The translations under genes and the position numbers were made by a program. Of a DNA stretch of 64,000 nt, positions 1 through 64,000 are shown piece after piece. How positions within the stretch are numbered: position 1 is the stretch's first letter; every line of letters begins with the position of its first letter. Source of the stretch: Paeniglutamicibacter sulfureus (GTDB taxonomy: Bacteria; Actinomycetota; Actinomycetes; Actinomycetales; Micrococcaceae); contig NZ_JAULBL010000002.1 in assembly GCF_030512175.1 (NCBI RefSeq), positions 2,354,149 through 2,418,148 of the forward strand. The letters run 5' to 3'. The notes under the pieces were generated by a model. The model did not search any database and had not been told where the DNA came from. It worked only from the letters and a program-made list of their open reading frames with translations.

Positions 1-1
1 G

Positions 2-304
2 CGCCTGGTCGAGCCCCGCGGACTGGGCCCAACCGTTGCCAAGGCCATGGGCGCCGACGCGCGCGAGGCCAAGGGCATCCGCAAGTTCTTCAACATTCTT
101 TCCTGGCGACCCCGCACGCAGGTCCTGTGGGGCGTGTTCGAGGCGGTGGTTGCCATGGCACTGGTGCTGCTCACCGACTGGCAGCAACCCTGGCTGCCCT
201 TCTGGGCCGTGGCTCTCATTGCCGCGCTCTGGGGAGTAGACGCACTGTCGAACATCGGCATCGGCACCTGGCGGCTCACCCGGGATCGTCGCTCGGGCCA
301 CTAG
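2..304 (+). CDS. Membrane protein, C-terminal part (5' end outside window)
   Basis: The frame is open from the left edge to the TAG at 302-304, so the gene starts upstream of the window. The visible 100 residues hold an amphipathic basic stretch followed by two hydrophobic segments (roughly window residues 46-60 and 66-85, around VVAMALVLLTDW and FWAVALIAALWG), then a basic tail ending RRSGH. This layout suggests a small integral membrane protein with a cytoplasmic basic C-terminus. I do not recognise the family; DUF308/HdeD-like proteins have similar paired helices, but that is a guess. An internal ATG at 47 also opens this frame, but it has no Shine-Dalgarno sequence and the frame continues upstream of it. 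Confidence 0.5.
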   Translation, partial: RLVEPRGLGPTVAKAMGADAREAKGIRKFFNILSWRPRTQVLWGVFEAVVAMALVLLTDWQQPWLPFWAVALIAALWGVDALSNIGIGTWRLTRDRRSGH

Positions 305-809
305 CAAGTACCCCCATCTCCCGGCCGGACTGGCCACAATGTCCGCTGGCGGGGTCCGGGCCCCGGCCCTTTGCCGTCGATTCCGGGCCGACCAGGACAG
401 CACGCACCCATGCGACCATGGGGGCGACTCCGGGACGCGCAGTGTTTCCCTCGCCGACAGGTCATAAGCCGTCCAGTGAAGCGATTCCCTGCCTCCGATG
501 TCAAAACCCTTGTGCCGAGGCGGAACTGTTGCTTTGCTCTTATTGACAGGGTTTTCCCGGGCGCCCCAGAGCTCCGGAAGACCGCATCGTGGCAGCGCCG
601 ATGGCCGCCGGGATACGTTGAGGACCCCACATGGGGCCGCTGTCTCCAACGGCGTCGACACGCAACGACGGGCCATTCACCAATTCACATCGAGTCCAGA
701 GATAACCGAACCGGGGCGCGAGGAGAATCATGCGCTGTGAAAGGTCATGGGCGGCCGGGTTTCCATGGCAGACATCGCTTCCAAGGCGCGGACCTATTGG
801 AGGAAGACC
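305..809. other. Intergenic region without a supported gene
   Basis: About 500 bases between the truncated membrane gene and the first stress cassette. ORFs here are GC-rich frames without family features or ribosome sites. The last 12 bases carry the strong GGAGGA Shine-Dalgarno (799-804) of the next gene. I see no clear promoter or RNA gene. Confidence 0.5.
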
Positions 810-1595
810 ATGAACGTCAATGATTTCAGTGCCCCCTACCCACCGGAGTTCCCGATGGATCGGCAAGCAGTTCGGCCGACCGTGCAGCCGGCAATCAAGA
901 ACCAGTGGACCGATACCGCCAGGCGGACGGCGACCGGACCCGCCCCTCCGGCAGTGGGCCCCTCCGGTCCGGCCGTAGATGGGGAAGCCGGTAACGACGC
1001 GCCGGGACCGGTCGTCTCCGGGAGCGAGTCCGCGGGGACCCATATCGCGCGGGACCTTGGGGATGAGGGGTCCAGATTGTTCTCCACACTCGTCGGCGAG
1101 ATCGGGAACCAGGCCTCCCTCCAGCAACGCCGGGTCGTCACCACGCTCCGTGAAATCAGCGACGAATTCGCGTGGATGCTGCATGACGGTTCAGCCAGGG
1201 GTCTGGCCGCGAACGTCGTCGAACGGGCAACGGTGTACAGCGCAAACGCGGCTGATTGGTTGGACGGTCGGGACCCCGGCGACCTTGTTCAGGAGACCAA
1301 GCGGTTTGCGAAGCGACACCCGGCGGCATTGCCTGGAATTGCCCTGGGCGCCGGCCTGGTTGCCGGCCGTCTGACCCGGAACGCCAGCGAAGGTCTGTCC
1401 GTACGGGAGGCAGACGACGCGCGGACAGGCAGGAACCCGGTGTCTGCAGAGCGTCCATGGAATAACTCCGCGATGCAGCCGGCGAAAGGTGCGAACATTG
1501 GCGGCATCGAGCCTCGGCGCACCGAAGGCGAGCCCGATGTTGGAGGAAAGCCTTCGGGACTGCACGGCCCGGGGCCGGGATTCAGCCGACCATGA
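810..1595 (+). CDS. Helical membrane-associated stress-cassette protein (copy 1)
   Basis: Protein of 261 residues starting at the ATG preceded by GGAGGAAGACC. The N-terminus carries the signature NDFSAPYPPE, shared with the second copy at 10022 (NDFNAAYPPE). A low-complexity Pro/Gly/Ala region follows, then a long amphipathic helical region. Near residues 160-205 there is a conserved block, GDLVQETKRFAKRHP, followed by a hydrophobic glycine-zipper-like segment (GIALGAGLVAGRLTRN). That arrangement, a helix rod followed by a GxxxG-type C-terminal anchor, is like the ElaB/YqjD (DUF883) proteins that tether to the inner membrane. The stop overlaps the next ATG (ATGA), so it is translationally coupled to the holin-family gene. 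It is a diverged paralogue of the 10022 gene. The function is not established; a role in membrane or envelope stress is an inference. Confidence 0.75.
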   Translation: MNVNDFSAPYPPEFPMDRQAVRPTVQPAIKNQWTDTARRTATGPAPPAVGPSGPAVDGEAGNDAPGPVVSGSESAGTHIARDLGDEGSRLFSTLVGEIGNQASLQQRRVVTTLREISDEFAWMLHDGSARGLAANVVERATVYSANAADWLDGRDPGDLVQETKRFAKRHPAALPGIALGAGLVAGRLTRNASEGLSVREADDARTGRNPVSAERPWNNSAMQPAKGANIGGIEPRRTEGEPDVGGKPSGLHGPGPGFSRP

Positions 1596-2047
1596 GCAGG
1601 CAACCAGCGGACGTCCAGCCCGAAGGCACCTTGGATTCGCCCCGCACCCATGGGTCGGACCGGATGCAGCGCCATGGGCTGGAGGACCGGTTCAGGGGAT
1701 TCACCGAAAAATTTGATGTCATCGTCCACCAGCAGATCGGGCTGGTCAAGGGCGAGATCCGGATCCTCTACCGGACGGTGCGCAAGGGGGTGAGGCTTTA
1801 CGCCGGGGCCGTCCTGGCCGGACAGTTCGCGTTCCTCTTCCTGGCATTGGCCGCCCTGGCAGGCCTGGCAACCTGGATCGGCTGGGGATACGCAGGACTT
1901 CTTCTGGCAGCGTTCTGGGTCATCATCGCCGCCGTACTCATCGGCATGGGCCGGAACGGGTTCGAAGCTTTCGATGGCTTGCCCGATGGCAACGCAACCC
2001 ACCGGGAGATGCCCCCGAAAACCAGTTCCCGGCACACGGCACCGTGA
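1592..2047 (+). CDS. Phage-holin-family (DUF1469/YqjE-like) membrane protein (copy 1)
   Basis: Protein of 151 residues. It has a hydrophilic N-terminus of about 55 residues, an amphipathic helix (QQIGLVKGEIRILYRTVRKGVRLYAG), then two adjacent transmembrane helices (about 71-95 and 98-117). Its charged C-terminal stretch includes FEAFDGLPDG, matching VKGLPQ in copy 2. The family is Phage_holin_3_6 / YqjE, which despite the name is a chromosomal inner-membrane protein commonly next to ElaB/YqjD-type genes. It overlaps the upstream gene by ATGA. Unlike the second cassette (10933-12026), no DUF3618 gene follows; the next gene is an unrelated Cys-rich protein after a 200-base gap. Confidence 0.75.
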   Translation: MSRQPADVQPEGTLDSPRTHGSDRMQRHGLEDRFRGFTEKFDVIVHQQIGLVKGEIRILYRTVRKGVRLYAGAVLAGQFAFLFLALAALAGLATWIGWGYAGLLLAAFWVIIAAVLIGMGRNGFEAFDGLPDGNATHREMPPKTSSRHTAP

Positions 2048-2246
2048 AACGCGCGCCGGAGACGGAAAGGATGCGCTTGGACGATGAAGCATGACACTTC
2101 CCGGCTTCCGCCGGGGATGCCCTGGGGGACCGGGAAGGAGGTTTCGAGCGGGACAAGCAAGGTAGGGGACCTGTCTCGCCTCATCCTTCCGGAACGGAAA
2201 AAAATTGGTTTACCCCCCCGAAGAAGATCATACAAAAGGAGCAACC

Positions 2247-2480
2247 ATGGCTACGTGCGATATGTGCGGCAATGACTATGACAAGACCTTCACGCTTACC
2301 CGGGGCGGGGAGACCCGGACGTTCGACAGTTTTGAATGTGCCATCCACATGATGGCACCGGCATGCGCCCACTGCGGATGCAGGATCCTGGGCCACGGCG
2401 TGGAAAGTGAGACCGGTATGTACTGTTGTGCCCATTGCGCCCGCGAGGCGGGGCACGCGCAGGCAACCGACAGGGCCTGA
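2247..2480 (+). CDS. Small Cys-rich metal-binding protein, metallothionein-like
   Basis: Protein of 77 residues starting at the ATG after AAAAGGAGCAACC; an earlier in-frame GTG at 2205 lacks a ribosome site. It has nine cysteines (4, 7, 31, 40, 43, 45, 60, 61, 64) in CxxC, FECAIH, CxxCxC and CCxxC arrangements, plus histidines next to several of them. The pattern resembles the short zinc-binding proteins often labelled prokaryotic metallothionein in actinobacteria, in which the FDSFECAIH block recalls YHS-type metal sites. The likely job is binding Zn or Cu in the cytoplasm or sensing metal or redox state. It sits alone between the first membrane cassette and a small minus-strand gene. Confidence 0.8.
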   Translation: MATCDMCGNDYDKTFTLTRGGETRTFDSFECAIHMMAPACAHCGCRILGHGVESETGMYCCAHCAREAGHAQATDRA

Positions 2481-2564
2481 CAATCGCGAGGCGTTCGCTC
2501 GGCTCACGGGAGGGGCATGGGCCCCGACCGGAAAATGAAAGCCCGGGGCGAGAACACGGTGCTC

Positions 2565-2774
2565 TCAGCCTCTCGTGGCGACATTCCTCGGTAGTCCCGC
2601 GACGTGGGGAATGTCGCCGGTCTCTTTGCGGGCTGCGGCGATTTCCGCGGCGGGGACACCGTGTTCCAGCGCCGCGCGCGTGATGGCGTCCAAGGTTTCC
2701 TGGCGTTGTCTCAGCAAGAGCCGAGCGGCCGCCACGTCTTCGCTGGCTGCTCGGATCAGGTCCAACTCATGCAC
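2565..2774 (-). CDS. Small helical protein of unknown function
   Basis: Protein of 69 residues with a GTG start behind AAAGGAAA at a good distance. It is predicted nearly all helical. The first helix is rich in Ala, Arg and Glu (LIRAASEDVAAARLLLRQRQETLDAI), and it is followed by a segment like a helix-turn-helix second half (AALEHGVPAAEIAAARK), similar to resolvase-type or ANTAR-adjacent small proteins. No catalytic motif is visible. Monocistronic as far as can be seen. I do not recognise a named family; a small DNA- or RNA-binding protein is possible. Confidence 0.55.
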   Translation of the reverse strand: MHELDLIRAASEDVAAARLLLRQRQETLDAITRAALEHGVPAAEIAAARKETGDIPHVAGLPRNVATRG

Positions 2775-3021
2775 GGCACTTTCCTTTCACTGGCCGCTTC
2801 AATGCGGCCTCTTATCTTCGGTCATTTCGTTCGTCAGGCATGCTGGACAACTGGAACGCGGACAGCGTGCTGGTCGATGCTTCCGGCACATCATGGGCGG
2901 CTTGCTTCGGCACTCGTTTCGAAGGGACAGTCCGTCATTCGGCATCCGATGGTGGCATGCCAGCCTCTTACCGCTCATCCCAAGTCAAGCATTGGCCAGC
3001 TGATGGATCAATGAATGGGAG

Positions 3022-3342
3022 TCAGATGCGCCCGTGTTTCTGTCCCGTCGCCGCATTAAGGATGGAATGCGGCGTTAGCGGCGGTTGGGTGGTCCGCACC
3101 GCCAGGAATTTCTCGCACCGGCCGCACCAGCATTCAATCTCCCAAGTTGCCAGTTGGGAACTCCGATGCGGCAGGGGAATGACTTTTTCGAAGACGAGGT
3201 AGTGATCGCTTTGGCAGCTTTCACAGATGACTGCCGAACCATTTTTTGGCGGGGCTGGCGACGTAGTGACGCCCATGGCTGCCGCCGGCACGGGCAAGGA
3301 AACGTGTCGTTGCGGCTCCGCAAGCAATTGGGGGGACTTCAT
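3022..3342 (-). CDS. Small zinc-ribbon-like protein
   Basis: Protein of 106 residues. I chose the ATG at 3342 because a GAGG lies 9 bases upstream; the open frame extends to 3630 but that part is low in protein character. The C-terminal half carries two Cys knuckles, CESC (40-43) and CWCGRC (71-76). They are separated by the compact segment DHYLVFEKVIPLPHR and the motif TWEIECWCG, which I recall from short uncharacterised actinobacterial proteins. Four or five cysteines suggest one bound zinc. Function unknown; it lies next to the other small Cys-rich gene (2247) in the stress region. Confidence 0.6.
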   Translation of the reverse strand: MKSPQLLAEPQRHVSLPVPAAAMGVTTSPAPPKNGSAVICESCQSDHYLVFEKVIPLPHRSSQLATWEIECWCGRCEKFLAVRTTQPPLTPHSILNAATGQKHGRI

Positions 3343-3626
3343 GAACCCGATCCTCGAGTTTCGTTGAAAGACAACGGGTTCCCGGGGACTGGAGAAGCGC
3401 CGTGTGGCTGGCGGAAGAATCCGCCAACTGAAGACCTTTTGATTATGTAGGTGAGGTGTCGCGGAGCACAAGCATTTCGACATCCACGCGTCCATGTTCG
3501 TCACACGCCCCGGGGAGGGCCGGCCGAACACACACGCAGATTCCAAGGACGGCGAAAGCAATAGCTGATGACGTAAAGGATTCGGGCGTTCGTGTTTAGC
3601 GGTGACCACCTGGAGCGGTACAGGGC

Positions 3627-4619
3627 TCACCCACGGTGTCCTTCACGCCCATCGAGCAAGAGGTCCAGCACCGCACGATCCGGCCGGTGCCCGGGATTGG
3701 CAACCACGCCACGTTCAAAGAGCGCAATCACCCGCGGGTTCACGTAGGAGTCCCGGGCGACGGCGGGGGTGTTGTGCAACCAGTCGGCGGCTTCCTGGAT
3801 GGCGGCGGTGACGGCGGCGGGCGACGTGGCCCCCGCCCGCTGGGCACGGCCCAAGGACACGGCCGCCACTACGGTGCCTTGCCATGTGCGAAAGTCCTTG
3901 GCGGTGAACCCATGACCGGCAACGTCGCCCAGATAAGCGTTAACCTCGGTATCCGATACTGCCGTCCATTGCTTCCGGCGACCGGATGCCACGGCGTGGC
4001 AGATCGCCGGCCCCGAGCCGGGTGTGCGCGGCAGCGAGGAAAAATAGTCGGCCAGTAGGGGATCGCTGATCGTCACGTCCCAGGTTCCGGCTGATTTGCC
4101 GGAGAAATGCAGGTGTACGGTGTGGCTCTCGGTTTCAACGTGTCGCTTGAGCAGCGTGGTCGCGCCGAAAGAACCGTTCTCCTGGGCATAGGCAACGCCG
4201 CCGATCCGAAGTCCGGCCCGGTCCATGAGCCGTACGGCAGCTGCCAGCGCCCGTCGTCTGGGGTCTTGGGTCTGCTTAAGGTCACGGGTCACAATGCGGC
4301 GGAGGACCGGGAGTCGCTGGGCGAAGGCCAGGGAGCGGATGAATTTTTCGTCATCGCGCACCTCGCGCCAGCGGGCATGGTAGAGGTACTGCGTGCGTCC
4401 CGCTGCGTCCACCCCTGTTGCCTGGATGTGGGCCTTGGGGGAGGAAGCGATCCAGACCTCCGTCCAGGCCGGGGGAATCGCCAGTTGCCGGATCCGCTCG
4501 AGCAGCCGCTCCGAGCGGATCCGCCGCCCGTTGGCCGACAGGTAACTGAAGCCGCGCCCGGCAACCTTCCTGCGAATGCCCGCGGTACCGGGCTCCACGC
4601 GTTCAAGGCCATCGTGCAT
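3627..4619 (-). CDS. DNA topoisomerase IB (poxvirus-type)
   Basis: Protein of 330 residues, the usual length for bacterial type IB enzymes. These relax positive and negative supercoils by a transient 3'-phosphotyrosyl link. Candidate catalytic residues are visible: Arg138 in LRIG, Lys175 in GKSAG, Arg244 in KDFRTW and the nucleophile Tyr292 in ARDSYVNP. The N-terminal domain (1-85) has the GFSYLSANGRRI strand and the IPPAWTEVWI motif of the family. The common family motif RxGNExYARENGSYG appears here as RIGGVAYAQENGSFG, so the usual NE pair is replaced. The ATG directly follows the ku stop (TAA-ATG), with AAGGG eight bases upstream, so the two are co-transcribed and probably coupled. Confidence 0.93.
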   Translation of the reverse strand: MHDGLERVEPGTAGIRRKVAGRGFSYLSANGRRIRSERLLERIRQLAIPPAWTEVWIASSPKAHIQATGVDAAGRTQYLYHARWREVRDDEKFIRSLAFAQRLPVLRRIVTRDLKQTQDPRRRALAAAVRLMDRAGLRIGGVAYAQENGSFGATTLLKRHVETESHTVHLHFSGKSAGTWDVTISDPLLADYFSSLPRTPGSGPAICHAVASGRRKQWTAVSDTEVNAYLGDVAGHGFTAKDFRTWQGTVVAAVSLGRAQRAGATSPAAVTAAIQEAADWLHNTPAVARDSYVNPRVIALFERGVVANPGHRPDRAVLDLLLDGREGHRG

Positions 4620-5585
4620 TTACGCGCCCTTGCGGGACTTGCTTTTTGCAGCGGGGGCATCGGCGGTCTTGGTTGTCGTGGTCTTCTTTTTCGCAGGTGT
4701 CTTCGTCTTCGCCGGCGTCTTTTTTGTGCCCGTCGCCTTCTTGCCGGTACCGCTTTGCCCCTCCGTGCCGCCCTCGTCCTTGTCCTTGGGCTGGCCCTTC
4801 CGGGCAATGCTGCGCTTGAGCGCCTCCATCAAGTCAATGACGTCCCCGGACTCGGCCTCCTGCGTATCGGTGTCCTTCGCGCCGAAGGTCTTTTCGGTGT
4901 CAAGGGAATCGCCTTGCTTGAGCTTCTCCTCGATCAGCGTGCGCAACTGGGCCTGGTAGTCGTCCTCGAACTCCTCGGGAGTAAAATCGGCGCTGAATTG
5001 CTGGACGAGGGCCGCCGACATCTTCAGCTCCTGCGGACTGATCTTGCTGTCCTTCCGGGCCTCCGGGAAGTCAGCCTCGCGGACCTCGTCCCCCCAGAGC
5101 AGCCCCTGGAGCACCAAAACGTCCCCGCGCACGCGCATGGCACCCAATCGGGTCTTCTGCCGCAGCGCAAACTTCACCACCGCGGTCAGTTCGGTCTCTT
5201 CAAGGGTGCGGCGCAGCAGCGAGTAGGCCTTGGGCGATTTCGAATCGGGGGCGAGGTAGTAGCTGCGTTCGAGCATGATGGGATCAATTTGATCGCTGGG
5301 CACAAACTGAACCACCTCGATCTCCCGGCTCTTCTCCGCTGGAAGGGCTTCCATGTCCGAGCCGCTGAGCACCACCGTCCGCTCACCGTCGTCGTAGGCC
5401 TTGTCGATGTGCTCGTAGTCGATCTTCTTGCCGCAGACCTCGCAGCGGCGCTGGTAGCGAATTCGGCCGCCATCGGCGTCGTGCACCTGATGGAGTTGGA
5501 CGTCGTGGTCCTCCGTGGCGCCATAGGCCTTGACCGGCACATTGACCAGCCCGAACGCGATGGATCCGGTCCAGATTGCTCTCAT
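4620..5585 (-). CDS. ku: Ku protein, non-homologous end joining
   Basis: Homodimeric DNA-end-binding ring protein that recruits ligase LigD to double-strand breaks. The core matches bacterial Ku: MRAIWTGSIAFGLVNVPVK at the start, the paired-Cys zinc-like motif RRCEVCGKK, then YELLRRTLEE-type and DFxPEEFEDDY segments. After about residue 255 there is a long Lys/Thr/Ala-rich tail (KKATGTKKTPAKTKTP and similar repeats) of the kind that lets Ku thread along DNA. I start at 5585, where family homology begins. The ATG at 5636 has a stronger but very close GGAGGG, overlaps the 3' end of the upstream gene and would add 17 residues. No ligD is in the window. It is followed immediately by topoisomerase IB. 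Confidence 0.93.
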   Translation of the reverse strand: MRAIWTGSIAFGLVNVPVKAYGATEDHDVQLHQVHDADGGRIRYQRRCEVCGKKIDYEHIDKAYDDGERTVVLSGSDMEALPAEKSREIEVVQFVPSDQIDPIMLERSYYLAPDSKSPKAYSLLRRTLEETELTAVVKFALRQKTRLGAMRVRGDVLVLQGLLWGDEVREADFPEARKDSKISPQELKMSAALVQQFSADFTPEEFEDDYQAQLRTLIEEKLKQGDSLDTEKTFGAKDTDTQEAESGDVIDLMEALKRSIARKGQPKDKDEGGTEGQSGTGKKATGTKKTPAKTKTPAKKKTTTTKTADAPAAKSKSRKGA

Positions 5586-5645
5586 GTTCCCAGTCAAGCA
5601 CCCGGGGCATTCGGTGACCAGAGAATGCGCATCCATTCCCTCCTT

Positions 5646-7181
5646 CTATGTCCGGTCGTGTGCGGGCTTCAGGTCGCTGGTCGCAGGGCCCTCGATCAAG
5701 ATGCCCGAGGGAGTGAAGCGGGAGCCGTGCAGCGGGCAGTCCCAAGAACGTTCCTCGTCGTTCCAGGTGAGGATCCCGCCCAAATGGGTGCAAACGGCCG
5801 AGACCCGACAGGTACGCCCATCCACGATTGATTCGGCGACGGGGTGAACGCCGTCATGGACCACCCTGCCATCTGTTCGTCCCGGCGCGGTTGCCTCGTC
5901 GGCGTCGGGGGCTTTTTCGGCGACGCGGGAATTGGATTCGGTCAGCGCGTGCGCCCAACCCGTCACCAGCCCCTTGGCAACACCCGCATTGAATTTGCCG
6001 GTTTCGGCCAGTGCCGCGGCACCGGAGGTGCGATGGGCCAACACCGCGCCCCAGGGGGTCTCCTCGCCCAGGATTTCGGTTGAGAGCCTCAATGCGGCTG
6101 CGACGGCGTTGGTCATGCCCCACTTGTTATATCCGGTGGCGACGTGGATCCGGCCGCCGCCGCGCGGCATCGGACCGACGAACGGCACGGCATTGACTGA
6201 ACGGTAGTCCTGTGCGGACCAAGCGTGCGTGCGTTCGGCCACCGTGAAGTGCTCCCTGGCCCACAGGTCCAGGTCCCGGGCAGCTGCGCTTGGGGACCCT
6301 GCGCCAACCGGGTGGCCATTGCCTCCCACCAGCAATACGGGCTTTCCGTGGCGTGTGGCAGTGCGCAGGGAACGACCTGGGTTCCCGACCGAGAGATACA
6401 TGCCTTGCGGAAAGGGCCGGCCGTCGGGGGCACCGGTGTAGGCAGCGAGGTAAGACCGGGAAGGTTTCAGTTTGGCGAAGAATCCACCCCTGTCCAAGAC
6501 AGGGGTGCCGGTGGCGATGATCAGCGTGTCGGCGAACAGCAATCCTTGATTGGTGGTGATCTCCAGGGGTGCGGAATTGCCCGCGCCGGTGAGACGGGTG
6601 TCCTCAAAGACCTTGACTCCGCGGGCGCGGACGTCATTGCATAGGGCCGTCAACACGTCCACGGGGTCGAACTGGGCCTGGTCGCGCAGGACGAGGGCTC
6701 CGGCAACCGCGTACGGCAGCCCGATATCCGGATCCTCCAGGGTGTCGATTTGCAGTCCGGCTTCACTGCTGGCCTGCGCCTCCTTTTCGAGTTGTTCGCG
6801 GCCCGAGGCATCGACTGCATAGGTGAAGGCATCACGGGATTGGTGCGGTACCCCGACCTCGTCAAGATACCGCAATAGCCAGGACTGTCCCTCCTTGTTC
6901 CCTTCCATATAGGCATGTGCGACTTCCGCAGGGAAATTCTTGCGGATTTCCTGCATCGTGGTGCCTTGAAGCAGACTCAGCTTCGCCGTGGTGTGCCCGG
7001 TGGTCCCGGCGCCCACGAATCGGGACTCGATCAATGCCACGCGCAATCCGGCCCTGCTAAGAAGCAGCGAGCTAACCAGACCGGTGAGGCCGGCCCCGGC
7101 CACCACCGCGTCGTAGTGCCCGTCGGGTACGAAGAGGTCTGTTGCAATGCCAGGTCGAGGATCTAGCCATATCGAGTCCAT
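5646..7181 (-). CDS. FAD-dependent oxidoreductase with C-terminal Rieske domain
   Basis: Protein of 511 residues, with a start at ATG 7181 behind AAGGAGCACACC. The N-terminal 400 residues form a DAO-type FAD domain: dinucleotide fold VVAGAGLTGLVSS near 26-38, the ESRFVGAGTTGHTTAK segment, and a late FAD motif with YNKWGMTNAVAAA. The C-terminus is a Rieske [2Fe-2S] domain with ligands Cys464-x-His466 and Cys482-x2-His485 (CTHLGG ... CPLHG). This fusion is known in Bacillus YhfW and relatives; substrate unknown. Its stop is 10 bases upstream of the long Ku start and 61 bases upstream of the chosen one. It probably leads a three-gene operon with ku and topoisomerase IB, joining a redox enzyme to DNA-repair genes. 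Confidence 0.88.
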   Translation of the reverse strand: MDSIWLDPRPGIATDLFVPDGHYDAVVAGAGLTGLVSSLLLSRAGLRVALIESRFVGAGTTGHTTAKLSLLQGTTMQEIRKNFPAEVAHAYMEGNKEGQSWLLRYLDEVGVPHQSRDAFTYAVDASGREQLEKEAQASSEAGLQIDTLEDPDIGLPYAVAGALVLRDQAQFDPVDVLTALCNDVRARGVKVFEDTRLTGAGNSAPLEITTNQGLLFADTLIIATGTPVLDRGGFFAKLKPSRSYLAAYTGAPDGRPFPQGMYLSVGNPGRSLRTATRHGKPVLLVGGNGHPVGAGSPSAAARDLDLWAREHFTVAERTHAWSAQDYRSVNAVPFVGPMPRGGGRIHVATGYNKWGMTNAVAAALRLSTEILGEETPWGAVLAHRTSGAAALAETGKFNAGVAKGLVTGWAHALTESNSRVAEKAPDADEATAPGRTDGRVVHDGVHPVAESIVDGRTCRVSAVCTHLGGILTWNDEERSWDCPLHGSRFTPSGILIEGPATSDLKPAHDRT

Positions 7182-7248
7182 GGTGTGCTCCTTGGGTTGC
7201 TTCTGCGGTTTTTTGTGGTGTCAGCGTCACTGGAGTGTTTCCCTCCAG

Positions 7249-7690
7249 CTACTGGGGACCCCTATTCTTCGGGTCATTTTCCAGCAAGGCATCCGAAAGC
7301 TTGGCCGCTGACTCGACCTGGGTGAAAAGCGGATCGCAGTCCGGCCCCCGTCCTGCGTTGTTGCCATGTGCGATCCATCCCTTGCGCTTCGGGTTCTCCC
7401 CAAACAGGTGCTTGAATTGGCAAAGCTGGCGGGCCAACCAATCCGTCAGGGGTCTTGTCCAGCAAAGTTCCGGGGATAGCGGATTGACTGATAAGGCCAG
7501 CATCTCGATCCCGCTCTCGTGGTCTTTGCTTCCCCGTTCGCGATCCGTCCCACCCTTCTGCATACCTGACATAGAGATCAGCAGATTGTTTGACCATTCG
7601 TTCAAGATCGACGAGCGAATCCAGCATCGGGACATCCACTGGTTTGCTTTCTCGCTGGCCCTGCCATGGGCTTGGATGGATCGCTGGCAT
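7249..7690 (-). pseudogene. Hypothetical gene apparently split by a frameshift
   Basis: Two overlapping minus-strand frames read like halves of one protein. The upstream half (7690 down to about 7550) gives MLDSLVDLERMVKQSADLYVRYAEG, which looks like a regular helix. The downstream half, in another frame (about 7560 to 7249), gives ESGIEMLALSVNPLSPELCW and WLARQLCQFKHLFGENPKRKGW, again with natural protein character. Past the crossing point each frame turns into Arg/Gly-rich noise. A single indel near the run GGGTGGGA (about 7553-7560) would join them as YAEGGTDRERG. This is either a real inactivation or a sequencing error. I do not recognise the family. Confidence 0.4.
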
Positions 7691-8494
7691 ATGGATCCAA
7701 CGCGTGATGGCGTGCTCGATATCGAGGGAGGGTCGAAGGACCACTCGTCTGCGTCGTTCGCCTGTGTGGTTCACTCTGTTAGCGCCGATGTGCCAGGACG
7801 GCTGCCGTGGGACGTCTTCTCGAAACGCGGAGATTGCGCGTGATGTCCGGCTCATGGGAGCAATTACGGACTGCTCAGCAGCAAACGGTCCCTTTGTTGG
7901 CAGTCGCGGTCGTCGGACCTCATCCTTCCGTGACTGTGCAAAATCGAATTCGGTTATGACTCTCCTGGATCTGGCGTTCTGCGCCATGCTTCGCCCCTTG
8001 CACGTCGGCGGGAAAAACATCGTGGTCATTCCGGGCGACCCAGGGTTCCCTGACCAAGCCCGGCAGTTGCATTGGTTTCGACGGTGCCCAGTCCTCGATC
8101 ACGGGACCGTCGCCCGATAGCTAGTATTCGCCGCGCAGGCGGCTCTGAGCTCTGCTAACCGAGCCATATGACGGTCCCATGGTCGAGCTGTGTAGTTCGA
8201 CTCTAATGGCACTCTTGCCATGCAAGGAAGGACTTTACACGTTGCTAGGAACATTCAATATCGACGTATTTATCGAATCGCGTGGAAGGCATCTCCAGTA
8301 TCGGAATATTACGGGGTTGAATCACCTGGAGGACCTTCGGTGCAACCGCAATTGAAGGCGATGGAAGGTTTTTACGGTTCAAAAGCCACCTCGGCGAGTC
8401 GCCAAAAACGGGTTGTCACGTCGGTGCTGGTTTATTACATTAGGTCTCGTCATCCCGCTCGTATAGGGGTCGAAGATACAAAAGGAGAAGAATC
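7691..8494. other. Intergenic region without a supported gene
   Basis: About 800 bases, with lower GC than the surrounding genes, especially 8130-8490. ORFs on both strands have no ribosome sites or recognisable motifs. It presumably includes the promoter of the Gly-rich protein gene, whose AAAGGAGAAG ribosome site lies at 8480-8489. I see no RNA gene or clear promoter consensus. Confidence 0.45.
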
Positions 8495-8911
8495 ATGGCA
8501 GATGAATACAACTCCGGACAGTTCGGAAACCAAGACGAAAACGAGAATCAAGATCTGATCGGCGGGGAGGCCGATGCTGGCAGCTTCGGCAACGGACAAA
8601 GCACGGATGGCTCGGAAATGGTCAGTGATTTAGGCGGCGATGGCGGCGGCCAGGAGTCCGGCGGGTTCGGCGGCGGCCAAGAGTCCGGTGGGTTCGGTGG
8701 CGGCGACGGCGGCGGCCAGGAGTCCGGTGGGTTCGGTGGCGGCGACGGCGGCGGCCAGGAGTCCGGTGGGTTCGGTGGCGGCGACGGCGGCGGCCAGGAG
8801 TCCGGTGGGTTCGGCGGCGACGGCGAACCCCTCGAGTCCGAGCAGCTCGGCGACCGTACCGGTAGCAGTGAAGACGAGACACTTGGCGAATTCGGCAACG
8901 AGGATCGTTAA
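8495..8911 (+). CDS. Acidic Gly-rich tandem-repeat protein
   Basis: Protein of 138 residues with a very good ribosome site (AAAGGAGAAGAATC-ATG). It is almost free of hydrophobic and basic residues: the N-terminal 45 residues are rich in Asn, Gln, Asp and Glu. The centre holds five copies of QESGGFGG in a Gly/Asp spacer, and the C-terminus is acidic (SSEDETLGEFGNEDR). FGN occurs three times outside the repeats. No signal peptide, membrane segment or cysteine is present, so it is predicted to be a soluble, disordered cytoplasmic protein. Hydrophilic Gly-rich proteins of this kind are often stress-induced, and its neighbourhood fits, but the role is inference. A strong hairpin terminator follows, so it is a single-gene transcript. 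Confidence 0.8.
   Translation: MADEYNSGQFGNQDENENQDLIGGEADAGSFGNGQSTDGSEMVSDLGGDGGGQESGGFGGGQESGGFGGGDGGGQESGGFGGGDGGGQESGGFGGGDGGGQESGGFGGDGEPLESEQLGDRTGSSEDETLGEFGNEDR
8641..8823 (+). repeat. 39-bp tandem repeats inside the Gly-rich gene
   Basis: The coding repeat QESGGFGG occurs five times. Copies 3, 4 and 5 begin at 39-base spacing (CAGGAGTCCGG at about 8717, 8756 and 8795) and are nearly identical at the DNA level. The first two are closer together (27 bases) and differ at some third positions (CAAGAG, GGCGGG). In-frame repeat length means copy number can change by slippage without breaking the frame. Confidence 0.9.
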
Positions 8912-8950
8912 GTATCAAGCGTGTGTCCAATAGAGGACGAGAACGCCTTC

Positions 8951-8982
8951 AGTGGTCGCTGTTCTTCGGAACGGCGACCACT
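8951..8982 (+). terminator. Hairpin terminator after the Gly-rich gene
   Basis: AGTGGTCGCTGTTC pairs with GAACGGCGACCACT across a TTCG tetraloop, giving a 14-bp stem with one G-U pair. It lies about 40 bases after the stop. Confidence 0.85.
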
Positions 8983-10021
8983 GTCGCTTGGTTAGGGTAG
9001 GTGTCTTTCGGTTGAGCGTCAACACTCCAAGAGCCCGTTGTTCCGATTGTTCAATTGACATCGGAAACTCAGCATTCATCTCACGCTACTAGGTGGGGAC
9101 GCAACTGCACTTCCCGCACTCGGCCGCCCATTAGTTGAAACTGCCGCGCGAGAGGGGCGGCTGCGATTCACGAGCCTTTGACGGGTTGCCGGAGTATGTG
9201 GATTTTCGTTCATTGGAGTAGCTTCAAAACGGATTCGATCGATCTGAACCGAAGCAGACCGACAACGTGATAATAGACGTCGCACGGGCGATGTCGTGGA
9301 CGTCCAGTTCGAGGCAATCGACCTTACTCATTCCCATAGGATCATTCCCACAGGACCCAAACTCACGGCCAAAAAAAATCATGCGCTCCCAGTTGCCTGC
9401 CCTTGCAGTATTCCGGCACTGTGGAGTCCCTGTGGCTCCTCCCTGTATTGAAGACGCGAGGTCCGCCCGAGTCGATGAAAAGTAGTCGCGATCGGTCCTC
9501 CGTACGTCAATTGACGATGGATGATTCAAGGTGCCACGTTTCCCATCCGGCGACCTGTACGGCAACGCTGGGCCTGGAGTCCAGTCGAAGGCCAGTTTCC
9601 GCTCTATACACCCTCTACGGTTATTGACGACTCAACCTCAAAGCAAGGGCAACGACCGTCCTCAAGGCTGTTTCTGACGGCCGCTCCGAAGCGCCGCGAC
9701 AGAGATCCCAACAATTTTCATGGGGTCGATGTCAAAAAGGTTGTGTCCGCGCGATTCTCTTGTTTTGCTGATTTGTATCGCGGATCCTTTAGCAGCGGGG
9801 ATCCAGCGTTTAGGTTCGGCATGGAAAGTTTCCTCTCTTGATCCTGAGCAAAGCGCGAACATTCAGGAAGCCGAAATACTGAGAACAAGTCAAGTTCATT
9901 GATTCGCATACGCGCCAAGGACCCGGTGCGATGCACGCACGGTGTCCCGCCACACAGGCTGCGGGTCACGAAATCCGACGAATACTGCCCTACGGGGCGT
10001 GGATCAATTGGAGGTCAACCA
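8983..10021. other. Intergenic region without a supported gene
   Basis: About 1 kb between the terminator and the second membrane cassette. It is less GC-rich than average, and its short ORFs on both strands lack ribosome sites and family features. The only supported element is the GGAGG ribosome site at 10010-10014 for the next gene. The promoter of the three-gene cassette must lie here, but I cannot place it. Confidence 0.45.
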
Positions 10022-10936
10022 ATGAGTGAGAATGATTTCAACGCCGCATACCCGCCAGAGGGAAACATGGGCGACGCAGGTCGTGTGCCCCCACCGAAGA
10101 CGGGAGGACACAACGTCCAAGCGCATCGGAATGACCCGGTTTCCGAGCCGTTCGAGACGGGCGATCCCACTGTGCCGCCGGAACCACTTCTGCCTCCCGA
10201 TCTAGGTGGACCCAGTACCGCCGGCGGCGACGCGAAAGTCTCCGGCGCCCCTGTGGTGGGCGCTCCTCAGCCGGGTTCCACGTCCGGGAAAAGCCAAGAA
10301 GCCAAGGTACAGGCTCGCGAACTGGCCGAAGACGGCAAGGAATCCGCCAGGCACGTAGGCCAGGCAGCCAAACGAGAGGCGGAGTCTGTACTCGACGACG
10401 CGAAAAAGCAGACCAGCAACCTGCTGGATGAACTTGGCTCGGACGTGAAGGCCCAGACCGCCGTCGCGCAGGAAAAAGTTTCCACGAACCTGCGCCAGAT
10501 CAGCGATGAACTTCGCTCCATGGTGCAGTCCTCGGACGCCTCGGGCACTGCATCAAACCTCGTGGCCCAAGCGGCCCGGTATAGCGGCGACGCCGCGCAG
10601 TGGCTTGGAAACAAGGAGCCGGGCGACATCCTCCACGAAGTCAAGGACTTTGCCCGACGTCGTCCCGGGGCCTTTTTGGGCATCGCACTTGGTGCAGGAT
10701 TGCTCGCCGGCAGAATCACCCGAAACGCCGGAAGCGGTCCAGATGCCTCCGAAAAGTCCCGGGCCTCAACGGCGCAAATTCCCGAAATGGGCGAACCACG
10801 GGACGTAAGTCCTCTTCCGCCAACGGTTAACCAAACCATGGGTTCAGGTGCCATCGGCGGCACAGGCATCGACCCGGGGGTGGAGTACTACCCGCCCACG
10901 GGTCGACGGAGCGAACAGGGGTTCAGCGGATCATGA
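10022..10936 (+). CDS. Helical membrane-associated stress-cassette protein (copy 2)
   Basis: Protein of 304 residues, starting at the ATG seven bases after GGAGG; upstream in-frame codons have no ribosome site. The N-terminus NDFNAAYPPE is followed by a disordered Pro/Gly region (to about 80). A long Ala/Lys/Glu-rich amphipathic helix region of apolipoprotein-like character follows (about 90-210: REAESVLDDAKKQTSNLLDEL and further). Then comes the block GDILHEVKDFARRRP and a glycine-zipper hydrophobic segment (GIALGAGLLAGRITRN, near 230-245). It is a paralogue of the 810 gene but has a longer helical rod. It overlaps the holin-family gene by ATGA. The family is like ElaB/YqjD-type membrane-tethered rods; function is inferred only. 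Confidence 0.8.
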   Translation: MSENDFNAAYPPEGNMGDAGRVPPPKTGGHNVQAHRNDPVSEPFETGDPTVPPEPLLPPDLGGPSTAGGDAKVSGAPVVGAPQPGSTSGKSQEAKVQARELAEDGKESARHVGQAAKREAESVLDDAKKQTSNLLDELGSDVKAQTAVAQEKVSTNLRQISDELRSMVQSSDASGTASNLVAQAARYSGDAAQWLGNKEPGDILHEVKDFARRRPGAFLGIALGAGLLAGRITRNAGSGPDASEKSRASTAQIPEMGEPRDVSPLPPTVNQTMGSGAIGGTGIDPGVEYYPPTGRRSEQGFSGS

Positions 10937-11388
10937 GCGAATTCCCGACAAATACCGGTGCTCATCAGGCCGGCGCTCCGCCGAACGCGGAAACCACCAA
11001 TGCTGCCGCGGACCTGTCGTTGGGAGACCTCTTTAGTGACCTGACACAGAACGTTTCGAACCTGGTACGCCAGGAAACCGAACTTGCCAAGGCCGAACTA
11101 CGGGCTTCGGCCCGATCTGCAAGTAAGGGGGCGGGGCTCTACGGAGGCGCAGGAGTTGCAGGTCACTTCGTCCTGCTTTTCCTGTCCATAGCGGCCATGG
11201 TCGGGATCGCGAACTGGGTCGGCTACGGCTGGTCCGCCGTCATCGTTGCGGTGGTATGGGCCATTGTCGCCGCGGTCATGGCAAGCGTTGCCAAGAAGCA
11301 ATTCAAAGAGGTGAAGGGGCTTCCCCAGACCGCCGAAACCATCAAGGACATCCCGCCAGCATTCAACCCCAAGGAGGAAACCCCATGA
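10933..11388 (+). CDS. Phage-holin-family (DUF1469/YqjE-like) membrane protein (copy 2)
   Basis: Protein of 151 residues, the same length as copy 1. It has an amphipathic helix (LVRQETELAKAELRASARSASKG) and then two transmembrane helices (about 74-98 and 101-121). The C-terminus is charged (KKQFKEVKGLPQTAETIKDIP), where FKEVKGLPQT is the conserved end motif of the family. It overlaps its neighbours on both sides by ATGA, giving a tightly coupled three-gene unit. Not a lysis protein: no endolysin or phage gene is nearby. Confidence 0.85.
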   Translation: MSEFPTNTGAHQAGAPPNAETTNAAADLSLGDLFSDLTQNVSNLVRQETELAKAELRASARSASKGAGLYGGAGVAGHFVLLFLSIAAMVGIANWVGYGWSAVIVAVVWAIVAAVMASVAKKQFKEVKGLPQTAETIKDIPPAFNPKEETP

Positions 11389-12026
11389 GCAGGGAGCCGG
11401 AAGAGATTCGTGATGACATTGAGCGTACCCGCGGAAACCTCAGTGAGGACGTGGACGCCATTGCCGACAAGGTCAGTCCCTCGAGTATTGCCCACCGGCA
11501 AAGCGAGCGGATCAAAGGTTCGGTACGTCGGGCCAAGGACGCGGTGATGGGCAGCGTTGAAACCGCGGGGGAAGATGCGAGCGACATGTTGCATAATGCC
11601 CCCGACACCATGGTCTCCAAGACCCGTGGGAACCCGCTGGCAGCGGGCCTCATCGCCTTTGGTGCCGGACTTCTCGTCTCTTCCCTCATACCGGGTAGCG
11701 ACCAGGAACGCGAGATGGTTCATACGCTAAAGGAGAAAGCGGAGCCATTGACCGACGAACTGTCCGCGGCTGCCAAGACCATCGCCGAGGACATGAAGGA
11801 ACCGGCAACCGAGGCCGTGGAGAACCTGAAGTCCTCCGCTCGCGAATCGGCCGATACACTCCGGACGGAGACGGCCGACGAAGCCAGCCACCTGAAGGAC
11901 CACGCCGGCGGAGCCGCGGCGAATGTGTCGGACTCGGGCGGAACGACGGGCGCAACACCGCGCACCACCACGGATCGCGGGGCAGCTTTCCCCGATCCGC
12001 CACGCACGAGCGGCGGATTCCAGTAG
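11385..12026 (+). CDS. DUF3618 domain protein
   Basis: Protein of 213 residues, starting at the ATG behind AAGGAGGAAACCCC inside the upstream stop. The first 40 residues are the DUF3618 signature (EPEEIRDDIERTRGNLSEDVDAIADKV). An amphipathic region follows, then a single hydrophobic segment (about 84-103, GNPLAAGLIAFGAGLLVSSL). The C-terminal half is a long Ala/Glu/Lys-rich helix with a low-complexity Gly/Thr tail. DUF3618 proteins regularly follow holin-family genes in actinobacteria. A membrane-anchored structural or stress role is the common guess. No DUF3618 partner exists for the first cassette. Confidence 0.85.
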   Translation: MSREPEEIRDDIERTRGNLSEDVDAIADKVSPSSIAHRQSERIKGSVRRAKDAVMGSVETAGEDASDMLHNAPDTMVSKTRGNPLAAGLIAFGAGLLVSSLIPGSDQEREMVHTLKEKAEPLTDELSAAAKTIAEDMKEPATEAVENLKSSARESADTLRTETADEASHLKDHAGGAAANVSDSGGTTGATPRTTTDRGAAFPDPPRTSGGFQ

Positions 12027-12036
12027 CGCAAGGCGT

Positions 12037-12074
12037 TGTGCCGCGGGACCGGGCGATCCCGGCCCCGCGGCACA
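12037..12074 (+). terminator. Hairpin after the three-gene cassette
   Basis: TGTGCCGCGGG and CCCGCGGCACA form an 11-bp perfect stem, with a second GGGCGATCCC mini-stem in the loop. No T-run follows, so termination is likely but not certain. Confidence 0.65.
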
Positions 12075-12213
12075 CTGCTGTGAACCTCGTTCCGTCGCCC
12101 GTCGATCGAATCGGGCTGTGACGGCCTGCTTCGGCGAACCCCGGGGCGATCTCTCTAGCCGCTGCGGCCACAAACACACACCAATTGAATCCACCACGCT
12201 TCGGGAGGAAACC

Positions 12214-13386
12214 ATGAAGGCATTGACCTGGCAGGGAAAACGAAAGATCGAGTTCACGGAGGTGCCCGATCCGTGCATTGAAGAGCCCGGGGACATCATC
12301 ATAAAAGTAACATCGAGCGCAATCTGCGGATCCGACCTCCACCTCTACGAATTGTTGGGACCGTACATGCACGCCGGCGATGTTGTGGGTCACGAACCCA
12401 TGGGCATTGTGGAGGAAATCGGGTCGTCGGTTTCCAGGGTGAAGGTCGGGGACCGGGTGGTCATACCCTTCAATATCTCCTGCGGCAGCTGCTGGATGTG
12501 TGACCGCGGACTGCAGTCGCAGTGCGAGGTCACCCAAGTGCGGTCCCACAACAAGGGTGCTGCATTCTTCGGTTACTCGGAACTTTATGGCCGGGTGCCC
12601 GGAGGACAAGCGGAATACCTACGTGTTCCCCATGCCGATTACGGCGCGATCGTGGTCGGAAAGGAACTGCCCGACCACCGCTACCTCTTCCTTTCCGACA
12701 TCCTGCCCACCGCTTGGCAGGGTGTGGCCTACGCCGATGTCCCGCAAGGGGGGACCCTGGCGGTCTTCGGGCTAGGACCAGTGGGCCAGCTTGCCGCACG
12801 CATCGGCACGCACCTGGGCCAAAGGGTGATTGGAGTGGACCCCGTGCCCGAACGCCGAGCCATGGCCGAACGCCACGGCATCGAGACCATGGACTTTGGC
12901 AAACACATTGCCAAGGAACTATTGGATGCAACGGGCCGGGGACCGGACGCAGTGCTGGATGCGGTGGGGATGGAAGCCCACGACTCCCCGGGAGCCCAGG
13001 TGTTGCAACAGGCCACCGGGCTGCTACCGGACAAGATTGCGAAGCTGGCCCTTGAAAAGGTCTCGGTTGATCGCACCGCAGTGCTTCACGCGGCCGTGGC
13101 CTCGGTGCGCCGGGGCGGCACGATTTCCCTCAGTGGCGTGTATTCCGGGGCGGCTACTCCCATGCCCATGTTGGAGATGTTCGACAAGCAGATCCAGTTG
13201 CGTCAGGGGCAATGCAATGTCCGGCATTGGACCGAGGAGCTACTTCCCTTGGCCGAGGACACAACGGACCCCTTAGGTTTGGATGATCTGGTGACACACA
13301 CGGTGCCCCTGGACCGTGGCCCTGAACTCTATGAGACATTCCAGAAGAAGCAGGACGGCTGCATCAAGGTCGTGTTGCAGCCCTGA
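12214..13386 (+). CDS. Zinc-dependent alcohol dehydrogenase, formaldehyde dehydrogenase-like
   Basis: Protein of 390 residues, starting at the ATG after GGGAGGAAACC. It is a medium-chain dehydrogenase with catalytic-zinc residues in CGSDLHLYE and GHEPMG. A structural zinc loop of four cysteines (CGSCWMCDRGLQSQC) is present, as is the NAD-binding motif GLGPVGQLAA followed by GVDPVPERR. Length and the long insert after the structural zinc fit the glutathione-independent formaldehyde dehydrogenase-like group rather than short yeast-type ADHs. Substrate is not predictable here; aldehyde detoxification is plausible given the stress neighbourhood. Single gene between two hairpins. Confidence 0.88.
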   Translation: MKALTWQGKRKIEFTEVPDPCIEEPGDIIIKVTSSAICGSDLHLYELLGPYMHAGDVVGHEPMGIVEEIGSSVSRVKVGDRVVIPFNISCGSCWMCDRGLQSQCEVTQVRSHNKGAAFFGYSELYGRVPGGQAEYLRVPHADYGAIVVGKELPDHRYLFLSDILPTAWQGVAYADVPQGGTLAVFGLGPVGQLAARIGTHLGQRVIGVDPVPERRAMAERHGIETMDFGKHIAKELLDATGRGPDAVLDAVGMEAHDSPGAQVLQQATGLLPDKIAKLALEKVSVDRTAVLHAAVASVRRGGTISLSGVYSGAATPMPMLEMFDKQIQLRQGQCNVRHWTEELLPLAEDTTDPLGLDDLVTHTVPLDRGPELYETFQKKQDGCIKVVLQP

Positions 13387-13393
13387 TCGGGGG

Positions 13394-13440
13394 AATGGGG
13401 AAGGGGAACCGGACGTGTTGTCCGCGATCCCCTTCCCATT
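13394..13440. terminator. Bidirectional hairpin between convergent genes
   Basis: AATGGGGAAGGGGA pairs with TCCCCTTCCCATT (one bulged G) around a 20-base loop, between the ends of the dehydrogenase gene and the minus-strand YihY gene. Confidence 0.8.
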
Positions 13441-13455
13441 CCTTTGCCCGCCGGG

Positions 13456-14577
13456 CTACGTGTTCCTTCGTTCGTTTGCGTCAGGATCCTCGCCCCGTGC
13501 CGTGGCTTCCAGACGAAGATCCTTGCCCTCCTGTATGTCCTGTTCCTCGCGTTTCCGTAGCTTGTCGCTGGCCTTGGTGTCGCGAGGCGGCAATTGAAGT
13601 GATGCCTCGGCCTCTATGCCGCCTTGCAATTCGCGAGCCCGTTCTGCTTCACTGTCGAAGATGGCGCCGAAGAGCAACGACAGATTGGCAATCCAGATCC
13701 ACAGCAGCATCACGATGACTCCGCCAATGGTTCCGTAGGTCTTGTTGTAATTGCCGAAGTTCGAGACGTAAAAGAAGAAGCCCAGGGTCGCGATCGCCAG
13801 GATGAGCAAGGCAATGGCCGAGCCAGGACTGAGCCAGTGGAACTTTGGTTGCTTGACGTTGGGGGTGCCGTAATAGAGCACCGCTATCAGGACTATGGCG
13901 AAAAGCACCGGCACCGGCCACTTGGCAATGTTCCAGATACTGACCGTGGTTTCGCCTAAACCGACGGCGTCGCCGATGGTTTGGGCCAGCGGTCCGGAAA
14001 TGACGAGCAGTATCGCCATGCCAGCGGTCATGAGGAGCAGTACGAGGGTCAGCAACAGCAACAGCGGTTTCAGTTTATAGAACGGGCGTCCCTCTTCCAC
14101 GTCGTAAATACGATTCATCGCCCGCCCGAAGGCTCCGACGTAGCCGGAAGCACTCCAGAGTGCACCCAGGAGACCGGCGATCAATGCCAGTCCGGCCGAT
14201 GGCGTACTGGCGAGCTGTTCGATGGGCTGGCGCAAGGTATTTGCGACTTCGGGGCTCGCAATGCCTTCAAGCACCTGCATCATCGTCTGAGTGGTGCTTT
14301 CGGCTTGTCCCACGACGCCGAGCAATGAAACCAAGGCAAGGAGGGCAGGGAAAAGCGAAAGCATTGCAAAGTAGGTCAAGGCGGCGGCGAGGTCAGTGCA
14401 TTTTTCACGCGAGAATTCCCTGATGGACCGGGTGAAGATGTACTTCCACGATGTCCCATTCAAATCCGTGGGACTTTCCGGCTTCCGTTTGTCGTCGGGA
14501 GCGGGAGCCGACCTGCCCTTGGCTGCGGTATCGGCTGCTGATCCGCTGTGGCTGTTGGATCCCTTGGGGCTGCGCAT
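13456..14577 (-). CDS. YihY/BrkB-family inner-membrane protein
   Basis: Protein of 373 residues from ATG 14577, chosen because GAGG sits seven bases upstream; the open frame begins at a TTG at 14628 without a ribosome site. After a disordered Ser/Pro/Lys N-terminus, the family motif follows: TRSIREFSREKCTDLAAALTYFAMLSLFPALLAL. Then come the SASGYVGAFGRAMNRIYDVEEGRPFYKLKP region, five further hydrophobic helices and FGAIFDSEAERARELQ near the end. The last 50 residues are charged. Family proteins were once called ribonuclease BN, incorrectly; the true role is unknown, perhaps transport or envelope integrity. Confidence 0.88.
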   Translation of the reverse strand: MRSPKGSNSHSGSAADTAAKGRSAPAPDDKRKPESPTDLNGTSWKYIFTRSIREFSREKCTDLAAALTYFAMLSLFPALLALVSLLGVVGQAESTTQTMMQVLEGIASPEVANTLRQPIEQLASTPSAGLALIAGLLGALWSASGYVGAFGRAMNRIYDVEEGRPFYKLKPLLLLLTLVLLLMTAGMAILLVISGPLAQTIGDAVGLGETTVSIWNIAKWPVPVLFAIVLIAVLYYGTPNVKQPKFHWLSPGSAIALLILAIATLGFFFYVSNFGNYNKTYGTIGGVIVMLLWIWIANLSLLFGAIFDSEAERARELQGGIEAEASLQLPPRDTKASDKLRKREEQDIQEGKDLRLEATARGEDPDANERRNT

Positions 14578-15078
14578 AGAACACCTCGGCAATCTATTGT
14601 CTTCCGTGGATATTTTCCTGCTTGCCAAAAGTTAAACACGACCCCTCGGACGGAGCAACGATTTTGACATTCGTTGGAACCAACACACGGCAAAGTTTCG
14701 TTCAGTCCATCTTTTGATCGTCCATCAACTACTCCGCCGCCTGGGACTGTAACCCGGACACAGGGTCCGATGGCCGGACGCGGTGCCCGTGTCTGTCATC
14801 CAGGGCGATGGGCCACCGCGCCCACGGTCTCGTCGAGCCGGGTCCAGGGTCCGGCGGGATCTTGAATTGCCCGCGGTGCACATGCAGGGGGGGCGGGCTG
14901 AGACTTCCATGACCAGGTCCCCGCGTGATTGTCGGAGTCGCGACAGGGAAAGAATGCGAAACGTGACCACCGTAACGACTACGCACGGCATGCGAGAGAT
15001 CACTTTAGGCCATAAGATTGGTACTTACGGTTAAGCAAAGAGCCGTTGGCATGCCTTTCGGGATCCAACCCCTAGCGA
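14578..15078. other. Divergent intergenic region
   Basis: About 500 bases between the divergent YihY and GAF-ANTAR genes, so it must contain both promoters. No confident promoter hexamers, operators or RNA genes could be placed. Confidence 0.4.
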
Positions 15079-15915
15079 ATGCCCCCAGACGTACCGGAAT
15101 CCCGGTTTTTTCCATGGGGCATGGACGCGTTCGATCCCAGGCACAACGGAAACGGCAAATTGAACGTGGCCAGTAACACGACCGCACATCCCGACGCAGC
15201 TGAATCGTCCATCAGCGACTATCTCCAAGGCTTGATTCTGGAGAGCAAAGACATCGAAGAGTTCCTCAATGGCCTCGCTAGCCATGCCGCACTTATTCTC
15301 TCCAACGACGATGACCAAGTCTTGTGTGGAATCACCCTTCTGCGAGACCGGAAGGCCGCAACCGTTGCCAGCAGCAGTGATCACGCTCGGCAAATGGACG
15401 AAATCCAATACAGTTTCGGCGACGGTCCGTGTATGACCGCAGCCCGAGACCAATTGACGATCGAGATCCCGGACCTCGATGCCGAACTACGGTGGCCTGA
15501 ATACGCAGCGGCCGTGCGCCAGTATGGGATTTGCTCGGTATTGGCCGTGCCCTTCGATCTCGAGGACGACGCAAAAGCGGCGTTGAACCTGTACTCGGCG
15601 ACACCTGAAAGGTTCGATGCGGAGGCCGTGGAGGCCGCCAAGAGCTACACTGAGCAAGTCAACAAGGTCTTGCGACTCGGATTGCGCCTCGCGCGCCTCG
15701 TTGAGACTGCCGCCCATCTACGGTCGGCGCTGGAATCACGAACCATCATTGACCTTGCCGTTGGTATCATCATGGCCCAAAACCGGTGCAGCCAGGAAAC
15801 CGCGGTGGAAATTCTCAAGTCGGCGTCAAATGGGCGCAATCTCAAGCTGCGTGACATTGCGGACACCCTGGTGCGGTCCATTAGCAGGGAAGCGACCCAC
15901 ACGCATTTCGACTGA
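15079..15915 (+). CDS. GAF and ANTAR domain regulator
   Basis: Protein of up to 278 residues. A GAF sensor domain occupies about 60-195 (HAALILSNDDDQVLCGITLLRDRK, YSFGDGPCMTAARDQ, YGICSVLAVPF). It is followed by a C-terminal ANTAR RNA-binding domain (about 215-272: RTIIDLAVGIIMAQNRCSQETAVEILKSAS). ANTAR proteins act by binding dual-hexaloop RNA to prevent termination, and GAF-ANTAR proteins are abundant in actinobacteria. The signal and targets are unknown. The start is uncertain: neither ATG 15079 nor ATG 15121 has a good ribosome site, and homology begins near residue 45. A strong hairpin follows the gene. Confidence 0.85.
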   Translation: MPPDVPESRFFPWGMDAFDPRHNGNGKLNVASNTTAHPDAAESSISDYLQGLILESKDIEEFLNGLASHAALILSNDDDQVLCGITLLRDRKAATVASSSDHARQMDEIQYSFGDGPCMTAARDQLTIEIPDLDAELRWPEYAAAVRQYGICSVLAVPFDLEDDAKAALNLYSATPERFDAEAVEAAKSYTEQVNKVLRLGLRLARLVETAAHLRSALESRTIIDLAVGIIMAQNRCSQETAVEILKSASNGRNLKLRDIADTLVRSISREATHTHFD

Positions 15916-15942
15916 GGCATGTCGCTTGCGTGGTATTTGAGT

Positions 15943-15986
15943 GGGCCTGTTTCGTCGGCAACAAGGCCTGCCGACGAAACAGGCCC
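15943..15986 (+). terminator. Perfect 18-bp hairpin after the ANTAR gene
   Basis: Arms 15943-15960 (GGGCCTGTTTCGTCGGCA) and 15969-15986 are exact reverse complements with an 8-base loop. It lies 28 bases after the stop. The rest of 15916-16236 holds only this and the hairpin at 16183. Confidence 0.88.
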
Positions 15987-16182
15987 AACAGTGCACCATC
16001 CCTGGTGCTCGCGGTGTGACGCTTTCGCTGCCCGGCCAGATCAAATAGATCTCGATGGAGTGCGTCCTCCCGTGCTTCTTTGCATTGTGGGACGGCAACC
16101 TTTCGGCTTTCGGCGGGTGTTCTGGCAACATCATTCGGGCGGGCCAGCCAGCTACGGCACGTGTGGTTCTCTCTACAGCGCC

Positions 16183-16215
16183 GGCCCGGCCAACGCCTCA
16201 GACGTTGGCCGGGCC
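16183..16215 (-). terminator. Hairpin after the agmatinase-family gene
   Basis: GGCCCGGCCAACG (16183-16195) and CGTTGGCCGGGCC (16203-16215) form a perfect 13-bp stem with a 7-base loop, 21 bases past the stop of the minus-strand gene. Confidence 0.8.
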
Positions 16216-16236
16216 AAAAGCACCGTGGGAGCCGGC

Positions 16237-17235
16237 CTAGACCATGGCAGGCTGAGAAGTCAGTTCAGACTGTTCCCGGATCAGATGGCCCGAATTGACC
16301 ATCAGGCCCATCATGTCAAAAACTACCGTGGCCGCGGCGAGCGAAGTGATGTCGGCATGATCGTAGGCGGGGGCGACCTCGACGACGTCGGCACCGACGA
16401 TGTTGATGCCGTTCAGGCCGCGCAGCAGGCGCAGCAGCTCGCGGGAGTGCAGGCCGCCCATTTCCGGGGTGCCGGTGCCCGGGGCGAAGGCCGGGTCCAG
16501 CACGTCGATGTCCACCGACAGGTACACCGGGGTGTCGCCCAGGCGTTCACGCACCTTCGCAATGGCCGCCGGCACGCCGATCTCGTCGATGTCGGTGGAG
16601 CGGATGATCTGGAAGCCGAACTCGTGGTCGCGCAGGAAGTCGTCCTGGTCGTAGACCGGGCCGCGGATGCCCACGTGCATCGACTTGTCCTCGATCAGCA
16701 GGCCTTCCTCGAAGGCCCGGCGGAACATCGTGCCGTGGGTGATCGGCTCGTCGAAGTAGGTGTCCCAAGTGTCCAGGTGCGCATCGAAGTGCAGCAGGGC
16801 CACCGGTCCGTGGACCTTGTTCACGGCCCTGAGCATCGGCAGGGCAATGGTGTGGTCCCCGCCGACGGCGATCACGCGCTTGTCCTTGGCGAGCAGCGGC
16901 AGGGCCTGTTCCTCGATCTGCTCAACGGCCTTGCCGATGTCGTACGGCGTGCAGGCCACGTCGCCGGCATCGACGACCTGGACTGCCTCAACCGGGGTGA
17001 CGTCGAGCTCGACGTGGTAGCCGGGGCGCAGCAGGCGGGAGGCCTCGCGTACCGCGGCCGGACCGAACCGGGCGCCCGGCCTAAAGGAGGTACCGCCATC
17101 GAAGGGTACGCCGAGCACTGCGATGTCGTAGTCGGGGACCGCATCGATCTGTGGAAGGCGGGCGAAGGTTCCAAGCCCGGCGAACCGGGGGACCTTGGTG
17201 GCCTCAACGGGGCCGATGGGCTGGTGCTTGCTCAT
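16237..17235 (-). CDS. Ureohydrolase: agmatinase or guanidino-acid hydrolase
   Basis: Protein of 332 residues, starting at ATG 17235 behind AAAGGAACCCTCGT, overlapping the MFS stop (ATGA). The binuclear manganese site of the arginase/agmatinase fold is complete: GGDHT, DAHLDTWD, and the SVDIDVLDPAFAPGTGTPE block with MGG after it. The enzyme hydrolyses a guanidino group to urea and an amine. Sequence alone does not separate agmatinase from guanidinobutyrase or guanidinopropionase. Coupling to a transporter and a divergent PucR regulator points to catabolism of an imported guanidino compound rather than polyamine synthesis. No companion aldehyde or amine dehydrogenase is adjacent. Confidence 0.9.
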   Translation of the reverse strand: MSKHQPIGPVEATKVPRFAGLGTFARLPQIDAVPDYDIAVLGVPFDGGTSFRPGARFGPAAVREASRLLRPGYHVELDVTPVEAVQVVDAGDVACTPYDIGKAVEQIEEQALPLLAKDKRVIAVGGDHTIALPMLRAVNKVHGPVALLHFDAHLDTWDTYFDEPITHGTMFRRAFEEGLLIEDKSMHVGIRGPVYDQDDFLRDHEFGFQIIRSTDIDEIGVPAAIAKVRERLGDTPVYLSVDIDVLDPAFAPGTGTPEMGGLHSRELLRLLRGLNGINIVGADVVEVAPAYDHADITSLAAATVVFDMMGLMVNSGHLIREQSELTSQPAMV

Positions 17236-18629
17236 ACGAGGGTTCCTTTGACTGTCGTTTCCGTGGTCTTGCCGTGGGGCTTGGTGTGTTTCTTGTTGCC
17301 GTCCCCCGAGATGTCGGCAAGGGAACGGTTGGCCGTTTCGGGGGCCAGGATGAAGGTGGCGATGAGCCCCACCAAGGAGATCCCGGCACCAATCAACAGG
17401 GCGCCGGAAGCACCGAAGCTGATGATTGCAACCGGCATGAGGTAGGTGCTTGCCGCCGAGCCCACCCGGCTGACCGCGGTGCCGAAGCCGACGGCGGTGG
17501 CCCGGATCTCGGTGGGGAAAAGCTCGTTGGGGTATACAACTTCGAGGAAGCTGGAAGCACCCGAGGCCAGGGCAAAAATTGCCAGGGCCGTGAACAGGGT
17601 CTTTGGACCGACACCGGGGATGAACGCTGGGGCTGCCAATGCCAGGACAATGATGCCGAAGGTCCATAGGAGCAGCTTGCGCCGTCCGATGCGCTCGACC
17701 AGCCACAGGCCCGGGATGCCACCGACGACAAAGAGCAGGGAAATCAGCAGCGACCCGCCGTAGAGGTTGGCATCCCCGTCCAGGCCGAAGGAGGCGAGCA
17801 GCTCCGGGGCGAAGGTGTAGACCGCGAAGAGGGGGATGACTTGGGCAGTCCAGAAAATTGAGACAAAGAGGGTGTGGCGCCAGAACTTCTTGTTGAAGAT
17901 GTCGGTGAACGTGGCTGCGCGCTTGCCGGTGTCCTCGTCCTCGCCGAGCGAATTGACGTCGTAGTCGTTGCCGTAGACCTTCTTGATGACGGTGCGTGCC
18001 TCGTCGACTCGGCCGCGGGAGAGCAGCCAGCGCGGGGACTCGGGGGTGCCCAACCGGAACAGCAGCGTGATGATCGCGAAGATGGCCGGGCTGGCGAGCA
18101 TCCAGCGCCAGGCGTCCGGCCCCACGCCGCGCATGGCGAACCCGACGGCGAATGCGGCCGCCGCGCCGATGGCCCAGACCACGAACGTGGCACCCAGGAG
18201 CCGGCCGCGATGCTTGCGTGGGAGGAACTCAGCCAGGAGCGAGGTTGCAATCGGGTAGTCGGCTCCGATGGCAACGCCCAGGAGGAAGCGCCATAGAACC
18301 AGCTGCCAGATATCTGTGGAGAAGGCACTGAGGATGGAGAAAACCGCCAGGGCAATGAGGTCCAGGATGTACATGGTGTGGCGACCGACCTTGTCGGTTA
18401 CCCAGCCAAAGACACCCCCGCCAAAGAAGATGCCGACGAGGCTGGCTGCGCCGACCATGCCGATTTCCTTGGGGCCCAGGTCAAGCGCCGGGGTCATGGT
18501 GATCAGGGCGATTCCAATGATTGACAGGGCGTAGCCGTCAATGAAGGGACCGCCGGAGGAAAACACGGTCAGCTTTTTATGGAACCGCGTCAGTGGCGCA
18601 TCGTCAATGAGGCGAACGGAGGTGCTCAT
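17232..18629 (-). CDS. MFS transporter, sugar-porter-like family
   Basis: Protein of 465 residues with twelve predicted membrane helices. Family motifs are clear: loop 2-3 GWVTDKVGRH, the RFLLGVAIGADYPIATSLLAEFLPRKHRGR block after helix 4, and ERIGRRK between helices 8 and 9. A hydrophilic central loop (about 215-260) has an SPRWLLSRGRVDEA segment typical of sugar-porter-like transporters. The start at ATG 18629 follows AAAGAGCCCGC. It is translationally coupled to the ureohydrolase, so import of its guanidino substrate is likely. The 200-base gap to the divergent PucR gene would hold the shared control region. Confidence 0.88.
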   Translation of the reverse strand: MSTSVRLIDDAPLTRFHKKLTVFSSGGPFIDGYALSIIGIALITMTPALDLGPKEIGMVGAASLVGIFFGGGVFGWVTDKVGRHTMYILDLIALAVFSILSAFSTDIWQLVLWRFLLGVAIGADYPIATSLLAEFLPRKHRGRLLGATFVVWAIGAAAAFAVGFAMRGVGPDAWRWMLASPAIFAIITLLFRLGTPESPRWLLSRGRVDEARTVIKKVYGNDYDVNSLGEDEDTGKRAATFTDIFNKKFWRHTLFVSIFWTAQVIPLFAVYTFAPELLASFGLDGDANLYGGSLLISLLFVVGGIPGLWLVERIGRRKLLLWTFGIIVLALAAPAFIPGVGPKTLFTALAIFALASGASSFLEVVYPNELFPTEIRATAVGFGTAVSRVGSAASTYLMPVAIISFGASGALLIGAGISLVGLIATFILAPETANRSLADISGDGNKKHTKPHGKTTETTVKGTLV

Positions 18630-18836
18630 TGCGGGCTCTTTTCTCTCTGTATGCCCGAGAACTACGGGCTGGCTAGTGGTGTGGTTCCATCATTCGTGAT
18701 CGGAGTCACGACGACAATCGACATGTGTCAACTATCGCTGGCACCGACTAGACATTTGTATGACAGGTCGCGTTTGATGGGAGGATCCCGCCGGAACGGC
18801 GGCGGTGCCGCGGACGTCGACAAAAGGGAATGCGCA
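18630..18836. promoter_or_regulatory. Divergent control region between MFS/ureohydrolase and PucR
   Basis: Only 207 bases separate the two start codons, so both promoters and the PucR site should lie here. It is richer in A/T than its flanks (near 18700-18775), but I could not fix a palindrome or -10/-35 pair with confidence. Confidence 0.5.
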
Positions 18837-20342
18837 ATGGCCATGAGCGTGAAGGAGTTGCTGGACGAACCGCAATTGGGTCTGCAGTTGGTGGCCGGGG
18901 CGCAAGGGTTGGGGCATTCGATCACCTGGTCGCACACATCGGACCTGCCCAACCTCTGGGAATGGGTGTCACCGGGGGTGCTCTTGATGACCAATGGCCT
19001 TTCGATCCCGTCGGATCCCGCGGGGCAGGTCCACCTCGCCCAAGCGCTGGCGAACGCAGGGGCTGTGGCGCTGGCGGTGGGAGAGAAGATGCATTCCCCG
19101 GACTTCTCCGACGAGTTCCTCAAGGCCTGCGATTCCTTGCCCCTTCCATTGGTCTCCGTTCCCTACCCTCTGCCTTTTATGGCGATCTCCCGGTCCATTG
19201 CCGAGGCGAGCCTGCTCGAGGAATCACGCCGGATCAAGCAAACCGCTCGCATCTACGACTTGTTGCGCAAGGCCACGACGCCCGGCGAAACCTGGTCCCA
19301 GTTACTCGAGGGGATCGGGAGGGAAATCGACGCTCGGCTGTATGTGGTGGATGATCGCTGCCTGCATACCTGGCAACCAGGGGATGCCGCCCTGCCCGAT
19401 GATGTGCTGGAGCGTGTGCGGCGAATCAGCTCCGAATCCACGGCAGAGACCCGCCACTTTCTGTGGAGTTCCGACGGCGGGGACTCCATGATGCTCATGG
19501 ATATTCCCACCCATCCGCATGCCTTGCTGGTCGTGTTGCCCGCGGGGAATACGCAACCGGACGGGGTCGTCCTGTTGCATTCGGCCACCGTGCTCGGATT
19601 GGGACTTTCGCGCTCGGCATTGTCCATGGAAAGCCGCTTCCAGTCGGGAGGGGAATTCTTGTTGCAATCATTCGAAGGACGCATAGGTGTGGCTGAAGCC
19701 GCGCGCCGCCTCGAAGAGTTCGGACTAATGGCTGGCGACTTACGCCTGGTTGCCGTGCCGGCCCGATCCGAAACGGGCCTGCCGCAGGTCCACCGCGCTT
19801 TGTGGCGCCATGGAGTGAACAGCATTTGTCTGGCGGTTGAGGGAAAACTGCATTTGCTCGTCTCCGAAGATTGCCCCGAGGATCTGCTGCAACACGTCTT
19901 GGAGGCCAGGCTGCCTATTGGCCTGAGCACTCCGGTCGGAGTCGATGAAATTCAACGTGGTCTACGCGAATCCTTGTGGGCGTTGGGCCAGGCCGCGGCC
20001 CAGGGCATGCGGTTGGTCGGGTATGCGGAGGAGGGAGACTGGTTCGGGATGCGCGGGCACCGTGACGGCGCGGCACTGGTGCAGAGACTGCTCGGACCGG
20101 TGATTGAGCACGACCGGGTTAACCAAACCGAATTCATGGACACTCTCCGGAGCTATCTGGAAAACCAGCGATCGGCTCAAAAAGTTGCCACGTTGCTTTT
20201 TGTCCATCGGCAAACCATCATCTATCGCATCCGCAGGATTCGCGAACTCACCGGGCTGGATCTGGCTGAATCCTCCGCGGTAGCCCAATTGTGGCTGGCC
20301 TTTCAGGCATATGAGGCGATGGACCCTGCTCAGCGACCGTGA
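18837..20342 (+). CDS. PucR-family transcriptional regulator
   Basis: Protein of 501 residues, starting at the ATG after AAAGGGAATGCGCA. The N-terminal PucR ligand domain (about 1-125) has SVKELLDEPQLGLQLVAG and the WEWVSPGVLLMTNG motif. A central GGDEF-like fold follows, then the C-terminal PucR HTH (about 435-490: TLRSYLENQRSAQKVATLLFVHRQTIIYRIRRI). Members of this family sense nitrogen compounds such as allantoin or GABA and activate neighbouring catabolic genes. Its divergent position makes the MFS/ureohydrolase operon the likely target. It is not a simple repressor family, so activation by the guanidino substrate is the favoured reading. Confidence 0.9.
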   Translation: MAMSVKELLDEPQLGLQLVAGAQGLGHSITWSHTSDLPNLWEWVSPGVLLMTNGLSIPSDPAGQVHLAQALANAGAVALAVGEKMHSPDFSDEFLKACDSLPLPLVSVPYPLPFMAISRSIAEASLLEESRRIKQTARIYDLLRKATTPGETWSQLLEGIGREIDARLYVVDDRCLHTWQPGDAALPDDVLERVRRISSESTAETRHFLWSSDGGDSMMLMDIPTHPHALLVVLPAGNTQPDGVVLLHSATVLGLGLSRSALSMESRFQSGGEFLLQSFEGRIGVAEAARRLEEFGLMAGDLRLVAVPARSETGLPQVHRALWRHGVNSICLAVEGKLHLLVSEDCPEDLLQHVLEARLPIGLSTPVGVDEIQRGLRESLWALGQAAAQGMRLVGYAEEGDWFGMRGHRDGAALVQRLLGPVIEHDRVNQTEFMDTLRSYLENQRSAQKVATLLFVHRQTIIYRIRRIRELTGLDLAESSAVAQLWLAFQAYEAMDPAQRP

Positions 20343-20669
20343 CGGGACAGGCCCGACTTGCCGTTGGACTCCTGGATTAGACCTGCCGCCAGGCGGGGCG
20401 GGCGAGGCGAGCCTCTCGAAACGAACGGTGCACATTGCGCTGGCCCTAAGAATCTTGTGCACCGCCGCCGCCTGGTCCCGCGCCACGAAGTGCCCTCCGC
20501 CGCGCGGTCCTTTGGCGAGCGGGTTGGTGAAGCGCTGAACCCAGCACGGACTCCTGCTGCGACTCAGGCATCCCATGAGCAGGCGGTGATGCACCTGTAA
20601 CCTGCGGTGCCTTTGGCAAAGCCGACACCGTGACGTCTGGTGATCTACGGAACAAGATCAATGATTGTA
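20343..20669. other. Intergenic region, possible decayed hydrolase end
   Basis: No intact gene. On the minus strand, about 20440-20594 reads RFTNPLAKGPRGGGHFVARDQ, which recalls the C-terminal PRGGHFxAxEQP motif of epoxide hydrolases, without a start or the rest of the domain. I treat this as a weak hint only. Confidence 0.3.
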
Positions 20670-20699
20670 GCTTCAAGTAAATCGTGTCATACTTGAAGC
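20670..20699. promoter_or_regulatory. Perfect 10-bp inverted repeat, probable operator
   Basis: GCTTCAAGTA (20670-20679) and TACTTGAAGC (20690-20699) are exact reverse complements around a 10-base spacer, 37 bases upstream of the VOC gene start. One-helical-turn-plus spacing of half-sites is typical of dimeric MarR/HxlR-type regulators. No candidate regulator gene is adjacent. Confidence 0.75.
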
Positions 20700-20736
20700 A
20701 AGAACATCCCACGATCACGCATCAGGAGCTGCCAAG

Positions 20737-21606
20737 ATGAGCACCATCACCCAAGATCAATTGTCCGCCGATCTGGCCATGGGCACCGTCATGCTCAAGG
20801 TCGGGGACATGAAGAAGATGAGCGCGTACTACCAGAAGGCCCTGGGCCTCGAAGTTCTATCGGAGGGACCGACAGGGACAGGCCTGGGCCGGCGTGGTCT
20901 CGAGCTCGTTCACTTAGCAGACGGCACGGGCTTGAACCTTCCTGGCCGTGGTGAAGCGGGCCTCTTCCACACGGCGCTGCTCTTTGACACGCAGTCGGAC
21001 CTTGCTGCCACCGTGCTCTCTGCTGCCCAGTTCGACGGATCACTGTTCACCGGCAGCTCCGACCACCTGGTCTCCGAGGCCTTCTACTTCAACGATCCCG
21101 AGGGCAACGGCATCGAGCTCTACTGGGACCGCCCGCGTGACACCTGGACCTGGAACGGCGACACCGTCGCCATGGACACCATCTACCTGGATCCCAATGA
21201 CTACCTCAACAAATACCTTAACGAGGCGGCCGTGAGCGGATTGACCGCCGCGAATGCCGGCATCGGCCATGTGCACCTGCAGGTGGGCGACGTGGCCACG
21301 GCGGAAAAGTTCTATGTGGACACCCTGGGCTTTGCCAAGACCACGAGCTTCCACGGACAGGCACTCTTCGTCTCCGCCGGCGGCTACCACCACCACATGG
21401 CCATGAACGTGTGGAACTCCCGCGGCGCCGGTCCCCGCAAGGACACCTTGGGCCTGGGTGAAGTCGTCATCACCGTCCCGAACCAGGACGAGGTCGGCGC
21501 TCTTGCCGAACGCCTCAAGGTTGCCGGGATCTCCAGCCACCACACCGGTGCCGAGCTGCGCTTCGAAGACCCGTGGCGGAACCAGCTGCGCGTCGCGGTC
21601 GGCTAA
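20737..21606 (+). CDS. VOC-family two-domain protein, catechol 2,3-dioxygenase/CatE-like
   Basis: Protein of 289 residues, with a start behind CAGGAGCTGCCAAG. It has two tandem vicinal-oxygen-chelate repeats: the first, about 14-131, with VMLKVGDMKKMSAYYQKALGL and FYFNDPEGNGIELYWDRP; the second, about 175-288, with HVHLQVGDVATAEKFYVDTLGF, GGYHHHMAMNVW and FEDPWRNQLRV. Metal ligands expected in such proteins are His at the start of the second repeat, His in YHHH and a late Glu. It is related to Bacillus CatE and YfiE-type dioxygenases, whose substrates are catechols. The palindrome upstream suggests induction by an aromatic or electrophile. Confidence 0.85.
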   Translation: MSTITQDQLSADLAMGTVMLKVGDMKKMSAYYQKALGLEVLSEGPTGTGLGRRGLELVHLADGTGLNLPGRGEAGLFHTALLFDTQSDLAATVLSAAQFDGSLFTGSSDHLVSEAFYFNDPEGNGIELYWDRPRDTWTWNGDTVAMDTIYLDPNDYLNKYLNEAAVSGLTAANAGIGHVHLQVGDVATAEKFYVDTLGFAKTTSFHGQALFVSAGGYHHHMAMNVWNSRGAGPRKDTLGLGEVVITVPNQDEVGALAERLKVAGISSHHTGAELRFEDPWRNQLRVAVG

Positions 21607-21627
21607 TGTCATTCGCCAACCATGACG

Positions 21628-21670
21628 GCGGGCCGGGGACTTCACGATTTCGCGTGGATCCCCGGCCCGC
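21628..21670 (+). terminator. Perfect 12-bp hairpin terminator
   Basis: GCGGGCCGGGGA (21628-21639) pairs exactly with TCCCCGGCCCGC (21659-21670), followed by TTTC, 22 bases after the VOC stop. Confidence 0.88.
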
Positions 21671-21761
21671 TTTCTGCCTTGGCGTTCTTCCGTGACTGCC
21701 GGTCATGGTTTTGCCAGTAAATGCCGATGAAACCACCGGATTCGATGACTACGGTTGAACG

Positions 21762-22556
21762 ATGCATTTACGCTTGAGCGAACTACGCCCTCACTTGGTT
21801 GCGAACCGGATCTTTTTCATGGGTCCCGGCGCCAAGTCGATAGAAGCCACCGGAGCCAGCTACGGGGATGACACCCAGATCAAGTTCGGCGACGACCTGC
21901 GCCTTGAGCCCTACGCCACCTATTGGGCAGGTAGCGGCCGGCACTTGGTGAGCCTGGGATCCTTTTCATACACCCATTCCCGCCTTCCGCTTTCGGCCAA
22001 GGTGGGGCGCTACACCTCCATTGCCAAGGGCGTGAAGGTCATGGGCGCACGGCATCCGCACGAATGGGCCTCCACCAGCCCGGTCTTTTACAACCGCCGG
22101 CTCATGATGGAGACCTTCGAGCGGGACAGGGGAGAGCGGCCCACCTACCGGAAGTTCGACTACACCCCGAATCCGGTCACCATCGGCAACGACGTATGGA
22201 TCGGCGAGGACGTCACCCTGGGCCACGGCGTGACGATTGGCGACGGGGCGGTGGTGGCATCCAACTCGATCGTCACCCGCGACGTGCCTCCATATTCCGT
22301 GGTCGGCGGCGTACCCGCCAAGACCATCAGGCCGCGCTTCGATGAGGAAACCACCAACGATCTGCTGCGCAGCAGTTGGTGGAATTACTCGCCCACCGCA
22401 TTGAACCAATTGGACATCCGGAATCCGGCGGAATTCGCCCGCGGTGCCATCGGCCTCATCGAGGCGGGGGCCATCGAACCCTACCGGCCGGAAGTCGTCA
22501 CGGGTCACGAACTGGCTGCGGCGCTCGATCCGTCCAACTCCAGCGCCGCGTCCTAA
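21762..22556 (+). CDS. CatB/Vat-type hexapeptide acetyltransferase
   Basis: Protein of 264 residues with left-handed beta-helix hexapeptide repeats (about 80-90 and 140-185: [33 protein letters not shown]). The conserved [18 protein letters not shown] turn and the acceptor-site loop [13 protein letters not shown] are present, with the catalytic His expected in the HPHEW region. An N-terminal extension (1-70) precedes the helix. Relatives acetylate chloramphenicol, streptogramin or sugar hydroxyls; substrate cannot be told from sequence. The ribosome site is weak and the start at 21762 is provisional. Single gene. Confidence 0.83.
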
Positions 22557-22896
22557 GCCCATCACGGCATTTTCGCCGGTTCCCAGTGCGGGCCCCGTGG
22601 TGCTGCCGAATCCGGGGCATGCGGATGGGGCGGTCAAGAGTCGCCCGTAGGGATATTGTCCTATTCATCGCAGGGGGCAGTTTTCCCGCTGCCCACCCTC
22701 GAACCAGGCAACAAGTGGAGAGTTTTATCTGGTCCCGGCCGTATTCCCGAAACGTTGTGCATTGCCCCTAGCCAGTGTCGAGGGCACAGCGGTAACGTCG
22801 ATCATGAGCGTTGCCCGGCGGCCGGTGCGCAAGATTGTTGTCGGGAATCGCGAGGGCGCGAGTCGCCGCGTCCGATCTTTCGAGAAAGGACTTGCC
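22557..22896. other. Intergenic region upstream of the dehydrogenase
   Basis: The open frame of the next gene extends back to 22762, but the part before 22897 has no family similarity. An AGAAAGGA ribosome site lies at 22883-22890. No promoter or RNA could be fixed. Confidence 0.4.
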
Positions 22897-23967
22897 GTGA
22901 AGGCTGCTCGTTTTTACGCCCAAAAGGACATCCGCATTGAAGAGATTCCCGAGCCCGCGCTGCGCCCCGGGGCGGTGACCATCGATGTCGCGTGGTGCGG
23001 CATCTGCGGCACCGACCTGCACGAGTACCTGGAGGGCCCGATCTTCACCCCGGGGCCCGGGCACCCGCACCCGCTGTCCCACGAAGAGGCCCCGGTGACC
23101 CTCGGCCACGAATTCTCCGGAACCATCACGGCGGTTGGCGAGGGCGTCATGGATCTGTCAGTCGGACAGAACGTCGTGGTCGAGCCCTACTTTGTCTGCG
23201 GACAGTGTGCCTCCTGCCAGGACGGGAACTACCACCTTTGCGTCAAGATGGGCTTCATCGGGCTTGCCGGCGGAGGCGGGGGACTCGGGGAGAAGATCGT
23301 CGTCGACGCGCGCTGGGTCCATCCCATCGGGAACATCCCGCTGGACGAGGCCGCGCTGATCGAACCCTTGTCGGTGGGGCATCATGCGGTAGTGCGCAGC
23401 GGCGTGATGCCGGGGCAGGTAGCCCTCGTGGGTGGCGCCGGACCCATCGGCCTGCTGACTGCCGCGGTGCTCAAGGGAATGGGAGTCACCACGATCGTCA
23501 GCGAGCTTTCGGCTGCCCGCAAGGACAAGGCGCGCGAAAGCGGGGTCGCCGACCACGTGCTCGATCCCAGCGCCGAGGACGTCAAGTCGCGGGTCTTGAA
23601 AATCACCAACGGAATCGGTGTCGACGTGGCCTTCGAATGCGCCGGGGTCAACGCGGTGCTCGACACCCTGCTGGATGCGCTGAAGCCCACCGGCGTATTG
23701 GTCAATGTCTCCATCTGGGGTCGCCCGGCCACCGTGGACATGCAAAAAATCGTACTCAAGGAAATCGATGTGCGCGGCACTATCGCCTACGTGCGCGACC
23801 ACGCCGAGGTCATCGAGCTGGTCGGCAGCGGAAAGATTGACCTCAAGCCGTTCATCACCGGGCGCATCGCCCTGGAGGACCTGATCGACAAGGGCTTCGA
23901 CACTTTGATCAATCACAATGAGACGGCGGTGAAGATCATCGTCTCGCCTAGTGGCAGGGGACTTTAG
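22897..23967 (+). CDS. (R,R)-butanediol dehydrogenase-like zinc MDR
   Basis: Protein of 356 residues with a GTG start behind AGAAAGGACTTGCC. Catalytic-zinc ligands lie in CGICGTDLHEY (about 36-46) and GHEFSG (about 70). A structural zinc loop CGQCASCQDGNYHLC follows, and a Rossmann motif GGAGPIGLL near 180. The loop FTPGPGHPHPLSHEEAPVTLGHEF is characteristic of butanediol/acetoin reductases. It probably interconverts acetoin and 2,3-butanediol with NAD(H); related L-threonine or sorbitol dehydrogenases are the alternatives. No acetoin-catabolic genes adjoin. Confidence 0.88.
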   Translation: MKAARFYAQKDIRIEEIPEPALRPGAVTIDVAWCGICGTDLHEYLEGPIFTPGPGHPHPLSHEEAPVTLGHEFSGTITAVGEGVMDLSVGQNVVVEPYFVCGQCASCQDGNYHLCVKMGFIGLAGGGGGLGEKIVVDARWVHPIGNIPLDEAALIEPLSVGHHAVVRSGVMPGQVALVGGAGPIGLLTAAVLKGMGVTTIVSELSAARKDKARESGVADHVLDPSAEDVKSRVLKITNGIGVDVAFECAGVNAVLDTLLDALKPTGVLVNVSIWGRPATVDMQKIVLKEIDVRGTIAYVRDHAEVIELVGSGKIDLKPFITGRIALEDLIDKGFDTLINHNETAVKIIVSPSGRGL

Positions 23968-23987
23968 TACGGACAAACGGGCACGAC

Positions 23988-24602
23988 CTAGGCCGCAGGA
24001 TAGGGCCCGTCCCTCAGCGCTGCTGCCAGATGCACGGTGTTCCGGACCGAGATCCGAGTGGCGTTGGCGGTCACCTCGGGCGTCTGTTCCAGATCCTGGT
24101 AATCGGTGGTGTGCATGGCTTCGCCCACCCAATATGTTGATCCTTGGGCCGGGATGGTGTAGCCAACTTCGGCCAGACCTTGGGACAGGTCGGCAATGAC
24201 ATGGTGTGCCCCATCCTCGTTGCCGACCACTCCAACCATGGCCACCTTGTCGAACAGGATGGGACGACCTTGGTCGTCGGTTTCGGATAGCTCGGCATCA
24301 AGACGTTCCAAAACCCGTTGGGCCAGGCTCGAGGGATGCCCCACCCAGATCGGGGTGGCGAGCACCAGGATCTGCGCTTCCAGGAGCTTTTTTCTGAGAT
24401 CAGGCCAGTCATCGCCAGCGCCCATGTCCTTCAGGACGCCGGGCATCACGTTGTGGTCGACAATGCGTACCAGTTCGCTCTCCACCTTGTGCTTGGCGAA
24501 CTCGTCAGCAATCTGTCGCGCCAACATGTCGCTGCTGGATGCCTTGGGGGATGGGGAAAGCGTGCAAATGAGGATCAGGGCGTTCAAGGGTTCATTGGTC
24601 AT
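23988..24602 (-). CDS. Flavodoxin-fold NAD(P)H-dependent FMN reductase
   Basis: Protein of 204 residues from the ATG at 24602. The frame is open to 24746, but the extra 48 residues do not look like the family. Flavodoxin-like features: N-terminal strand NALILICTLSPSPKASSSDML with an FMN phosphate loop, LEAQILVLATPIWVGHPSSLAQRVLERLDAE (FMN isoalloxazine loop), and the VGVVGNEDGAHHV segment near 120. Such proteins reduce FMN, quinones or azo compounds. It is convergent with the butanediol-type dehydrogenase gene and divergent from the isochorismatase gene. Confidence 0.82.
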   Translation of the reverse strand: MTNEPLNALILICTLSPSPKASSSDMLARQIADEFAKHKVESELVRIVDHNVMPGVLKDMGAGDDWPDLRKKLLEAQILVLATPIWVGHPSSLAQRVLERLDAELSETDDQGRPILFDKVAMVGVVGNEDGAHHVIADLSQGLAEVGYTIPAQGSTYWVGEAMHTTDYQDLEQTPEVTANATRISVRNTVHLAAALRDGPYPAA

Positions 24603-24844
24603 GTCTCCACTCTGCCGGGTCGGCGCGGAGGCGACCAGTGATTGCGCATCCTGCAGAATTGATTCCTCGAGGTATCGGGGCACGTAGCCGGATTGAAGGA
24701 ACGACGAATCCGAAGTTGCCGTAACCATGCCATGGACCTGAGCCAAGAATTGTTCGAATATTCACTCGCGCCATTCACAAATGTCTGGATCGCGGCGTAG
24801 GTTGGTTCGTGGATAAACTCCATGACGCCCGCGAAGGATTTCTC

Positions 24845-25399
24845 ATGAGCACATTTTCCGATCGAACCCGCTCCGCTCTCATCGTGATCGATGTGCAGCG
24901 GGACGTCGTGGCGAACGCCTATCGGCGAGACGAAACCATTGGCAACATTAGTGGCCTCGTGAAGCGTGCCCGTGCGGCCGGAGCGCCGGTGGTGTGGGTG
25001 CAGCATTCGGACGAGGAAATGGAGAAGGGCAGCGACGCCTGGCAGATCGTTCCTGAACTCTCGCCGGCCGCCGACGAGCCGGTGATCCACAAGATCTATG
25101 GGGACTCCTTTGAGGCCACCGATCTCGAGGACGTGCTTTCCGCCGCCGGCGTCGGCCGGCTGGTGGTCTCCGGCGCCGAGTCCGATGCCTGCATCCGCTC
25201 GACCGTCCATGGCGCCTTCACCCGCGGCTACGACGTGACGCTGGTGTCCGACGCGCACACCACCAGTGACATGACCCAGTGGGGCGCCCCGCCCCCGGAG
25301 GTCGCCATCTCCCACATCAACCTCTACTGGCAATTCCAGGGGGCGCCGGAGCGCACCGCGGCGGTCACCGCCGCGCAGGACGTCGACTTCCGGTCCTGA
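24845..25399 (+). CDS. Isochorismatase-family cysteine hydrolase
   Basis: Protein of 184 residues starting at the ATG after AAGGATTTCTC. The catalytic triad of the family is visible: Asp in LIVIDVQRD (about 16), Lys in VIHKIYGDSF (about 82) and the nucleophile Cys in SGAESDACIRSTVHGAF (about 117). The non-proline cis-peptide-type loop and YDVTLVSDAHTT follow. Such enzymes hydrolyse amides or related bonds (nicotinamidase, carbamoylsarcosine amidase, peroxyureidoacrylate amidase); the substrate is unknown. Single gene. Confidence 0.87.
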   Translation: MSTFSDRTRSALIVIDVQRDVVANAYRRDETIGNISGLVKRARAAGAPVVWVQHSDEEMEKGSDAWQIVPELSPAADEPVIHKIYGDSFEATDLEDVLSAAGVGRLVVSGAESDACIRSTVHGAFTRGYDVTLVSDAHTTSDMTQWGAPPPEVAISHINLYWQFQGAPERTAAVTAAQDVDFRS

Positions 25400-25473
25400 C
25401 TGTCCCCAACAGTTCGACCCGAACAGGGCGGACCGCCGGTGAATAACTGGCGCAGGTGCCCTGTGGGTTGTTC

Positions 25474-26352
25474 CTACCGGGGGAGACGTGCCGCCCACAC
25501 CGTGCGGCTGCCGCGCATCGACAGGTCCGTGCGTGTGAGCACCGAGCGCGAGTCCTTGGCATCCAGCAGCGCTTCCAGGGCTTGGAGGTCCGCCGCCGGC
25601 AGCGTGTCCGCCAGGGAATCGCGCATTCGGGACAACCACCGGTGGGCGGCGCGCGCCACCAGCTCCTGGTCCTGGTCGATCGCGTAAACAAAGGTTCGCT
25701 GGTCGATGACCTCCATCCCCGCGTCCTTGATCGGGCCGGCCCAGTCCGGGTGGGCGTTCCAGTTGGCGCTGCCTGCTGCGGCGTGGCAGCGTTCCTCCAG
25801 GCCCGGGTCGCCGAAGCCCAGATCCCGGGGCAGGTAGCGGGGGAACGAATCCATTTCCACGACCACCAGCAGCCCGTCGGAGGACAGCGTGCCGGCGATC
25901 TGCTCGTATACGTTGGCAGGATCGCTCATGTGGTGCATGGAGGATGCTGCCCACACCAGGTCAATGTCCCTCAGATCCGGCCACGACGTGTCCAGGTCCA
26001 CCTGCAGTGTCGTGAGCCGCTCCTCGAACCCATGGTCCCTCGCCTTCTTCGACAGGCGCCCGAGCATGAACTCCGACTGGTCCAGGGCCACGACCGCGGC
26101 CTCGGGGAAAGTCCGGGCCAGTCCGAGCGTTCCGGTGCCCGTGCCGGCGCCCAGGTCCAGGATGGTGCGCGGGTCTGGCTGGTGCCCGGAGGTCCAGGCG
26201 AAGATCTCCTGGAGGTGGTCCTTCATCAACTGGGCATCCAGGTCGAGCATTTCCGCCATGCCCTGCTCGTTCGAGTGCTGGTGCCCGTGGTGATTGGCGT
26301 TGTTCCCGCCGTGATGGTGGTGGCCGTGTTCCGGGGAATGCTGTGTCGTCAT
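25474..26352 (-). CDS. Class I SAM-dependent methyltransferase with His-rich N-terminus
   Basis: Protein of 292 residues. SAM-binding motif I is ILDLGAGTGTGTLGL (about 64-78), with an acidic residue in VVALDQSEFML and motif IV DIDLVWAASSMHHM. The C-terminal 120 residues are a substrate domain with no recognised motif. Before the fold there is a striking His-rich leader (residues 5-26: HSPEHGHHHHGG, NANHHGHQH), which could bind Ni, Zn or Cu. It is divergent from an XRE-cupin regulator with a palindrome between them, so it is probably the regulator's target. Ribosome site weak. Confidence 0.85.
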   Translation of the reverse strand: MTTQHSPEHGHHHHGGNNANHHGHQHSNEQGMAEMLDLDAQLMKDHLQEIFAWTSGHQPDPRTILDLGAGTGTGTLGLARTFPEAAVVALDQSEFMLGRLSKKARDHGFEERLTTLQVDLDTSWPDLRDIDLVWAASSMHHMSDPANVYEQIAGTLSSDGLLVVVEMDSFPRYLPRDLGFGDPGLEERCHAAAGSANWNAHPDWAGPIKDAGMEVIDQRTFVYAIDQDQELVARAAHRWLSRMRDSLADTLPAADLQALEALLDAKDSRSVLTRTDLSMRGSRTVWAARLPR

Positions 26353-26392
26353 GGTTCAAGCCTAACCAGTGGATGCGTGATTGGCATACACT

Positions 26393-26409
26393 CTTGCGTA
26401 TGACGCAAG
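26393..26409. promoter_or_regulatory. Palindromic operator overlapping a leaderless start
   Basis: CTTGCGTATGACGCAAG is a perfect palindrome with 7-bp arms and a 3-base centre, and the centre is the ATG at 26400. A -10-like TACACT (26387-26392) lies seven bases before that ATG, the spacing of actinobacterial leaderless promoters. The site is well placed for autorepression and for control of the divergent methyltransferase. Confidence 0.65.
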
Positions 26410-26987
26410 AAGATTTTTCCATGGACACTGTGATCCGCCAGCGCCTCAAGGGCCTGCGGCTGGCCAAGGGCTGGTCGCTGGATTCACTGGCGGCCCGCTG
26501 CTTCCTGAGTCCCTCCACGCTTAGCCGGATTGAGACCGGCCACCGGAGGATCGCCCTGGACCAACTCGTTCCCCTGGCCAAGGCGCTGGGCACCACCCTC
26601 GACCAGCTGGTGGAGCCGACCAGCGACGAGGACGTGGTGATCCGACCCGAACCCGAGCACCAGCCCGGACTCACCACCTGGCTGCTCTCGCGCGAGCACT
26701 CCGTCAATGGAACCACTGTGGCGAAGATGCGCATCACCCACGAGCGGACCACGAATGACATCGGCCTGAGCGTGCATCCGGGCCGCGAGTGGTTCACCGT
26801 GCTTTCCGGGACGGCGTCCCTGGTGCTGGGGGAGCGCACCATCCTGGTTTCCGAGGGGCAGGCCGCCGAATTTTCCACCATGGTCCCACACCACATCGGG
26901 GCGCACGAGGGTCCGGTGGAGATCCTGACGATCTTCGACCACGGCGGGGAACGGGCCCACATGCACCACGACCACGCGGCGGATTAA
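26400..26987 (+). CDS. XRE-family regulator with C-terminal cupin domain
   Basis: Protein of 195 residues. An N-terminal helix-turn-helix (about 12-66: LRLAKGWSLDSLAARCFLSPSTLSRIETGHR) is followed by a cupin_2 sensor (about 105-180: HPGREWFTVLSGTASLVLGERT and MVPHHIGAHEGPVEIL). The tail HDHGGERAHMHHDHAAD type segment is rich in His. ATG 26400 fits a leaderless message; ATG 26421 with an upstream AAGAAG is an alternative seven codons in. HTH-cupin proteins repress neighbours and respond to small ligands or metals. The His-rich tail here and the His-rich leader of the divergent methyltransferase hint at a metal signal, which is inference. Confidence 0.87.
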   Translation: MTQEDFSMDTVIRQRLKGLRLAKGWSLDSLAARCFLSPSTLSRIETGHRRIALDQLVPLAKALGTTLDQLVEPTSDEDVVIRPEPEHQPGLTTWLLSREHSVNGTTVAKMRITHERTTNDIGLSVHPGREWFTVLSGTASLVLGERTILVSEGQAAEFSTMVPHHIGAHEGPVEILTIFDHGGERAHMHHDHAAD

Positions 26988-27009
26988 CGCATCCCGCAGG
27001 ACGCGACTG

Positions 27010-27401
27010 GAGATTACGGTCAAGGCCGTGCCCGGGGGACCCGCCTCTACTTGGCTGCCCGACGCGCTGGCCCCCGGCACAGTGACCGTCGCCCACGGTC
27101 CGCTGGGCGGCTTCGCCCCGCTGGTGTCCATTACCCGGGCGCTGCTGGATGCCGGCGCCCGGGTAATGCCGGCGCACCATCGACTGCGCGGCGGACGAGT
27201 TCATCCTCGACGCCGTGCTGGCCGCGGGGGCTCCCGTGCCTTCCTCGTGCACGCCGGGGATGCGCGGCGCCTGCAAGTTCTCCCTGCTCGGGGGCACGGG
27301 AGATGAACCACGCCGGAGGGATTAGGCCCGGGGAGATCGCCGCGGGCAAGATCCTGATCTGCTGCTCCACGCCGACCGGCGACCTGGTGATCGACGCCTA
27401 G
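27010..27401 (+). pseudogene. Decayed ferredoxin-type oxidoreductase (Hmp/phenylpropionate dioxygenase reductase-like)
   Basis: Three reading frames carry pieces of one protein. About 27010-27168 reads EITVKAVPGGPASTWLPDAL, then TVAHGPLGGF, and jumps straight to PLVSITRALLDAGARV. This is an FNR-type FAD/NAD domain with the GGSGITP region deleted. About 27197-27300 reads EFILDAVLAAGAPVPSSCTP and GMRGACKFSLLGG, a plant-type ferredoxin domain. About 27301-27401 in the third frame reads MNHAGGIRPGEIAAGK and ILICCSTPTGDLVIDA, its end. One [2Fe-2S] ligand is lost: the usual CxxxxCxxC reads CTPGMRGAC, with Arg where the second Cys belongs. Two frameshifts, an internal deletion and a lost ligand make this a pseudogene. 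Confidence 0.8.
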
Positions 27402-27422
27402 CCGGCTCCGCAGGTTCCCGTG

Positions 27423-29048
27423 TTATTTGGCTTCGTCGCCGGTGATGCCGAAGAGCTCGGGGCTATCGGCCATGGTGCGACCGAGCTTCCACTGGTTCCT
27501 GAAGAGTCCCACGGGATTCCCATTCGACCGGTAGACGACCTCGACGGCGGCGGCCTTGGCGGTCTGTACCGGATCCGGGCCGTAGAGGTCCCTGGCCATT
27601 TCATAGGGCAGTGCCTCTTCGATGACGGCCGGAGCGTTGAACTCGCGCTTCAACCGATCCAGGGCCACATCGAACTGCAGGACTCCGACTGCCGCGAAGA
27701 TCGGCGACTGGCTCGTCCCGGAGCTGCGGTAGAGAACCTGGATGGTGCCTTCTTCTTCGAGGTGGGAGATTCCACGGGCGAACGCCTTGGCTCGACCGGC
27801 ATCCAGGCTGCGCACCATGCGGAAGTGTTCGGCGTTGAAGTGCGGCAGTCGCGGAAAGGATACAGCCTCGCCGGCATGCACCGTATCGCCGATCCGCAAA
27901 CCGCTGACATTGCTGAAGCCCACCACGTCACCGGGCCACGATTCATCCGCTGAATCGCGGTCCCTGCCGCTCATGTGGTGGGTGTACTTGGAGGAAACGG
28001 GCTTTGCCGTTGAATCGTTCCGTAGTGCCATGCCCCGCCGGAAGGTCCCGGAGCACACCCGGACAAAGGCAAGCTTGTCGTGGTGGTTCGGGTTCATGCC
28101 CGACTGCATCTTGAAGACGAACCCGGAGAAATCCGAATCCAATGCACGTAAGGTGCCGGCCTCATCCGCGCGCGGACCAGGCGCGGGCGCCCGGTTCACC
28201 AGGAAATCCAAGAGCGGGGCGACCCCGAAGTTGGACGCCGCAGCAGCGAAAAGCACCGGAGTGGCCCGACCGGCCAAGAAATCTTCCCCGTCAAAGCCGC
28301 CATTGAGGGCGACGGCCATGTCGCAGTCTTCGCGGGCGGCTTCCCACGAGTCCCCGGCGTCCAGGGCGGCCTCTTCGGGGCTCAGTTCGTCGGCCTGTGC
28401 GAGGCTGGCGCCGGCATTGGTGCGAGATAAGCGCGTGTAGGTTCCGCTTTCCGGGTTGTACAGGCCACGGAAGTCGCCTGCGATGCCCACGGGCCAGTTC
28501 AAGGGCACCGGCATCCTGCCGGTGGCATCCTGGACCTCATCTAGCAGCTGCAACGTTTCCTGTCCGGGACGGTCCCATTTGTTGAACACGGTGACCACCG
28601 GCAGCCCAAGTTCCTTGCAGACGGCAAAGAGCTTCAGGGTCTGGGTTTCCATTCCCCGTGAGGAATCGACAAGCATGATGGCGCAGTCCACGGCCGTCAG
28701 CACCCGGTAGGTGTCCTCGGAGAAGTCCGCGTGCCCCGGGGTGTCGAGCAGATTGAAAATGACATCGCCGTGTTCGAACCGCAATGCAGTGGAGCTGATG
28801 GAGATCCCGCGTTCGCGTTCCATGGTGCCCCAGTCGGACATGCTCGCCTGGCGCCCCTGCTTACCGTGCGTCACACCTGCCTTCGTGATGACCCGCGCAT
28901 GCAGGGCCAAGGCCTCGGTCAATGTCGACTTGCCGGCGTCGGGGTGCGCAATGATGGCAAACGTCCGGCGCCTGCGGGCCTCGTGAAACACGTCATTGCC
29001 GTCGGTGTTGGGAGGGGAGTCGAAATCAGTGAAAGTGCTGTGAACCAT
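27423..29048 (-). CDS. prfC: Peptide chain release factor 3
   Basis: Protein of 541 residues, full length. It is a translational GTPase that removes RF1/RF2 from ribosomes after peptide release. The G motifs are intact: G1 AHPDAGKSTL, the G2-region GISISSTALRF, G3 DTPGH, G4 NKWDRPG. Domain II (about 305-395) and the RF3-specific domain III (FAAVGVLQFDVALDRLKREF, about 440-460) follow. No clear ribosome site precedes ATG 29048. It is a single gene, with a decayed oxidoreductase downstream and a small uncertain gene upstream on the same strand. Confidence 0.95.
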   Translation of the reverse strand: MVHSTFTDFDSPPNTDGNDVFHEARRRRTFAIIAHPDAGKSTLTEALALHARVITKAGVTHGKQGRQASMSDWGTMERERGISISSTALRFEHGDVIFNLLDTPGHADFSEDTYRVLTAVDCAIMLVDSSRGMETQTLKLFAVCKELGLPVVTVFNKWDRPGQETLQLLDEVQDATGRMPVPLNWPVGIAGDFRGLYNPESGTYTRLSRTNAGASLAQADELSPEEAALDAGDSWEAAREDCDMAVALNGGFDGEDFLAGRATPVLFAAAASNFGVAPLLDFLVNRAPAPGPRADEAGTLRALDSDFSGFVFKMQSGMNPNHHDKLAFVRVCSGTFRRGMALRNDSTAKPVSSKYTHHMSGRDRDSADESWPGDVVGFSNVSGLRIGDTVHAGEAVSFPRLPHFNAEHFRMVRSLDAGRAKAFARGISHLEEEGTIQVLYRSSGTSQSPIFAAVGVLQFDVALDRLKREFNAPAVIEEALPYEMARDLYGPDPVQTAKAAAVEVVYRSNGNPVGLFRNQWKLGRTMADSPELFGITGDEAK

Positions 29049-29188
29049 CCCTAGAATCTACACTCGCGCGAGGGCTGCGCTAAGCCGAGCGGCTTCGCCT
29101 TGGACTGTCCGGGTCCGAACCTGTCCCGTAAACAGGCCTCCCGGCACCCTTCCGACCAGTGGCTTGCGCGGTGCCAGGGGGTTCCGGG

Positions 29189-29476
29189 CTACTGCTTCAA
29201 CTCGTAGCGGAAGGTGACCCCGGTGTCTTCCATGATGCACCTGCCGCAGAGACCGGGATACGGCATTTCGCACGCGCCGTGGCCCATGATCTCGACGCCG
29301 CCGGCGCCTGGCCGGGTGCCCGAGAGCTTCTGCACAAACGACGCGGCCTGCGCGCAGCTCATGCCGGAGTCCGCCAGATCGAAGGAGCAGAGCGCGCCTG
29401 CGCGGGGGCCGCCTGCCCCCGCATCGGCCTGCGGCGTGCCCGAGGCCGCCTGCGTGGTCCGTTCCAGGGAGATCAT
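29189..29476 (-). CDS. Hypothetical protein with conserved-looking Cys-rich C-terminus
   Basis: The frame is open from 29617. The part with protein character is about the last 70 residues: ALCSFDLADSGMSCAQAASF, an EIMGHGACEMPYPGLCGRCI stretch, and GVTFRYELKQ. It has five cysteines in the last 70 residues and reads like the end of a secreted or lipoprotein domain. I place the start at the second of two adjacent ATGs, after CAAGGCG, but no signal peptide follows, so the real 5' part may have been lost when the divergent 29601 gene arrived. Function unknown. Confidence 0.4.
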   Translation of the reverse strand: MISLERTTQAASGTPQADAGAGGPRAGALCSFDLADSGMSCAQAASFVQKLSGTRPGAGGVEIMGHGACEMPYPGLCGRCIMEDTGVTFRYELKQ

Positions 29477-29600
29477 CATCGCCTTGAACTGTCGGTACTC
29501 AGTGGTCTTGGCCGACTGCCACAGTCCTGCCGTGCCTTCCTGTTGCAAGGCGAGTCCGCTCCGGTTAATATTGGGCACCCCCAAAGCAAAGGAGAGTCCC

Positions 29601-30182
29601 GTGGGCAAGGTGGTCATGTACGGATCGGTGTCGGTGGACGGCTTCGTCGCGGACGAGAACGACCAGCCCGGACCGCTGTTCGACTGGTTGTCCGCCGGCG
29701 ATGTGCCGCTGGATGAGAGCGGGGCGTTGAAGGTGTCGCAGGCGTCCTACGACTACACCCGGCCGTACTGGGACCAAATCGGGGCGACAATTGTGGGCCG
29801 CCACGTCTTCGACATGACCGAGGGCTGGGACGGGAAGCCCCCAAGCGGGGTAGACCACGTGGTCGTCGTGACGCACCGCCCCAAGCCGGAGGGCTGGGAC
29901 CCCGAGGCTCCATTTCACTTCGTCGACGGCGTCGAGGCAGCCGTGGCCAAGGCTCAGGAGCTCGCGGGTGAGCGCATCGTCGAGGTCTCCGTTGGCGACG
30001 TCGGTGGCCAGGTGCTTGCCGCGGGCCTGGTCGACGAGGTGCGCATGGACGTCGTACCCGTCGTGTTCGGGTCAGGCAAGCGCTACTTCGGGTCGGTCCG
30101 TGCACAGCACCTGTTAGGGGATCCCGACGTCGTGATTCAGGGCAACCGGGTGCTTCACCTGCACTACTTGGTGCGCCGTTGA
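29601..30182 (+). CDS. Dihydrofolate reductase-fold protein (RibD C-terminal family)
   Basis: Protein of 193 residues with a GTG start behind AAAGGAGAGTCCC. Family features: VVMYGSVSVDGFVADENDQ at the N-terminus, the ATIVGRHVFDMTEGW NADPH segment, DHVVVVTHRPKPEG, and VSVGDVGGQVLAAGLVDEV (the GG loop of the reductase fold), then VVFGSGKRYFG. It is like the many YyaP/YwjB-type reductases, whose substrates are unknown. It is not a bona fide FolA. Its 3' end overlaps the convergent membrane gene by 19 bases. Confidence 0.88.
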   Translation: MGKVVMYGSVSVDGFVADENDQPGPLFDWLSAGDVPLDESGALKVSQASYDYTRPYWDQIGATIVGRHVFDMTEGWDGKPPSGVDHVVVVTHRPKPEGWDPEAPFHFVDGVEAAVAKAQELAGERIVEVSVGDVGGQVLAAGLVDEVRMDVVPVVFGSGKRYFGSVRAQHLLGDPDVVIQGNRVLHLHYLVRR

Positions 30183-30775
30183 CCGATCTGGGCCGGGGCC
30201 CCGTGGCGCCTCCACAGGAAAAATCCGAGCACGACGATGGCAACTGAGAGGAGTAGTCCCGTTGCCGGCACCTGGACGAAGAGCGGGACGAAAGAGACCA
30301 GTGCCCCCGCAAGGAGAAGCCCCGCGGCGAGTCGCGGATAGACGCCGGCACGGAGTGTCGCGATGGCGAAGAGAACCCAGCCGACGGCGGCGATCAGGAA
30401 GGAAAGCGCGAATCCCGTGAATCCCAGCTCTCCGGTCGCCACATCGGGGGCTTGGGCCGCCAAATCGGGGACCACGAAGAACTCGAACCAGATCGCCCCC
30501 ACCGTCAGCGCGGTCCCGCCAAAGGCGAGCAGGAATCCGGCAAAGCCCAGAATCCCCGCGGCCCGGGACTGGCTGGCGTACAGCCCGGTCAACCCGAGCA
30601 GCAGCAACACGGTGCCGAGCAGGTAGAAGCCAAACACGATTCTTTGCGAGACGTCGCCGGCTGCGTCGGTGGCCTCCAGGTCGACACCCAGGCTCAGCAC
30701 ATCCCCGATGATGGAAAGAATCCCTGCCGCGATCGCGGCCAAACCGGCTAGCCGGAGCAGCTTCTCGGATGACAT
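30164..30775 (-). CDS. Six-helix membrane protein of unknown function
   Basis: Protein of 203 residues from ATG 30775, chosen for GAGAGGAACCGTTCC directly upstream; the longer frame to 30847 has none. Six hydrophobic helices are spaced over the whole length (for example LAGLAAIAAGILSIIGDVLSL, IVFGFYLLGTVLLLLGLTGLYA, AIVVLGFFLWRRH). The C-terminus is short and basic. It resembles DUF4386/DUF998-like small membrane proteins, but I cannot name the family firmly. Convergent and overlapping with the DHFR-fold gene. Confidence 0.7.
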   Translation of the reverse strand: MSSEKLLRLAGLAAIAAGILSIIGDVLSLGVDLEATDAAGDVSQRIVFGFYLLGTVLLLLGLTGLYASQSRAAGILGFAGFLLAFGGTALTVGAIWFEFFVVPDLAAQAPDVATGELGFTGFALSFLIAAVGWVLFAIATLRAGVYPRLAAGLLLAGALVSFVPLFVQVPATGLLLSVAIVVLGFFLWRRHGAPAQIGQRRTK

Positions 30776-31037
30776 GGAACGGTTCCTCTCGACGGCATTG
30801 TCGGAATCCGCACCGTCCGGTGCGCCGACCAAACAATTCCAGCCCATTGGCTGGCAAGATCTCGCGTTGACCCATTAACAGCCGCCGCGGGGCTTGATGC
30901 GTTGCCCCACTTGAGGACCTCTGCGAATCCGCACGGGATCCGATGGGGGCAACGCGGCGTTGGTTACGGAATCGGCCGGGAGCCACGCCGCCGGGCGGGG
31001 TTCGAGGGTCCGCTGGTGTCGGTGGCGCGTCAAACGC

Positions 31038-32402
31038 CTAGGGGTCGTACATGGGTCCGGGTGTTTCGTCGGTTTCCAGCGGCTTGAGGTCCTCGTCCCC
31101 GAGGTAGAGGTTGGTGCCCGTCTGGTCCTTGAGCGTGATCGTGGCAATCAGCGAAACCGCGACGAGCAGGAACAGGTAGGTCGACACCGCCACCGTCGTG
31201 TTGAACGAGCCCACGAGGGCGGTGGCGATGGTGGGGGCGAAGGCCCCGCCGAGCACCGCGCCCAGGGCGTAGCTGATGGAGGATCCGCTGAGCCTGATGC
31301 GGGCCGGGAACAGCTCGGCGTAAAGGGCCGGCAGCGGTCCGTAGGACAGGCCCATCACCGCGCCGAAGACGATCAGTGCCAAGGCGACCATGGCGATCTC
31401 TCCGGTGTCGATGAGCAGGAAGAGCGGGTAGAGCCAGGCGAGCATGGCCACCCATCCGATGATGTACATCTTGCGCCGGCCGATGCGGTCCGAGGCCACC
31501 CCGGAGACCCAGGTGGAAACCAGCCAGGCCACCGAGCCGATGGTGATGATGTTCAGGATGGTGCCGGCGTCCAGCCCCAGGCGCTTGGTGGCGTAGCCGA
31601 GGATGAAGCCGCCGGTGAGCATGTAGCCGGCGGCGTTGTTGCCCATGAAGACCAGCGTGGCCTGGACGACCTTGCCCGGGTGCTGCCGGAAGAGGGTGGA
31701 CAGCGGTGCGGTCTCGGTCTGCTTCGTGGCCTCCATCTGGTGGAAGACCGGGGACTCCTCGACCCGGGTGCGGATGTAGTGCCCGATCAGGATCAGCACG
31801 AAGCTCAGCAAGAAGGGCACCCGCCAGCCCCAGGCCAGGAACTGCTCCTCCGTCAGCGCCGCGGCGAAGATGGCCGTGACCCCGGCGGCCAGCAGCATTC
31901 CGGCCGGAACGCCCAGCTGCGGGAAGGCCCCGAACCTGCCGCGCCGATCGGCCGGGGCATGCTCGACGGCCATCAGCGCCGCCCCGCCCCACTCGCCGCC
32001 GGCGGAGAAGCCCTGGACGACGCGCAGGAACACCAGGAGGATCGGCGCCCACACCCCGATGGTGGCGTAGGTGGGCAGCACGCCGATCAGCGTGGTGCCC
32101 GCGCCCATCAGGATCAAGGTGATGATCAGTACGACCCGGCGCCCGTAGCGGTCCCCGACCCGGCCCATCACCACCGCGCCGAAGGGGCGGAAGAGGAAGC
32201 TGATTCCCACGGTGGCGAACGAGACGATCGAGGCCACCGTTCCCTCCAGCTGCGAGAAGAACAGCGGGGCCAGGACCAGGGCGGCGGCGTTGGCATAAAT
32301 GAAATAGTCGTACCACTCGACCGTGGTGCCGATCATGGTGGCCCCCGCCACCCGGCGCTGTTCGGGGGTCATTCGCTGGGAGGCCTTCGGTGTGGTGCCC
32401 AT
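31038..32402 (-). CDS. MFS transporter, metabolite:H+ symporter (MHS) family
   Basis: Protein of 454 residues from ATG 32402, behind AAAGGAATTTCC; the frame to 32462 lacks a ribosome site. MHS signatures are clear: GTTVEWYDYFIYANAAALVLAPLFF at helix 1, FRPFGAVVMGRVGDRYGRR after helix 2, RVVQGFSAGGEWGGAALMAVEHAP near 145, and DRIGRRKMYIIG in the second half. The family includes shikimate, proline/betaine and citrate-type proton symporters. The substrate is unknown. The gene stands alone; the following MFS gene belongs to another subfamily and lies 250 bases upstream. Confidence 0.88.
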   Translation of the reverse strand: MGTTPKASQRMTPEQRRVAGATMIGTTVEWYDYFIYANAAALVLAPLFFSQLEGTVASIVSFATVGISFLFRPFGAVVMGRVGDRYGRRVVLIITLILMGAGTTLIGVLPTYATIGVWAPILLVFLRVVQGFSAGGEWGGAALMAVEHAPADRRGRFGAFPQLGVPAGMLLAAGVTAIFAAALTEEQFLAWGWRVPFLLSFVLILIGHYIRTRVEESPVFHQMEATKQTETAPLSTLFRQHPGKVVQATLVFMGNNAAGYMLTGGFILGYATKRLGLDAGTILNIITIGSVAWLVSTWVSGVASDRIGRRKMYIIGWVAMLAWLYPLFLLIDTGEIAMVALALIVFGAVMGLSYGPLPALYAELFPARIRLSGSSISYALGAVLGGAFAPTIATALVGSFNTTVAVSTYLFLLVAVSLIATITLKDQTGTNLYLGDEDLKPLETDETPGPMYDP

Positions 32403-32651
32403 GGAAATTCCTTTGTCCGGGGATGAGGGTCCCGGGTCCGGTGCCACTCGCCTGATGCTCACATTGTAGGGCTTCCCCCACCCGCGGGCGAGGGTTGTCG
32501 AGGCCCGGGAATAGTGCCCGTGAAATGGGGTTCCCCGTACCTGTCGACGGCGCCCGGCGCCGGCCGAGGTGCGGCCCGCACCCCGGCCGGGCCAGGCCCC
32601 GCGCTCCGGGATCCCGGCCCGGCGGCCCGGCGGCTCGGCGTCCCGGCGAGC

Positions 32652-33881
32652 TTAGGCGGAGGCCCTCCGGTTGCGCCGGCGCCGGCGCAGCACCAGGTAA
32701 AGGCCCAAGGCCACGCAGAGCAGGTAGATGCCGGCGACGGCCGTCCACCCCAGCGCAAAGCCGCCGGCCGAGCCGACCAGGGTCCCCATGACCAGCGGGC
32801 CCACGGTGAAGCCGCCGAACTGCCCGGCGGTGACCATCCCGGTGGCCATGCCCATCGAGGAAGACGGGACGCTGCGCACCACCGCGGCCATGAGCACCAC
32901 CGAGACCCCCAGGGCCGAGGCCCCGTGCAGGGCCACGGCCAGCCAGAGCAGCAGCGCCGACCCGGTGGTGCCGGCGGCCAGGAACACCCAGGCACCGGCG
33001 AGCGCCAGCAGGGCAAGCAACAGCAAAAGCGGCGGGGCCGCCATGCCGCGGGACATCATCCGTCCCCAGCCCACGCGCGCGGCCACGCCGATTGCCCCGG
33101 CCGCAGCGGCGGCCACGCCGCCGAGCACCAGGGAGAAGTCGAGTTCGCGCACCGCATAGAGCGAGAGGTAGACGTTGGTGGCCTGCACGCCCATGCCGTT
33201 GACGAAGCCGAAGGCGGCCAGCGCCCAGATCAGGAACCTGGTGCTCGGCGGGGCCGGGGCCGGGCCGCCGGTGGGCATCTCGCCCACCGGTATCGGGATC
33301 TTGGGCAGCAGCGGGACGGCCTTGAGCACGCGCAGCGCCACCACGCCCAGCAGCACCGCGGCCGCGGCACCCGCGCCGCTGGCCCCGTGCCAGCCGATCC
33401 AGGCGGCCAGGGCGGGGAAGCCGAGGCTTGCCACCAGCTGGCTGACCTGCACGCCTGATTGCTTGATGCCGATCCAGCCGATGCGCTGTTCTTCCGGGAC
33501 GCGTTCGGCAAGGATCCGGTTGGTGACGCCGTTGGGGAAGGACTGGGCCAGGCCGGCAAGGCCCGAGGCGACCAGCAGCAGCACGTAGCCGCCGGGGATC
33601 GCGGCGAGCAACAGGGACAGTGTGGCAAGGGCGAAGACCAGCGCCAGCAGGCGGGCATCGGGTTGCTTGTCGGTGAAGCGGCCGAAGGCGGCATTGCCGA
33701 CGGCCCCCGCGCCAAAGCAGACGGTGGCCAGCAGCCCGAACTGCGCCTCGCTGATTCCCAGCTCGGTGATGACCAGCGCGCTGACGGCGCTCAGCCCGTA
33801 GGTCAACAGGGGGCCGATGCCGACTGCGACCAGCAGGATCGCCAGCAGGGAGTATCCGGGGCGCCCGGCGGGTTCCTTCAT
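32652..33881 (-). CDS. MFS transporter
   Basis: Protein of 409 residues from ATG 33881, preceded by AGGAGAGCCTGG; the frame is open to 33944. Twelve hydrophobic helices are predicted, with a loop 2-3 motif GRFTDKQPDAR and the helix 4-5 region ASGLAGLAQSFPNGVTNRILAERVPEEQRI typical of CynX/NNP-like carriers. A Pro-rich central loop separates the halves, and the C-terminus is very basic (RRRRRNRRASA). Substrate unknown. It is divergent from the YdeP-type molybdoenzyme gene, 208 bases away. Confidence 0.83.
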   Translation of the reverse strand: MKEPAGRPGYSLLAILLVAVGIGPLLTYGLSAVSALVITELGISEAQFGLLATVCFGAGAVGNAAFGRFTDKQPDARLLALVFALATLSLLLAAIPGGYVLLLVASGLAGLAQSFPNGVTNRILAERVPEEQRIGWIGIKQSGVQVSQLVASLGFPALAAWIGWHGASGAGAAAAVLLGVVALRVLKAVPLLPKIPIPVGEMPTGGPAPAPPSTRFLIWALAAFGFVNGMGVQATNVYLSLYAVRELDFSLVLGGVAAAAAGAIGVAARVGWGRMMSRGMAAPPLLLLLALLALAGAWVFLAAGTTGSALLLWLAVALHGASALGVSVVLMAAVVRSVPSSSMGMATGMVTAGQFGGFTVGPLVMGTLVGSAGGFALGWTAVAGIYLLCVALGLYLVLRRRRRNRRASA

Positions 33882-34089
33882 CCAGGCTCTCCTCATGTCA
33901 ATGGGGCATTCCGGGGGATCCGGGTCCGGGCTCCAGTGTTTCACATCGGCGGCCGGTGACAGCTACCGCGTCGGGGCCCTTGAATGCCACCCGTCCCGGT
34001 GCTAGACCTGAAGGCACATGGCTTCGGCCCGGTGCCGGAGCGTATTCCGACCGGGCCGCGGGCGGTCCGACGAAGGGGCTCTGATTCCC

Positions 34090-36396
34090 ATGGCAGGCAA
34101 GCCGCTGAAGGACGACGTCACCGACGAGAACCTGGCGGTGGGCCCGCCCAAGCGCAGCGCCGGCGGCCTGCCGGGGCTGTTGGCGTCCATTCCGCTGGCC
34201 TTGGGGGAAATGGGTCCGCGGCGGGCGGCCGGCACGCTGCTGCACATGAACCAGAAAGACGGCTTTGACTGCATGAGCTGCGCCTGGCCCGATCCGCCGC
34301 ACCGCAAGGTCGCCGAGTTCTGCGAGAACGGGGCCAAGGCGGTGGCCTGGGAGGCCGACCCGCTGAAGGTGCCCACCGGGTTCTGGGCCGGGCACCCGGT
34401 CTCCGAGCTCAAGGAACGCAGCGAGTACTGGCTGGGGCAACAGGGCCGCCTGGTCGAACCTGTCTACAAGCCCCCCAACAGCGAGCACTACCGACCGGTC
34501 TCCTGGGAGAACGCCTTCGGCCTGATCGCCAGGGAACTGCACGCGCTGGCTTCCCCCGACGAGGCGACCTTCTACACCTCGGGCCGGGCCAGCAACGAGG
34601 CAGCCTTCACCTACCAGCTTTTCGCGCGCGCCTTCGGCACCAACAACCTGCCCGACTGCTCGAACATGTGCCACGAATCCACGGGAGTGGCCATGACCGA
34701 GAGCATCGGGGTGGGCAAGAGCGCGGTCCAGTACGAGGACTTCGCCAAGGCCGACCTGATCATCATCATGGGGCAGAACCCCGGCACCAACCACCCGCGG
34801 ATGCTCACCGCGCTGGAGGAGGCCAAGGGGGCCGGGGCCTCCATCGTGGCGATCAACCCGCTGCCGGAGGCCGGGCTGATCAACTTCAGGAACCCGCAGC
34901 GCCCGCGCGGCCTGGTCGGACGGGGCACGGACCTGGCCGATGCCTACCTGCAGATCCGCCTGGCCGGGGACATGGCGCTGATGCAGGCGCTGGCCAAGCG
35001 GGTCTTCGAGGCCGAGGACGCAGCTCCCGGCTCGGTGCTGGCCCACGACTTCCTCGCCGAGCACTGCATCGGGCTCGAGGAGTACCGCCGCCACCTTTCC
35101 ACCCTGGAAGAGGCCGACGTGCTGGCAGCCACCGGCCTGGACAGCGCGCAGATCGACGACCTGGCCCGGCGCTACCTGCTGGCCGACCGGGTCATCATCA
35201 CCTGGGCCATGGGGCTGACCCAGCACACCAAGGCTGTGGACACGATCAAGGAAATCATGAACGTGCTGCTGCTGCGCGGGAACATCGGTCGCCCCGGCGC
35301 CGGGCCCTGCCCCATCCGTGGGCACTCCAACGTCCAGGGGGACCGGACCATGGGCATCTGGGAGCGGATGCCGCGCTCCTTCATGGACAGGCTGGCGGCC
35401 GAGTTCGACTTCGAACCGCCGCGGGAACACGGGTGCGACGCGGTGCAGAGCATCCAGGGCATGGCCGCGGGGCGGATCAAAGTGCTGATCGCCCTGGGCG
35501 GGAACCTCGTCCACGCGATTTCCGACACCAACGCCGCCCAGGACGCCATTGCAGCCACGCGGCTCTCGGTGCAGATCTCCACCAAGCTCAACCGCTCCCA
35601 CGCATACACCGGGGCCGCCGCCCTGATCCTGCCCACCCTGGGGCGCAGCGACATCGACGTGCAGAAATCCGGGGTCCAATTCGTCACCGTGGAGGACACG
35701 GTCTGCGCGGTGCACGCCTCCCAGGGGCGGGTCATGCCCGTCTCGGACAAGATGCTCTCGGAGGTCGCCATCGTGTCGCGCCTGGCCCGTGGGGTGCTGG
35801 GGCCCGAACACCCCATCGGCTGGGAGGGCTTCGAGGAAAACTACGACAACGTCCGCGAGCACATCTCGCGCGTGGTGGACGGCTGCGCCGACTACAACGC
35901 GAAGGTGCGCCGGCCCGGGGGCTTTGTGCTTCCCCACCCGCCGCGGGACGAGCGGCGCTTCCCGACCCCGAGTGGCAAGGCGGTGATCACGGTCAACGAG
36001 CTGGCGACCATCAGGCTGCCCAAGGATCGGCTGATCCTGCAGTCCCTGCGCTCGCACGACCAGTTCAACACCACCACCTACTCGCTAAACGACAGGTACC
36101 GCGGTGTGCACAAGGGACGCAACGTCATCTTCGTGAACCCGCAGGACCTGGCCGCGCTGCGCCTGGCCGACGGCGGCTACGTGGACGTGCACTCGGAAGC
36201 CGGCGACGGGGTGGATCGGGTGCTGCGCGGATTGCGGATCATTTCCTACCCCAGCGCCCGCGGCTGCGCTGCGACCTATTTCCCCGAAGCCAACGTGCTC
36301 GTTCCCCTGGCAGCGACGGCCCAGGGGTCCAACACCCCGGTGTCCAAGGCCATCATCGTGCGCCTGGAACCCGCGCCGGCGCCCGGCCCTGGCTAG
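34090..36396 (+). CDS. FdhF/YdeP-family molybdopterin oxidoreductase
   Basis: Protein of 768 residues, close to E. coli YdeP, which it resembles throughout. Shared blocks include FDCMSCAWPDPPHRKVAEFCE, FYTSGRASNEAAF, LPDCSNMCHESTGVAM, GQNPGTNHPRMLTALEEA, GNIGRPGAGPCPIRGHSN and SHDQFNTTTYSLNDRYRG. These are the molybdopterin-guanine dinucleotide binding loops of the DMSO-reductase superfamily. Two cysteines (CMSC) replace the usual four-Cys [4Fe-4S] loop, and it lacks the selenocysteine or Cys of true formate dehydrogenases at the classic site, so the reaction is unknown. In E. coli the family is linked with acid resistance. The start is set at 34090 by homology; ATG 34018 is an alternative. 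Confidence 0.88.
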   Translation: MAGKPLKDDVTDENLAVGPPKRSAGGLPGLLASIPLALGEMGPRRAAGTLLHMNQKDGFDCMSCAWPDPPHRKVAEFCENGAKAVAWEADPLKVPTGFWAGHPVSELKERSEYWLGQQGRLVEPVYKPPNSEHYRPVSWENAFGLIARELHALASPDEATFYTSGRASNEAAFTYQLFARAFGTNNLPDCSNMCHESTGVAMTESIGVGKSAVQYEDFAKADLIIIMGQNPGTNHPRMLTALEEAKGAGASIVAINPLPEAGLINFRNPQRPRGLVGRGTDLADAYLQIRLAGDMALMQALAKRVFEAEDAAPGSVLAHDFLAEHCIGLEEYRRHLSTLEEADVLAATGLDSAQIDDLARRYLLADRVIITWAMGLTQHTKAVDTIKEIMNVLLLRGNIGRPGAGPCPIRGHSNVQGDRTMGIWERMPRSFMDRLAAEFDFEPPREHGCDAVQSIQGMAAGRIKVLIALGGNLVHAISDTNAAQDAIAATRLSVQISTKLNRSHAYTGAAALILPTLGRSDIDVQKSGVQFVTVEDTVCAVHASQGRVMPVSDKMLSEVAIVSRLARGVLGPEHPIGWEGFEENYDNVREHISRVVDGCADYNAKVRRPGGFVLPHPPRDERRFPTPSGKAVITVNELATIRLPKDRLILQSLRSHDQFNTTTYSLNDRYRGVHKGRNVIFVNPQDLAALRLADGGYVDVHSEAGDGVDRVLRGLRIISYPSARGCAATYFPEANVLVPLAATAQGSNTPVSKAIIVRLEPAPAPGPG

Positions 36397-37337
36397 AGGG
36401 ACCGGGTGTCGGCGCCGGATGGCCCCGGTTCCCCGGGATATGCCGCCGGCTCCCCGGGACCCTGGTCCAGTCGGAACGGGGGATAGGCGTCGGTCAGCAG
36501 CGAGGTGTAGGCCACGGTCCGTTGGATCCAGCGGTTCAGCCCCAGCAGCAGGTCGAACAGCCCCCGGCGGTAGGTGCCGGTGACCAGCAGGACGACTCCG
36601 GCGATGAGGACCAGCAGGCCGAGCAGGGATATCCCGGCCTCCTCCGTGTCCCAGGAGCCGCCGGAGAGCGCCGCGATGACCAAAAGGTGCGGCAGGGCGA
36701 GCAGCCAGGACTTCACCAGCACCTTCCAACGCGAAAGCCGTGCCGGATAGGAGACGTCGAAGTTGGCCGGATAGGGACCGCGCGCCAGCGTGAACGGCGG
36801 GTAGCTGTCGGTGCCCAGCACCCCGTAGGCGTAGAACGACACCCGCCATTGCCAGCGCAGCACCCCGACGGAGAACTGGAACCACGAGGCCGGATACCGC
36901 CCGGTCACCAGGATCACCAGTCCCGCGGCGACGGTCACCACCAGGAAGGCAACCCACAGCAGGGCCAGCACCACCACGTGCGGGATGGCCAGGATCCACT
37001 TCACCAGCCACTTCCAGCGCGAAAGCCCCGGGTCCAGGTGCCCGGAGAGGTGCACCGGCGTCGCCGGGACCGGCCCGGGCAGGGCGCTTGCCTGCGGGGC
37101 GCCGATTCCGATGCCGCGGCCCAGCCCCGCGGCGCCGACGAGGATGGCCACGATGCCCAGGGCGATCCCGGCGGCAATCAGCAGCGCGAACAGGTCAAGG
37201 TCGCGGAACTCCTTGATGGCCAGGGCTCCGAGGGAGGCGGGAATCAGCAGCGCCCCGAACAGCAGCAGGGCCAGATGGATTCCCGGCATGTGTCCGACGG
37301 GCGGTGTCTGAAGTGGGGGTGCTGGTGGGTTGGTCAT
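36393..37337 (-). CDS. DUF4389 membrane protein
   Basis: Protein of 314 residues from ATG 37337 (upstream GAAAGACGAACGCC). The N-terminal part has two or three hydrophobic helices. Two DUF4389-type repeats follow, each with a SRWKWLVKW / SRWKVLVKSWLL helix start, a membrane helix pair, and a motif RYPASWFQFSVGVLRWQWRV or RRGLFDLLLGLNRWIQRT, ending in YPPF. The duplicated layout is usual for the family. The C-terminal 30 residues are Pro/Gly-rich. Function unknown. Its stop overlaps that of the convergent ydeP-like gene by four bases. Confidence 0.82.
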   Translation of the reverse strand: MTNPPAPPLQTPPVGHMPGIHLALLLFGALLIPASLGALAIKEFRDLDLFALLIAAGIALGIVAILVGAAGLGRGIGIGAPQASALPGPVPATPVHLSGHLDPGLSRWKWLVKWILAIPHVVVLALLWVAFLVVTVAAGLVILVTGRYPASWFQFSVGVLRWQWRVSFYAYGVLGTDSYPPFTLARGPYPANFDVSYPARLSRWKVLVKSWLLALPHLLVIAALSGGSWDTEEAGISLLGLLVLIAGVVLLVTGTYRRGLFDLLLGLNRWIQRTVAYTSLLTDAYPPFRLDQGPGEPAAYPGEPGPSGADTRSL

Positions 37338-37410
37338 GGCGTTCGTCTTTCGCGAAGTGAAGCGGGGTTGGGGGAGAGAGGCGGGGGCACGGAATTCGTG
37401 GCGGCGCAGG

Positions 37411-38442
37411 CTAAATGATGATGGCGATCTTGCCGCGGGCCTTGCCCGCCACCAGGTGCTCCATGGCCTCGGGCACTTGCGCCAGCGGGAAGGACTTGTC
37501 GAGGTGGGGGCGCACGGCACCGGATTCGATGAATCCGGCCAGCTCCTCCAGGTCGGCTGCGCGCTGGGCGGAGGCGAGCATGGCCAGGCGCTGGCCGATG
37601 AAGGGCGAAAGTGCGACGGCTCGAAACTGCCGGCCCATGCCCAGCCACCTGCCGGCACCCTCTCCGCCGACAATAACGGCAGTGCCCTTGGGTGCCAGCG
37701 CCTTGCGCAACCTGCCCAGGGTCGGGTTTCCGGCGATGTCCACGATCAGGTCGTAGTGCCCGGTTCTCTCGGCAAAGTCCTCGCGGCTGCGGTCGATGGC
37801 GTGGTCGGCGCCCAACGTGCGCACCAGGTCCTGCTTGGCCGGCCCGGCGACGCCGGTGACCTCGGCGCCCAGGGCCTTGGCCAGTTGCACCGCATAGCTT
37901 CCGACCCCGCCCGAGGCCCCGATGACCAGGACCCGCTGGCCGGCGGCAATGCGTCCCAGGCGAAGTGCCTGGAGTGCGGTGGCTGCCGACACCGGGATAA
38001 CCGCTGCCTGGGCGAAGTCGAGGCTGGCGGGCTTGGCGGCCAGCCTGTCCTCCCTCGCCACCGCGTACTCGGCGAAGGTGCCCTGCCCGAATCCGTGGAC
38101 CGCGTCGCCCACCGCAAAGCCGGTGACAGCGGAGCCCATCCCCACGACCGTTCCGGCAAGGTCAAGGCCGGGAACGGGGTTCCGGGGCCCGCGGAACCCG
38201 AAGGCCAGGCGCATGAGCAGCGGCGTGCCGGTCATGACATGCCAGGTTCCGCGGTCCAGGCCGGCGGCGTGCACCCGGACCAGCACCTCGTTGTCCCGCG
38301 GCACGGGGATGGGCAGGTGCGCCTCGTGGAGCACCTCGGCATCCCCGTAGCGGTCCTGCGCGATGGCCCGCATCGAGCGTTGGGGCGGTATGGTTCCGTT
38401 CGTTTCGAGTCCTCGTGCTGGATGTCGCTTGGCGCCGGTCAT
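37411..38442 (-). CDS. Zinc-free MDR oxidoreductase, quinone reductase-like
   Basis: Protein of 343 residues, starting at ATG 38442 behind GGAAGGAAACGCC. It is a medium-chain dehydrogenase without the zinc-binding Cys loops. It has NPVPGLDLAGTVV, the NADPH motif VIGASGGVGSYAVQLAKALGAEVTGV and DLIVDIAGNPTLG, which matches quinone oxidoreductases and plant-like reticulon-interacting proteins. It likely reduces quinones or enones using NADPH. It is divergent from a TetR regulator with paired half-sites in the gap, so repression relieved by a reactive compound is likely. Confidence 0.87.
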   Translation of the reverse strand: MTGAKRHPARGLETNGTIPPQRSMRAIAQDRYGDAEVLHEAHLPIPVPRDNEVLVRVHAAGLDRGTWHVMTGTPLLMRLAFGFRGPRNPVPGLDLAGTVVGMGSAVTGFAVGDAVHGFGQGTFAEYAVAREDRLAAKPASLDFAQAAVIPVSAATALQALRLGRIAAGQRVLVIGASGGVGSYAVQLAKALGAEVTGVAGPAKQDLVRTLGADHAIDRSREDFAERTGHYDLIVDIAGNPTLGRLRKALAPKGTAVIVGGEGAGRWLGMGRQFRAVALSPFIGQRLAMLASAQRAADLEELAGFIESGAVRPHLDKSFPLAQVPEAMEHLVAGKARGKIAIII

Positions 38443-38487
38443 GGCGTTTCCTTCCGGGATGCAAGGCCTCGCGAGTCGAAACCTTAC

Positions 38488-38519
38488 TTAGTACGAGAGA
38501 CTAACTTACATTGTACTAA
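38488..38519. promoter_or_regulatory. Inverted half-sites between the MDR and TetR genes
   Basis: TTAGTAC (38488-38494) and GTACTAA (38513-38519) are exact reverse complements. A third part-match ACTAA at 38500-38504 gives a shorter TTAGT-N7-ACTAA dyad. The region is A/T-rich and sits between the divergent starts, where the TetR protein would bind. Confidence 0.65.
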
Positions 38520-38538
38520 AATGCGATAGGATCGGGCC

Positions 38539-39216
38539 ATGAAGTCCAAGGAAATCCGGGAAAAATCGCCCGCCCGCACCCCGCTCAATCGGGAACGTGT
38601 TCTCACCTGCGCCGTTTCGATTGCCGACCGGGACGGCATGGGGGCCCTGACCATGCGGTCGCTGGCAACGGCCTTGGAGGTGAAGCCCATGTCCCTCTAC
38701 TACTACGTGGCCAACAAGGGGGAGATCCTGGATGCGCTCGTCGACATGGTCTATGCGGAAATCGATGTCCCGACGGTAGGCGGGGAGTGGAGCAACGAGA
38801 TGCGCCGCCGCGCGGGCTCGGTGCGTGAAGCGCTGGGGCGTCATCCATGGGCCATCGGGTTACTGGAGTCGCGCACCGCCCCCGGCCCGGCGACGCTTCG
38901 CCACCACGATGCGACCCTCGGCGTCCTGCGCGCCGCTGGGTTCTCCGTCAAGTCCGCTGCCCACGCCTATGCGTTGTTGGACAGCTACACCTACGGCTTC
39001 GCCATGCAGGAAGCCGCGTTGCCGTTTACCGGGCCCGACACGGCCGCGAGCGTCACCGATCCCATCGTGCAGATGTTCGCCTCGGGCGAGTACCCGCACC
39101 TCATGGAAATCGCGACGGAACACGTGCTGCAGCCGGGATATGACTTCGGCGACGAGTTCGGGATCGGCCTGGAGCTGATTCTCGAATCCCTGTCACGCTG
39201 GATCGACGAGGGCTAG
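38539..39216 (+). CDS. TetR/AcrR-family regulator
   Basis: Protein of 225 residues (AGGATCGGGCC before the ATG). The N-terminal HTH is typical: LNRERVLTCAVSIADRDGMGALTMRSLATALEVKPMSLYYYVANKGEILDALVD. The C-terminal ligand domain has the TetR_C_1 look (RRRAGSVREALGRHPWAIGLLESR, YALLDSYTYGFAMQE). It likely represses itself and the divergent MDR gene. Confidence 0.9.
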   Translation: MKSKEIREKSPARTPLNRERVLTCAVSIADRDGMGALTMRSLATALEVKPMSLYYYVANKGEILDALVDMVYAEIDVPTVGGEWSNEMRRRAGSVREALGRHPWAIGLLESRTAPGPATLRHHDATLGVLRAAGFSVKSAAHAYALLDSYTYGFAMQEAALPFTGPDTAASVTDPIVQMFASGEYPHLMEIATEHVLQPGYDFGDEFGIGLELILESLSRWIDEG

Positions 39217-39231
39217 GGTTCCCTCGTCCGC

Positions 39232-39678
39232 TTAGCTGTTCTCGGTGCCCAGCAGCCGGGCAGCGAGGTCCCTGACCCGGGCATGGATGTCATCGCGCAC
39301 CAGTTCCATGCGCTCCCTGCCCTCGATGCCGCGGGCGCTTGGTTCTTCGGTTTCCCAGGTTTCCACCCTGACCCCGTCGAGTACAGGGACCTTGGCCTCG
39401 GCGCCCAGGACCACCACCAAACCGGCTGCCCGCATGTTCTCCTCGGTCAGCGCCTTGGGCCGCTCCGCGCTGATGTCGATGCCCAGGTCCTGGAGGACCT
39501 CGGCGGAAAGTCCGTTGATCGCGGCCCCGGGCTTGGTTCCCGCGGAGCTGACGTCCACGTCGTTGCCCGCCTCGTGCTTCATGAGCCCGGCGGCCATCTG
39601 GGACTTGCCGCCGTTCTTGACGCAGACGAACAGGACGGCGGGCTTGCGCGGTGCGCGTGGATTCTCTTCCATCATCAT
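39232..39678 (-). CDS. arsC: Arsenate reductase, low-Mr phosphatase type (single-Cys)
   Basis: Protein of about 148 residues. The catalytic P-loop is VLFVCVKNGGKSQMAAGLM near the N-terminus; SSAGTKPGAAINGLSAEVLQDLGID and the late Asp/Glu-rich loop follow. The only cysteine is the nucleophile in the P-loop. The three-Cys thioredoxin relay is therefore impossible, and a mycothiol/mycoredoxin-dependent mechanism, as in Corynebacterium ArsC1/2, is the natural fit. Three consecutive ATGs (39678, 39675, 39672) follow GAAGGC; the first overlaps the arsR stop. A protein-tyrosine-phosphatase role is the alternative, but the arsR neighbour favours arsenate. Confidence 0.85.
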   Translation of the reverse strand: MMMEENPRAPRKPAVLFVCVKNGGKSQMAAGLMKHEAGNDVDVSSAGTKPGAAINGLSAEVLQDLGIDISAERPKALTEENMRAAGLVVVLGAEAKVPVLDGVRVETWETEEPSARGIEGRERMELVRDDIHARVRDLAARLLGTENS

Positions 39679-40070
39679 GCCTTCGGTTTCAGGGTTGCGG
39701 CCAGGGAATCCAGCGCGCCGGGAACCAGTGAAAAGTAGGCCCAGACCCCCCGCTTTTCGCGGTGCAGCAGGCCGGCCTCGACCATGATCTTCAGGTGGTG
39801 GGAGACTGTCGGCTGGCTCAGGCCCAGGGGCTCGGACAGGTCGCAGACGCAGGTCTCGGCCCCGGGGGACGAGGAAACGATGGAGAGGATGCGCAGGCGG
39901 TTGGGGTCGGCGAGCGCCTTGAAGCGCCCGGCCAGGGCCTCGGCCTCGGTCGCCTCGAGGGTCTCCTGTCCCGGGGCGGAAACGCAGCATGCCGCCCGCG
40001 CGACGCCGTCGGCCGCGGGGCCATGCTCGCGGTATTGGGGGTCGGCCAAAGTGGACATGGGCGCATCCAT
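39675..40070 (-). CDS. arsR: ArsR-family arsenic-sensing repressor
   Basis: Protein of 131 residues from ATG 40070, with GGAAGAAAGCG upstream. It is a winged helix of the ArsR/SmtB group: FKALADPNRLRILSIV, the metal-box motif ETCVCDLSEPLGLSQPTVSHHLKIM, then AGLLHREKRGVWAYF. CVCDL is the classical As(III)/Sb(III) ligand pair, and two more cysteines occur at the N-terminus (AACC). It is coupled to arsC by an ATGA overlap and divergent from the flavoprotein gene. The dyad at 40130-40153 is a candidate operator. Confidence 0.9.
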   Translation of the reverse strand: MDAPMSTLADPQYREHGPAADGVARAACCVSAPGQETLEATEAEALAGRFKALADPNRLRILSIVSSSPGAETCVCDLSEPLGLSQPTVSHHLKIMVEAGLLHREKRGVWAYFSLVPGALDSLAATLKPKA

Positions 40071-40097
40071 CGCTTTCTTCCGGCTCCGGGCCAGAGA

Positions 40098-40153
40098 TTG
40101 ACAATCATCGATATCTGCAACGATACTCGACATATCGAAGTTCGTCGATGTAT
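40098..40153 (+). promoter_or_regulatory. Promoter and dyad in the ars divergent region
   Basis: TTGACA (40098-40103), an 18-base spacer and GATACT (40122-40127) form a good plus-strand promoter for the flavoprotein gene. Just downstream, ACATATCGA (40130-40138) and TCGATGTAT (40145-40153) form an imperfect dyad (7 of 9 pairs), with TCGA half-sites like those of ArsR operators. A repressor there would block this promoter. Confidence 0.65.
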
Positions 40154-40268
40154 GGGTTGGGATGGAAGATTCTGGTGGCACGCACCGGCCGCCGAAACGC
40201 CGTTTCTCCCGGCCTTGACGAACGCGCCAGCACGGAGCACCCGCAGTGAACGCCAGGAGCAGCAGACC

Positions 40269-41711
40269 ATGAAGCAGACCCACCCAGTCGTCATCATTGG
40301 TGCCGGACCGATCGGCCTTGCCGCCGCCGCGCACCTTCTCGAACGTAACCAGGAGGTGCGCGTCCTGGAGGCCGGAGCCGGCCCGGGTGCTGCGATGCAG
40401 GCTTGGGGTCACATCAGGCTCTTCTCCACCTGGCGCTACAACATCGATGCAGCCGCGCGCCGGTTGCTGGAAACCCCCGGCGACGGCTACGCCGGGGATT
40501 GGGAAGCCCCGCGTGAAACCAAGCTCCCCACCGGCGCACAGATGGTCGGCGACTACCTCCGGCCCCTGGCCGAACACCCCGGCATGGCCCCGCATATCAG
40601 CTACGGGCACCGCGTCCTGCTTGTCACCCGCGTCCAGGCCGACGGCAGGAGCGCGGACAAGACCCGCTCGGCCGGTCGCGACGATGCGCTCTTCTTGGTG
40701 CGCACTGCCACCGCCCGGGGCATCGAGGACATCATGGCCCGGGCGGTCATCGATGCGTCGGGAACCTGGGGGAACCCCAACCCGGTGGGACGCTCCGGCA
40801 TCGAGGCCATCGGGGAGGCAGCGGCCAGGGCCAGCGGCAGCATCACCGCGCCGTTGCCGGACCCGTTGGGATCGGACCTGGGGCACTTCGCCGGCAAGCG
40901 GATCCTAGTGCTTGGTGCCGGGCACTCCGCGGCCAACACCCTCATCAGCCTCGGGCGCCTGCGCCAGAAGCACCCGGAAACCACCGTGCTGTGGGGCTTG
41001 CGCGGGCCGGCCAACCCCGTCAAGCTCTACGGCGGCGGAGCGGCCGACCAGCTGCCCGCCCGCGGCCAGCTGGGCACGTCGCTGCGCCGCTTTGTGGAAA
41101 ACGGCGACATCACCATCCTGGAAAACCTCGCCGTCACCTCCCTGGAACAGGCAGACGGGTTGAGCGTGAACCTCGCCGATGGCCGTAGCCTGGTGGTCGA
41201 CTTGGTCGTGCCGGCCACCGGCTTCCGCCCGAACCTGGCCATGCTCTCGGAGCTGCGGCTCGACCTGGAGGCGATCGTGGAGGCCCCGCGCGCGCTGGGC
41301 CCGCTCATCGACCCCGAGTTCCACAGCTGCGGGACCGTCTCCGCCCACGGCGAGCGCGTCCTGGCCCACCCCGAACCAGGCTTCTACATCGTTGGCATGA
41401 AAAGCTACGGTCGGGCCCCGACCTTCCTGATGGCCACCGGCTACGAGCAGGTCCGCTCCATCGCCGCCGCCCTGGCCGGGGACCGGGCGGCCGCCGACAA
41501 CGTCGAGCTGCAACTGCCCGAAACCGGCGTGTGCTCCACCGACCTTGGCGGATCCTGCGACACACCGGTTCCCGCCGAAGCCGCGGCCGGCTGCGGCACA
41601 CCGGAAACGGATTCCGGGTCCTGCTGCGACACCCCCGAGCCGCTGGCCATAGGATTCGCCACCGGAACGCGGCACGGACACGCCGATCTGGTCGGTACCC
41701 GGGAGGAATAG
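40269..41711 (+). CDS. FAD/NAD(P) oxidoreductase with Cys-rich tail, arsenic module
   Basis: Protein of 480 residues from the ATG behind CAGGAGCAGCAGACC. It has an N-terminal FAD motif VVIIGAGPIGLAAAAHLLE, a second Rossmann motif ILVLGAGHSAANTLISLG near 215, an ATGFRPN loop near 318 and the YIVGMKSYGRAPTFLMATGYEQVRS end. This is like thioredoxin-reductase-type or ArsO-like flavoproteins. The last 60 residues hold five cysteines (422, 430, 442, 452, 453) in repeats GGSCDTP / GSCCDTP plus GCGTP. Such a tail suits As(III) binding or thiol exchange. Divergent arsR/arsC and the operator-like dyad support an arsenic role; the reaction itself is not known. Confidence 0.82.
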   Translation: MKQTHPVVIIGAGPIGLAAAAHLLERNQEVRVLEAGAGPGAAMQAWGHIRLFSTWRYNIDAAARRLLETPGDGYAGDWEAPRETKLPTGAQMVGDYLRPLAEHPGMAPHISYGHRVLLVTRVQADGRSADKTRSAGRDDALFLVRTATARGIEDIMARAVIDASGTWGNPNPVGRSGIEAIGEAAARASGSITAPLPDPLGSDLGHFAGKRILVLGAGHSAANTLISLGRLRQKHPETTVLWGLRGPANPVKLYGGGAADQLPARGQLGTSLRRFVENGDITILENLAVTSLEQADGLSVNLADGRSLVVDLVVPATGFRPNLAMLSELRLDLEAIVEAPRALGPLIDPEFHSCGTVSAHGERVLAHPEPGFYIVGMKSYGRAPTFLMATGYEQVRSIAAALAGDRAAADNVELQLPETGVCSTDLGGSCDTPVPAEAAAGCGTPETDSGSCCDTPEPLAIGFATGTRHGHADLVGTREE

Positions 41712-42039
41712 TCCGGAGACCGCCTCGCCTCCGTTCCGGGGCGGCACCTTCCCGACACCAAACTGCCGGAGTCGTTTTCTGGACTGGTCCCATGGCAACG
41801 TCGTCATCGGAGAAAACCCGGGCCGAAAACGGCGGTTCCCGATGCGCCTGGTGCAACGACACCAAGGAAGCACCAGGTGCATCCGGCCACCGCGCCTCCG
41901 CCACCCGATCGCAGGCAGTAAACTGCGCCCGCGGTTGGCGGCGTGTCCATGGACCGTCGGAATTTTCCCCGCTTAACAGAACACGCGACCCGCCAGTTCG
42001 GGTGGCGTCGACCGGTCGCGTTATGGTCGACTAGTTGCT
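41712..42039. other. Intergenic region upstream of pstS
   Basis: No supported gene. Frames on both strands are shadows without ribosome sites. The pstS control sequences lie at its right edge. Confidence 0.45.
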
Positions 42040-42061
42040 GTTCATCAGTTGTTAACCAGGA
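42040..42061 (+). promoter_or_regulatory. Candidate PHO-box direct repeat before pstS
   Basis: GTTCATCAGTT (42040-42050) and GTTAACCAGGA (42051-42061) resemble the 11-base direct repeats bound by actinobacterial PhoP (GTTCACC core). The site is unusually close to the start codon and runs into the AGGAGG ribosome site, so the match could be chance. Confidence 0.35.
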
Positions 42062-42068
42062 GGACTCC

Positions 42069-43223
42069 TTGCCGCACCAGGCGAAAAAACCCATGGTCAC
42101 CGGGCCCCGCTTCAATACCCCGTCGATTCGACGTGTGGCGACGGCGCTTGGCCTCGGCCTGCTGCTCACCGGCTGCGGTGCCGACTACCCCTTGGGCGAG
42201 GCGCAACGCCAGGCGGCGGAGAACAACTCCTCCAACCTCTCCGGTACCGTCACCGGCGGCGGATCCAGTGCCCAGAACTCCGCCATGAACGCGTGGATTG
42301 GCGGATTCGCCACGATGCACCCCAAGGTGCAGGTGCAATACGCTTCCGTGGGTTCCGGCGCGGGACGCGCGGGACTGCTGGCCGGCGCCACCAACTTCGC
42401 CGGCTCCGACGCCTACCTCAAGGAATCGGAAGTCGCCCGCTCCCAGGAGACCTGCGGACCGGAGGGGGCCATCAACATCCCCACCTACATCTCGCCGATT
42501 TCCGTGGCCTTCAACCTGCCGGGGGTCAAGGAACTGAACTTCGATGCGGCAACCATTGCCAAGATCTTCGGTGGCAAGATCACCTCGTGGCAGGACCCCG
42601 CCATCAAGGCGCTGAATCCGGGTGTCGCCATCCCAGATGTCCCCCTGACCGCTGTCGCCCGCTCGGACGACTCGGGCACCACCGAGAACTTCACCGACTA
42701 CCTGCATGCCGCCGCGCCCGAAAATTGGGAGCACGATCCTTCGGGCTCCTGGCCCGGCGGGCTGGGGAGTGAGCAGGCCCAGGGAAACTCCGGGGTCGTC
42801 ACCACGGTGGCCCGCACCGAGGGAGCGGTGACCTACGCCGATGATTCGCTCGTTGACAAAACGCTTGGCAAGGGAAAGCTGAAGGTGGGCGATTCCTTCG
42901 TAGCCGTCAGCGGCGAGTCGGCGGCCATCGCCGTCACCGCCTCGCACCGGGTCCCCGGCCGCGGCGCCAACGACATTGCCCTGGAACTTGACCGCAGCAC
43001 CACCAAGGCCGGCGCCTACCCGTTGGTTCTGGTCTCCTATTTCATCGTGTGCAGCGGCTACACCGATCCGAACACGGTGGAACTGGTCAAGGCCTTCGGC
43101 CACTATGTTGTCAGCGACGAGGGGCAGAAGGTCGCGGCCGACTCGGCCAAGAGCGCGCCGATGCCCAAGGAACTTGCCGAGGATGCCGCAAGGGCGATCG
43201 ATTCGATCACGCAGCGTCCCTAG
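42069..43223 (+). CDS. pstS: Phosphate-binding lipoprotein PstS
   Basis: Protein of 384 residues with a TTG start strongly supported by AGGAGGACTCC; the first ATG is 8 codons later. It has a signal peptide with lipobox LLTGC (Cys at about 36). Family motifs include GTVTGGGSSAQNSAMNAW (phosphate loop), NFAGSDAYLKESEV, KIFGGKITSWQDPAI, LTAVARSDDSGTTENFTDYL and EGAVTYAD. It captures phosphate outside the membrane for the Pst ABC transporter. No pstC, pstA or pstB follows; a terminator and the HlyC-type genes do. It therefore serves a transporter encoded elsewhere or is a second copy. Confidence 0.92.
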   Translation: MPHQAKKPMVTGPRFNTPSIRRVATALGLGLLLTGCGADYPLGEAQRQAAENNSSNLSGTVTGGGSSAQNSAMNAWIGGFATMHPKVQVQYASVGSGAGRAGLLAGATNFAGSDAYLKESEVARSQETCGPEGAINIPTYISPISVAFNLPGVKELNFDAATIAKIFGGKITSWQDPAIKALNPGVAIPDVPLTAVARSDDSGTTENFTDYLHAAAPENWEHDPSGSWPGGLGSEQAQGNSGVVTTVARTEGAVTYADDSLVDKTLGKGKLKVGDSFVAVSGESAAIAVTASHRVPGRGANDIALELDRSTTKAGAYPLVLVSYFIVCSGYTDPNTVELVKAFGHYVVSDEGQKVAADSAKSAPMPKELAEDAARAIDSITQRP

Positions 43224-43244
43224 CGTCCCGAATTGGCAGGAAAA

Positions 43245-43287
43245 ACGGGAGCGGTCCAACGCCCAATGGGGGTCGGACCGCTCCCGT
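43245..43287. terminator. Bidirectional hairpin between pstS and the HlyC pair
   Basis: ACGGGAGCGGTCC (43245-43257) and GGACCGCTCCCGT (43275-43287) form a perfect 13-bp stem, with an A-run before it on the plus strand that serves as a T-run for the minus-strand operon. Confidence 0.88.
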
Positions 43288-43309
43288 CGCGTATACGGCG
43301 GTGGACGAA

Positions 43310-44350
43310 CTAGGCGCTGGTGGCGTCCTGCACCTCGCCGACCAGTTCCTCGATGATGTCCTCCAGGAAGAGCACCCCGGTGGTGGCGCCCTCGGCGTCA
43401 AATACGCGGGCCACGTGGGACCCGGTGCGGCGCATGGCAGCCAGCGCGTCCTCCAGCTCGCTCGCGCCATAGACCGAGGCCAGGGCCCGAATCCGCTTGG
43501 CCGGGACCGCGGAGGCGAAGGCCTCCGGCGTGGTGAGGTCCATGACGTCCTTGAGGTGAAGGTAGCCCGTGGGTTCGCCGTCCGGGTTCACCAGGATGTA
43601 GCGGGAATAGCCGTGCTCGGCCACGGTGGACTGGATGTCGGCCGGGGAGGAACCCTGCGGCAGGAACACCATTTCGCCGACCGGCACCTCGACGTCGGAG
43701 ACCTTCTTGGCGGTGAACTCGAAGGCCTTGCCCAGCGTGCCGCTGGCATCTGAGAGCACCCCGTCGCGGGTCGACTGTGCGACGATGCCCGCCACCTCGT
43801 CCAGGGTGAAGGCGCTGGCGGCCTCGTCCTTGGGCTCGACCTTGAACAGCCGCAGCACGGCGTTTGCGATCCCGTTCAGTGTCCAGATCACCGGCTTGAA
43901 GATCCGGGCCACGAGCACCAGCGTGGGAGCCAGCAGCAGGGCCGCGCGCGTGGGCACCGAGAAAGAGATGTTCTTCGGGACCATCTCGCCGAGGACCACG
44001 TGCAGGAAGGTGACCAGCAGCAGCGCCGCGATGAAGGCGATGATGCCGATGGCCTCCGCCGAGAGCGTGGTCAGCCCCAGCGGGATTTCCAGCAGGTGGT
44101 GGATTGCCGGTTCGGAGACGTTCAGGATGACCAGCGAACACACGGTGATGCCCAGCTGGCTGGTGGCCAGCATCAGCGTCGCGTGCTCCATGGCCCACAG
44201 CGTGGTCTTGGCCGCCTTGGAGCCGGACTCCGCCATCGGCTCGATCTGCGAGCGGCGGGCGGAGATCACGGCGAATTCGGCGCCGACGAAGAAGGCGTTG
44301 ATGACCAGCAGGACGACGAGCCAGATGATTCCGGGTAGGTACTCGCTCAT
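43310..44350 (-). CDS. CNNM/HlyC-CorC-type membrane protein (second of pair)
   Basis: Protein of 346 residues. A DUF21 (CNNM) transmembrane domain comes first (about 1-190: NAFFVGAEFAVISARRSQIE, TSQLGITVCSLVILN, FVKNISFSVPTRA-like segment). Two CBS domains follow (about 215-335: ILVNPDGEPTGYLHLKDVMDL, VFDAEGATTGVLFLEDIIEELVGE). It lacks the long C-terminal CorC_HlyC domain that its partner has. The family handles Mg/Co efflux rather than haemolysis. The ATG overlaps the stop of its paralogue, so the two are coupled and may form a heteromer. Confidence 0.88.
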   Translation of the reverse strand: MSEYLPGIIWLVVLLVINAFFVGAEFAVISARRSQIEPMAESGSKAAKTTLWAMEHATLMLATSQLGITVCSLVILNVSEPAIHHLLEIPLGLTTLSAEAIGIIAFIAALLLVTFLHVVLGEMVPKNISFSVPTRAALLLAPTLVLVARIFKPVIWTLNGIANAVLRLFKVEPKDEAASAFTLDEVAGIVAQSTRDGVLSDASGTLGKAFEFTAKKVSDVEVPVGEMVFLPQGSSPADIQSTVAEHGYSRYILVNPDGEPTGYLHLKDVMDLTTPEAFASAVPAKRIRALASVYGASELEDALAAMRRTGSHVARVFDAEGATTGVLFLEDIIEELVGEVQDATSA

Positions 44351-45687
44351 CGGGTCTGCTCCTGGGTCGAATCGTCGGCGTTGCGGTCCTGGGATGTCAG
44401 GTCGGGGGTGAACTTCAGGCGCTGGACGTGGGTGCCCACGACGCGCTCGACCCGCAGCGTTCCGCCGTGCAGGTGGACCTCGTCCCCGGGCTCCGGGATC
44501 CTGTCCAGCTCGTCGGCGACGAAGCCGGCGACGGTGTCGTAGTCCTCGCCGTCGGGCACCGTGATGCCGGTGCGGTCCAACAGCTCGTCGGGGCGCAGCG
44601 AGGCATCGAAGGTGACCGAGCGCCCGGTCGTCAGCACGCCGACCCGGGCGCGGTCGTGCTCGTCCTCGAGTTCGCCGACGAGTTCCTCCACGAGGTCCTC
44701 GAGCGTCACGATGCCGGCGGTGCCGCCGTGCTCGTCCGAGACGATGGCGACCTGCAGGCCGTGGGTGCGCAGGCGCCCCAGCAGCGAGTCGACGCCCATG
44801 GACTCGGGCACCATCAGCGGGGCGACCATCAGCTCGGTGGCGGCCACGGTTCCGCGGGCTTCCAGCGGGATCGCGAACGCCTGCTTGAGGTGTACGACGC
44901 CCAGGATCTCGTCGCGGTCCCGCCCGATGACGGGGAAGCGGGAGAACCCGGTGAGCGTGGCGGTCTCGACGATGTCCTGCGCGCTGGCCGTCGCCTCGAC
45001 GGCGCTCATGCGCACGCGCGGAGTCATCACGTCGGCCGCGGTGTGCTCGGAGAAGCGCAGCGTGCGGTGCAGCAGCGTCGCGTGGTCGGTGTCCAGCAGG
45101 CCCTCCAGCGCGGAGCGGCGGACCAGGGAGCTAAGCTCCTCGGCGGTCCGCGCACCGGAGAGCTCCTCCTTGGGCTCGATGCCGAAGGAGCGGATGATGG
45201 AGTTGGCGGTGTTGTTGAACATCAGGATCACCGGCTTGAACACCGCGGTAAAGGCCGCCTGGAAAGGCACGACCACCTTGGCGGTGGCCAGCGGCAGCGC
45301 GAGGGCGAAGTTCTTGGGCACCAGTTCGCCGATGATCATCGAGAAAACGGTGGCCAGGAAGATGCCGATCACTGCGCCGACGCCGGGGACCACGGCCGCC
45401 GGGACGCCGGCGCCCAGTAGCGGGCCGCGCAGCAGCGAGCTGATGGCCGGCTCGAAGGTGTAGCCGGTCAACAGCGTGGTCAGGGTGATCCCCAGCTGTG
45501 CGCTGGAGAGATGGGTGGAGGTGATCTTCAGGGCCTTGATGGTGGTGCCCAGCCGTTTTTCGCCGCGCTCGGCGCGGGCCTCGAGTTCGTGGCGGTCAAG
45601 GTTGACCAGGGCGAATTCGGAGGCAACGAACAAGCCGGTGCCAACGGTCAGGAGCAGGCCGATGCCGATCATGATCAACTCATGCAT
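44347..45687 (-). CDS. CNNM/HlyC-CorC-type membrane protein (first of pair)
   Basis: Protein of 446 residues with the full family layout. DUF21 membrane domain about 1-200 (FVASEFALVNLDRHELEARAERG, SAQLGITLTTLLTGYTFEPAI, GELVPKNFALALPLATAK). Two CBS domains about 215-340 (VMTPRVRMSAVEATASAQDIV, SDEHGGTAGIVTLEDLVEELVGE), then a CorC_HlyC domain about 355-430 with DYDTVAGFVADELDRIPEPGDEV. Members are metal efflux proteins (MpfA, YhdP, CorC-like). It leads a two-gene operon with its shorter paralogue. Confidence 0.9.
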   Translation of the reverse strand: MHELIMIGIGLLLTVGTGLFVASEFALVNLDRHELEARAERGEKRLGTTIKALKITSTHLSSAQLGITLTTLLTGYTFEPAISSLLRGPLLGAGVPAAVVPGVGAVIGIFLATVFSMIIGELVPKNFALALPLATAKVVVPFQAAFTAVFKPVILMFNNTANSIIRSFGIEPKEELSGARTAEELSSLVRRSALEGLLDTDHATLLHRTLRFSEHTAADVMTPRVRMSAVEATASAQDIVETATLTGFSRFPVIGRDRDEILGVVHLKQAFAIPLEARGTVAATELMVAPLMVPESMGVDSLLGRLRTHGLQVAIVSDEHGGTAGIVTLEDLVEELVGELEDEHDRARVGVLTTGRSVTFDASLRPDELLDRTGITVPDGEDYDTVAGFVADELDRIPEPGDEVHLHGGTLRVERVVGTHVQRLKFTPDLTSQDRNADDSTQEQTR

Positions 45688-45938
45688 GGGGGCGCCCCTC
45701 TCCGGTGGTGGTCGGAATCAATCCGGCGCAGCGGTGGAGGGGCAAGGGCATGTGGGAAGGGGGGTCGTCCATAGTACTTGTAAACTTTAGCGGACCGGGC
45801 GGCGTCCGGTATTCGCGTCCGGGGCCGCCGGCAGGCCCCCCGTTGGCCTGCGCGGGCACCTGCCGGCGCGACAGTGCGCCGGAAGACGCCCTGTTTGCCG
45901 GGCCCCGCCCGCGGAGAAGATTCCAAGGGAACTCACAG

Positions 45939-46450
45939 CTAACGCAGCGCGGCGAAGCCTTCCGCGGCGGCTGTCGCCCCGGCCACGATGATCTCGGCGA
46001 ACGTGGAGATCTTCAGCCCGCTGTGCCCCCGGGCCGCCGCCAATGAACATCAGGACGTCGACGCCCAGCCAAGTCGCCGGGACCATCTGGCCGAAGGCCA
46101 GCGAGTTGAATCCGGCGGTGCGGGTCATGACCGACTGGAAGAATCCGGCCAGCAGCGTGTCCACCGTGGCCAGCGCGCCCAGGGTCTTGGGGTTTGACCA
46201 TTCCAGGCCGCAGATGAAGGCGGTGCCGGCGGCCAGCAGGGCTACCGAACAGCAGACCACCAGCTTGGTGTTCATGGTCCAGTGCAGCGGCCTTCGCTGA
46301 AGAGTGCGAACCCGGCATTGTTGAGGCGAAGGACATGATGCCAAGGCCGCCGAGCTGGATCAGCACGAGGATCGCCACCTGCCCGAAGGGAGCGGCAGCA
46401 CTGCTGCGGGGGAAGCCCGTGGCCGATACGCCCGCGCACGGAGAAACGCC
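45939..46450 (-). pseudogene. Decayed TrkH/KtrB potassium-transporter gene
   Basis: Pieces of one K+ channel-like protein occur in order in different minus-strand frames. About 46430-46325 reads FGQVAILVLIQLGGLGIMSFAS; about 46325-46272 reads NNAGFALFSE, a pore-loop motif; about 46270-46020 reads WSNPKTLGALATVDTLL, SVMTRTAGFNSLAFGQM and VDVLMFIGGG; about 46030-45939 in a shifted frame reads TAGLKISTFAEIIVAG and ends in a stop. TRTAGFN and NNAGFAL are selectivity-filter motifs of the family. Several transmembrane segments are missing between the pieces and the C-terminus is cut, so it cannot be functional. Confidence 0.82.
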
Positions 46451-46493
46451 ATTGCCATTCACTGTCGGGGATTGGGGTCATAGACTCGTGCCC

Positions 46494-47711
46494 ATGAGCA
46501 TCGACGTCGAGAGCCTGTACCGCGACCTGCACGCCAACCCCGAACTTTCTTTCCAGGAACACCGCACGGCCGGAATTGTTTCCGGGCACCTGCGTGAACT
46601 TGGACTGGAAGTGCAGGAAGGCATTGGAGGCACCGGGGTGGTCGGGGTCCTGGCAAACGGGCCAGGGCCGACGGTCATGCTGCGCGCGGACATGGACGGC
46701 TTGCCGGTTCTGGAGGCGACCGGCCTGGAATATGCCAGCACCGCCACGGGCATCGGCCCAGACGGACGCCTGGTACCCGTCATGCATGCCTGCGGCCACG
46801 ACGTGCACGTCACCTGCCTGCTGGGAGCCGTGGAAAGACTTGCGGGCGAGCGCGGCTCGTGGTCCGGGACGCTGCTGGCACTCTTCCAGCCGGCCGAGGA
46901 AGCAGGCGGCGGGGCCCAAGCGATGGTTGACGCCGGGCTCTTCGATATGGTGCCGGCACCGGACGTGGTGCTCGGACAACACGTGGCGCCGTTCCCCGCG
47001 GGATGGATCGGACTGCGCCCCGGCGTTGCCATGGCCTCGGCCGATTCGCTGAATATCACCCTGCATGGGTCCGGCGGGCATGGTTCGCGGCCCGAAACCA
47101 CCGTGGACCCGGTGCTTTTGGCGGCAGCCACCACCATGCGCCTGCAGGGCATCGTCTCGCGGGAACTTGCCGCCAGCGATCAGGCGGTGCTCACCGTCGG
47201 GCAGATCCATGCCGGCACCAAGAACAACATCATCGCCGCGCAGGCCACCCTGGGCCTGAGCGTGCGGACCTTTGACGAGAGCGTGCGCGCCAAGATGCTC
47301 AGTTCCATCGAACGGGTCGTGCGCGGGGAGGCCATGGCCTCGGGGTCGCCCAGGGAACCGGTGATCACGCTGGAGGAACATTTCCCGCTGACCGTCAACG
47401 ACCTGGATACATCGGCGCGGGTGACCGCGGCGCTCGTCGAGCGGTTCGGTGCGGGGAAGGTCATTGACCCGGGTCCGGTGGCAGGCAGCGAGGATGTCGG
47501 TGTTCTCGCCACGGCAGCGGGGGTGCCGCTGGTGTACTGGCTGCTGGGCGGGGAGGACCCCGGCCTGATCAAGGACTTTGCCGCCACCGGCAGGATGCCG
47601 GAGGGCGTTCCGTCGAACCATTCACCGCATTTTGCCCCGCGGATCCAGCCGACCCTGAACGTGGGCATCGACGCCTTGGTCGCCGCGGCCCGGGCCTGGC
47701 TTGCCCGATGA
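46494..47711 (+). CDS. M20-family amidohydrolase (hippurate/aminoacylase-like)
   Basis: Protein of 405 residues. It has the metallopeptidase motifs of the M20 amidohydrolase group: LHANPELSFQEHRTA, RADMDGLPVLEATGLEYAS, HACGHDVHVTCLLGA, LFQPAEEAGGGAQAMVDAGLF and GQHVAPFPAG. The lid domain occupies about 180-295 (GSGGHGSRPETTVDP), and the end is NHSPHFAPR. These include the metal ligands Cys, His, Glu, Glu and His. It likely deacylates N-acyl amino acids or related amides; it could also be an indole-3-acetyl-amino acid hydrolase. ATG 46494 has no ribosome site and may be leaderless. The neighbouring trkH remnant lies upstream on the other strand. Confidence 0.87.
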   Translation: MSIDVESLYRDLHANPELSFQEHRTAGIVSGHLRELGLEVQEGIGGTGVVGVLANGPGPTVMLRADMDGLPVLEATGLEYASTATGIGPDGRLVPVMHACGHDVHVTCLLGAVERLAGERGSWSGTLLALFQPAEEAGGGAQAMVDAGLFDMVPAPDVVLGQHVAPFPAGWIGLRPGVAMASADSLNITLHGSGGHGSRPETTVDPVLLAAATTMRLQGIVSRELAASDQAVLTVGQIHAGTKNNIIAAQATLGLSVRTFDESVRAKMLSSIERVVRGEAMASGSPREPVITLEEHFPLTVNDLDTSARVTAALVERFGAGKVIDPGPVAGSEDVGVLATAAGVPLVYWLLGGEDPGLIKDFAATGRMPEGVPSNHSPHFAPRIQPTLNVGIDALVAAARAWLAR

Positions 47712-47864
47712 CCAGCTGTCCGCGGACCTTCGTTCACATGGTGCCGTGAGCGGAATCCGGCAGGTCCGGACAAGTTCGCAGCAATACAGCGTATGGTGTG
47801 GCGGTAGGGGTACTTTCCCCTAACTTTTGGGAATGCCGAGCATTCCCGGCTAGGACGGCACAAA

Positions 47865-47993
47865 ATGTCGAAGTCACCGCGTAAGGCCGAGGCCAAGAAA
47901 CCCTCGAAGTCCATCAAGGAGAAGCGCGCCGAAAAGCGCACGAAGTCGGCGGGCGAAACGATCCTTGACCCCGTACGCAAGGTATCGAAATAA
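47865..47993 (+). CDS. 42-residue Lys-rich small protein
   Basis: ATG preceded by AGGACGGCACAAA. The protein has a strongly basic first 30 residues (MSKSPRKAEAKKPSKSIKEK, RAEKRTKSAG), then ETILDPVRKVSK, and about 40% Lys/Arg overall. There is no hydrophobic stretch. The gene is followed 48 bases on by a strong terminator, and the 150-base region upstream is free of other genes. That arrangement is what a real small gene looks like. It may bind nucleic acid or the ribosome; similar short basic proteins occur as hypotheticals in Arthrobacter relatives, from memory. Confidence 0.75.
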   Translation: MSKSPRKAEAKKPSKSIKEKRAEKRTKSAGETILDPVRKVSK

Positions 47994-48040
47994 CCGCCAT
48001 GCGGCGTGGCTGATCAAATTGGCCACCTCGGGACCACCTG

Positions 48041-48088
48041 AAAATGCCTGTCCGTCGGAAGAGCACTCTTCGACGGACAGGCATTTTT
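48041..48088. terminator. Strong bidirectional hairpin
   Basis: AAAATGCCTGTCCGTCG pairs with CGACGGACAGGCATTTT, extended by GAAGAG/CTCTTC with one bulge, and followed by ATTTTTG. It serves both the small basic gene and the convergent glycosylase-like gene. Confidence 0.92.
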
Positions 48089-48113
48089 GTGCTCGGGAAC
48101 GAGCCGGGCGCTG

Positions 48114-48998
48114 CTAGCGGATGCCGGCGCCGCGGTAGACCCGCACCCAGGTGTCGGCCGTGACGCCAAGTGCCCGGCGCTGTCCGGCCACGTCCACCGT
48201 CAGCGTCACGCGCCACTCCGGGCTCGGCTGGAAGGCCTTGAGCAGCGGGCCATGCAGGGTCTGGTTGCCGTCACTGACCTCGATCACGCGGCGCAGGTGC
48301 TCCGGCCCAAGGTCCTCGGCCCGGACCATGGTCTCGCGGCGGGGTCCGGCCGGGCCGCGGGGAGCCTGGACGATCTTGCGGGCCTCGCGCATGGCCTGTG
48401 AACGTCGGGCAATGCGTTCGGTCCGCTGGGCCGTGGTGCCGCTGAGGGACAGCGGGGCGGGGGAGAAACTGGGGATGGCAGTGATGCGTGAAACCGCCTG
48501 CGGTGACTTCTTGGCGACCTTTGCCCAGAATTCCTCCGGGCCCTTGCCCATCAGGATGACCGCCCGGAGATTGGGAACCAGGCGCAACAGCTTGCCCATG
48601 GGATCGACTCCGGCGTTCTGCTCGGCACCCGTGAGCCGCCCGGAAGCACCCTCGGCCCGGTACCAGGGGAAGGCGTGCCAAAGCACGACTTCCTTGGTAT
48701 CGATTCCGGACTCGTCCAGCAACGTGGACAACGCCTCCGCGGTGGCAGTGTCGTCCTCGCTGGAAACGATGTCCTCGCCGGTCTCGGCACGGTTTGCAGC
48801 GTCCGGGGCCGGCATCAGGCACAGGACGGTGGCATCGGTGCCGCCGTGAAGGGGTGCAACGAAGGGGACGGTTCCGGCGCCTTCCGGGGAAATGGCGCGC
48901 AGGTCCTGAACCAGGGAATTGAGGGGTGCAACGTGTTCAGCCCACAACTCCGATTCCTGCGAGTTCCTGAATTCGGGGTCGATCATCTTGCGGGGCAT
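48114..48998 (-). CDS. Uracil-DNA-glycosylase-superfamily-like protein (paralogue A)
   Basis: Protein of about 294 residues. Shared features with the downstream-neighbouring paralogue at 49171: (S/G)xLWAEHVAPLNSLV, VPFVAPLHGGTDATVLCLMPAPD, VVLWHAFPWYRAEG and LRAVILMGKGPEEFW. These match the order of UDG-fold motifs: a catalytic-loop region after APxHGG, W-x3-PWY, then the hydrophobic GxG strand. The late His-Pro-Ser-type loop of UDGs is represented by IPSFSPAPLS, without His. A C-terminal region of about 60 extra residues (from DLGPEHLRRVIEV) is not in paralogue B. Start uncertain (49013, 48998 or 48986). DNA-glycosylase activity is not proven. Confidence 0.6.
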   Translation of the reverse strand: MPRKMIDPEFRNSQESELWAEHVAPLNSLVQDLRAISPEGAGTVPFVAPLHGGTDATVLCLMPAPDAANRAETGEDIVSSEDDTATAEALSTLLDESGIDTKEVVLWHAFPWYRAEGASGRLTGAEQNAGVDPMGKLLRLVPNLRAVILMGKGPEEFWAKVAKKSPQAVSRITAIPSFSPAPLSLSGTTAQRTERIARRSQAMREARKIVQAPRGPAGPRRETMVRAEDLGPEHLRRVIEVSDGNQTLHGPLLKAFQPSPEWRVTLTVDVAGQRRALGVTADTWVRVYRGAGIR

Positions 48999-49170
48999 GA
49001 AGGGTTCTCTCATGAATCTTTCGAGGGGGTCGAACCACAAGCATGGCACGGCCAGAAGCCGAACCCGTAGCCCGGAGGGGCTGACGTATCACGCGTCACT
49101 GGGTCGTTCCCGGCCAAGTGCCGGGAACGCGGGGAGTCGGGATGCTGGCATGCGTCACCGCCAGAGGGCG

Positions 49171-49803
49171 TCAAGAATCCTGCTTGCCTTCACGCAATCG
49201 GCTGGCGATTCCAGCCCAGACGCGTTTCTGTTCCTCCCGGTCGACGGTCCGCTTGGCGCCCAACGGGTGAAGTGAACGCACAATGTGCAGGTCCGGATAG
49301 CCGGACACGATCTCCGGGAGAACCGCGTCCGCGGCGTCCTGCGCCTTGCGCCCCAAGAGCAACAGCATCCTCAACTCCGTCATGAGCCCCATGACCTCCA
49401 AGAGCGCCCTTCCCCCTTCGAGCGACTGCTCCGGCGTCAGGTCCCGCTTGGGATCAAGGCGTGGCCAGGGATAGCCGTTCCAGTGGCAGAGATCCGCCGG
49501 ATCGATGTCGAACTCCGTCATCAGGTGACGTTGGCGGTCCGCTGCGCGGTCCGGGTTCCTGATGCACATGAACCTGGTTTCGTCCCGTGGTTCGCCCGCG
49601 TCATTGAGCACCATCAGGGCAGGGGCGTGAATCCCGCCGTGCCACGGGGCTGCCAACGGCAGTCGCACTCCGTCCTTGCCATCACCAAGTCGGCCGATCA
49701 GCTCGTTGAGGGGAGCCACGTGTTCAGCCCGCAGGCCCTCACATTGCTGGACCCAGAACGGGTCATCGGGCTGGGCGCGCTTCCATTTGTCGGCCGGTGC
49801 CAT
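49171..49803 (-). CDS. Uracil-DNA-glycosylase-superfamily-like protein (paralogue B)
   Basis: Protein of 210 residues from ATG 49803 (CAGGGATTTCG upstream, AGGAGG further back). It aligns in order with paralogue A: CEGLRAEHVAPLNELI, VRLPLAAPWHGGIHAPALMVL, LCHWNGYPWPRLD, ELRMLLLLGRKAQDAAD. The end has RSLHPLGAKRTVDREEQK, the His-Pro loop that UDG-type enzymes use on the DNA backbone. No iron-sulfur cysteines are present. It may be a base-excision-type glycosylase or a nucleotide-binding relative. The two genes are 170 bases apart on the same strand and look like a tandem duplication with later divergence. Confidence 0.62.
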   Translation of the reverse strand: MAPADKWKRAQPDDPFWVQQCEGLRAEHVAPLNELIGRLGDGKDGVRLPLAAPWHGGIHAPALMVLNDAGEPRDETRFMCIRNPDRAADRQRHLMTEFDIDPADLCHWNGYPWPRLDPKRDLTPEQSLEGGRALLEVMGLMTELRMLLLLGRKAQDAADAVLPEIVSGYPDLHIVRSLHPLGAKRTVDREEQKRVWAGIASRLREGKQDS

Positions 49804-50099
49804 CGAAATCCCTGTTCCTCCTTGATCCCGGGACGTCGAACAGGCCCCGGACGGACACCGAATATACCAAGGGCAAGTGGCCGTTCAGGCTCTGGCCGGC
49901 GAACCTCTGCTGGCGCCGGTGAAGGGGACTCACCGATCCTGGATCTTGAGCCGCGGTTCGTGGCTGCCCTCGTGGGCGGATGGCTGCCCGCGGCTGTTGC
50001 GATCGGCAACCGGAACCGATGCAAACGTCCGTGGTTGCTGTGCCATCGGACACGGGTCTCTGGAAATGACGTGACATGTCCCGTCAGTCCAAAACTTTC

Positions 50100-50111
50100 T
50101 GGCATAATGGA
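50100..50111 (+). promoter_or_regulatory. rpsP promoter -10 region
   Basis: TGGCATAATGGA contains a good extended -10 (CATAAT) about 130 bases before the rpsP start. The same 12-base motif with one change occurs upstream of rplS (55657). Confidence 0.6.
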
Positions 50112-50243
50112 CAGGTACTCGATTTGATGTGGCCCCTCTCTCCGCGTTGAATCCTGTCCTTTTGAAGATCTGCGGTATGGCCCGCCCCACGGGTGCAGAA
50201 ACAGGGATTCGCACATGTTGAGAAAACAGGAGTGACCACTACC

Positions 50244-50657
50244 GTGGCCGTTAAAATTCGTCTGAAGCGTTTCGGCAAGATTCGCGCCCCTTACTACCGT
50301 ATCGTCGTCATGGATGCGCGCTCCAAGCGCGATGGCCGTGCGATTGAAGAAATCGGCAAGTACCACCCGACCGAAGAGCCTTCGTTCATCGAGGTTAAGT
50401 CCGACCGCGCGCAGTACTGGCTCTCCGTCGGCGCCCAGCCGACCGAGCAGGTTGCCGCGATCTTGAAGATCACCGGTGACTGGCAGAAGTTCAAGGGCAT
50501 CGAAGGCCAGGAAGGCACCTTGCGCGTCAAGGAAGCCAAGCCGGCATTCGTTGTTCCGGAGAAGGGTTCGGTCATCCTGCCCGAGGCCATCACCAAGAAG
50601 GCCGAGAAGCCGGCTGCCGAGGCCGAGGTCGAGGCAGAAGCAACCGAGGCCGAGTAG
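50244..50657 (+). CDS. rpsP: 30S ribosomal protein S16
   Basis: Protein of 137 residues from the GTG at 50244, giving the family start [43 protein letters not shown]. Upstream AGGAG is 11 bases away; a GTG at 50232 is in frame but too close to it. The conserved S16 fold ends near residue 85. A low-complexity tail rich in Ala, Glu and Lys ([20 protein letters not shown]) follows, common in actinobacteria. It is first in a transcript with khpA; the pair is followed by a hairpin. Confidence 0.97.
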
Positions 50658-50660
50658 CCA

Positions 50661-50900
50661 GTGCTCGTTGATGCGCTGGATCACCTGGTACGTGGCATCG
50701 TAGACACCCCGGAAGACGTACAGGTTGCGTTGAAGGGGAATCGTCGCGGTGACATTCTCGAGGTGCGTGTGCACCCCGAGGATCTCGGTCGGGTCATTGG
50801 CCGTCAGGGTCGCACCGCCAAGGCGCTGCGCACCGTGGTAGCCGCTCTGGCGGAGGAACCGATTCGTGTTGACGTAGTCGACACGGACCGTCGCCGGTAG
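50661..50900 (+). CDS. khpA: KH-domain RNA-binding protein
   Basis: Protein of 79 residues with a GTG start three bases after the rpsP stop. It is a minimal KH fold with LDHLVRGIVDTPEDVQV, the binding loop GRVIGRQGRTAKALR and a final strand IRVDVVDT. This YlqC/KhpA-type protein forms dimers with KhpB in firmicutes and binds RNA. The rpsP-khpA pairing is conserved in many bacteria. Confidence 0.93.
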   Translation: MLVDALDHLVRGIVDTPEDVQVALKGNRRGDILEVRVHPEDLGRVIGRQGRTAKALRTVVAALAEEPIRVDVVDTDRRR

Positions 50901-50927
50901 CCAGCCTCACCACACAGCCTTGTCTGG

Positions 50928-50966
50928 CTTTGGTCCCACGATCCATGACGGATCGTGGGACCAAAG
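50928..50966 (+). terminator. 17-bp hairpin between khpA and rimM
   Basis: CTTTGGTCCCACGATCC (50928-50944) and its exact reverse complement (50950-50966) enclose the loop ATGAC. Only a partial T-run follows (TGGTTTAAG). It would end or attenuate the rpsP-khpA transcript before rimM, which has 170 bases of its own upstream sequence. Confidence 0.8.
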
Positions 50967-51139
50967 TGGTTTAAGCCCCGACGTGCAACGCAGCCGTCAG
51001 CGGCGAGGAGCCTGCAACCACCAAGTCGCACGTAAGATTGAACCTAGAAAAGTGTGTTCACGGGATGTAGGTCCCCTGAACGCACGCCCCTGCCGGCCAA
51101 GGCCGGCAAACCACCGATTTGTATTCAAGGAGAAAACGC

Positions 51140-51685
51140 ATGCGCCTCCAGGTCGCCCGCATTGGCAAGCCGCACGGTATCCGCGGAGAGGTGACGGTGC
51201 AGGTCCTCACCGACGCACCCGAAGATCGTTTTGCCCCGGGTGCCGTCTTCGAGGTCGAGCACCCCACCGTCAAGAAGCTCACCGTCGAGGGTGCCCGCTG
51301 GAACAAGGAAATCCTGTTGCTGGCCTTCGAGGAGCTGCTTGACCGCAACACCGCGGAAACGATGCGTGGAGCCAAGCTGTTCATCGACACCGACGAGGTC
51401 GAGGACGATTCCGAGGGCTGGTACGAGCACGAGCTCGTGGACCTGGAAGCCCGCGTGGGGGAGAAGGTCGTCGGCAAGGTCACCGCGCTGCGCACCGGCA
51501 ATGTCCAGGATTTGCTGGTTGTCGAATCCACCGAAGGCGACGAGATCTACGTCCCGTTCGTGGAGAGCATCGTGCCCGAGGTCAACATCGCCGGCGGCTA
51601 CATCCTGATGACCCCGCCTGCCGGCCTGTTCGACATCAATCGCGAAGACGTCGCTGACACCAACGCACCGGCAGAGGAAGCCTAG
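51140..51685 (+). CDS. rimM: 16S rRNA-processing protein RimM
   Basis: Protein of 181 residues starting at the ATG after AAGGAGAAAACGC. The N-terminal RimM barrel has [23 protein letters not shown]. The C-terminal PRC-like barrel has [23 protein letters not shown] and [31 protein letters not shown]. It is an assembly factor for the 30S head. It is five bases upstream of trmD, so the two are co-transcribed. Confidence 0.95.
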
Positions 51686-51690
51686 GCCCG

Positions 51691-52497
51691 ATGCGCATTG
51701 ACGTTGTCTCGATTTTCCCGGAGTACCTCGCTGCCCTGGACCTGTCGCTGATCGGCAAGGCCAGGCGGGAAAAGGTGCTGGATTTGAACGTGCACGATCT
51801 GCGCGACCACACCCACGATCGCCACCGCACCGTGGACGACACCCCCTACGGCGGCGGTGCCGGCATGGTTATGAAGCCTGAACCCTGGGGCGCGGTCCTG
51901 GACAGGATCGCCACCGAGTCCCCGCTTTCCGCAACCTCCGGGAACAAGCCCATCTTGGTCGTCCCCTCGCCGGCCGGCGCGGTCTTCAACCAGGCCATGG
52001 CCTACGAGCTGGCCGAAGCCGAGCACCTGGCCTTTGCCTGCGGCCGATACGAGGGCATCGACGAGCGGGTCCTGGAACACGCCGCAGAGGCATTCGACGT
52101 CCGCCCGGTTTCGATCGGGGACTACGTGCTCAACGGGGGAGAGGTGGCGGTCCTGGCCATGGTCGAGGCCATTGGCCGGCTGATTCCCGGCGTGATTGGA
52201 AACCCGGAGTCGCTGGTCGAGGAGTCGCACTCCGACGGATTGTTGGAGTACCCCGTGTACACCAAGCCCGGATCCTGGGAGGGCCGGGAGGTCCCCGAGG
52301 TGCTGCTCTCCGGCAATCACGGCAAGATCGCCCGCTTCCGCCGCAACAAGCAGCTTGAGCGCACCGCGTCCCGCCGCCCCGACTTGATCGTGCAGCTGGA
52401 TCCCTCCACGCTGAACCGGCACGACCGCGACACCCTGTGGCACAGCGGCTTTGCCATATCCGAGGGCAAGATCATTCCGAAGGACGAGCTCGCCTAA
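51691..52497 (+). CDS. trmD: tRNA (guanine37-N1)-methyltransferase
   Basis: Protein of 268 residues. The trefoil-knot SPOUT enzyme forms m1G37. Motifs: [75 protein letters not shown] (here FACGRYEG) and [30 protein letters not shown]. The C-terminal domain carries [21 protein letters not shown]. Right after rimM; the next gene is on the other strand. Confidence 0.97.
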
Positions 52498-52519
52498 GCC
52501 CCACGCGATTGTAGGCCGC

Positions 52520-53269
52520 CTAGCGCGGTGGTTCGGCACTTTCCAGGAGGCCGACCACCGCGCTTTGCTGTCCCCGGCGGGCATGCTCGAGCGCCGTGGT
52601 CCCATCGGAATCCGCAATGGAGACGTCCCCGCCGGCGTCGATGACCAGACGCACCACTTCCTGGTGTTCGGGACCACCTATGCCCAAAATGACGGCCTCC
52701 AGAAGGCAGGTCCACCCAAGATCATTCACGTGGTCGACGGCGACCTTGGCGTCCAGGAGCAGCCTTACGGTTTCGACATGGGCGTGTTCGCAGGCGGGAA
52801 TGAGCGCGGTGCCGCCATAGCGATTGGTGCTTCCCACATCCGCACCGTTTTCCAGCGTGATTTTCAGGATGTCGTTGAGCCCCTCCGCCCCGGCATACAG
52901 GAATGCCGAATCCGAGATCTGATCCTTGGCATTCACGTCGGCCCCCCGACGGATCAGTTCCCGGGCCGCGTCCACTGCGTTGGCGCGGGTAGCGGATACC
53001 AGCACCGGCCGGCCATCGGTGCCGCGGTAATTGGCCGAAACCCCGGCATCGAGCAGTCTTCGTACCTGCTCGGCGTCATTGGCCACCGCCGCCGCGACCA
53101 GGGATTCCTCCGGCGCCGTCACGTCGACGGTCCCGTTATCCGACGTGCTTGCCCGTGGCGTCGAAGATTCCCGGACGCCCGTCGTGGGGATGCTGCAGGC
53201 ACCCAAACCAAGGATGGCGGCAACCAGCGCCCCTGTGATCAATGCGGAAGGTGAATGTCGGTTGGACAT
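52520..53269 (-). CDS. Ankyrin-repeat lipoprotein
   Basis: Protein of 249 residues from ATG 53269 behind AGGATGGGTCC. It has a signal peptide with lipobox LGLGACS (Cys at about 25), a Ser/Thr-rich linker to about residue 50, then about five ankyrin repeats (EESLVAAAVANDAEQVRRLLDAGVSANYRG; NAVDAARELIRRGADVNAKD; GTALIPACEHAHVETVRLLLDAKVAVDH; EVVRLVIDAGGDVSIADSDGTTALEHARR). It is probably a protein-binding lipoprotein on the outer face of the membrane. It is convergent with trmD and followed by a terminator region; its partner is unknown. Confidence 0.87.
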   Translation of the reverse strand: MSNRHSPSALITGALVAAILGLGACSIPTTGVRESSTPRASTSDNGTVDVTAPEESLVAAAVANDAEQVRRLLDAGVSANYRGTDGRPVLVSATRANAVDAARELIRRGADVNAKDQISDSAFLYAGAEGLNDILKITLENGADVGSTNRYGGTALIPACEHAHVETVRLLLDAKVAVDHVNDLGWTCLLEAVILGIGGPEHQEVVRLVIDAGGDVSIADSDGTTALEHARRGQQSAVVGLLESAEPPR

Positions 53270-53345
53270 GGACCCATCCTAGTCCGGGGCGACGCCGAGG
53301 TGAGTGGCCACGGGATTACGGAGTTCAATCCGTCACAATGAACGT

Positions 53346-53385
53346 GTCTTCCCCGCGTTGAACGCAGGGTAAACCCGGGGAAGAC
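53346..53385. terminator. Hairpin in the thiC 3' region
   Basis: GTCTTCCCC pairs with GGGGAAGAC (9 bp plus flanking G-C) with a 22-base loop, about 50 bases past the thiC stop on the minus strand. Confidence 0.7.
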
Positions 53386-53436
53386 GCATCCGTTCGGGCA
53401 GGTTCCCGTTGGGGGGACTACATGGGGGCGGGGATG

Positions 53437-55334
<1,898 letters not shown>

Positions 55335-55656
55335 GTCGTAAGTGAAACTATCACAACATTCAATCCGGCATCGAGTGTGACCTTGCGCACCGGCGCGGTG
55401 GGCCCTGGTCCTTTACCGGGCCTCCGCGCTTCTGGTCCCCAAGTGTCGGCGATTACCCCTTCGGGGCCAACCCGGGTGGCTTATCCGGCCTTCTGCGCGG
55501 TCAGCGGCAATATTTCCAGTGGAATCTGAACGAGCGGCACCGATTTTATGGGCACAATTCGGCCATGGTGCCGGCGTTCAAGGCGGAGAGCCGAAGCCAA
55601 TCGAGCTTTGACGGACCTGGCTGTAAGGAAGGAACTTCGCAGCTTGCCCCGGAGTG
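55335..55656. other. Intergenic region between thiC leader and rplS promoter
   Basis: About 320 bases without a supported gene. It holds GC-rich inverted stretches (near 55404-55430) and must contain the thiC promoter on the minus strand. No confident promoter could be placed. Confidence 0.45.
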
Positions 55657-55668
55657 TGGCAAAATGGA
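55657..55668 (+). promoter_or_regulatory. rplS promoter -10 region and long leader
   Basis: TGGCAAAATGGA matches the rpsP motif at 50100 except for one base. The start codon is 200 bases further on, so the message has a long leader (about 55675-55867) that could fold to regulate L19, as ribosomal-protein leaders do. Confidence 0.5.
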
Positions 55669-55867
55669 TTCTTGGGTCTACTGGGTTCTGCTCCTGCCGC
55701 AGGGGGAACGAATCAACAGTCCGACCTACCGCCGATCCGCAAACGGATCGCGGTACCAAGCTCCGGACCGCCACATCTTTCCCTCGACGCCTTCGCGCTT
55801 CATGAGGGACAATTACGGTCCGTGTCTAAGGTAGATGACCTGCGGCGTCTGCCTAGGAGATGCATTC

Positions 55868-56227
55868 ATGCGTATTCTCGACTCTGTCGACGCAGCCTCG
55901 CTGCGCAGCGATGTCCCGGACTTCCGCGCCGGTGACACCGTCAAGGTTCACGTCAACATCATCGAAGGCAAGAACTCCCGTGTCCAGGTATTCCAGGGCT
56001 TCGTCCTTGGTCGCCAGGGCGACGGCGTTCGCGAAACCTTCACCGTTCGCAAGGTCTCCTTCGGCGTCGGCGTAGAGCGTACCTTCCCGGTACACTCCCC
56101 GGTTCTGGATAAGGTCGAACTGGTAACCCGTGGCGACGTTCGCCGCGCGAAGCTGTTCTACATGCGCGATCGCCACGGCAAGGCTGCGAAGATCCGCGAA
56201 AAGCGCGACTTCCGGTCTGCCAAGTAG
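55868..56227 (+). CDS. rplS: 50S ribosomal protein L19
   Basis: Protein of 119 residues from the ATG behind CTAGGAGATGCATTC. It is a complete L19: [96 protein letters not shown]. It sits at the 30S-50S interface. Followed at 60 bases by lepB, probably in one transcript. Confidence 0.97.
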
Positions 56228-56287
56228 CCAGAAAAGCGAGAACCTCTATCCAAGCCGTCCTTCGGATGGCGAGGATGGGGATCCATC

Positions 56288-56977
56288 GTGGATCAAACTA
56301 CTGAATCGGAACGTTTTTCCGCTTCGACAAAGCGCCGGTCCCCTTCGAGGGGCTGGCGCTTTGCCGTAGGCGCGCTTGCTGCGGCGGCGGTGATCACCCT
56401 TGGCGTTCGCGCCACCGTCGTTGACTTCTTCTACATTGGATCCACTTCCATGGAATCCACATTGAACCCGGGTGAGGGCTTGCTGGTGAACCGGCTCGCC
56501 TACAAGGACGCCGAGATCCAACGCGGAGATTTGGTCATCTTCGACGGCCGCGGCTCGTTCCTGCCCTACCAGCGTCCCACTGCCCTGGATTCACTGGCCT
56601 GGGCACTGCGCCTGGCCGGAGGTGGTTCGGTCTATGTAAAGCGCGTCATCGGAGTCGGGGGCGACACCGTCAGCTGCTGCGGCCCCGATGGGCGCCTGAG
56701 CATCAACGGTGTCCCCGTGGACGAGCCCTATGTCCATGGCGGGGACACACCGAGTGACGTGGAATTCGATGTCCACGTACCAGAGGGTCGTCTCTGGGTC
56801 ATGGGCGACCATCGCTCGGTATCCGAGGATTCGCGTGCGTTGATGGGCGCGCCAGGTGGCGGCATGATTGACACGGATCGTGTCATTGGCAAGGTGGCCG
56901 AAGTGGTGTGGCCACTGGAAAATAAGCGACCCATCGATGGCTCATCCGTATTGGGTGGACTACCCCTCGCCGAATAA
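56288..56977 (+). CDS. lepB: Signal peptidase I (first copy)
   Basis: Protein of 229 residues with a GTG start. One transmembrane anchor (about 22-42) precedes the catalytic domain. Nucleophile Ser in GSTSMESTL (about 54), box C NRLAYKDAEIQRGDLVIFDG, the general base Lys in VKRVIGVGGDTV (about 118) and box E VMGDHRSVSEDSR. It removes signal peptides outside the membrane. It is a paralogue of the copy at 61944; the two are separated by a protease and a lipoprotein gene. Confidence 0.94.
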   Translation: MDQTTESERFSASTKRRSPSRGWRFAVGALAAAAVITLGVRATVVDFFYIGSTSMESTLNPGEGLLVNRLAYKDAEIQRGDLVIFDGRGSFLPYQRPTALDSLAWALRLAGGGSVYVKRVIGVGGDTVSCCGPDGRLSINGVPVDEPYVHGGDTPSDVEFDVHVPEGRLWVMGDHRSVSEDSRALMGAPGGGMIDTDRVIGKVAEVVWPLENKRPIDGSSVLGGLPLAE

Positions 56978-58062
56978 CCGAACACCACTCCCGCAACACG
57001 AAGTGACGGCCGGCAGCCGTCGACTGGCCGTCGGCATCCTGGCAAACCCTCGTTCCGCCCCACCTCCTCGGATGACCAGAATCCTCGGCTTCTCGATGCG
57101 CGGCACCATTCACGGAGACGATCAGTCGACCTAATGGGTGTACTCCCCGTGCGATCCGGGACGAACGGGAAGTCTGCGTGCCGGTGGAAACCACAGGCAA
57201 GGAACACCCGGAAACGACCGTTGATGTCGCATCGATGCGCTAGGCGGATATCGGCAAACATACCTGCCGAGTAAGAACACTTCGCGACACCGTGTCCGAT
57301 TGGACTACGAATATAGCCAGGCATCCACCGCGCGAGGCCTGGCCGTGCTGGGCAAGCGAATGAATGCTTCTTTGGGTAAGCGCCGGCTACTTGACTGCCT
57401 GCAGGTCACTAGATCTTTCCCCTGCCCACGGCACCCGCATTCTCGGGCAAGGAGCGTTGGAATAATCATGGCCGATCGGCCAAACCGTCTGGCTGGTGCG
57501 CGGTAGTCGGTGCTGCCTCGAGCTGGATGGCAACTTCGATTCCCGTCGCCTGGTTGGCGTCAATACTTCGAGATTTCGGGGACATGGAACGGTGCCGTCC
57601 AGCAGGTTAGCCGCGTGCATGCGCCCGATTCCCTCAGCCTGTGTCCGGTGTCGAACTTCAAGTATTTCCATAAGGTTTCCATAATTTTCACATTGCGTGT
57701 GTCGATGTGAGCCGGCCAGCTTTCCGGCCGTCAGCACAGAAAAATGCACGGATGCCGGGAAATATCCAAAAGTTACGCGGGGAATCGACCGAGTATTGTT
57801 CCGGGCGTGTCGCGCCCAGTGACGCCCGTCTCCTTCCTGCCTTGCCGCGGAATCATGCGGAAGTGCAACTGGTTGGTTGACGCATCAATTATTCGAAACG
57901 CTGGAGTTTTGGAGCGGCGCTGTTTGTTAGGCGATATGTACAGAGGTTAGGGTTTCATTTTGGTAACACTCATTGCTCGCGGTGTGCCCAATCGGATGTC
58001 CCTTGACAGTCGCGGCGCACACAAAAGCGAGGTACCACACCTTGAATTGGGAGACCTCACAT
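56978..58062. other. Long intergenic region upstream of the protease gene
   Basis: More than 1 kb, less GC-rich than its flanks, with only short ORFs and no ribosome sites. Positions 57990-58062 carry the GGGAG ribosome site of the protease. Large upstream regions often hold complex promoters; no operator could be fixed. Confidence 0.45.
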
Positions 58063-61032
58063 ATGCACGAATCCTCACGTGCGCTATTGAAGCGCGGCAG
58101 CATTGCTGCCGCGACCACGGCGCTGGTGCTAGGGAGCAGCTTCGCTACCGTACCGGCGATCGCCACGACTTCAGTCGCCCCGGAGCCTGCGTCAACGGAG
58201 ACTTCGGCCGTCACGAGCGCTGAAGCATCACAGGACCAGAGCCAGGCGGCGCTGCCAAGCGGCCTGGAAGCGGCCGTCGAACGCGACCTCGGCATCACCA
58301 TTGATGAGTTCTACAAGAACGGCGAGCTGAGCTCAGTTGTCGAGTCGCTCTCGAAGGAATTGGGACAGTCGGAACTTGCCGCCGACTTTGCCATCGAGGA
58401 GAACAAAATCAAGGTCACGGTGGCTGCGTCATCTCTTGGGGCCGTCACCACGAAACTTGACGAGCTAACCAAGGGCACTGACGTTGAATTGCGCATCGTG
58501 ACAGAGCCCGAAGCCGAAGCCACGGTCGCGCCCAAAACGGTCGAGACCAAGAAGGCACCGAAGTCGCAGGACCCCACGGCTGCTCCGTCCAAGCTCCCGG
58601 TCATTGAGAGCCCGAAGACAGAGGCCACGGCCAAGCCGGAGGTCGTGGCAAAGGCGATGCCCAAGAGCGCCGAGTCGCTGCTCGAGGCATACGTCGAAAG
58701 CGTTGACCCGAAGGCCGTTTCCCAGCTTCAAGCGGTCATGAAGACCGGGTCCAACAGCTTTGTCATCCGTACCGGCGGAACCGCCGACGTGGAAGGCAGG
58801 AACACATCCGAGACCCCCAAGGCCACGGCCCTGCGGTTCGGCGAGAAGATGACGCCGGAGGAATTCGCCCAGCAATACACCAAGGTCACCATTGAGAAGG
58901 CAGAAGGGCCGGCAAAGTCTGCAGCAGCCGGCGATGTGCTCGGCGGCATGGGCTACGGTGCCCGGACAACCGGCACGGCTATCGCGCTGTGCTCGATTGG
59001 CTTCAGCGGCTTCAACGCCGACGGTGGCGACGCAGCAATTTCGGCAGGGCACTGTGAGCACGACGGTGACATCACCAAGGTCAACATCATGGAGCACACC
59101 GCTCCGAACGAGTTCGAGGGGATCGGCGCGCCCTTGGGAACCTTCGGATTCTCACAGTTCGGCGGACCGGGCAATTCACCGGTGACAGGCTTCGACACTG
59201 CAACGAAGATCGAGGACCTGGGCAATGTCGGGACCGACATCTCCGTCATCGACAACATCAACCCGGACCTAACTCTCAAATCCACGGTCACCGACTGGAA
59301 GGGTGCCGACGAGCGCGACTCCGGCACCAAGGTGACCGGAGTCGCCAGTGCCGTCATCGGCACCGAAATCTGCAAGTCCGGACGCACCACCGGCTGGACC
59401 TGTGGCACCGTGGACGAGGTCGGCATCTTCCTGGTCGGCGGATACAACGGCGCAGACGACGTCCGCGGTGTTCGCGGCTTCGGCATGGCCAACGTGGGCT
59501 TGAAGAAAGCCAACGAGGGCGACTCCGGCGGATCGGCCGTTTCCGGCGGCACAGCTGTGGGCGTCACGAGCGCGGTCTCGTCGAACGATGAAGGTCGAGC
59601 GTACTTCACCGACATCAAGGACGGGCTGAAGCACGCAAAGGGCTACTCCATCGCCCTGTTCCTCAATGCCCCGGCGGTGGCCTCGCCCTCCAACGGTGCC
59701 GACGTCACAGCAGGCTCAACGATCTCCGGCACCGTGGCTGGCGCTCCCTCCGGATCGCACGTCCGGGTCGTCTCCGGCGGCAAGTTGGTCAAGAAGGCCA
59801 CGGTCACCGCGGGCAAGTTCAGCTTCAAGGTTCCCGAGGACTTCGGCACGTACGACTTCACCCTGCAGACTGTCAACGGATTCAACAAGTCCGTCACCAC
59901 TGCAGGATCGGTGAACGTCGTGATCGGTGCACCGGTCATCACCACCCCGAAGAACGACGCCACGCTCAACGCACCGGTGTCCACCATCTCGGGAACCGGC
60001 GTTGTCGGGGCCACGGTGACACTCGCCGGGGATGCCACGGGCACCGCAACAGTCGCCACAGACGGCACGTGGAGCGTCAAGCTTCCCACCGCGCTGTCTT
60101 ACGGCGAGTACGCCATTTCGGCCACCCAGGCCAAGGGCGGCGAAACCTCGAAGGCCACCACCAGTTCCTTCAAGGTCCAGCTCGCCGCACCGGCCATCAC
60201 CGGCCCGGCAAACGGTAAGACCTTCACCGAGGCACAGTCCGTGATTTCGGGAACCGGCGTTGCCGGCGCAACCGTCAAGTTGACCGGTGCCGTCACGCGC
60301 GAAGTTGTCGTGGGCAAGGATGGTTCCTGGAGCGTCGAGCTTCAAGAAGGCCTGTCCTACGGATCCCACAGCATCACGGCTGTGCAGAACGTCGGCGAGA
60401 CCACGTCTACTTCGGTGAAGAGCGACTTCAAGGTCGTACCGGTGGCACCGTCGATCGATTCGCCGACCGATGGCCAAGAGTTCGCCTTCGACAAGGCCCC
60501 GAGGACCATCAGCGGTTTCGGCATCAACGGGGCCACGATCAAGGTGAGCCTTGACGGCACCGAACTGTCCTCCGCTGTTGCTGCCAACGGCAACGTCGCA
60601 GAAACCGCTAACGCGGCAAGCGGCGAATCCGAGGTTGCCGCAGTCGTGGTCAATGGCGCCTGGACCGTCATGGTCCCGGAGGACCTGGAAGCCGGCGACC
60701 ACAAGGTCACGGCTGTACAGGTCATTGACGGGGTTGCCTCGGCGGCCATATCGAACACCTTCACCGTTGCCGCGGCACCGAAGCCGGAACCGACCGAAGA
60801 GCCAACCGCTTCGCCGGAACCCACGCAGGACTCCGAACCTTCCAAGGCTCCGGTCGTTCCGCAGGGCGAGATCAACGGCAATGACAGCGGCAACGGCGGC
60901 AACGGCGGCCTGGCCAACACCGGCGCGAACGCCGTCCTGCCAATTATCGCCGCAGGCGGTGCACTGATGGTTGCAGGCGGGTTCTTCATGCTCTCGCGCC
61001 GCAAGAACAACTCCGGACTCCACAGTGCCTAA
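58063..61032 (+). CDS. Secreted S1-type protease with Ig-like repeats and LAxTG anchor
   Basis: Protein of 989 residues from the ATG after GGGAGACCTCACAT. Signal peptide 1-36. Pro-domain-like region about 60-145 (AVERDLGITIDEFYKNG, NKIKVTVAASSLGAVTTKLDEL). The trypsin/alpha-lytic-type protease domain runs about 290-540: catalytic His330 in ISAGHC, Asp in TDISVIDN (392 or 397) and Ser488 in NEGDSGGSAV, with paired cysteines at 310/331 and 437/447. Four Ig-like repeats cover about 538-905 (ISGTG-VAGATVKL and DGSWSVxL units); the fourth has a 23-residue insert. A Pro/Glu linker precedes the sortase signal LANTG (950-954), a hydrophobic helix and an RRK tail. A cell-wall anchored protease; sortase E-type attachment is the likely route. 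Pro-domain and substrates are inference. Confidence 0.9.
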   Translation: MHESSRALLKRGSIAAATTALVLGSSFATVPAIATTSVAPEPASTETSAVTSAEASQDQSQAALPSGLEAAVERDLGITIDEFYKNGELSSVVESLSKELGQSELAADFAIEENKIKVTVAASSLGAVTTKLDELTKGTDVELRIVTEPEAEATVAPKTVETKKAPKSQDPTAAPSKLPVIESPKTEATAKPEVVAKAMPKSAESLLEAYVESVDPKAVSQLQAVMKTGSNSFVIRTGGTADVEGRNTSETPKATALRFGEKMTPEEFAQQYTKVTIEKAEGPAKSAAAGDVLGGMGYGARTTGTAIALCSIGFSGFNADGGDAAISAGHCEHDGDITKVNIMEHTAPNEFEGIGAPLGTFGFSQFGGPGNSPVTGFDTATKIEDLGNVGTDISVIDNINPDLTLKSTVTDWKGADERDSGTKVTGVASAVIGTEICKSGRTTGWTCGTVDEVGIFLVGGYNGADDVRGVRGFGMANVGLKKANEGDSGGSAVSGGTAVGVTSAVSSNDEGRAYFTDIKDGLKHAKGYSIALFLNAPAVASPSNGADVTAGSTISGTVAGAPSGSHVRVVSGGKLVKKATVTAGKFSFKVPEDFGTYDFTLQTVNGFNKSVTTAGSVNVVIGAPVITTPKNDATLNAPVSTISGTGVVGATVTLAGDATGTATVATDGTWSVKLPTALSYGEYAISATQAKGGETSKATTSSFKVQLAAPAITGPANGKTFTEAQSVISGTGVAGATVKLTGAVTREVVVGKDGSWSVELQEGLSYGSHSITAVQNVGETTSTSVKSDFKVVPVAPSIDSPTDGQEFAFDKAPRTISGFGINGATIKVSLDGTELSSAVAANGNVAETANAASGESEVAAVVVNGAWTVMVPEDLEAGDHKVTAVQVIDGVASAAISNTFTVAAAPKPEPTEEPTASPEPTQDSEPSKAPVVPQGEINGNDSGNGGNGGLANTGANAVLPIIAAGGALMVAGGFFMLSRRKNNSGLHSA

Positions 61033-61076
61033 CCACGTGGTCCTCGGCTAGCCGGGACTCGTGAGCGAGGGGGGGT

Positions 61077-61108
61077 CTTCCGCGGAATTGGTAGTCATTC
61101 CGCGGAAG
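61077..61108 (+). terminator. 12-bp hairpin after the protease gene
   Basis: CTTCCGCGGAAT (61077-61088) and ATTCCGCGGAAG (61097-61108) are perfect reverse complements around an 8-base loop, followed by GCCCCTGCTTTTC. Confidence 0.87.
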
Positions 61109-61191
61109 GCCCCTGCTTTTCCCACGCCTCATCCAGCCAACGCCCCGGAACCTCCCTTAGACTCGTCCCACATCAGAAGGTGGTCACTCAT

Positions 61192-61749
61192 TTGAACAAC
61201 CCCATGGCACGAACCGCACTGGGCGGAGTCGCGCTGGCGGCGGTGCTCCTGCTTTCCGCCTGCGGCAGCGAGACCGGAAGCCCGACCTCCTCCAGCCCGA
61301 CACCCCCGGCGACACTCAGCGCCACACCGAACGAGAGCCAGGATCCGGATTTGCTCCAACTCAACGAATCACTCAAGGAAACCCTGGGGGACAACTACTC
61401 CGAGGGTTGGATCGAGGGGAACAAACTGCACGTTGCAGTCATCGACCAGGCCTCCGCGGCCACCGTCACGGAGGCCGGTGCGGTGGCACACCTGGCGAAG
61501 CATTCGGCCGCCGAAATCGAGGCCGCCATCGGCAAGGTCATGTCCTGGCAGCGCGAACAGGGCGGGGACGTCGCCACTGCCATCCACCGCTACCTCCCGT
61601 CCGGACGCGACGGCTCCATCACACTCGCCGTCGACTCCGCCCAACTTGCGGGAATCGAGAAGGGGCTCAAAGAAGGCAAGGTCACCGGAGACATCGAGCT
61701 GAAGTTTGTGGAATCCGACGGACCGGCAACCCCCGCCAGCTCCGGCTGA
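61192..61749 (+). CDS. Lipoprotein resembling a stand-alone alpha-lytic protease pro-domain
   Basis: Protein of about 185 residues. TTG 61192 has GAAGGTGG at good spacing; GTG 61180 and ATG 61204 are alternatives. The signal peptide has lipobox LLLSACGS (Cys about 24), then a Ser/Pro/Thr linker to about 48. The body (about 50-180) reads LLQLNESLKETLGDNYSEGW, IEGNKLHVAVIDQASAATVT and EAGAVAHLAKHSAAEIEAA. That is the alternating strand-helix pattern of the Pro_Al_protease domain found at the N-terminus of streptogrisin/alpha-lytic proteases, but with no protease attached. A Cys-anchored pro-domain 160 bases after a chymotrypsin-like protease suggests an external foldase or inhibitor acting in trans. 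This family match is from memory and unverified. Confidence 0.75.
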   Translation: MNNPMARTALGGVALAAVLLLSACGSETGSPTSSSPTPPATLSATPNESQDPDLLQLNESLKETLGDNYSEGWIEGNKLHVAVIDQASAATVTEAGAVAHLAKHSAAEIEAAIGKVMSWQREQGGDVATAIHRYLPSGRDGSITLAVDSAQLAGIEKGLKEGKVTGDIELKFVESDGPATPASSG

Positions 61750-61766
61750 CAACTCGCGCCCCCAGT

Positions 61767-61808
61767 GTTCGTGGCGCGCCTTTCGCCCGCCGCAGGCGCG
61801 CCACGAAC
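61767..61808 (+). terminator. 14-bp hairpin after the lipoprotein gene
   Basis: GTTCGTGGCGCGCC (61767-61780) and GGCGCGCCACGAAC (61795-61808) pair perfectly around a 14-base loop, 17 bases after the stop. No T-run follows. Confidence 0.82.
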
Positions 61809-61943
61809 TAACAAGATGCGGAACGCGACGTAGGGTTGTACCTGAGGGACCGTATTTGGGCTTCGGCAGTATTCCGGGGCAGCCAAATCGGAAGCATCCC
61901 GCATTGATAGCGAAGACAGAAAATTGAAAGGGCCTTCACCCAC

Positions 61944-62660
61944 GTGAGCCACGCCAGCGACGCAGCCGCAACACCCGATCGACCGCGGAAAAAGCGAAAC
62001 CCCGTGTGGGCCGCCATCCGCGAAGTCCTGATCATCGTCGTGGTGGCCCTGGTGATATCACTGGTCGTCAAGACATTCTTCTTCCGCGCCTTCTACATCC
62101 CCTCCGGCTCCATGGAACAAACGCTGCAGGTCAACGACCGCATCTTCGCCAATCTCATGGCACCGGGTCCGTTCGAGCTCTCGCGCGGCGACGTTGTGGT
62201 GTTCCGCGACGAAGAGGGCTGGCTGCCCCCGATCCCTTCCCCGGAGACCAACGCCGTCAGCGATTTCTTCACCTTCGTCGGACTGCTTCCGGACCCGTCC
62301 AGCCAACACCTGATCAAGCGGATCATCGGCATGCCCGGAGATACCGTCGAGTGTTGCTCCGCCGACGGCAGACTGAGCATCAACGGCGTGGAAATCACCG
62401 AGCCTTACATCTACCCGGGTGACAACCCCTCGGACTCCGAGTTCACCAAGACCGTCCCGGAGGGCAAGATCTGGGTCATGGGCGACCACCGCGGTGCCTC
62501 CGCGGACTCCCGCTTCCACGAGGATTTGCAGGACGGCTTCGTCGACCTTTCAGCCGTCGAGGGACGGGCAGCGGTCATCTCCTGGCCGCTGGACCGCCTG
62601 GGCGGCATCTCCGGCGAGGACGAGGTCTTCGCCGGCGTCCCTGTGCCGGCGAACCAATGA
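61944..62660 (+). CDS. lepB: Signal peptidase I (second copy)
   Basis: Protein of 238 residues with a GTG start (AAAGGG upstream). The anchor helix (about 22-43: VWAAIREVLIIVVVALVISLVVKTFF) leads to Ser in IPSGSMEQTL (about 56). Box C VNDRIFANLMAPGPFELSRGDVVVF, Lys in IKRIIGMPGDTV (about 130) and box E VMGDHRGASADSR follow. It is a closer match to the canonical LepB than the first copy. Its stop overlaps rnhB by ATGA. Confidence 0.94.
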   Translation: MSHASDAAATPDRPRKKRNPVWAAIREVLIIVVVALVISLVVKTFFFRAFYIPSGSMEQTLQVNDRIFANLMAPGPFELSRGDVVVFRDEEGWLPPIPSPETNAVSDFFTFVGLLPDPSSQHLIKRIIGMPGDTVECCSADGRLSINGVEITEPYIYPGDNPSDSEFTKTVPEGKIWVMGDHRGASADSRFHEDLQDGFVDLSAVEGRAAVISWPLDRLGGISGEDEVFAGVPVPANQ

Positions 62661-63397
62661 CATCGACTGCACCCACCCTGGAGCATGAACTGGCACTGGC
62701 CGCCGCGGGCGGCCACCGGTTCATCGGGGCTGCCGACGAGGTCGGCCGCGGTTCCCTGGCCGGACCCGTCTCCGTTGGTTATGTCGTGATCGACCCGGAC
62801 GCTTCGCCGCAGCTGCCGGGGGTGCGCGACTCCAAGCTGCTCTCGGCGGCGTTGCGCCACGAATTGGTCCCGACGATCAAGGACTGGGCAGCCTCCTGGG
62901 GCGTGGGCCACGCCAGCGCAGCGGAGATCGACGCGCTGGGACTGGTTCCTGCCCTGCGCCTGGCCGGGTTGCGGGCAGCCACCCTCGCGCATGGCGTCCA
63001 GGCAGCCGACGCGGTGCTGCTTGACGGAAACCTGGACTGGCTCTCGGCCACCGCACAGCCCACGCTGCTGGATTCCCTGGTTCCCGGTTTCGGAGCCACC
63101 CAGGACATCGACGGCCTACAGATTCCTGTGCACACCCTGATCAAGGGCGACTTGCTCGCGCTGTCCATCGCAGCAGCTTCCATCTTGGCCAAGGTCGAAC
63201 GCGACGCGCTCATGGATGGTTACGATGTGAGCTACCCGGCGTACGGTTGGATACGAAACAAGGGGTATGGCACAGCCGCCCACCGCGCCGGCATCGCCGA
63301 GCACGGGGCGTGCGAATACCATCGGAAGACCTGGCAGCTGACACCCAAGGTGCCGGGAATGAACATCGAGTCAGGGGGCGAGGGGAAAACACCATGA
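62657..63397 (+). CDS. rnhB: Ribonuclease HII
   Basis: Protein of 246 residues. Active-site acidic residues: ADEVGRGSLAGPVSVGYVVID (Asp and Glu in DEVGRG), RDSKLLS, and VLLDGNLDW with further Asp. The C-terminal segment has KGDLLALSIAAASILAKVERD and PAYGWIRNKGYGTAAHRAGI, all conserved. It removes ribonucleotides and RNA-DNA hybrids from the genome. Overlaps lepB upstream and the DUF2469 gene downstream, both by ATGA. Confidence 0.96.
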   Translation: MTSTAPTLEHELALAAAGGHRFIGAADEVGRGSLAGPVSVGYVVIDPDASPQLPGVRDSKLLSAALRHELVPTIKDWAASWGVGHASAAEIDALGLVPALRLAGLRAATLAHGVQAADAVLLDGNLDWLSATAQPTLLDSLVPGFGATQDIDGLQIPVHTLIKGDLLALSIAAASILAKVERDALMDGYDVSYPAYGWIRNKGYGTAAHRAGIAEHGACEYHRKTWQLTPKVPGMNIESGGEGKTP

Positions 63398-63714
63398 GTG
63401 CCGAAGACCTGGAGAACTACGAAGCGGAACTCGAGCTACAGCTCTACCGCGAATACAAGGACGTGGCGAACCTCTTTAATTACGTCGTGGAAACCGAGCG
63501 GCGTTTTTACCTGGCCAACAACGTTGACCTGAAGACCCGCTCGGCCGACGGCGAGGTCTTCTTCGACCTCACGCTCACCGACGCCTGGGTCTGGGACGTC
63601 TACCGCACCGGCCGCTTCGTGCAGTCGGTGCGCATCGTGACGTTCAAGGACGTGAACATCGAGGAACTGAACCGCGTCGATGACCTGTCCATCCCCAAGG
63701 AGGGGCTGAACTAG
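63394..63714 (+). CDS. DUF2469 protein
   Basis: Protein of 106 residues. It is a near-invariant actinobacterial protein: MSAEDLENYEAELELQLYRE, DVANLFNYVVETERRFYLAN, VFFDLTLTDAWVWDVYR, RFVQSVRIVTFKDVNIEELN. Function unknown, but it is always next to rnhB in this phylum, which supports the taxonomic placement. Overlaps rnhB by ATGA; terminator follows. Confidence 0.95.
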   Translation: MSAEDLENYEAELELQLYREYKDVANLFNYVVETERRFYLANNVDLKTRSADGEVFFDLTLTDAWVWDVYRTGRFVQSVRIVTFKDVNIEELNRVDDLSIPKEGLN

Positions 63715-63751
63715 CCGCTGCCGCCACGATCGCCTTGTCCTGGCGGCCTCT

Positions 63752-63794
63752 GCCCCCGAAGCCATCCCGTCGTGCGCGGGGCGGATTCGGGGGC
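63752..63794 (+). terminator. Hairpin after the DUF2469 gene
   Basis: GCCCCCGAA (63752-63760) pairs with TTCGGGGGC (63786-63794), followed by AGTCTTGTTT. Stem of 9 bp with a 25-base loop. Confidence 0.75.
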
Positions 63795-64000
63795 AGTCTT
63801 GTTTCCGGCTCCGGACCGCCCCGCGGACTGCGACGTGCTCGCCCCCCAAGCCCGGCACGCAACTCCCGCCGTGATTCCGCAGGGAGATGGGAAACCGGGT
63901 TGGATGCCCGAATTCACGGAGACCTCTTTCCCCGGACCTTCACCCGGCGAATCGCCGTGAAGTCTTCCGGAAAATTCTTCGCGCCATTTTCGGCCGGTCG
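63795..64000. other. Right edge, no supported gene
   Basis: About 200 bases after the terminator. A short plus-strand frame (63772-63960) is Pro-rich and lacks a ribosome site; it looks like noise. A gene may begin past the window edge. Confidence 0.4.

Follow-up and report, generated by a model that had tools for sequence, protein, structure and literature searches.

Introduction

The pro region of alpha-lytic protease is a classic model of a segment that catalyses the folding of its own enzyme and then inhibits that enzyme, and it also works in trans in vitro. Known alpha-lytic-type pro regions (S1E; PF02983; PDB 2pro, 3pro and 4pro) belong to the protease polypeptide itself, at its N-terminal end. 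PMC2829044 describes the pro region as catalysing folding, with the pro junction lying across the active site, and PMC2605481 describes inhibition of the mature enzyme by the prodomain. Free-standing pro-domains are known for subtilases, and none was found for S1E enzymes in the literature searched.

Here we describe a locus in which a lipoprotein, LIP, follows the gene of a wall-sorted S1E protease. The locus lies in a 64,000-nucleotide stretch of DNA from Paeniglutamicibacter sulfureus, the whole of which is called the window. Like the alpha-lytic pro region, LIP has a two-lobed fold (predicted in its case), shows profile homology that covers most of the sequence and has a C-terminus close to the start of the mature enzyme. 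It differs in being a separate lipoprotein, in having as its neighbour a protease already equipped with a pro region, and in that its match begins after the N-terminal ERDLG segment of the canonical S1E pro-domains. The lipase-specific foldase Lif is likewise a membrane-anchored partner encoded beside a secreted hydrolase, but it is an unrelated protein that acts on lipases and is not known to be a former pro-domain. PrsA-type foldases are described as lipoproteins at the secretion site too, but as peptidyl-prolyl isomerase chaperones of secreted proteins and not protease-specific. The stand-alone subtilase propeptide-like inhibitors covered in the available text of PMC6993865 (SUB1-ProM, TgMIC5, the yeast peptidase B inhibitor and Arabidopsis subtilisin propeptide-like inhibitor 1) are, like LIP, free-standing copies of a protease pro-domain. 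The SUB1-ProM gene adjoins subtilase genes and SUB1 has its own propeptide, both of which parallel the LIP locus. These inhibitors nevertheless belong to another protease family, have another pro-domain fold and are eukaryotic, and that text mentions no lipid anchor (PMC6993865).

Results

The protease and its neighbouring lipoprotein

The features of the locus, in window coordinates, are as follows.

56288 to 56977, + strand: presumed signal peptidase gene (lepB1), a conserved upstream neighbour
58063 to 61032, + strand: S1E-type serine protease precursor, wall-sorted (open reading frame of 989 residues)
58255 to 58506, + strand: N-lobe of the protease's own pro region, about residues 65-148 (hhalign to canonical S1E pro-domains, 94.5% probability; model elements H41 to E121)
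58507 to 58662, + strand: Pro/Ala/Lys/Thr-rich linker within the own pro region (alignment; mostly low pLDDT in the model)
58669 to 58932, + strand: diverged C-lobe of the own pro region, ending at the predicted pro/mature junction (model elements H176 to E253)
58933 to 59673, + strand: catalytic domain with H330, D392 and S488 (PDB sequence matches; fold match to L5, NAPase and alpha-lytic protease)
59680 to 60777, + strand: stalk of Ig-like repeats, with approximate limits (matches to Big_13, Big_6 and Ca_tandemer)
60910 to 60924, + strand: LANTG sorting motif, followed by a hydrophobic stretch and an RRK tail (sequence; sorting-signal families)
61071 to 61114, + strand: strong 18-bp hairpin between the protease and LIP genes (in 7 aligned loci of the genus)
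61158 to 61163, + strand: TAGACT, a -10-like box upstream of LIP (identical in 6 of 7 loci)
61192 to 61749, + strand: LIP, a predicted lipoprotein with a free-standing pro-domain (open reading frame of 185 residues; profiles, model and fold matches)
61261 to 61344, + strand: Cys24 of the lipobox, then a disordered tether about 27 residues long (lipobox alignment; pLDDT mostly below 50)
61345 to 61710, + strand: predicted two-lobed pro-domain (pLDDT mostly about 90-97; Foldseek matches 1-7 are the alpha-lytic pro region)
61711 to 61746, + strand: tail of LIP at its C-terminus, ESDGPATPASSG, similar to the pro/mature junction of the protease itself
61944 to 62660, + strand: presumed signal peptidase gene (lepB2), a conserved downstream neighbour

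The original prediction described an S1-type protease of 989 residues with His330, Ser488 and LANTG, with which the open reading frame, the triad and the sorting-signal matches agree. The triad H330/D392/S488 is invariant across 44 aligned sequences, that of the window among them, and together with the fold it places the enzyme among the S1E serine proteases (streptogrisin/alpha-lytic). Its LPXTG-like signal exceeds the cut-offs of NCBIfam NF058582 (29.7 bits, cut-off 27) and TIGR01167 (22.2 bits, cut-off 15.9), which identifies a sortase-dependent wall protein.

The gene order rplS-lepB-protease-LIP-lepB-rnhB is found in 7 loci of the Paeniglutamicibacter clade and 6 of the Glutamicibacter clade. 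The pair had been placed between two signal peptidase genes, and the flanking open reading frames (56288-56977 and 61944-62660) do look like signal peptidases, which we take them to be. The intergenic hairpin may be a terminator or attenuator, and the TAGACT box is a possible promoter of LIP itself. LIP starts with TTG in the window and with ATG at the same place in six aligned relatives.

LIP has a signal peptide ending in an LSAC lipobox, and the lipobox cysteine is present in all 38 aligned LIP rows, the window included (L021, L022 and L029 judged by eye; L149, whose open reading frame continues out of register, left out). Lipidation is thus predicted from the motif. In the same 38 rows LIP is always a separate open reading frame, never one chain with an S1E protease, just as had been proposed; it is therefore classed as a free-standing variant and not as an ordinary PF02983 member. 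The sequence core, the lipobox and the C-terminal tail are conserved in relatives down to 27% identity.

LIP is a relative of the alpha-lytic pro-domain

The body of LIP had been expected to resemble the alpha-lytic pro-domain and to be recognisable in a PF02983 search. With the single sequence the resemblance is invisible: Pfam gave no PF02983 match at E≤10, let alone one at the gathering score, nothing useful came from NCBIfam, the PDB or the protease itself, and plasmid records gave no match. Matches to the NCBIfam LppK and WKL lipoproteins were set aside, since they score far under the cut-offs and touch the N-terminal half only. When 22 members of the LIP family were searched singly, one matched PF02983, weakly (0.013). 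We attribute this to a detection limit, because profiles match strongly.

An HMM of 18 canonical S1E pro-domains, run against 7,406 open reading frames at E≤1e-5, matched all 31 LIPs (two of them probably identical genes fetched twice), with 2.2e-8 for that of the window, and matched none of the 101 protease open reading frames nor any other non-LIP frame. Conversely, an HMM of LIP with the signal region removed recovered, at E≤1e-3, 27 of the 30 loci that carry PF02983, with 3.5e-16 for the best, so that the homology is seen in both directions; hhalign of the LIP profile with the canonical pro-domains gave 98.4%. Against the PDB the LIP profile matched the alpha-lytic pro region (2pro/3pro/4pro) with an E-value of 6.9e-6 over residues 29-161 of 166. 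Nine designed armadillo-repeat proteins ranked above it in that search and were rejected as sums of weak repeat matches in which no single stretch passes.

The predicted model of LIP (pLDDT 82.6) agrees with the profiles. Its best seven Foldseek matches in the PDB are seven alpha-lytic pro-region chains (best E 1e-5), with moderate TM-scores of 0.48-0.53 by query length. The eighth match is unrelated (TM 0.32), its E-value of 1.7e-3 lying close to the 1.5e-3 of the seventh. The model thus has the two-lobed pro-region fold. Profiles and predicted fold together support the view that LIP is related to the alpha-lytic-type pro-domain and stands free of any protease; the expected resemblance is strong, and the PF02983 relationship is significant at the level of profiles. 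In 10 genomes outside the family, with 11 candidates per genome scored, all matching open reading frames were at least 389 residues long and were taken, by length alone, as attached pro-domains.

The protease retains its own pro region

Residues 60-145 of the protease had been singled out as a pro segment, and hhalign matches them to the N-terminal part of the canonical S1E pro-domains. The C-lobe that follows gave no sequence match to canonical S1E C-lobes with hhalign, while in the predicted model the protease retains a two-lobed pro region of its own. By homology, cleavage would occur between VTIEKAEGPAKSAAAG and DVLGG. Direct comparison of LIP with the own pro region gave an hhalign probability of only 5.7%; LIP as a recent duplicate from this protease is therefore unsupported.

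Lipase-specific foldases, which supply the folding step to lipases, offer a model in which LIP is a dedicated trans foldase at the secretion site and a decayed own pro region cannot fold the enzyme alone. LIP fits the canonical pro-domains far better than the own pro regions do (best match in any locus 2.2e-4), and the own C-lobe is unrecognisable by sequence. The own pro region also scores slightly lower where LIP is present (31 proteases, median 8.6 bits) than in the large clade lacking it (54 proteases, median 10.15 bits; Mann-Whitney p 0.008, kinship ignored). However, this difference is small and the window protease scores 10.6 bits despite its LIP, so there is no clear hand-over from the own pro region to LIP, and we do not claim decay through a take-over. 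The retained own pro region and the 14 of 52 protease-bearing genomes without LIP (see below) both argue against an obligate trans foldase, and we consider that role unlikely. Because a pro region, though diverged, is still part of the protease itself, LIP probably serves as an additional regulator. A joint loss of the own N-lobe and LIP, seen in P. antarcticus and G094, was discounted: these are two sister rows, and G180 keeps the N-lobe without LIP.

Pairing of LIP with the protease and its junction

LIP (E<1e-10) is present in 38 of 197 family genomes, leaving aside 8 with weak LIP matches only (E 2e-4 to 1e-3), and the protease (E<1e-40) is present in all 38. LIP lies directly downstream on the same strand in 37 of them, the 38th pair being split over contig ends. 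Among 145 genomes without the protease no LIP was found at E<1e-10, whereas 14 of 52 protease-bearing genomes have no LIP; these counts omit G004, G097, G114 and G144, whose protease matches are weak (5e-9 to 1.4e-6). The predicted co-occurrence therefore holds for LIP, never found at that threshold without the neighbouring protease, and fails for the protease, which often occurs without LIP. On the protease tree, well-supported branches force at least 5 changes in LIP presence (L120 was scored as having LIP because its LIP, in genome G052, sits on another contig). From the 14 genomes and these changes it follows that LIP is not essential to the protease.

Support that goes beyond the original prediction comes from the C-terminal tail of LIP, which by sequence resembles the protease's own pro/mature junction. 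The mean score of this comparison was 24.2, against 9.8-14.4 for 16 sets of control segments; the value of 24.2 may be inflated, as the LIP tails were cut by a motif search favouring G-x-A (L149, out of register, and the duplicates L064 and L066 were left out). When partners were shuffled, none of 5000 trials reached the cognate score overall and 236 of 5000 did so within clades.

LIP might instead regulate another secreted protease, its place beside this one being historical, and the genome does encode two further trypsin-family proteases. Neither is found by the family profile of the neighbouring protease, which is the only member of its family in a profile search of the genome, and no PF02983 match was found there by a search that was positive in 29 of 148 genomes of the class. 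Together with the absence of LIP (E<1e-10) from the genomes lacking the neighbouring protease and the likeness of its tail to the junction of that enzyme, this makes another target very improbable.

The repeated changes of LIP on the protease tree would also suit a relic or a re-used pro-domain with a different job in the envelope, for example as a tether of the protease to the membrane, or as a substrate of the protease or a sensor of its activity. Conservation of core, lipobox and tail in distant relatives, and the dependence of LIP on the presence of the protease across genomes, make such a role improbable in our view.

Discussion

The homology, predicted fold, lipid-anchor motif, gene pairing and tail resemblance of LIP observed here lead us to favour, with moderate confidence, a membrane-tethered pro-domain that acts in trans and would block the active site of the protease just after secretion, as a lock and possibly as a folding helper. 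As a pro-domain that is a protein in its own right, LIP would be anchored on the outer side of the membrane and would bind the catalytic domain as it leaves the secretion channel, the tail of LIP presumably filling the active site in the manner of a cleavage product that stays bound. In this way LIP may keep the enzyme inactive, and may aid its folding, for as long as the enzyme stays at the membrane. The sorting signal at the C-terminus would emerge last, after which the protease would be linked to the wall and its long Ig-like stalk could carry the catalytic domain beyond the short tether of LIP. Digestion or loss of the LIP lock would then switch the protease on.

It seems to us an even chance that LIP is a pro region that acts in trans in nature on a kinetically controlled S1E protease. 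The canonical pro-domain would then have turned into a lipoprotein that folds the enzyme, locks it, or both, at the membrane and nowhere else, with release by wall sorting. If so, the zymogen lock would be a spatial one that can be used again, instead of a covalent one, and a pro region supplied from the membrane would make folding and inhibition separable genetically, as one gene could be deleted and the other kept. LIP looks like a detached, membrane-anchored version of the folding helper and lock normally built into such enzymes, which suggests that here the helper acts at the cell surface as a separate partner of the protease. Such a lock, if true, would show how wall proteases stay harmless near the membrane, and LIP would be a natural candidate inhibitor for the secreted proteases of Arthrobacter-like soil bacteria.

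The protease and LIP genes

The original prediction described a 989-residue S1-type protease with His330, Ser488 and a LANTG sorting signal, and this is borne out by the reading frame, by the sorting-signal match and by an alignment of 44 sequences (the window among them) in which the catalytic H330, D392 and S488 are unchanged. The catalytic part matches the Nocardiopsis protease, a solved S1E enzyme (E 5.9e-7), and the predicted model finds Lysobacter L5, NAPase and alpha-lytic protease as fold matches. The C-terminal end consists of Ig-like repeats followed by LANTG. The lipoprotein, LIP, starts 159 bp downstream, or 147 bp if an upstream GTG is the start. Both the named relatives and the protease tree place the window beside Paeniglutamicibacter species.

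Features of the region
55234-55341, minus strand: TPP riboswitch (RF00059, 58 bits, gathering cut-off 54.3)
56288-56977: signal-peptidase-like paralogue, on one side of the protease-LIP pair
58063-61032: protease, 989 aa
61192-61749: LIP, 185 aa, lipobox LSAC
61944-62660: signal-peptidase-like paralogue, on the other side of the pair

The pair had been placed between two signal peptidase genes; two signal-peptidase-like paralogues do flank it, and the names rplS, lepB and rnhB used below are putative. The window has the order rplS-lepB-protease-LIP-lepB-rnhB in common with six other loci of its clade and with six Glutamicibacter-clade loci. Flanking by signal-peptidase-like genes occurs in both the Paeniglutamicibacter and the Glutamicibacter clades; the remaining loci with LIP showed none of these neighbours inside the fetched flanks. 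The stretch of about 1.1 kb that separates the upstream signal-peptidase-like gene from the protease (56978-58062) holds no evident gene and gave no Rfam match at E<=1. The riboswitch sits upstream of a gene at 53437-55239 that we take to be thiC-like.

Between protease and LIP lies an 18-bp hairpin (61071-61114, z -3.98), kept in 7 loci of the genus. Some stem pairs show compensatory change, in one sequence each, while over the whole alignment the covariation term is slightly unfavourable (+2.27). Together with a conserved TAGACT box 3' of it, the hairpin suggests that LIP is at least partly a separate unit in this genus. In other genera as little as 14 bp separates the protease from the first LIP-ORF start codon.

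LIP is a free-standing pro-domain

Single-sequence searches with LIP, Pfam included, gave no useful match. A first profile was built from 38 LIP rows from family genomes, including the window's own; with its signal region removed, it was run on 556 ORFs from 30 loci with PF02983 pro-domains and found the protease ORF in 27 of these loci at E<=1e-3 (best 3.5e-16). In reverse, a profile of 18 canonical S1E pro-domains, picked from these loci by a motif filter, was searched against 7,406 ORFs surrounding members of this protease family. At E<=1e-5 all 31 LIPs, two of which are probably identical genes fetched under two names, and no other ORF matched (window LIP, 2.2e-8). None of the 101 protease ORFs did so, against 5 at E<=1e-3, and the free pro-domain is thus the better preserved of the pair. 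Aligned to each other, the two families gave an hhalign probability of 98.4%. A LIP profile of 22 rows, searched against the PDB, hit the alpha-lytic pro region (2pro, 3pro, 4pro; E 6.9e-6) in a single stretch that runs up to residue 161 of 166. Ranked above this hit were nine designed armadillo proteins, rejected because their scores were sums of weak repeats only.

The AlphaFold2 model of LIP has a confident core (pLDDT about 90-97). In a fold comparison with the PDB, the top seven places go to the seven chains of the alpha-lytic pro region, with E-values from 1e-5 to 1.5e-3 and a TM of about 0.5; the next match, an unrelated protein, follows at E 1.7e-3 (TM 0.32). The profiles in both directions, with which the predicted fold agrees, establish at the sequence level that LIP is homologous to the alpha-lytic-type pro-domain, as originally predicted. 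Free-standing propeptide inhibitors are already known among subtilases, according to the available text of PMC6993865. The titles and abstract openings covered by our search, which took in few subscription journals, held no free-standing S1E pro-domain, and the accessible part of a 2008 survey mentions the domain solely as attached to trypsin-like enzymes (PMC2605481).

The protease's own pro region

In hhalign, the N-lobe (about residues 65-148) aligns at 94.5% probability with the N-terminal portion of the canonical domains; the C-lobe, held apart from it in the model by a low-confidence linker, gave no hhalign sequence match to them. The own pro region scores a median of 8.6 bits in proteases with LIP (n=31; window 10.6) against 10.15 in the large LIP-less clade (n=54; p 0.008, uncorrected for relatedness). 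Since it is nearly as diverged in that clade, we stop short of proposing that LIP took its place. In P. quisquiliarum (locus L111, 6082-6366 and 6357-8984) the protease frame is broken within the pro region and LIP is intact; this could be a sequencing error. The proteases of genome G094 and P. antarcticus (loci L069 and L117) are N-terminally short and LIP is missing; for G094, the alignment reveals that the protease's own pro N-lobe is absent.

Pairing and distribution

Across 197 family genomes (cut-offs E<1e-10 for LIP and E<1e-40 for the protease), LIP occurs in 38 and the protease in 52. The expected co-occurrence held in one direction: LIP is never without the protease (38/38; 0 of the 145 protease-less genomes at E<1e-10, with matches at 2e-4 to 1e-3 in 8 of these dropped), but the protease is often without LIP (14/52). 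Judged by match positions, LIP lies immediately 3' of the protease on the same strand in 37 of the 38; in the exception, G052, the two are on separate contigs, close to contig ends. The protease profile found 105 loci; of the 80 named ones that were kept, 22 have LIP. A quick tree built from 95 catalytic domains requires 6 changes in LIP presence, 5 of them forced by well-supported branches, and a clade of 55 Arthrobacter/Pseudarthrobacter-type proteases has no LIP at all. In P. antarcticus, G094 and a further genome, G180, the second signal peptidase gene directly follows the protease, which fits LIP loss. An order-wide search (297 genomes, 11 candidates scored in each) gave matches outside the family in 10 genomes, all in ORFs of at least 389 aa and, by length, attached pro-domains.

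The LIP tail resembles the protease junction

The window LIP ends in ...IELKFVESDGPATPASSG, and its protease's pro/mature junction reads ...VTIEKAEGPAKSAAAG/DVLGGMGYG (slash at the junction). Tail and junction share SSGPATPL at locus L123 and GVPL at L068; in some pairs, e.g. L133 and L135 (scores 12), the likeness is weak. Over 28 of the 31 pairs (L149, L064 and L066 omitted) the mean best ungapped score of a tail with its own junction was 24.2, though some of that excess may reflect how the tails were cut, with a motif search biased towards G-x-A. In comparison, these junctions scored 10.7-14.4 when set against eight further segments of LIP, and the tails scored 9.8-14.4 with eight further segments of the protease. 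Shuffling partners never reached the cognate mean (0/5000); within clades 236/5000 shuffles did, and lineage-specific matching of these sequences is therefore only suggested.

A putative lock at the membrane

In alpha-lytic protease the pro junction runs across the active site, as described in the accessible text of PMC2829044. The data here show the pro-domain homology and a predicted fold in agreement, the lipobox and the sorting signal, the pairing of the genes and the likeness of the tail. Beyond these, we propose that LIP would dock onto the catalytic domain in the way seen for the pro region in 3pro/4pro, with its tail blocking the active site. A tether of about 27 residues would confine this docking and plugging to the membrane, and wall sorting with the long Ig stalk would then remove the protease from LIP. 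As the protease's own pro region persists and many genomes have the protease without LIP, we prefer a lock over an obligate foldase; by analogy with alpha-lytic protease, LIP may combine both acts.
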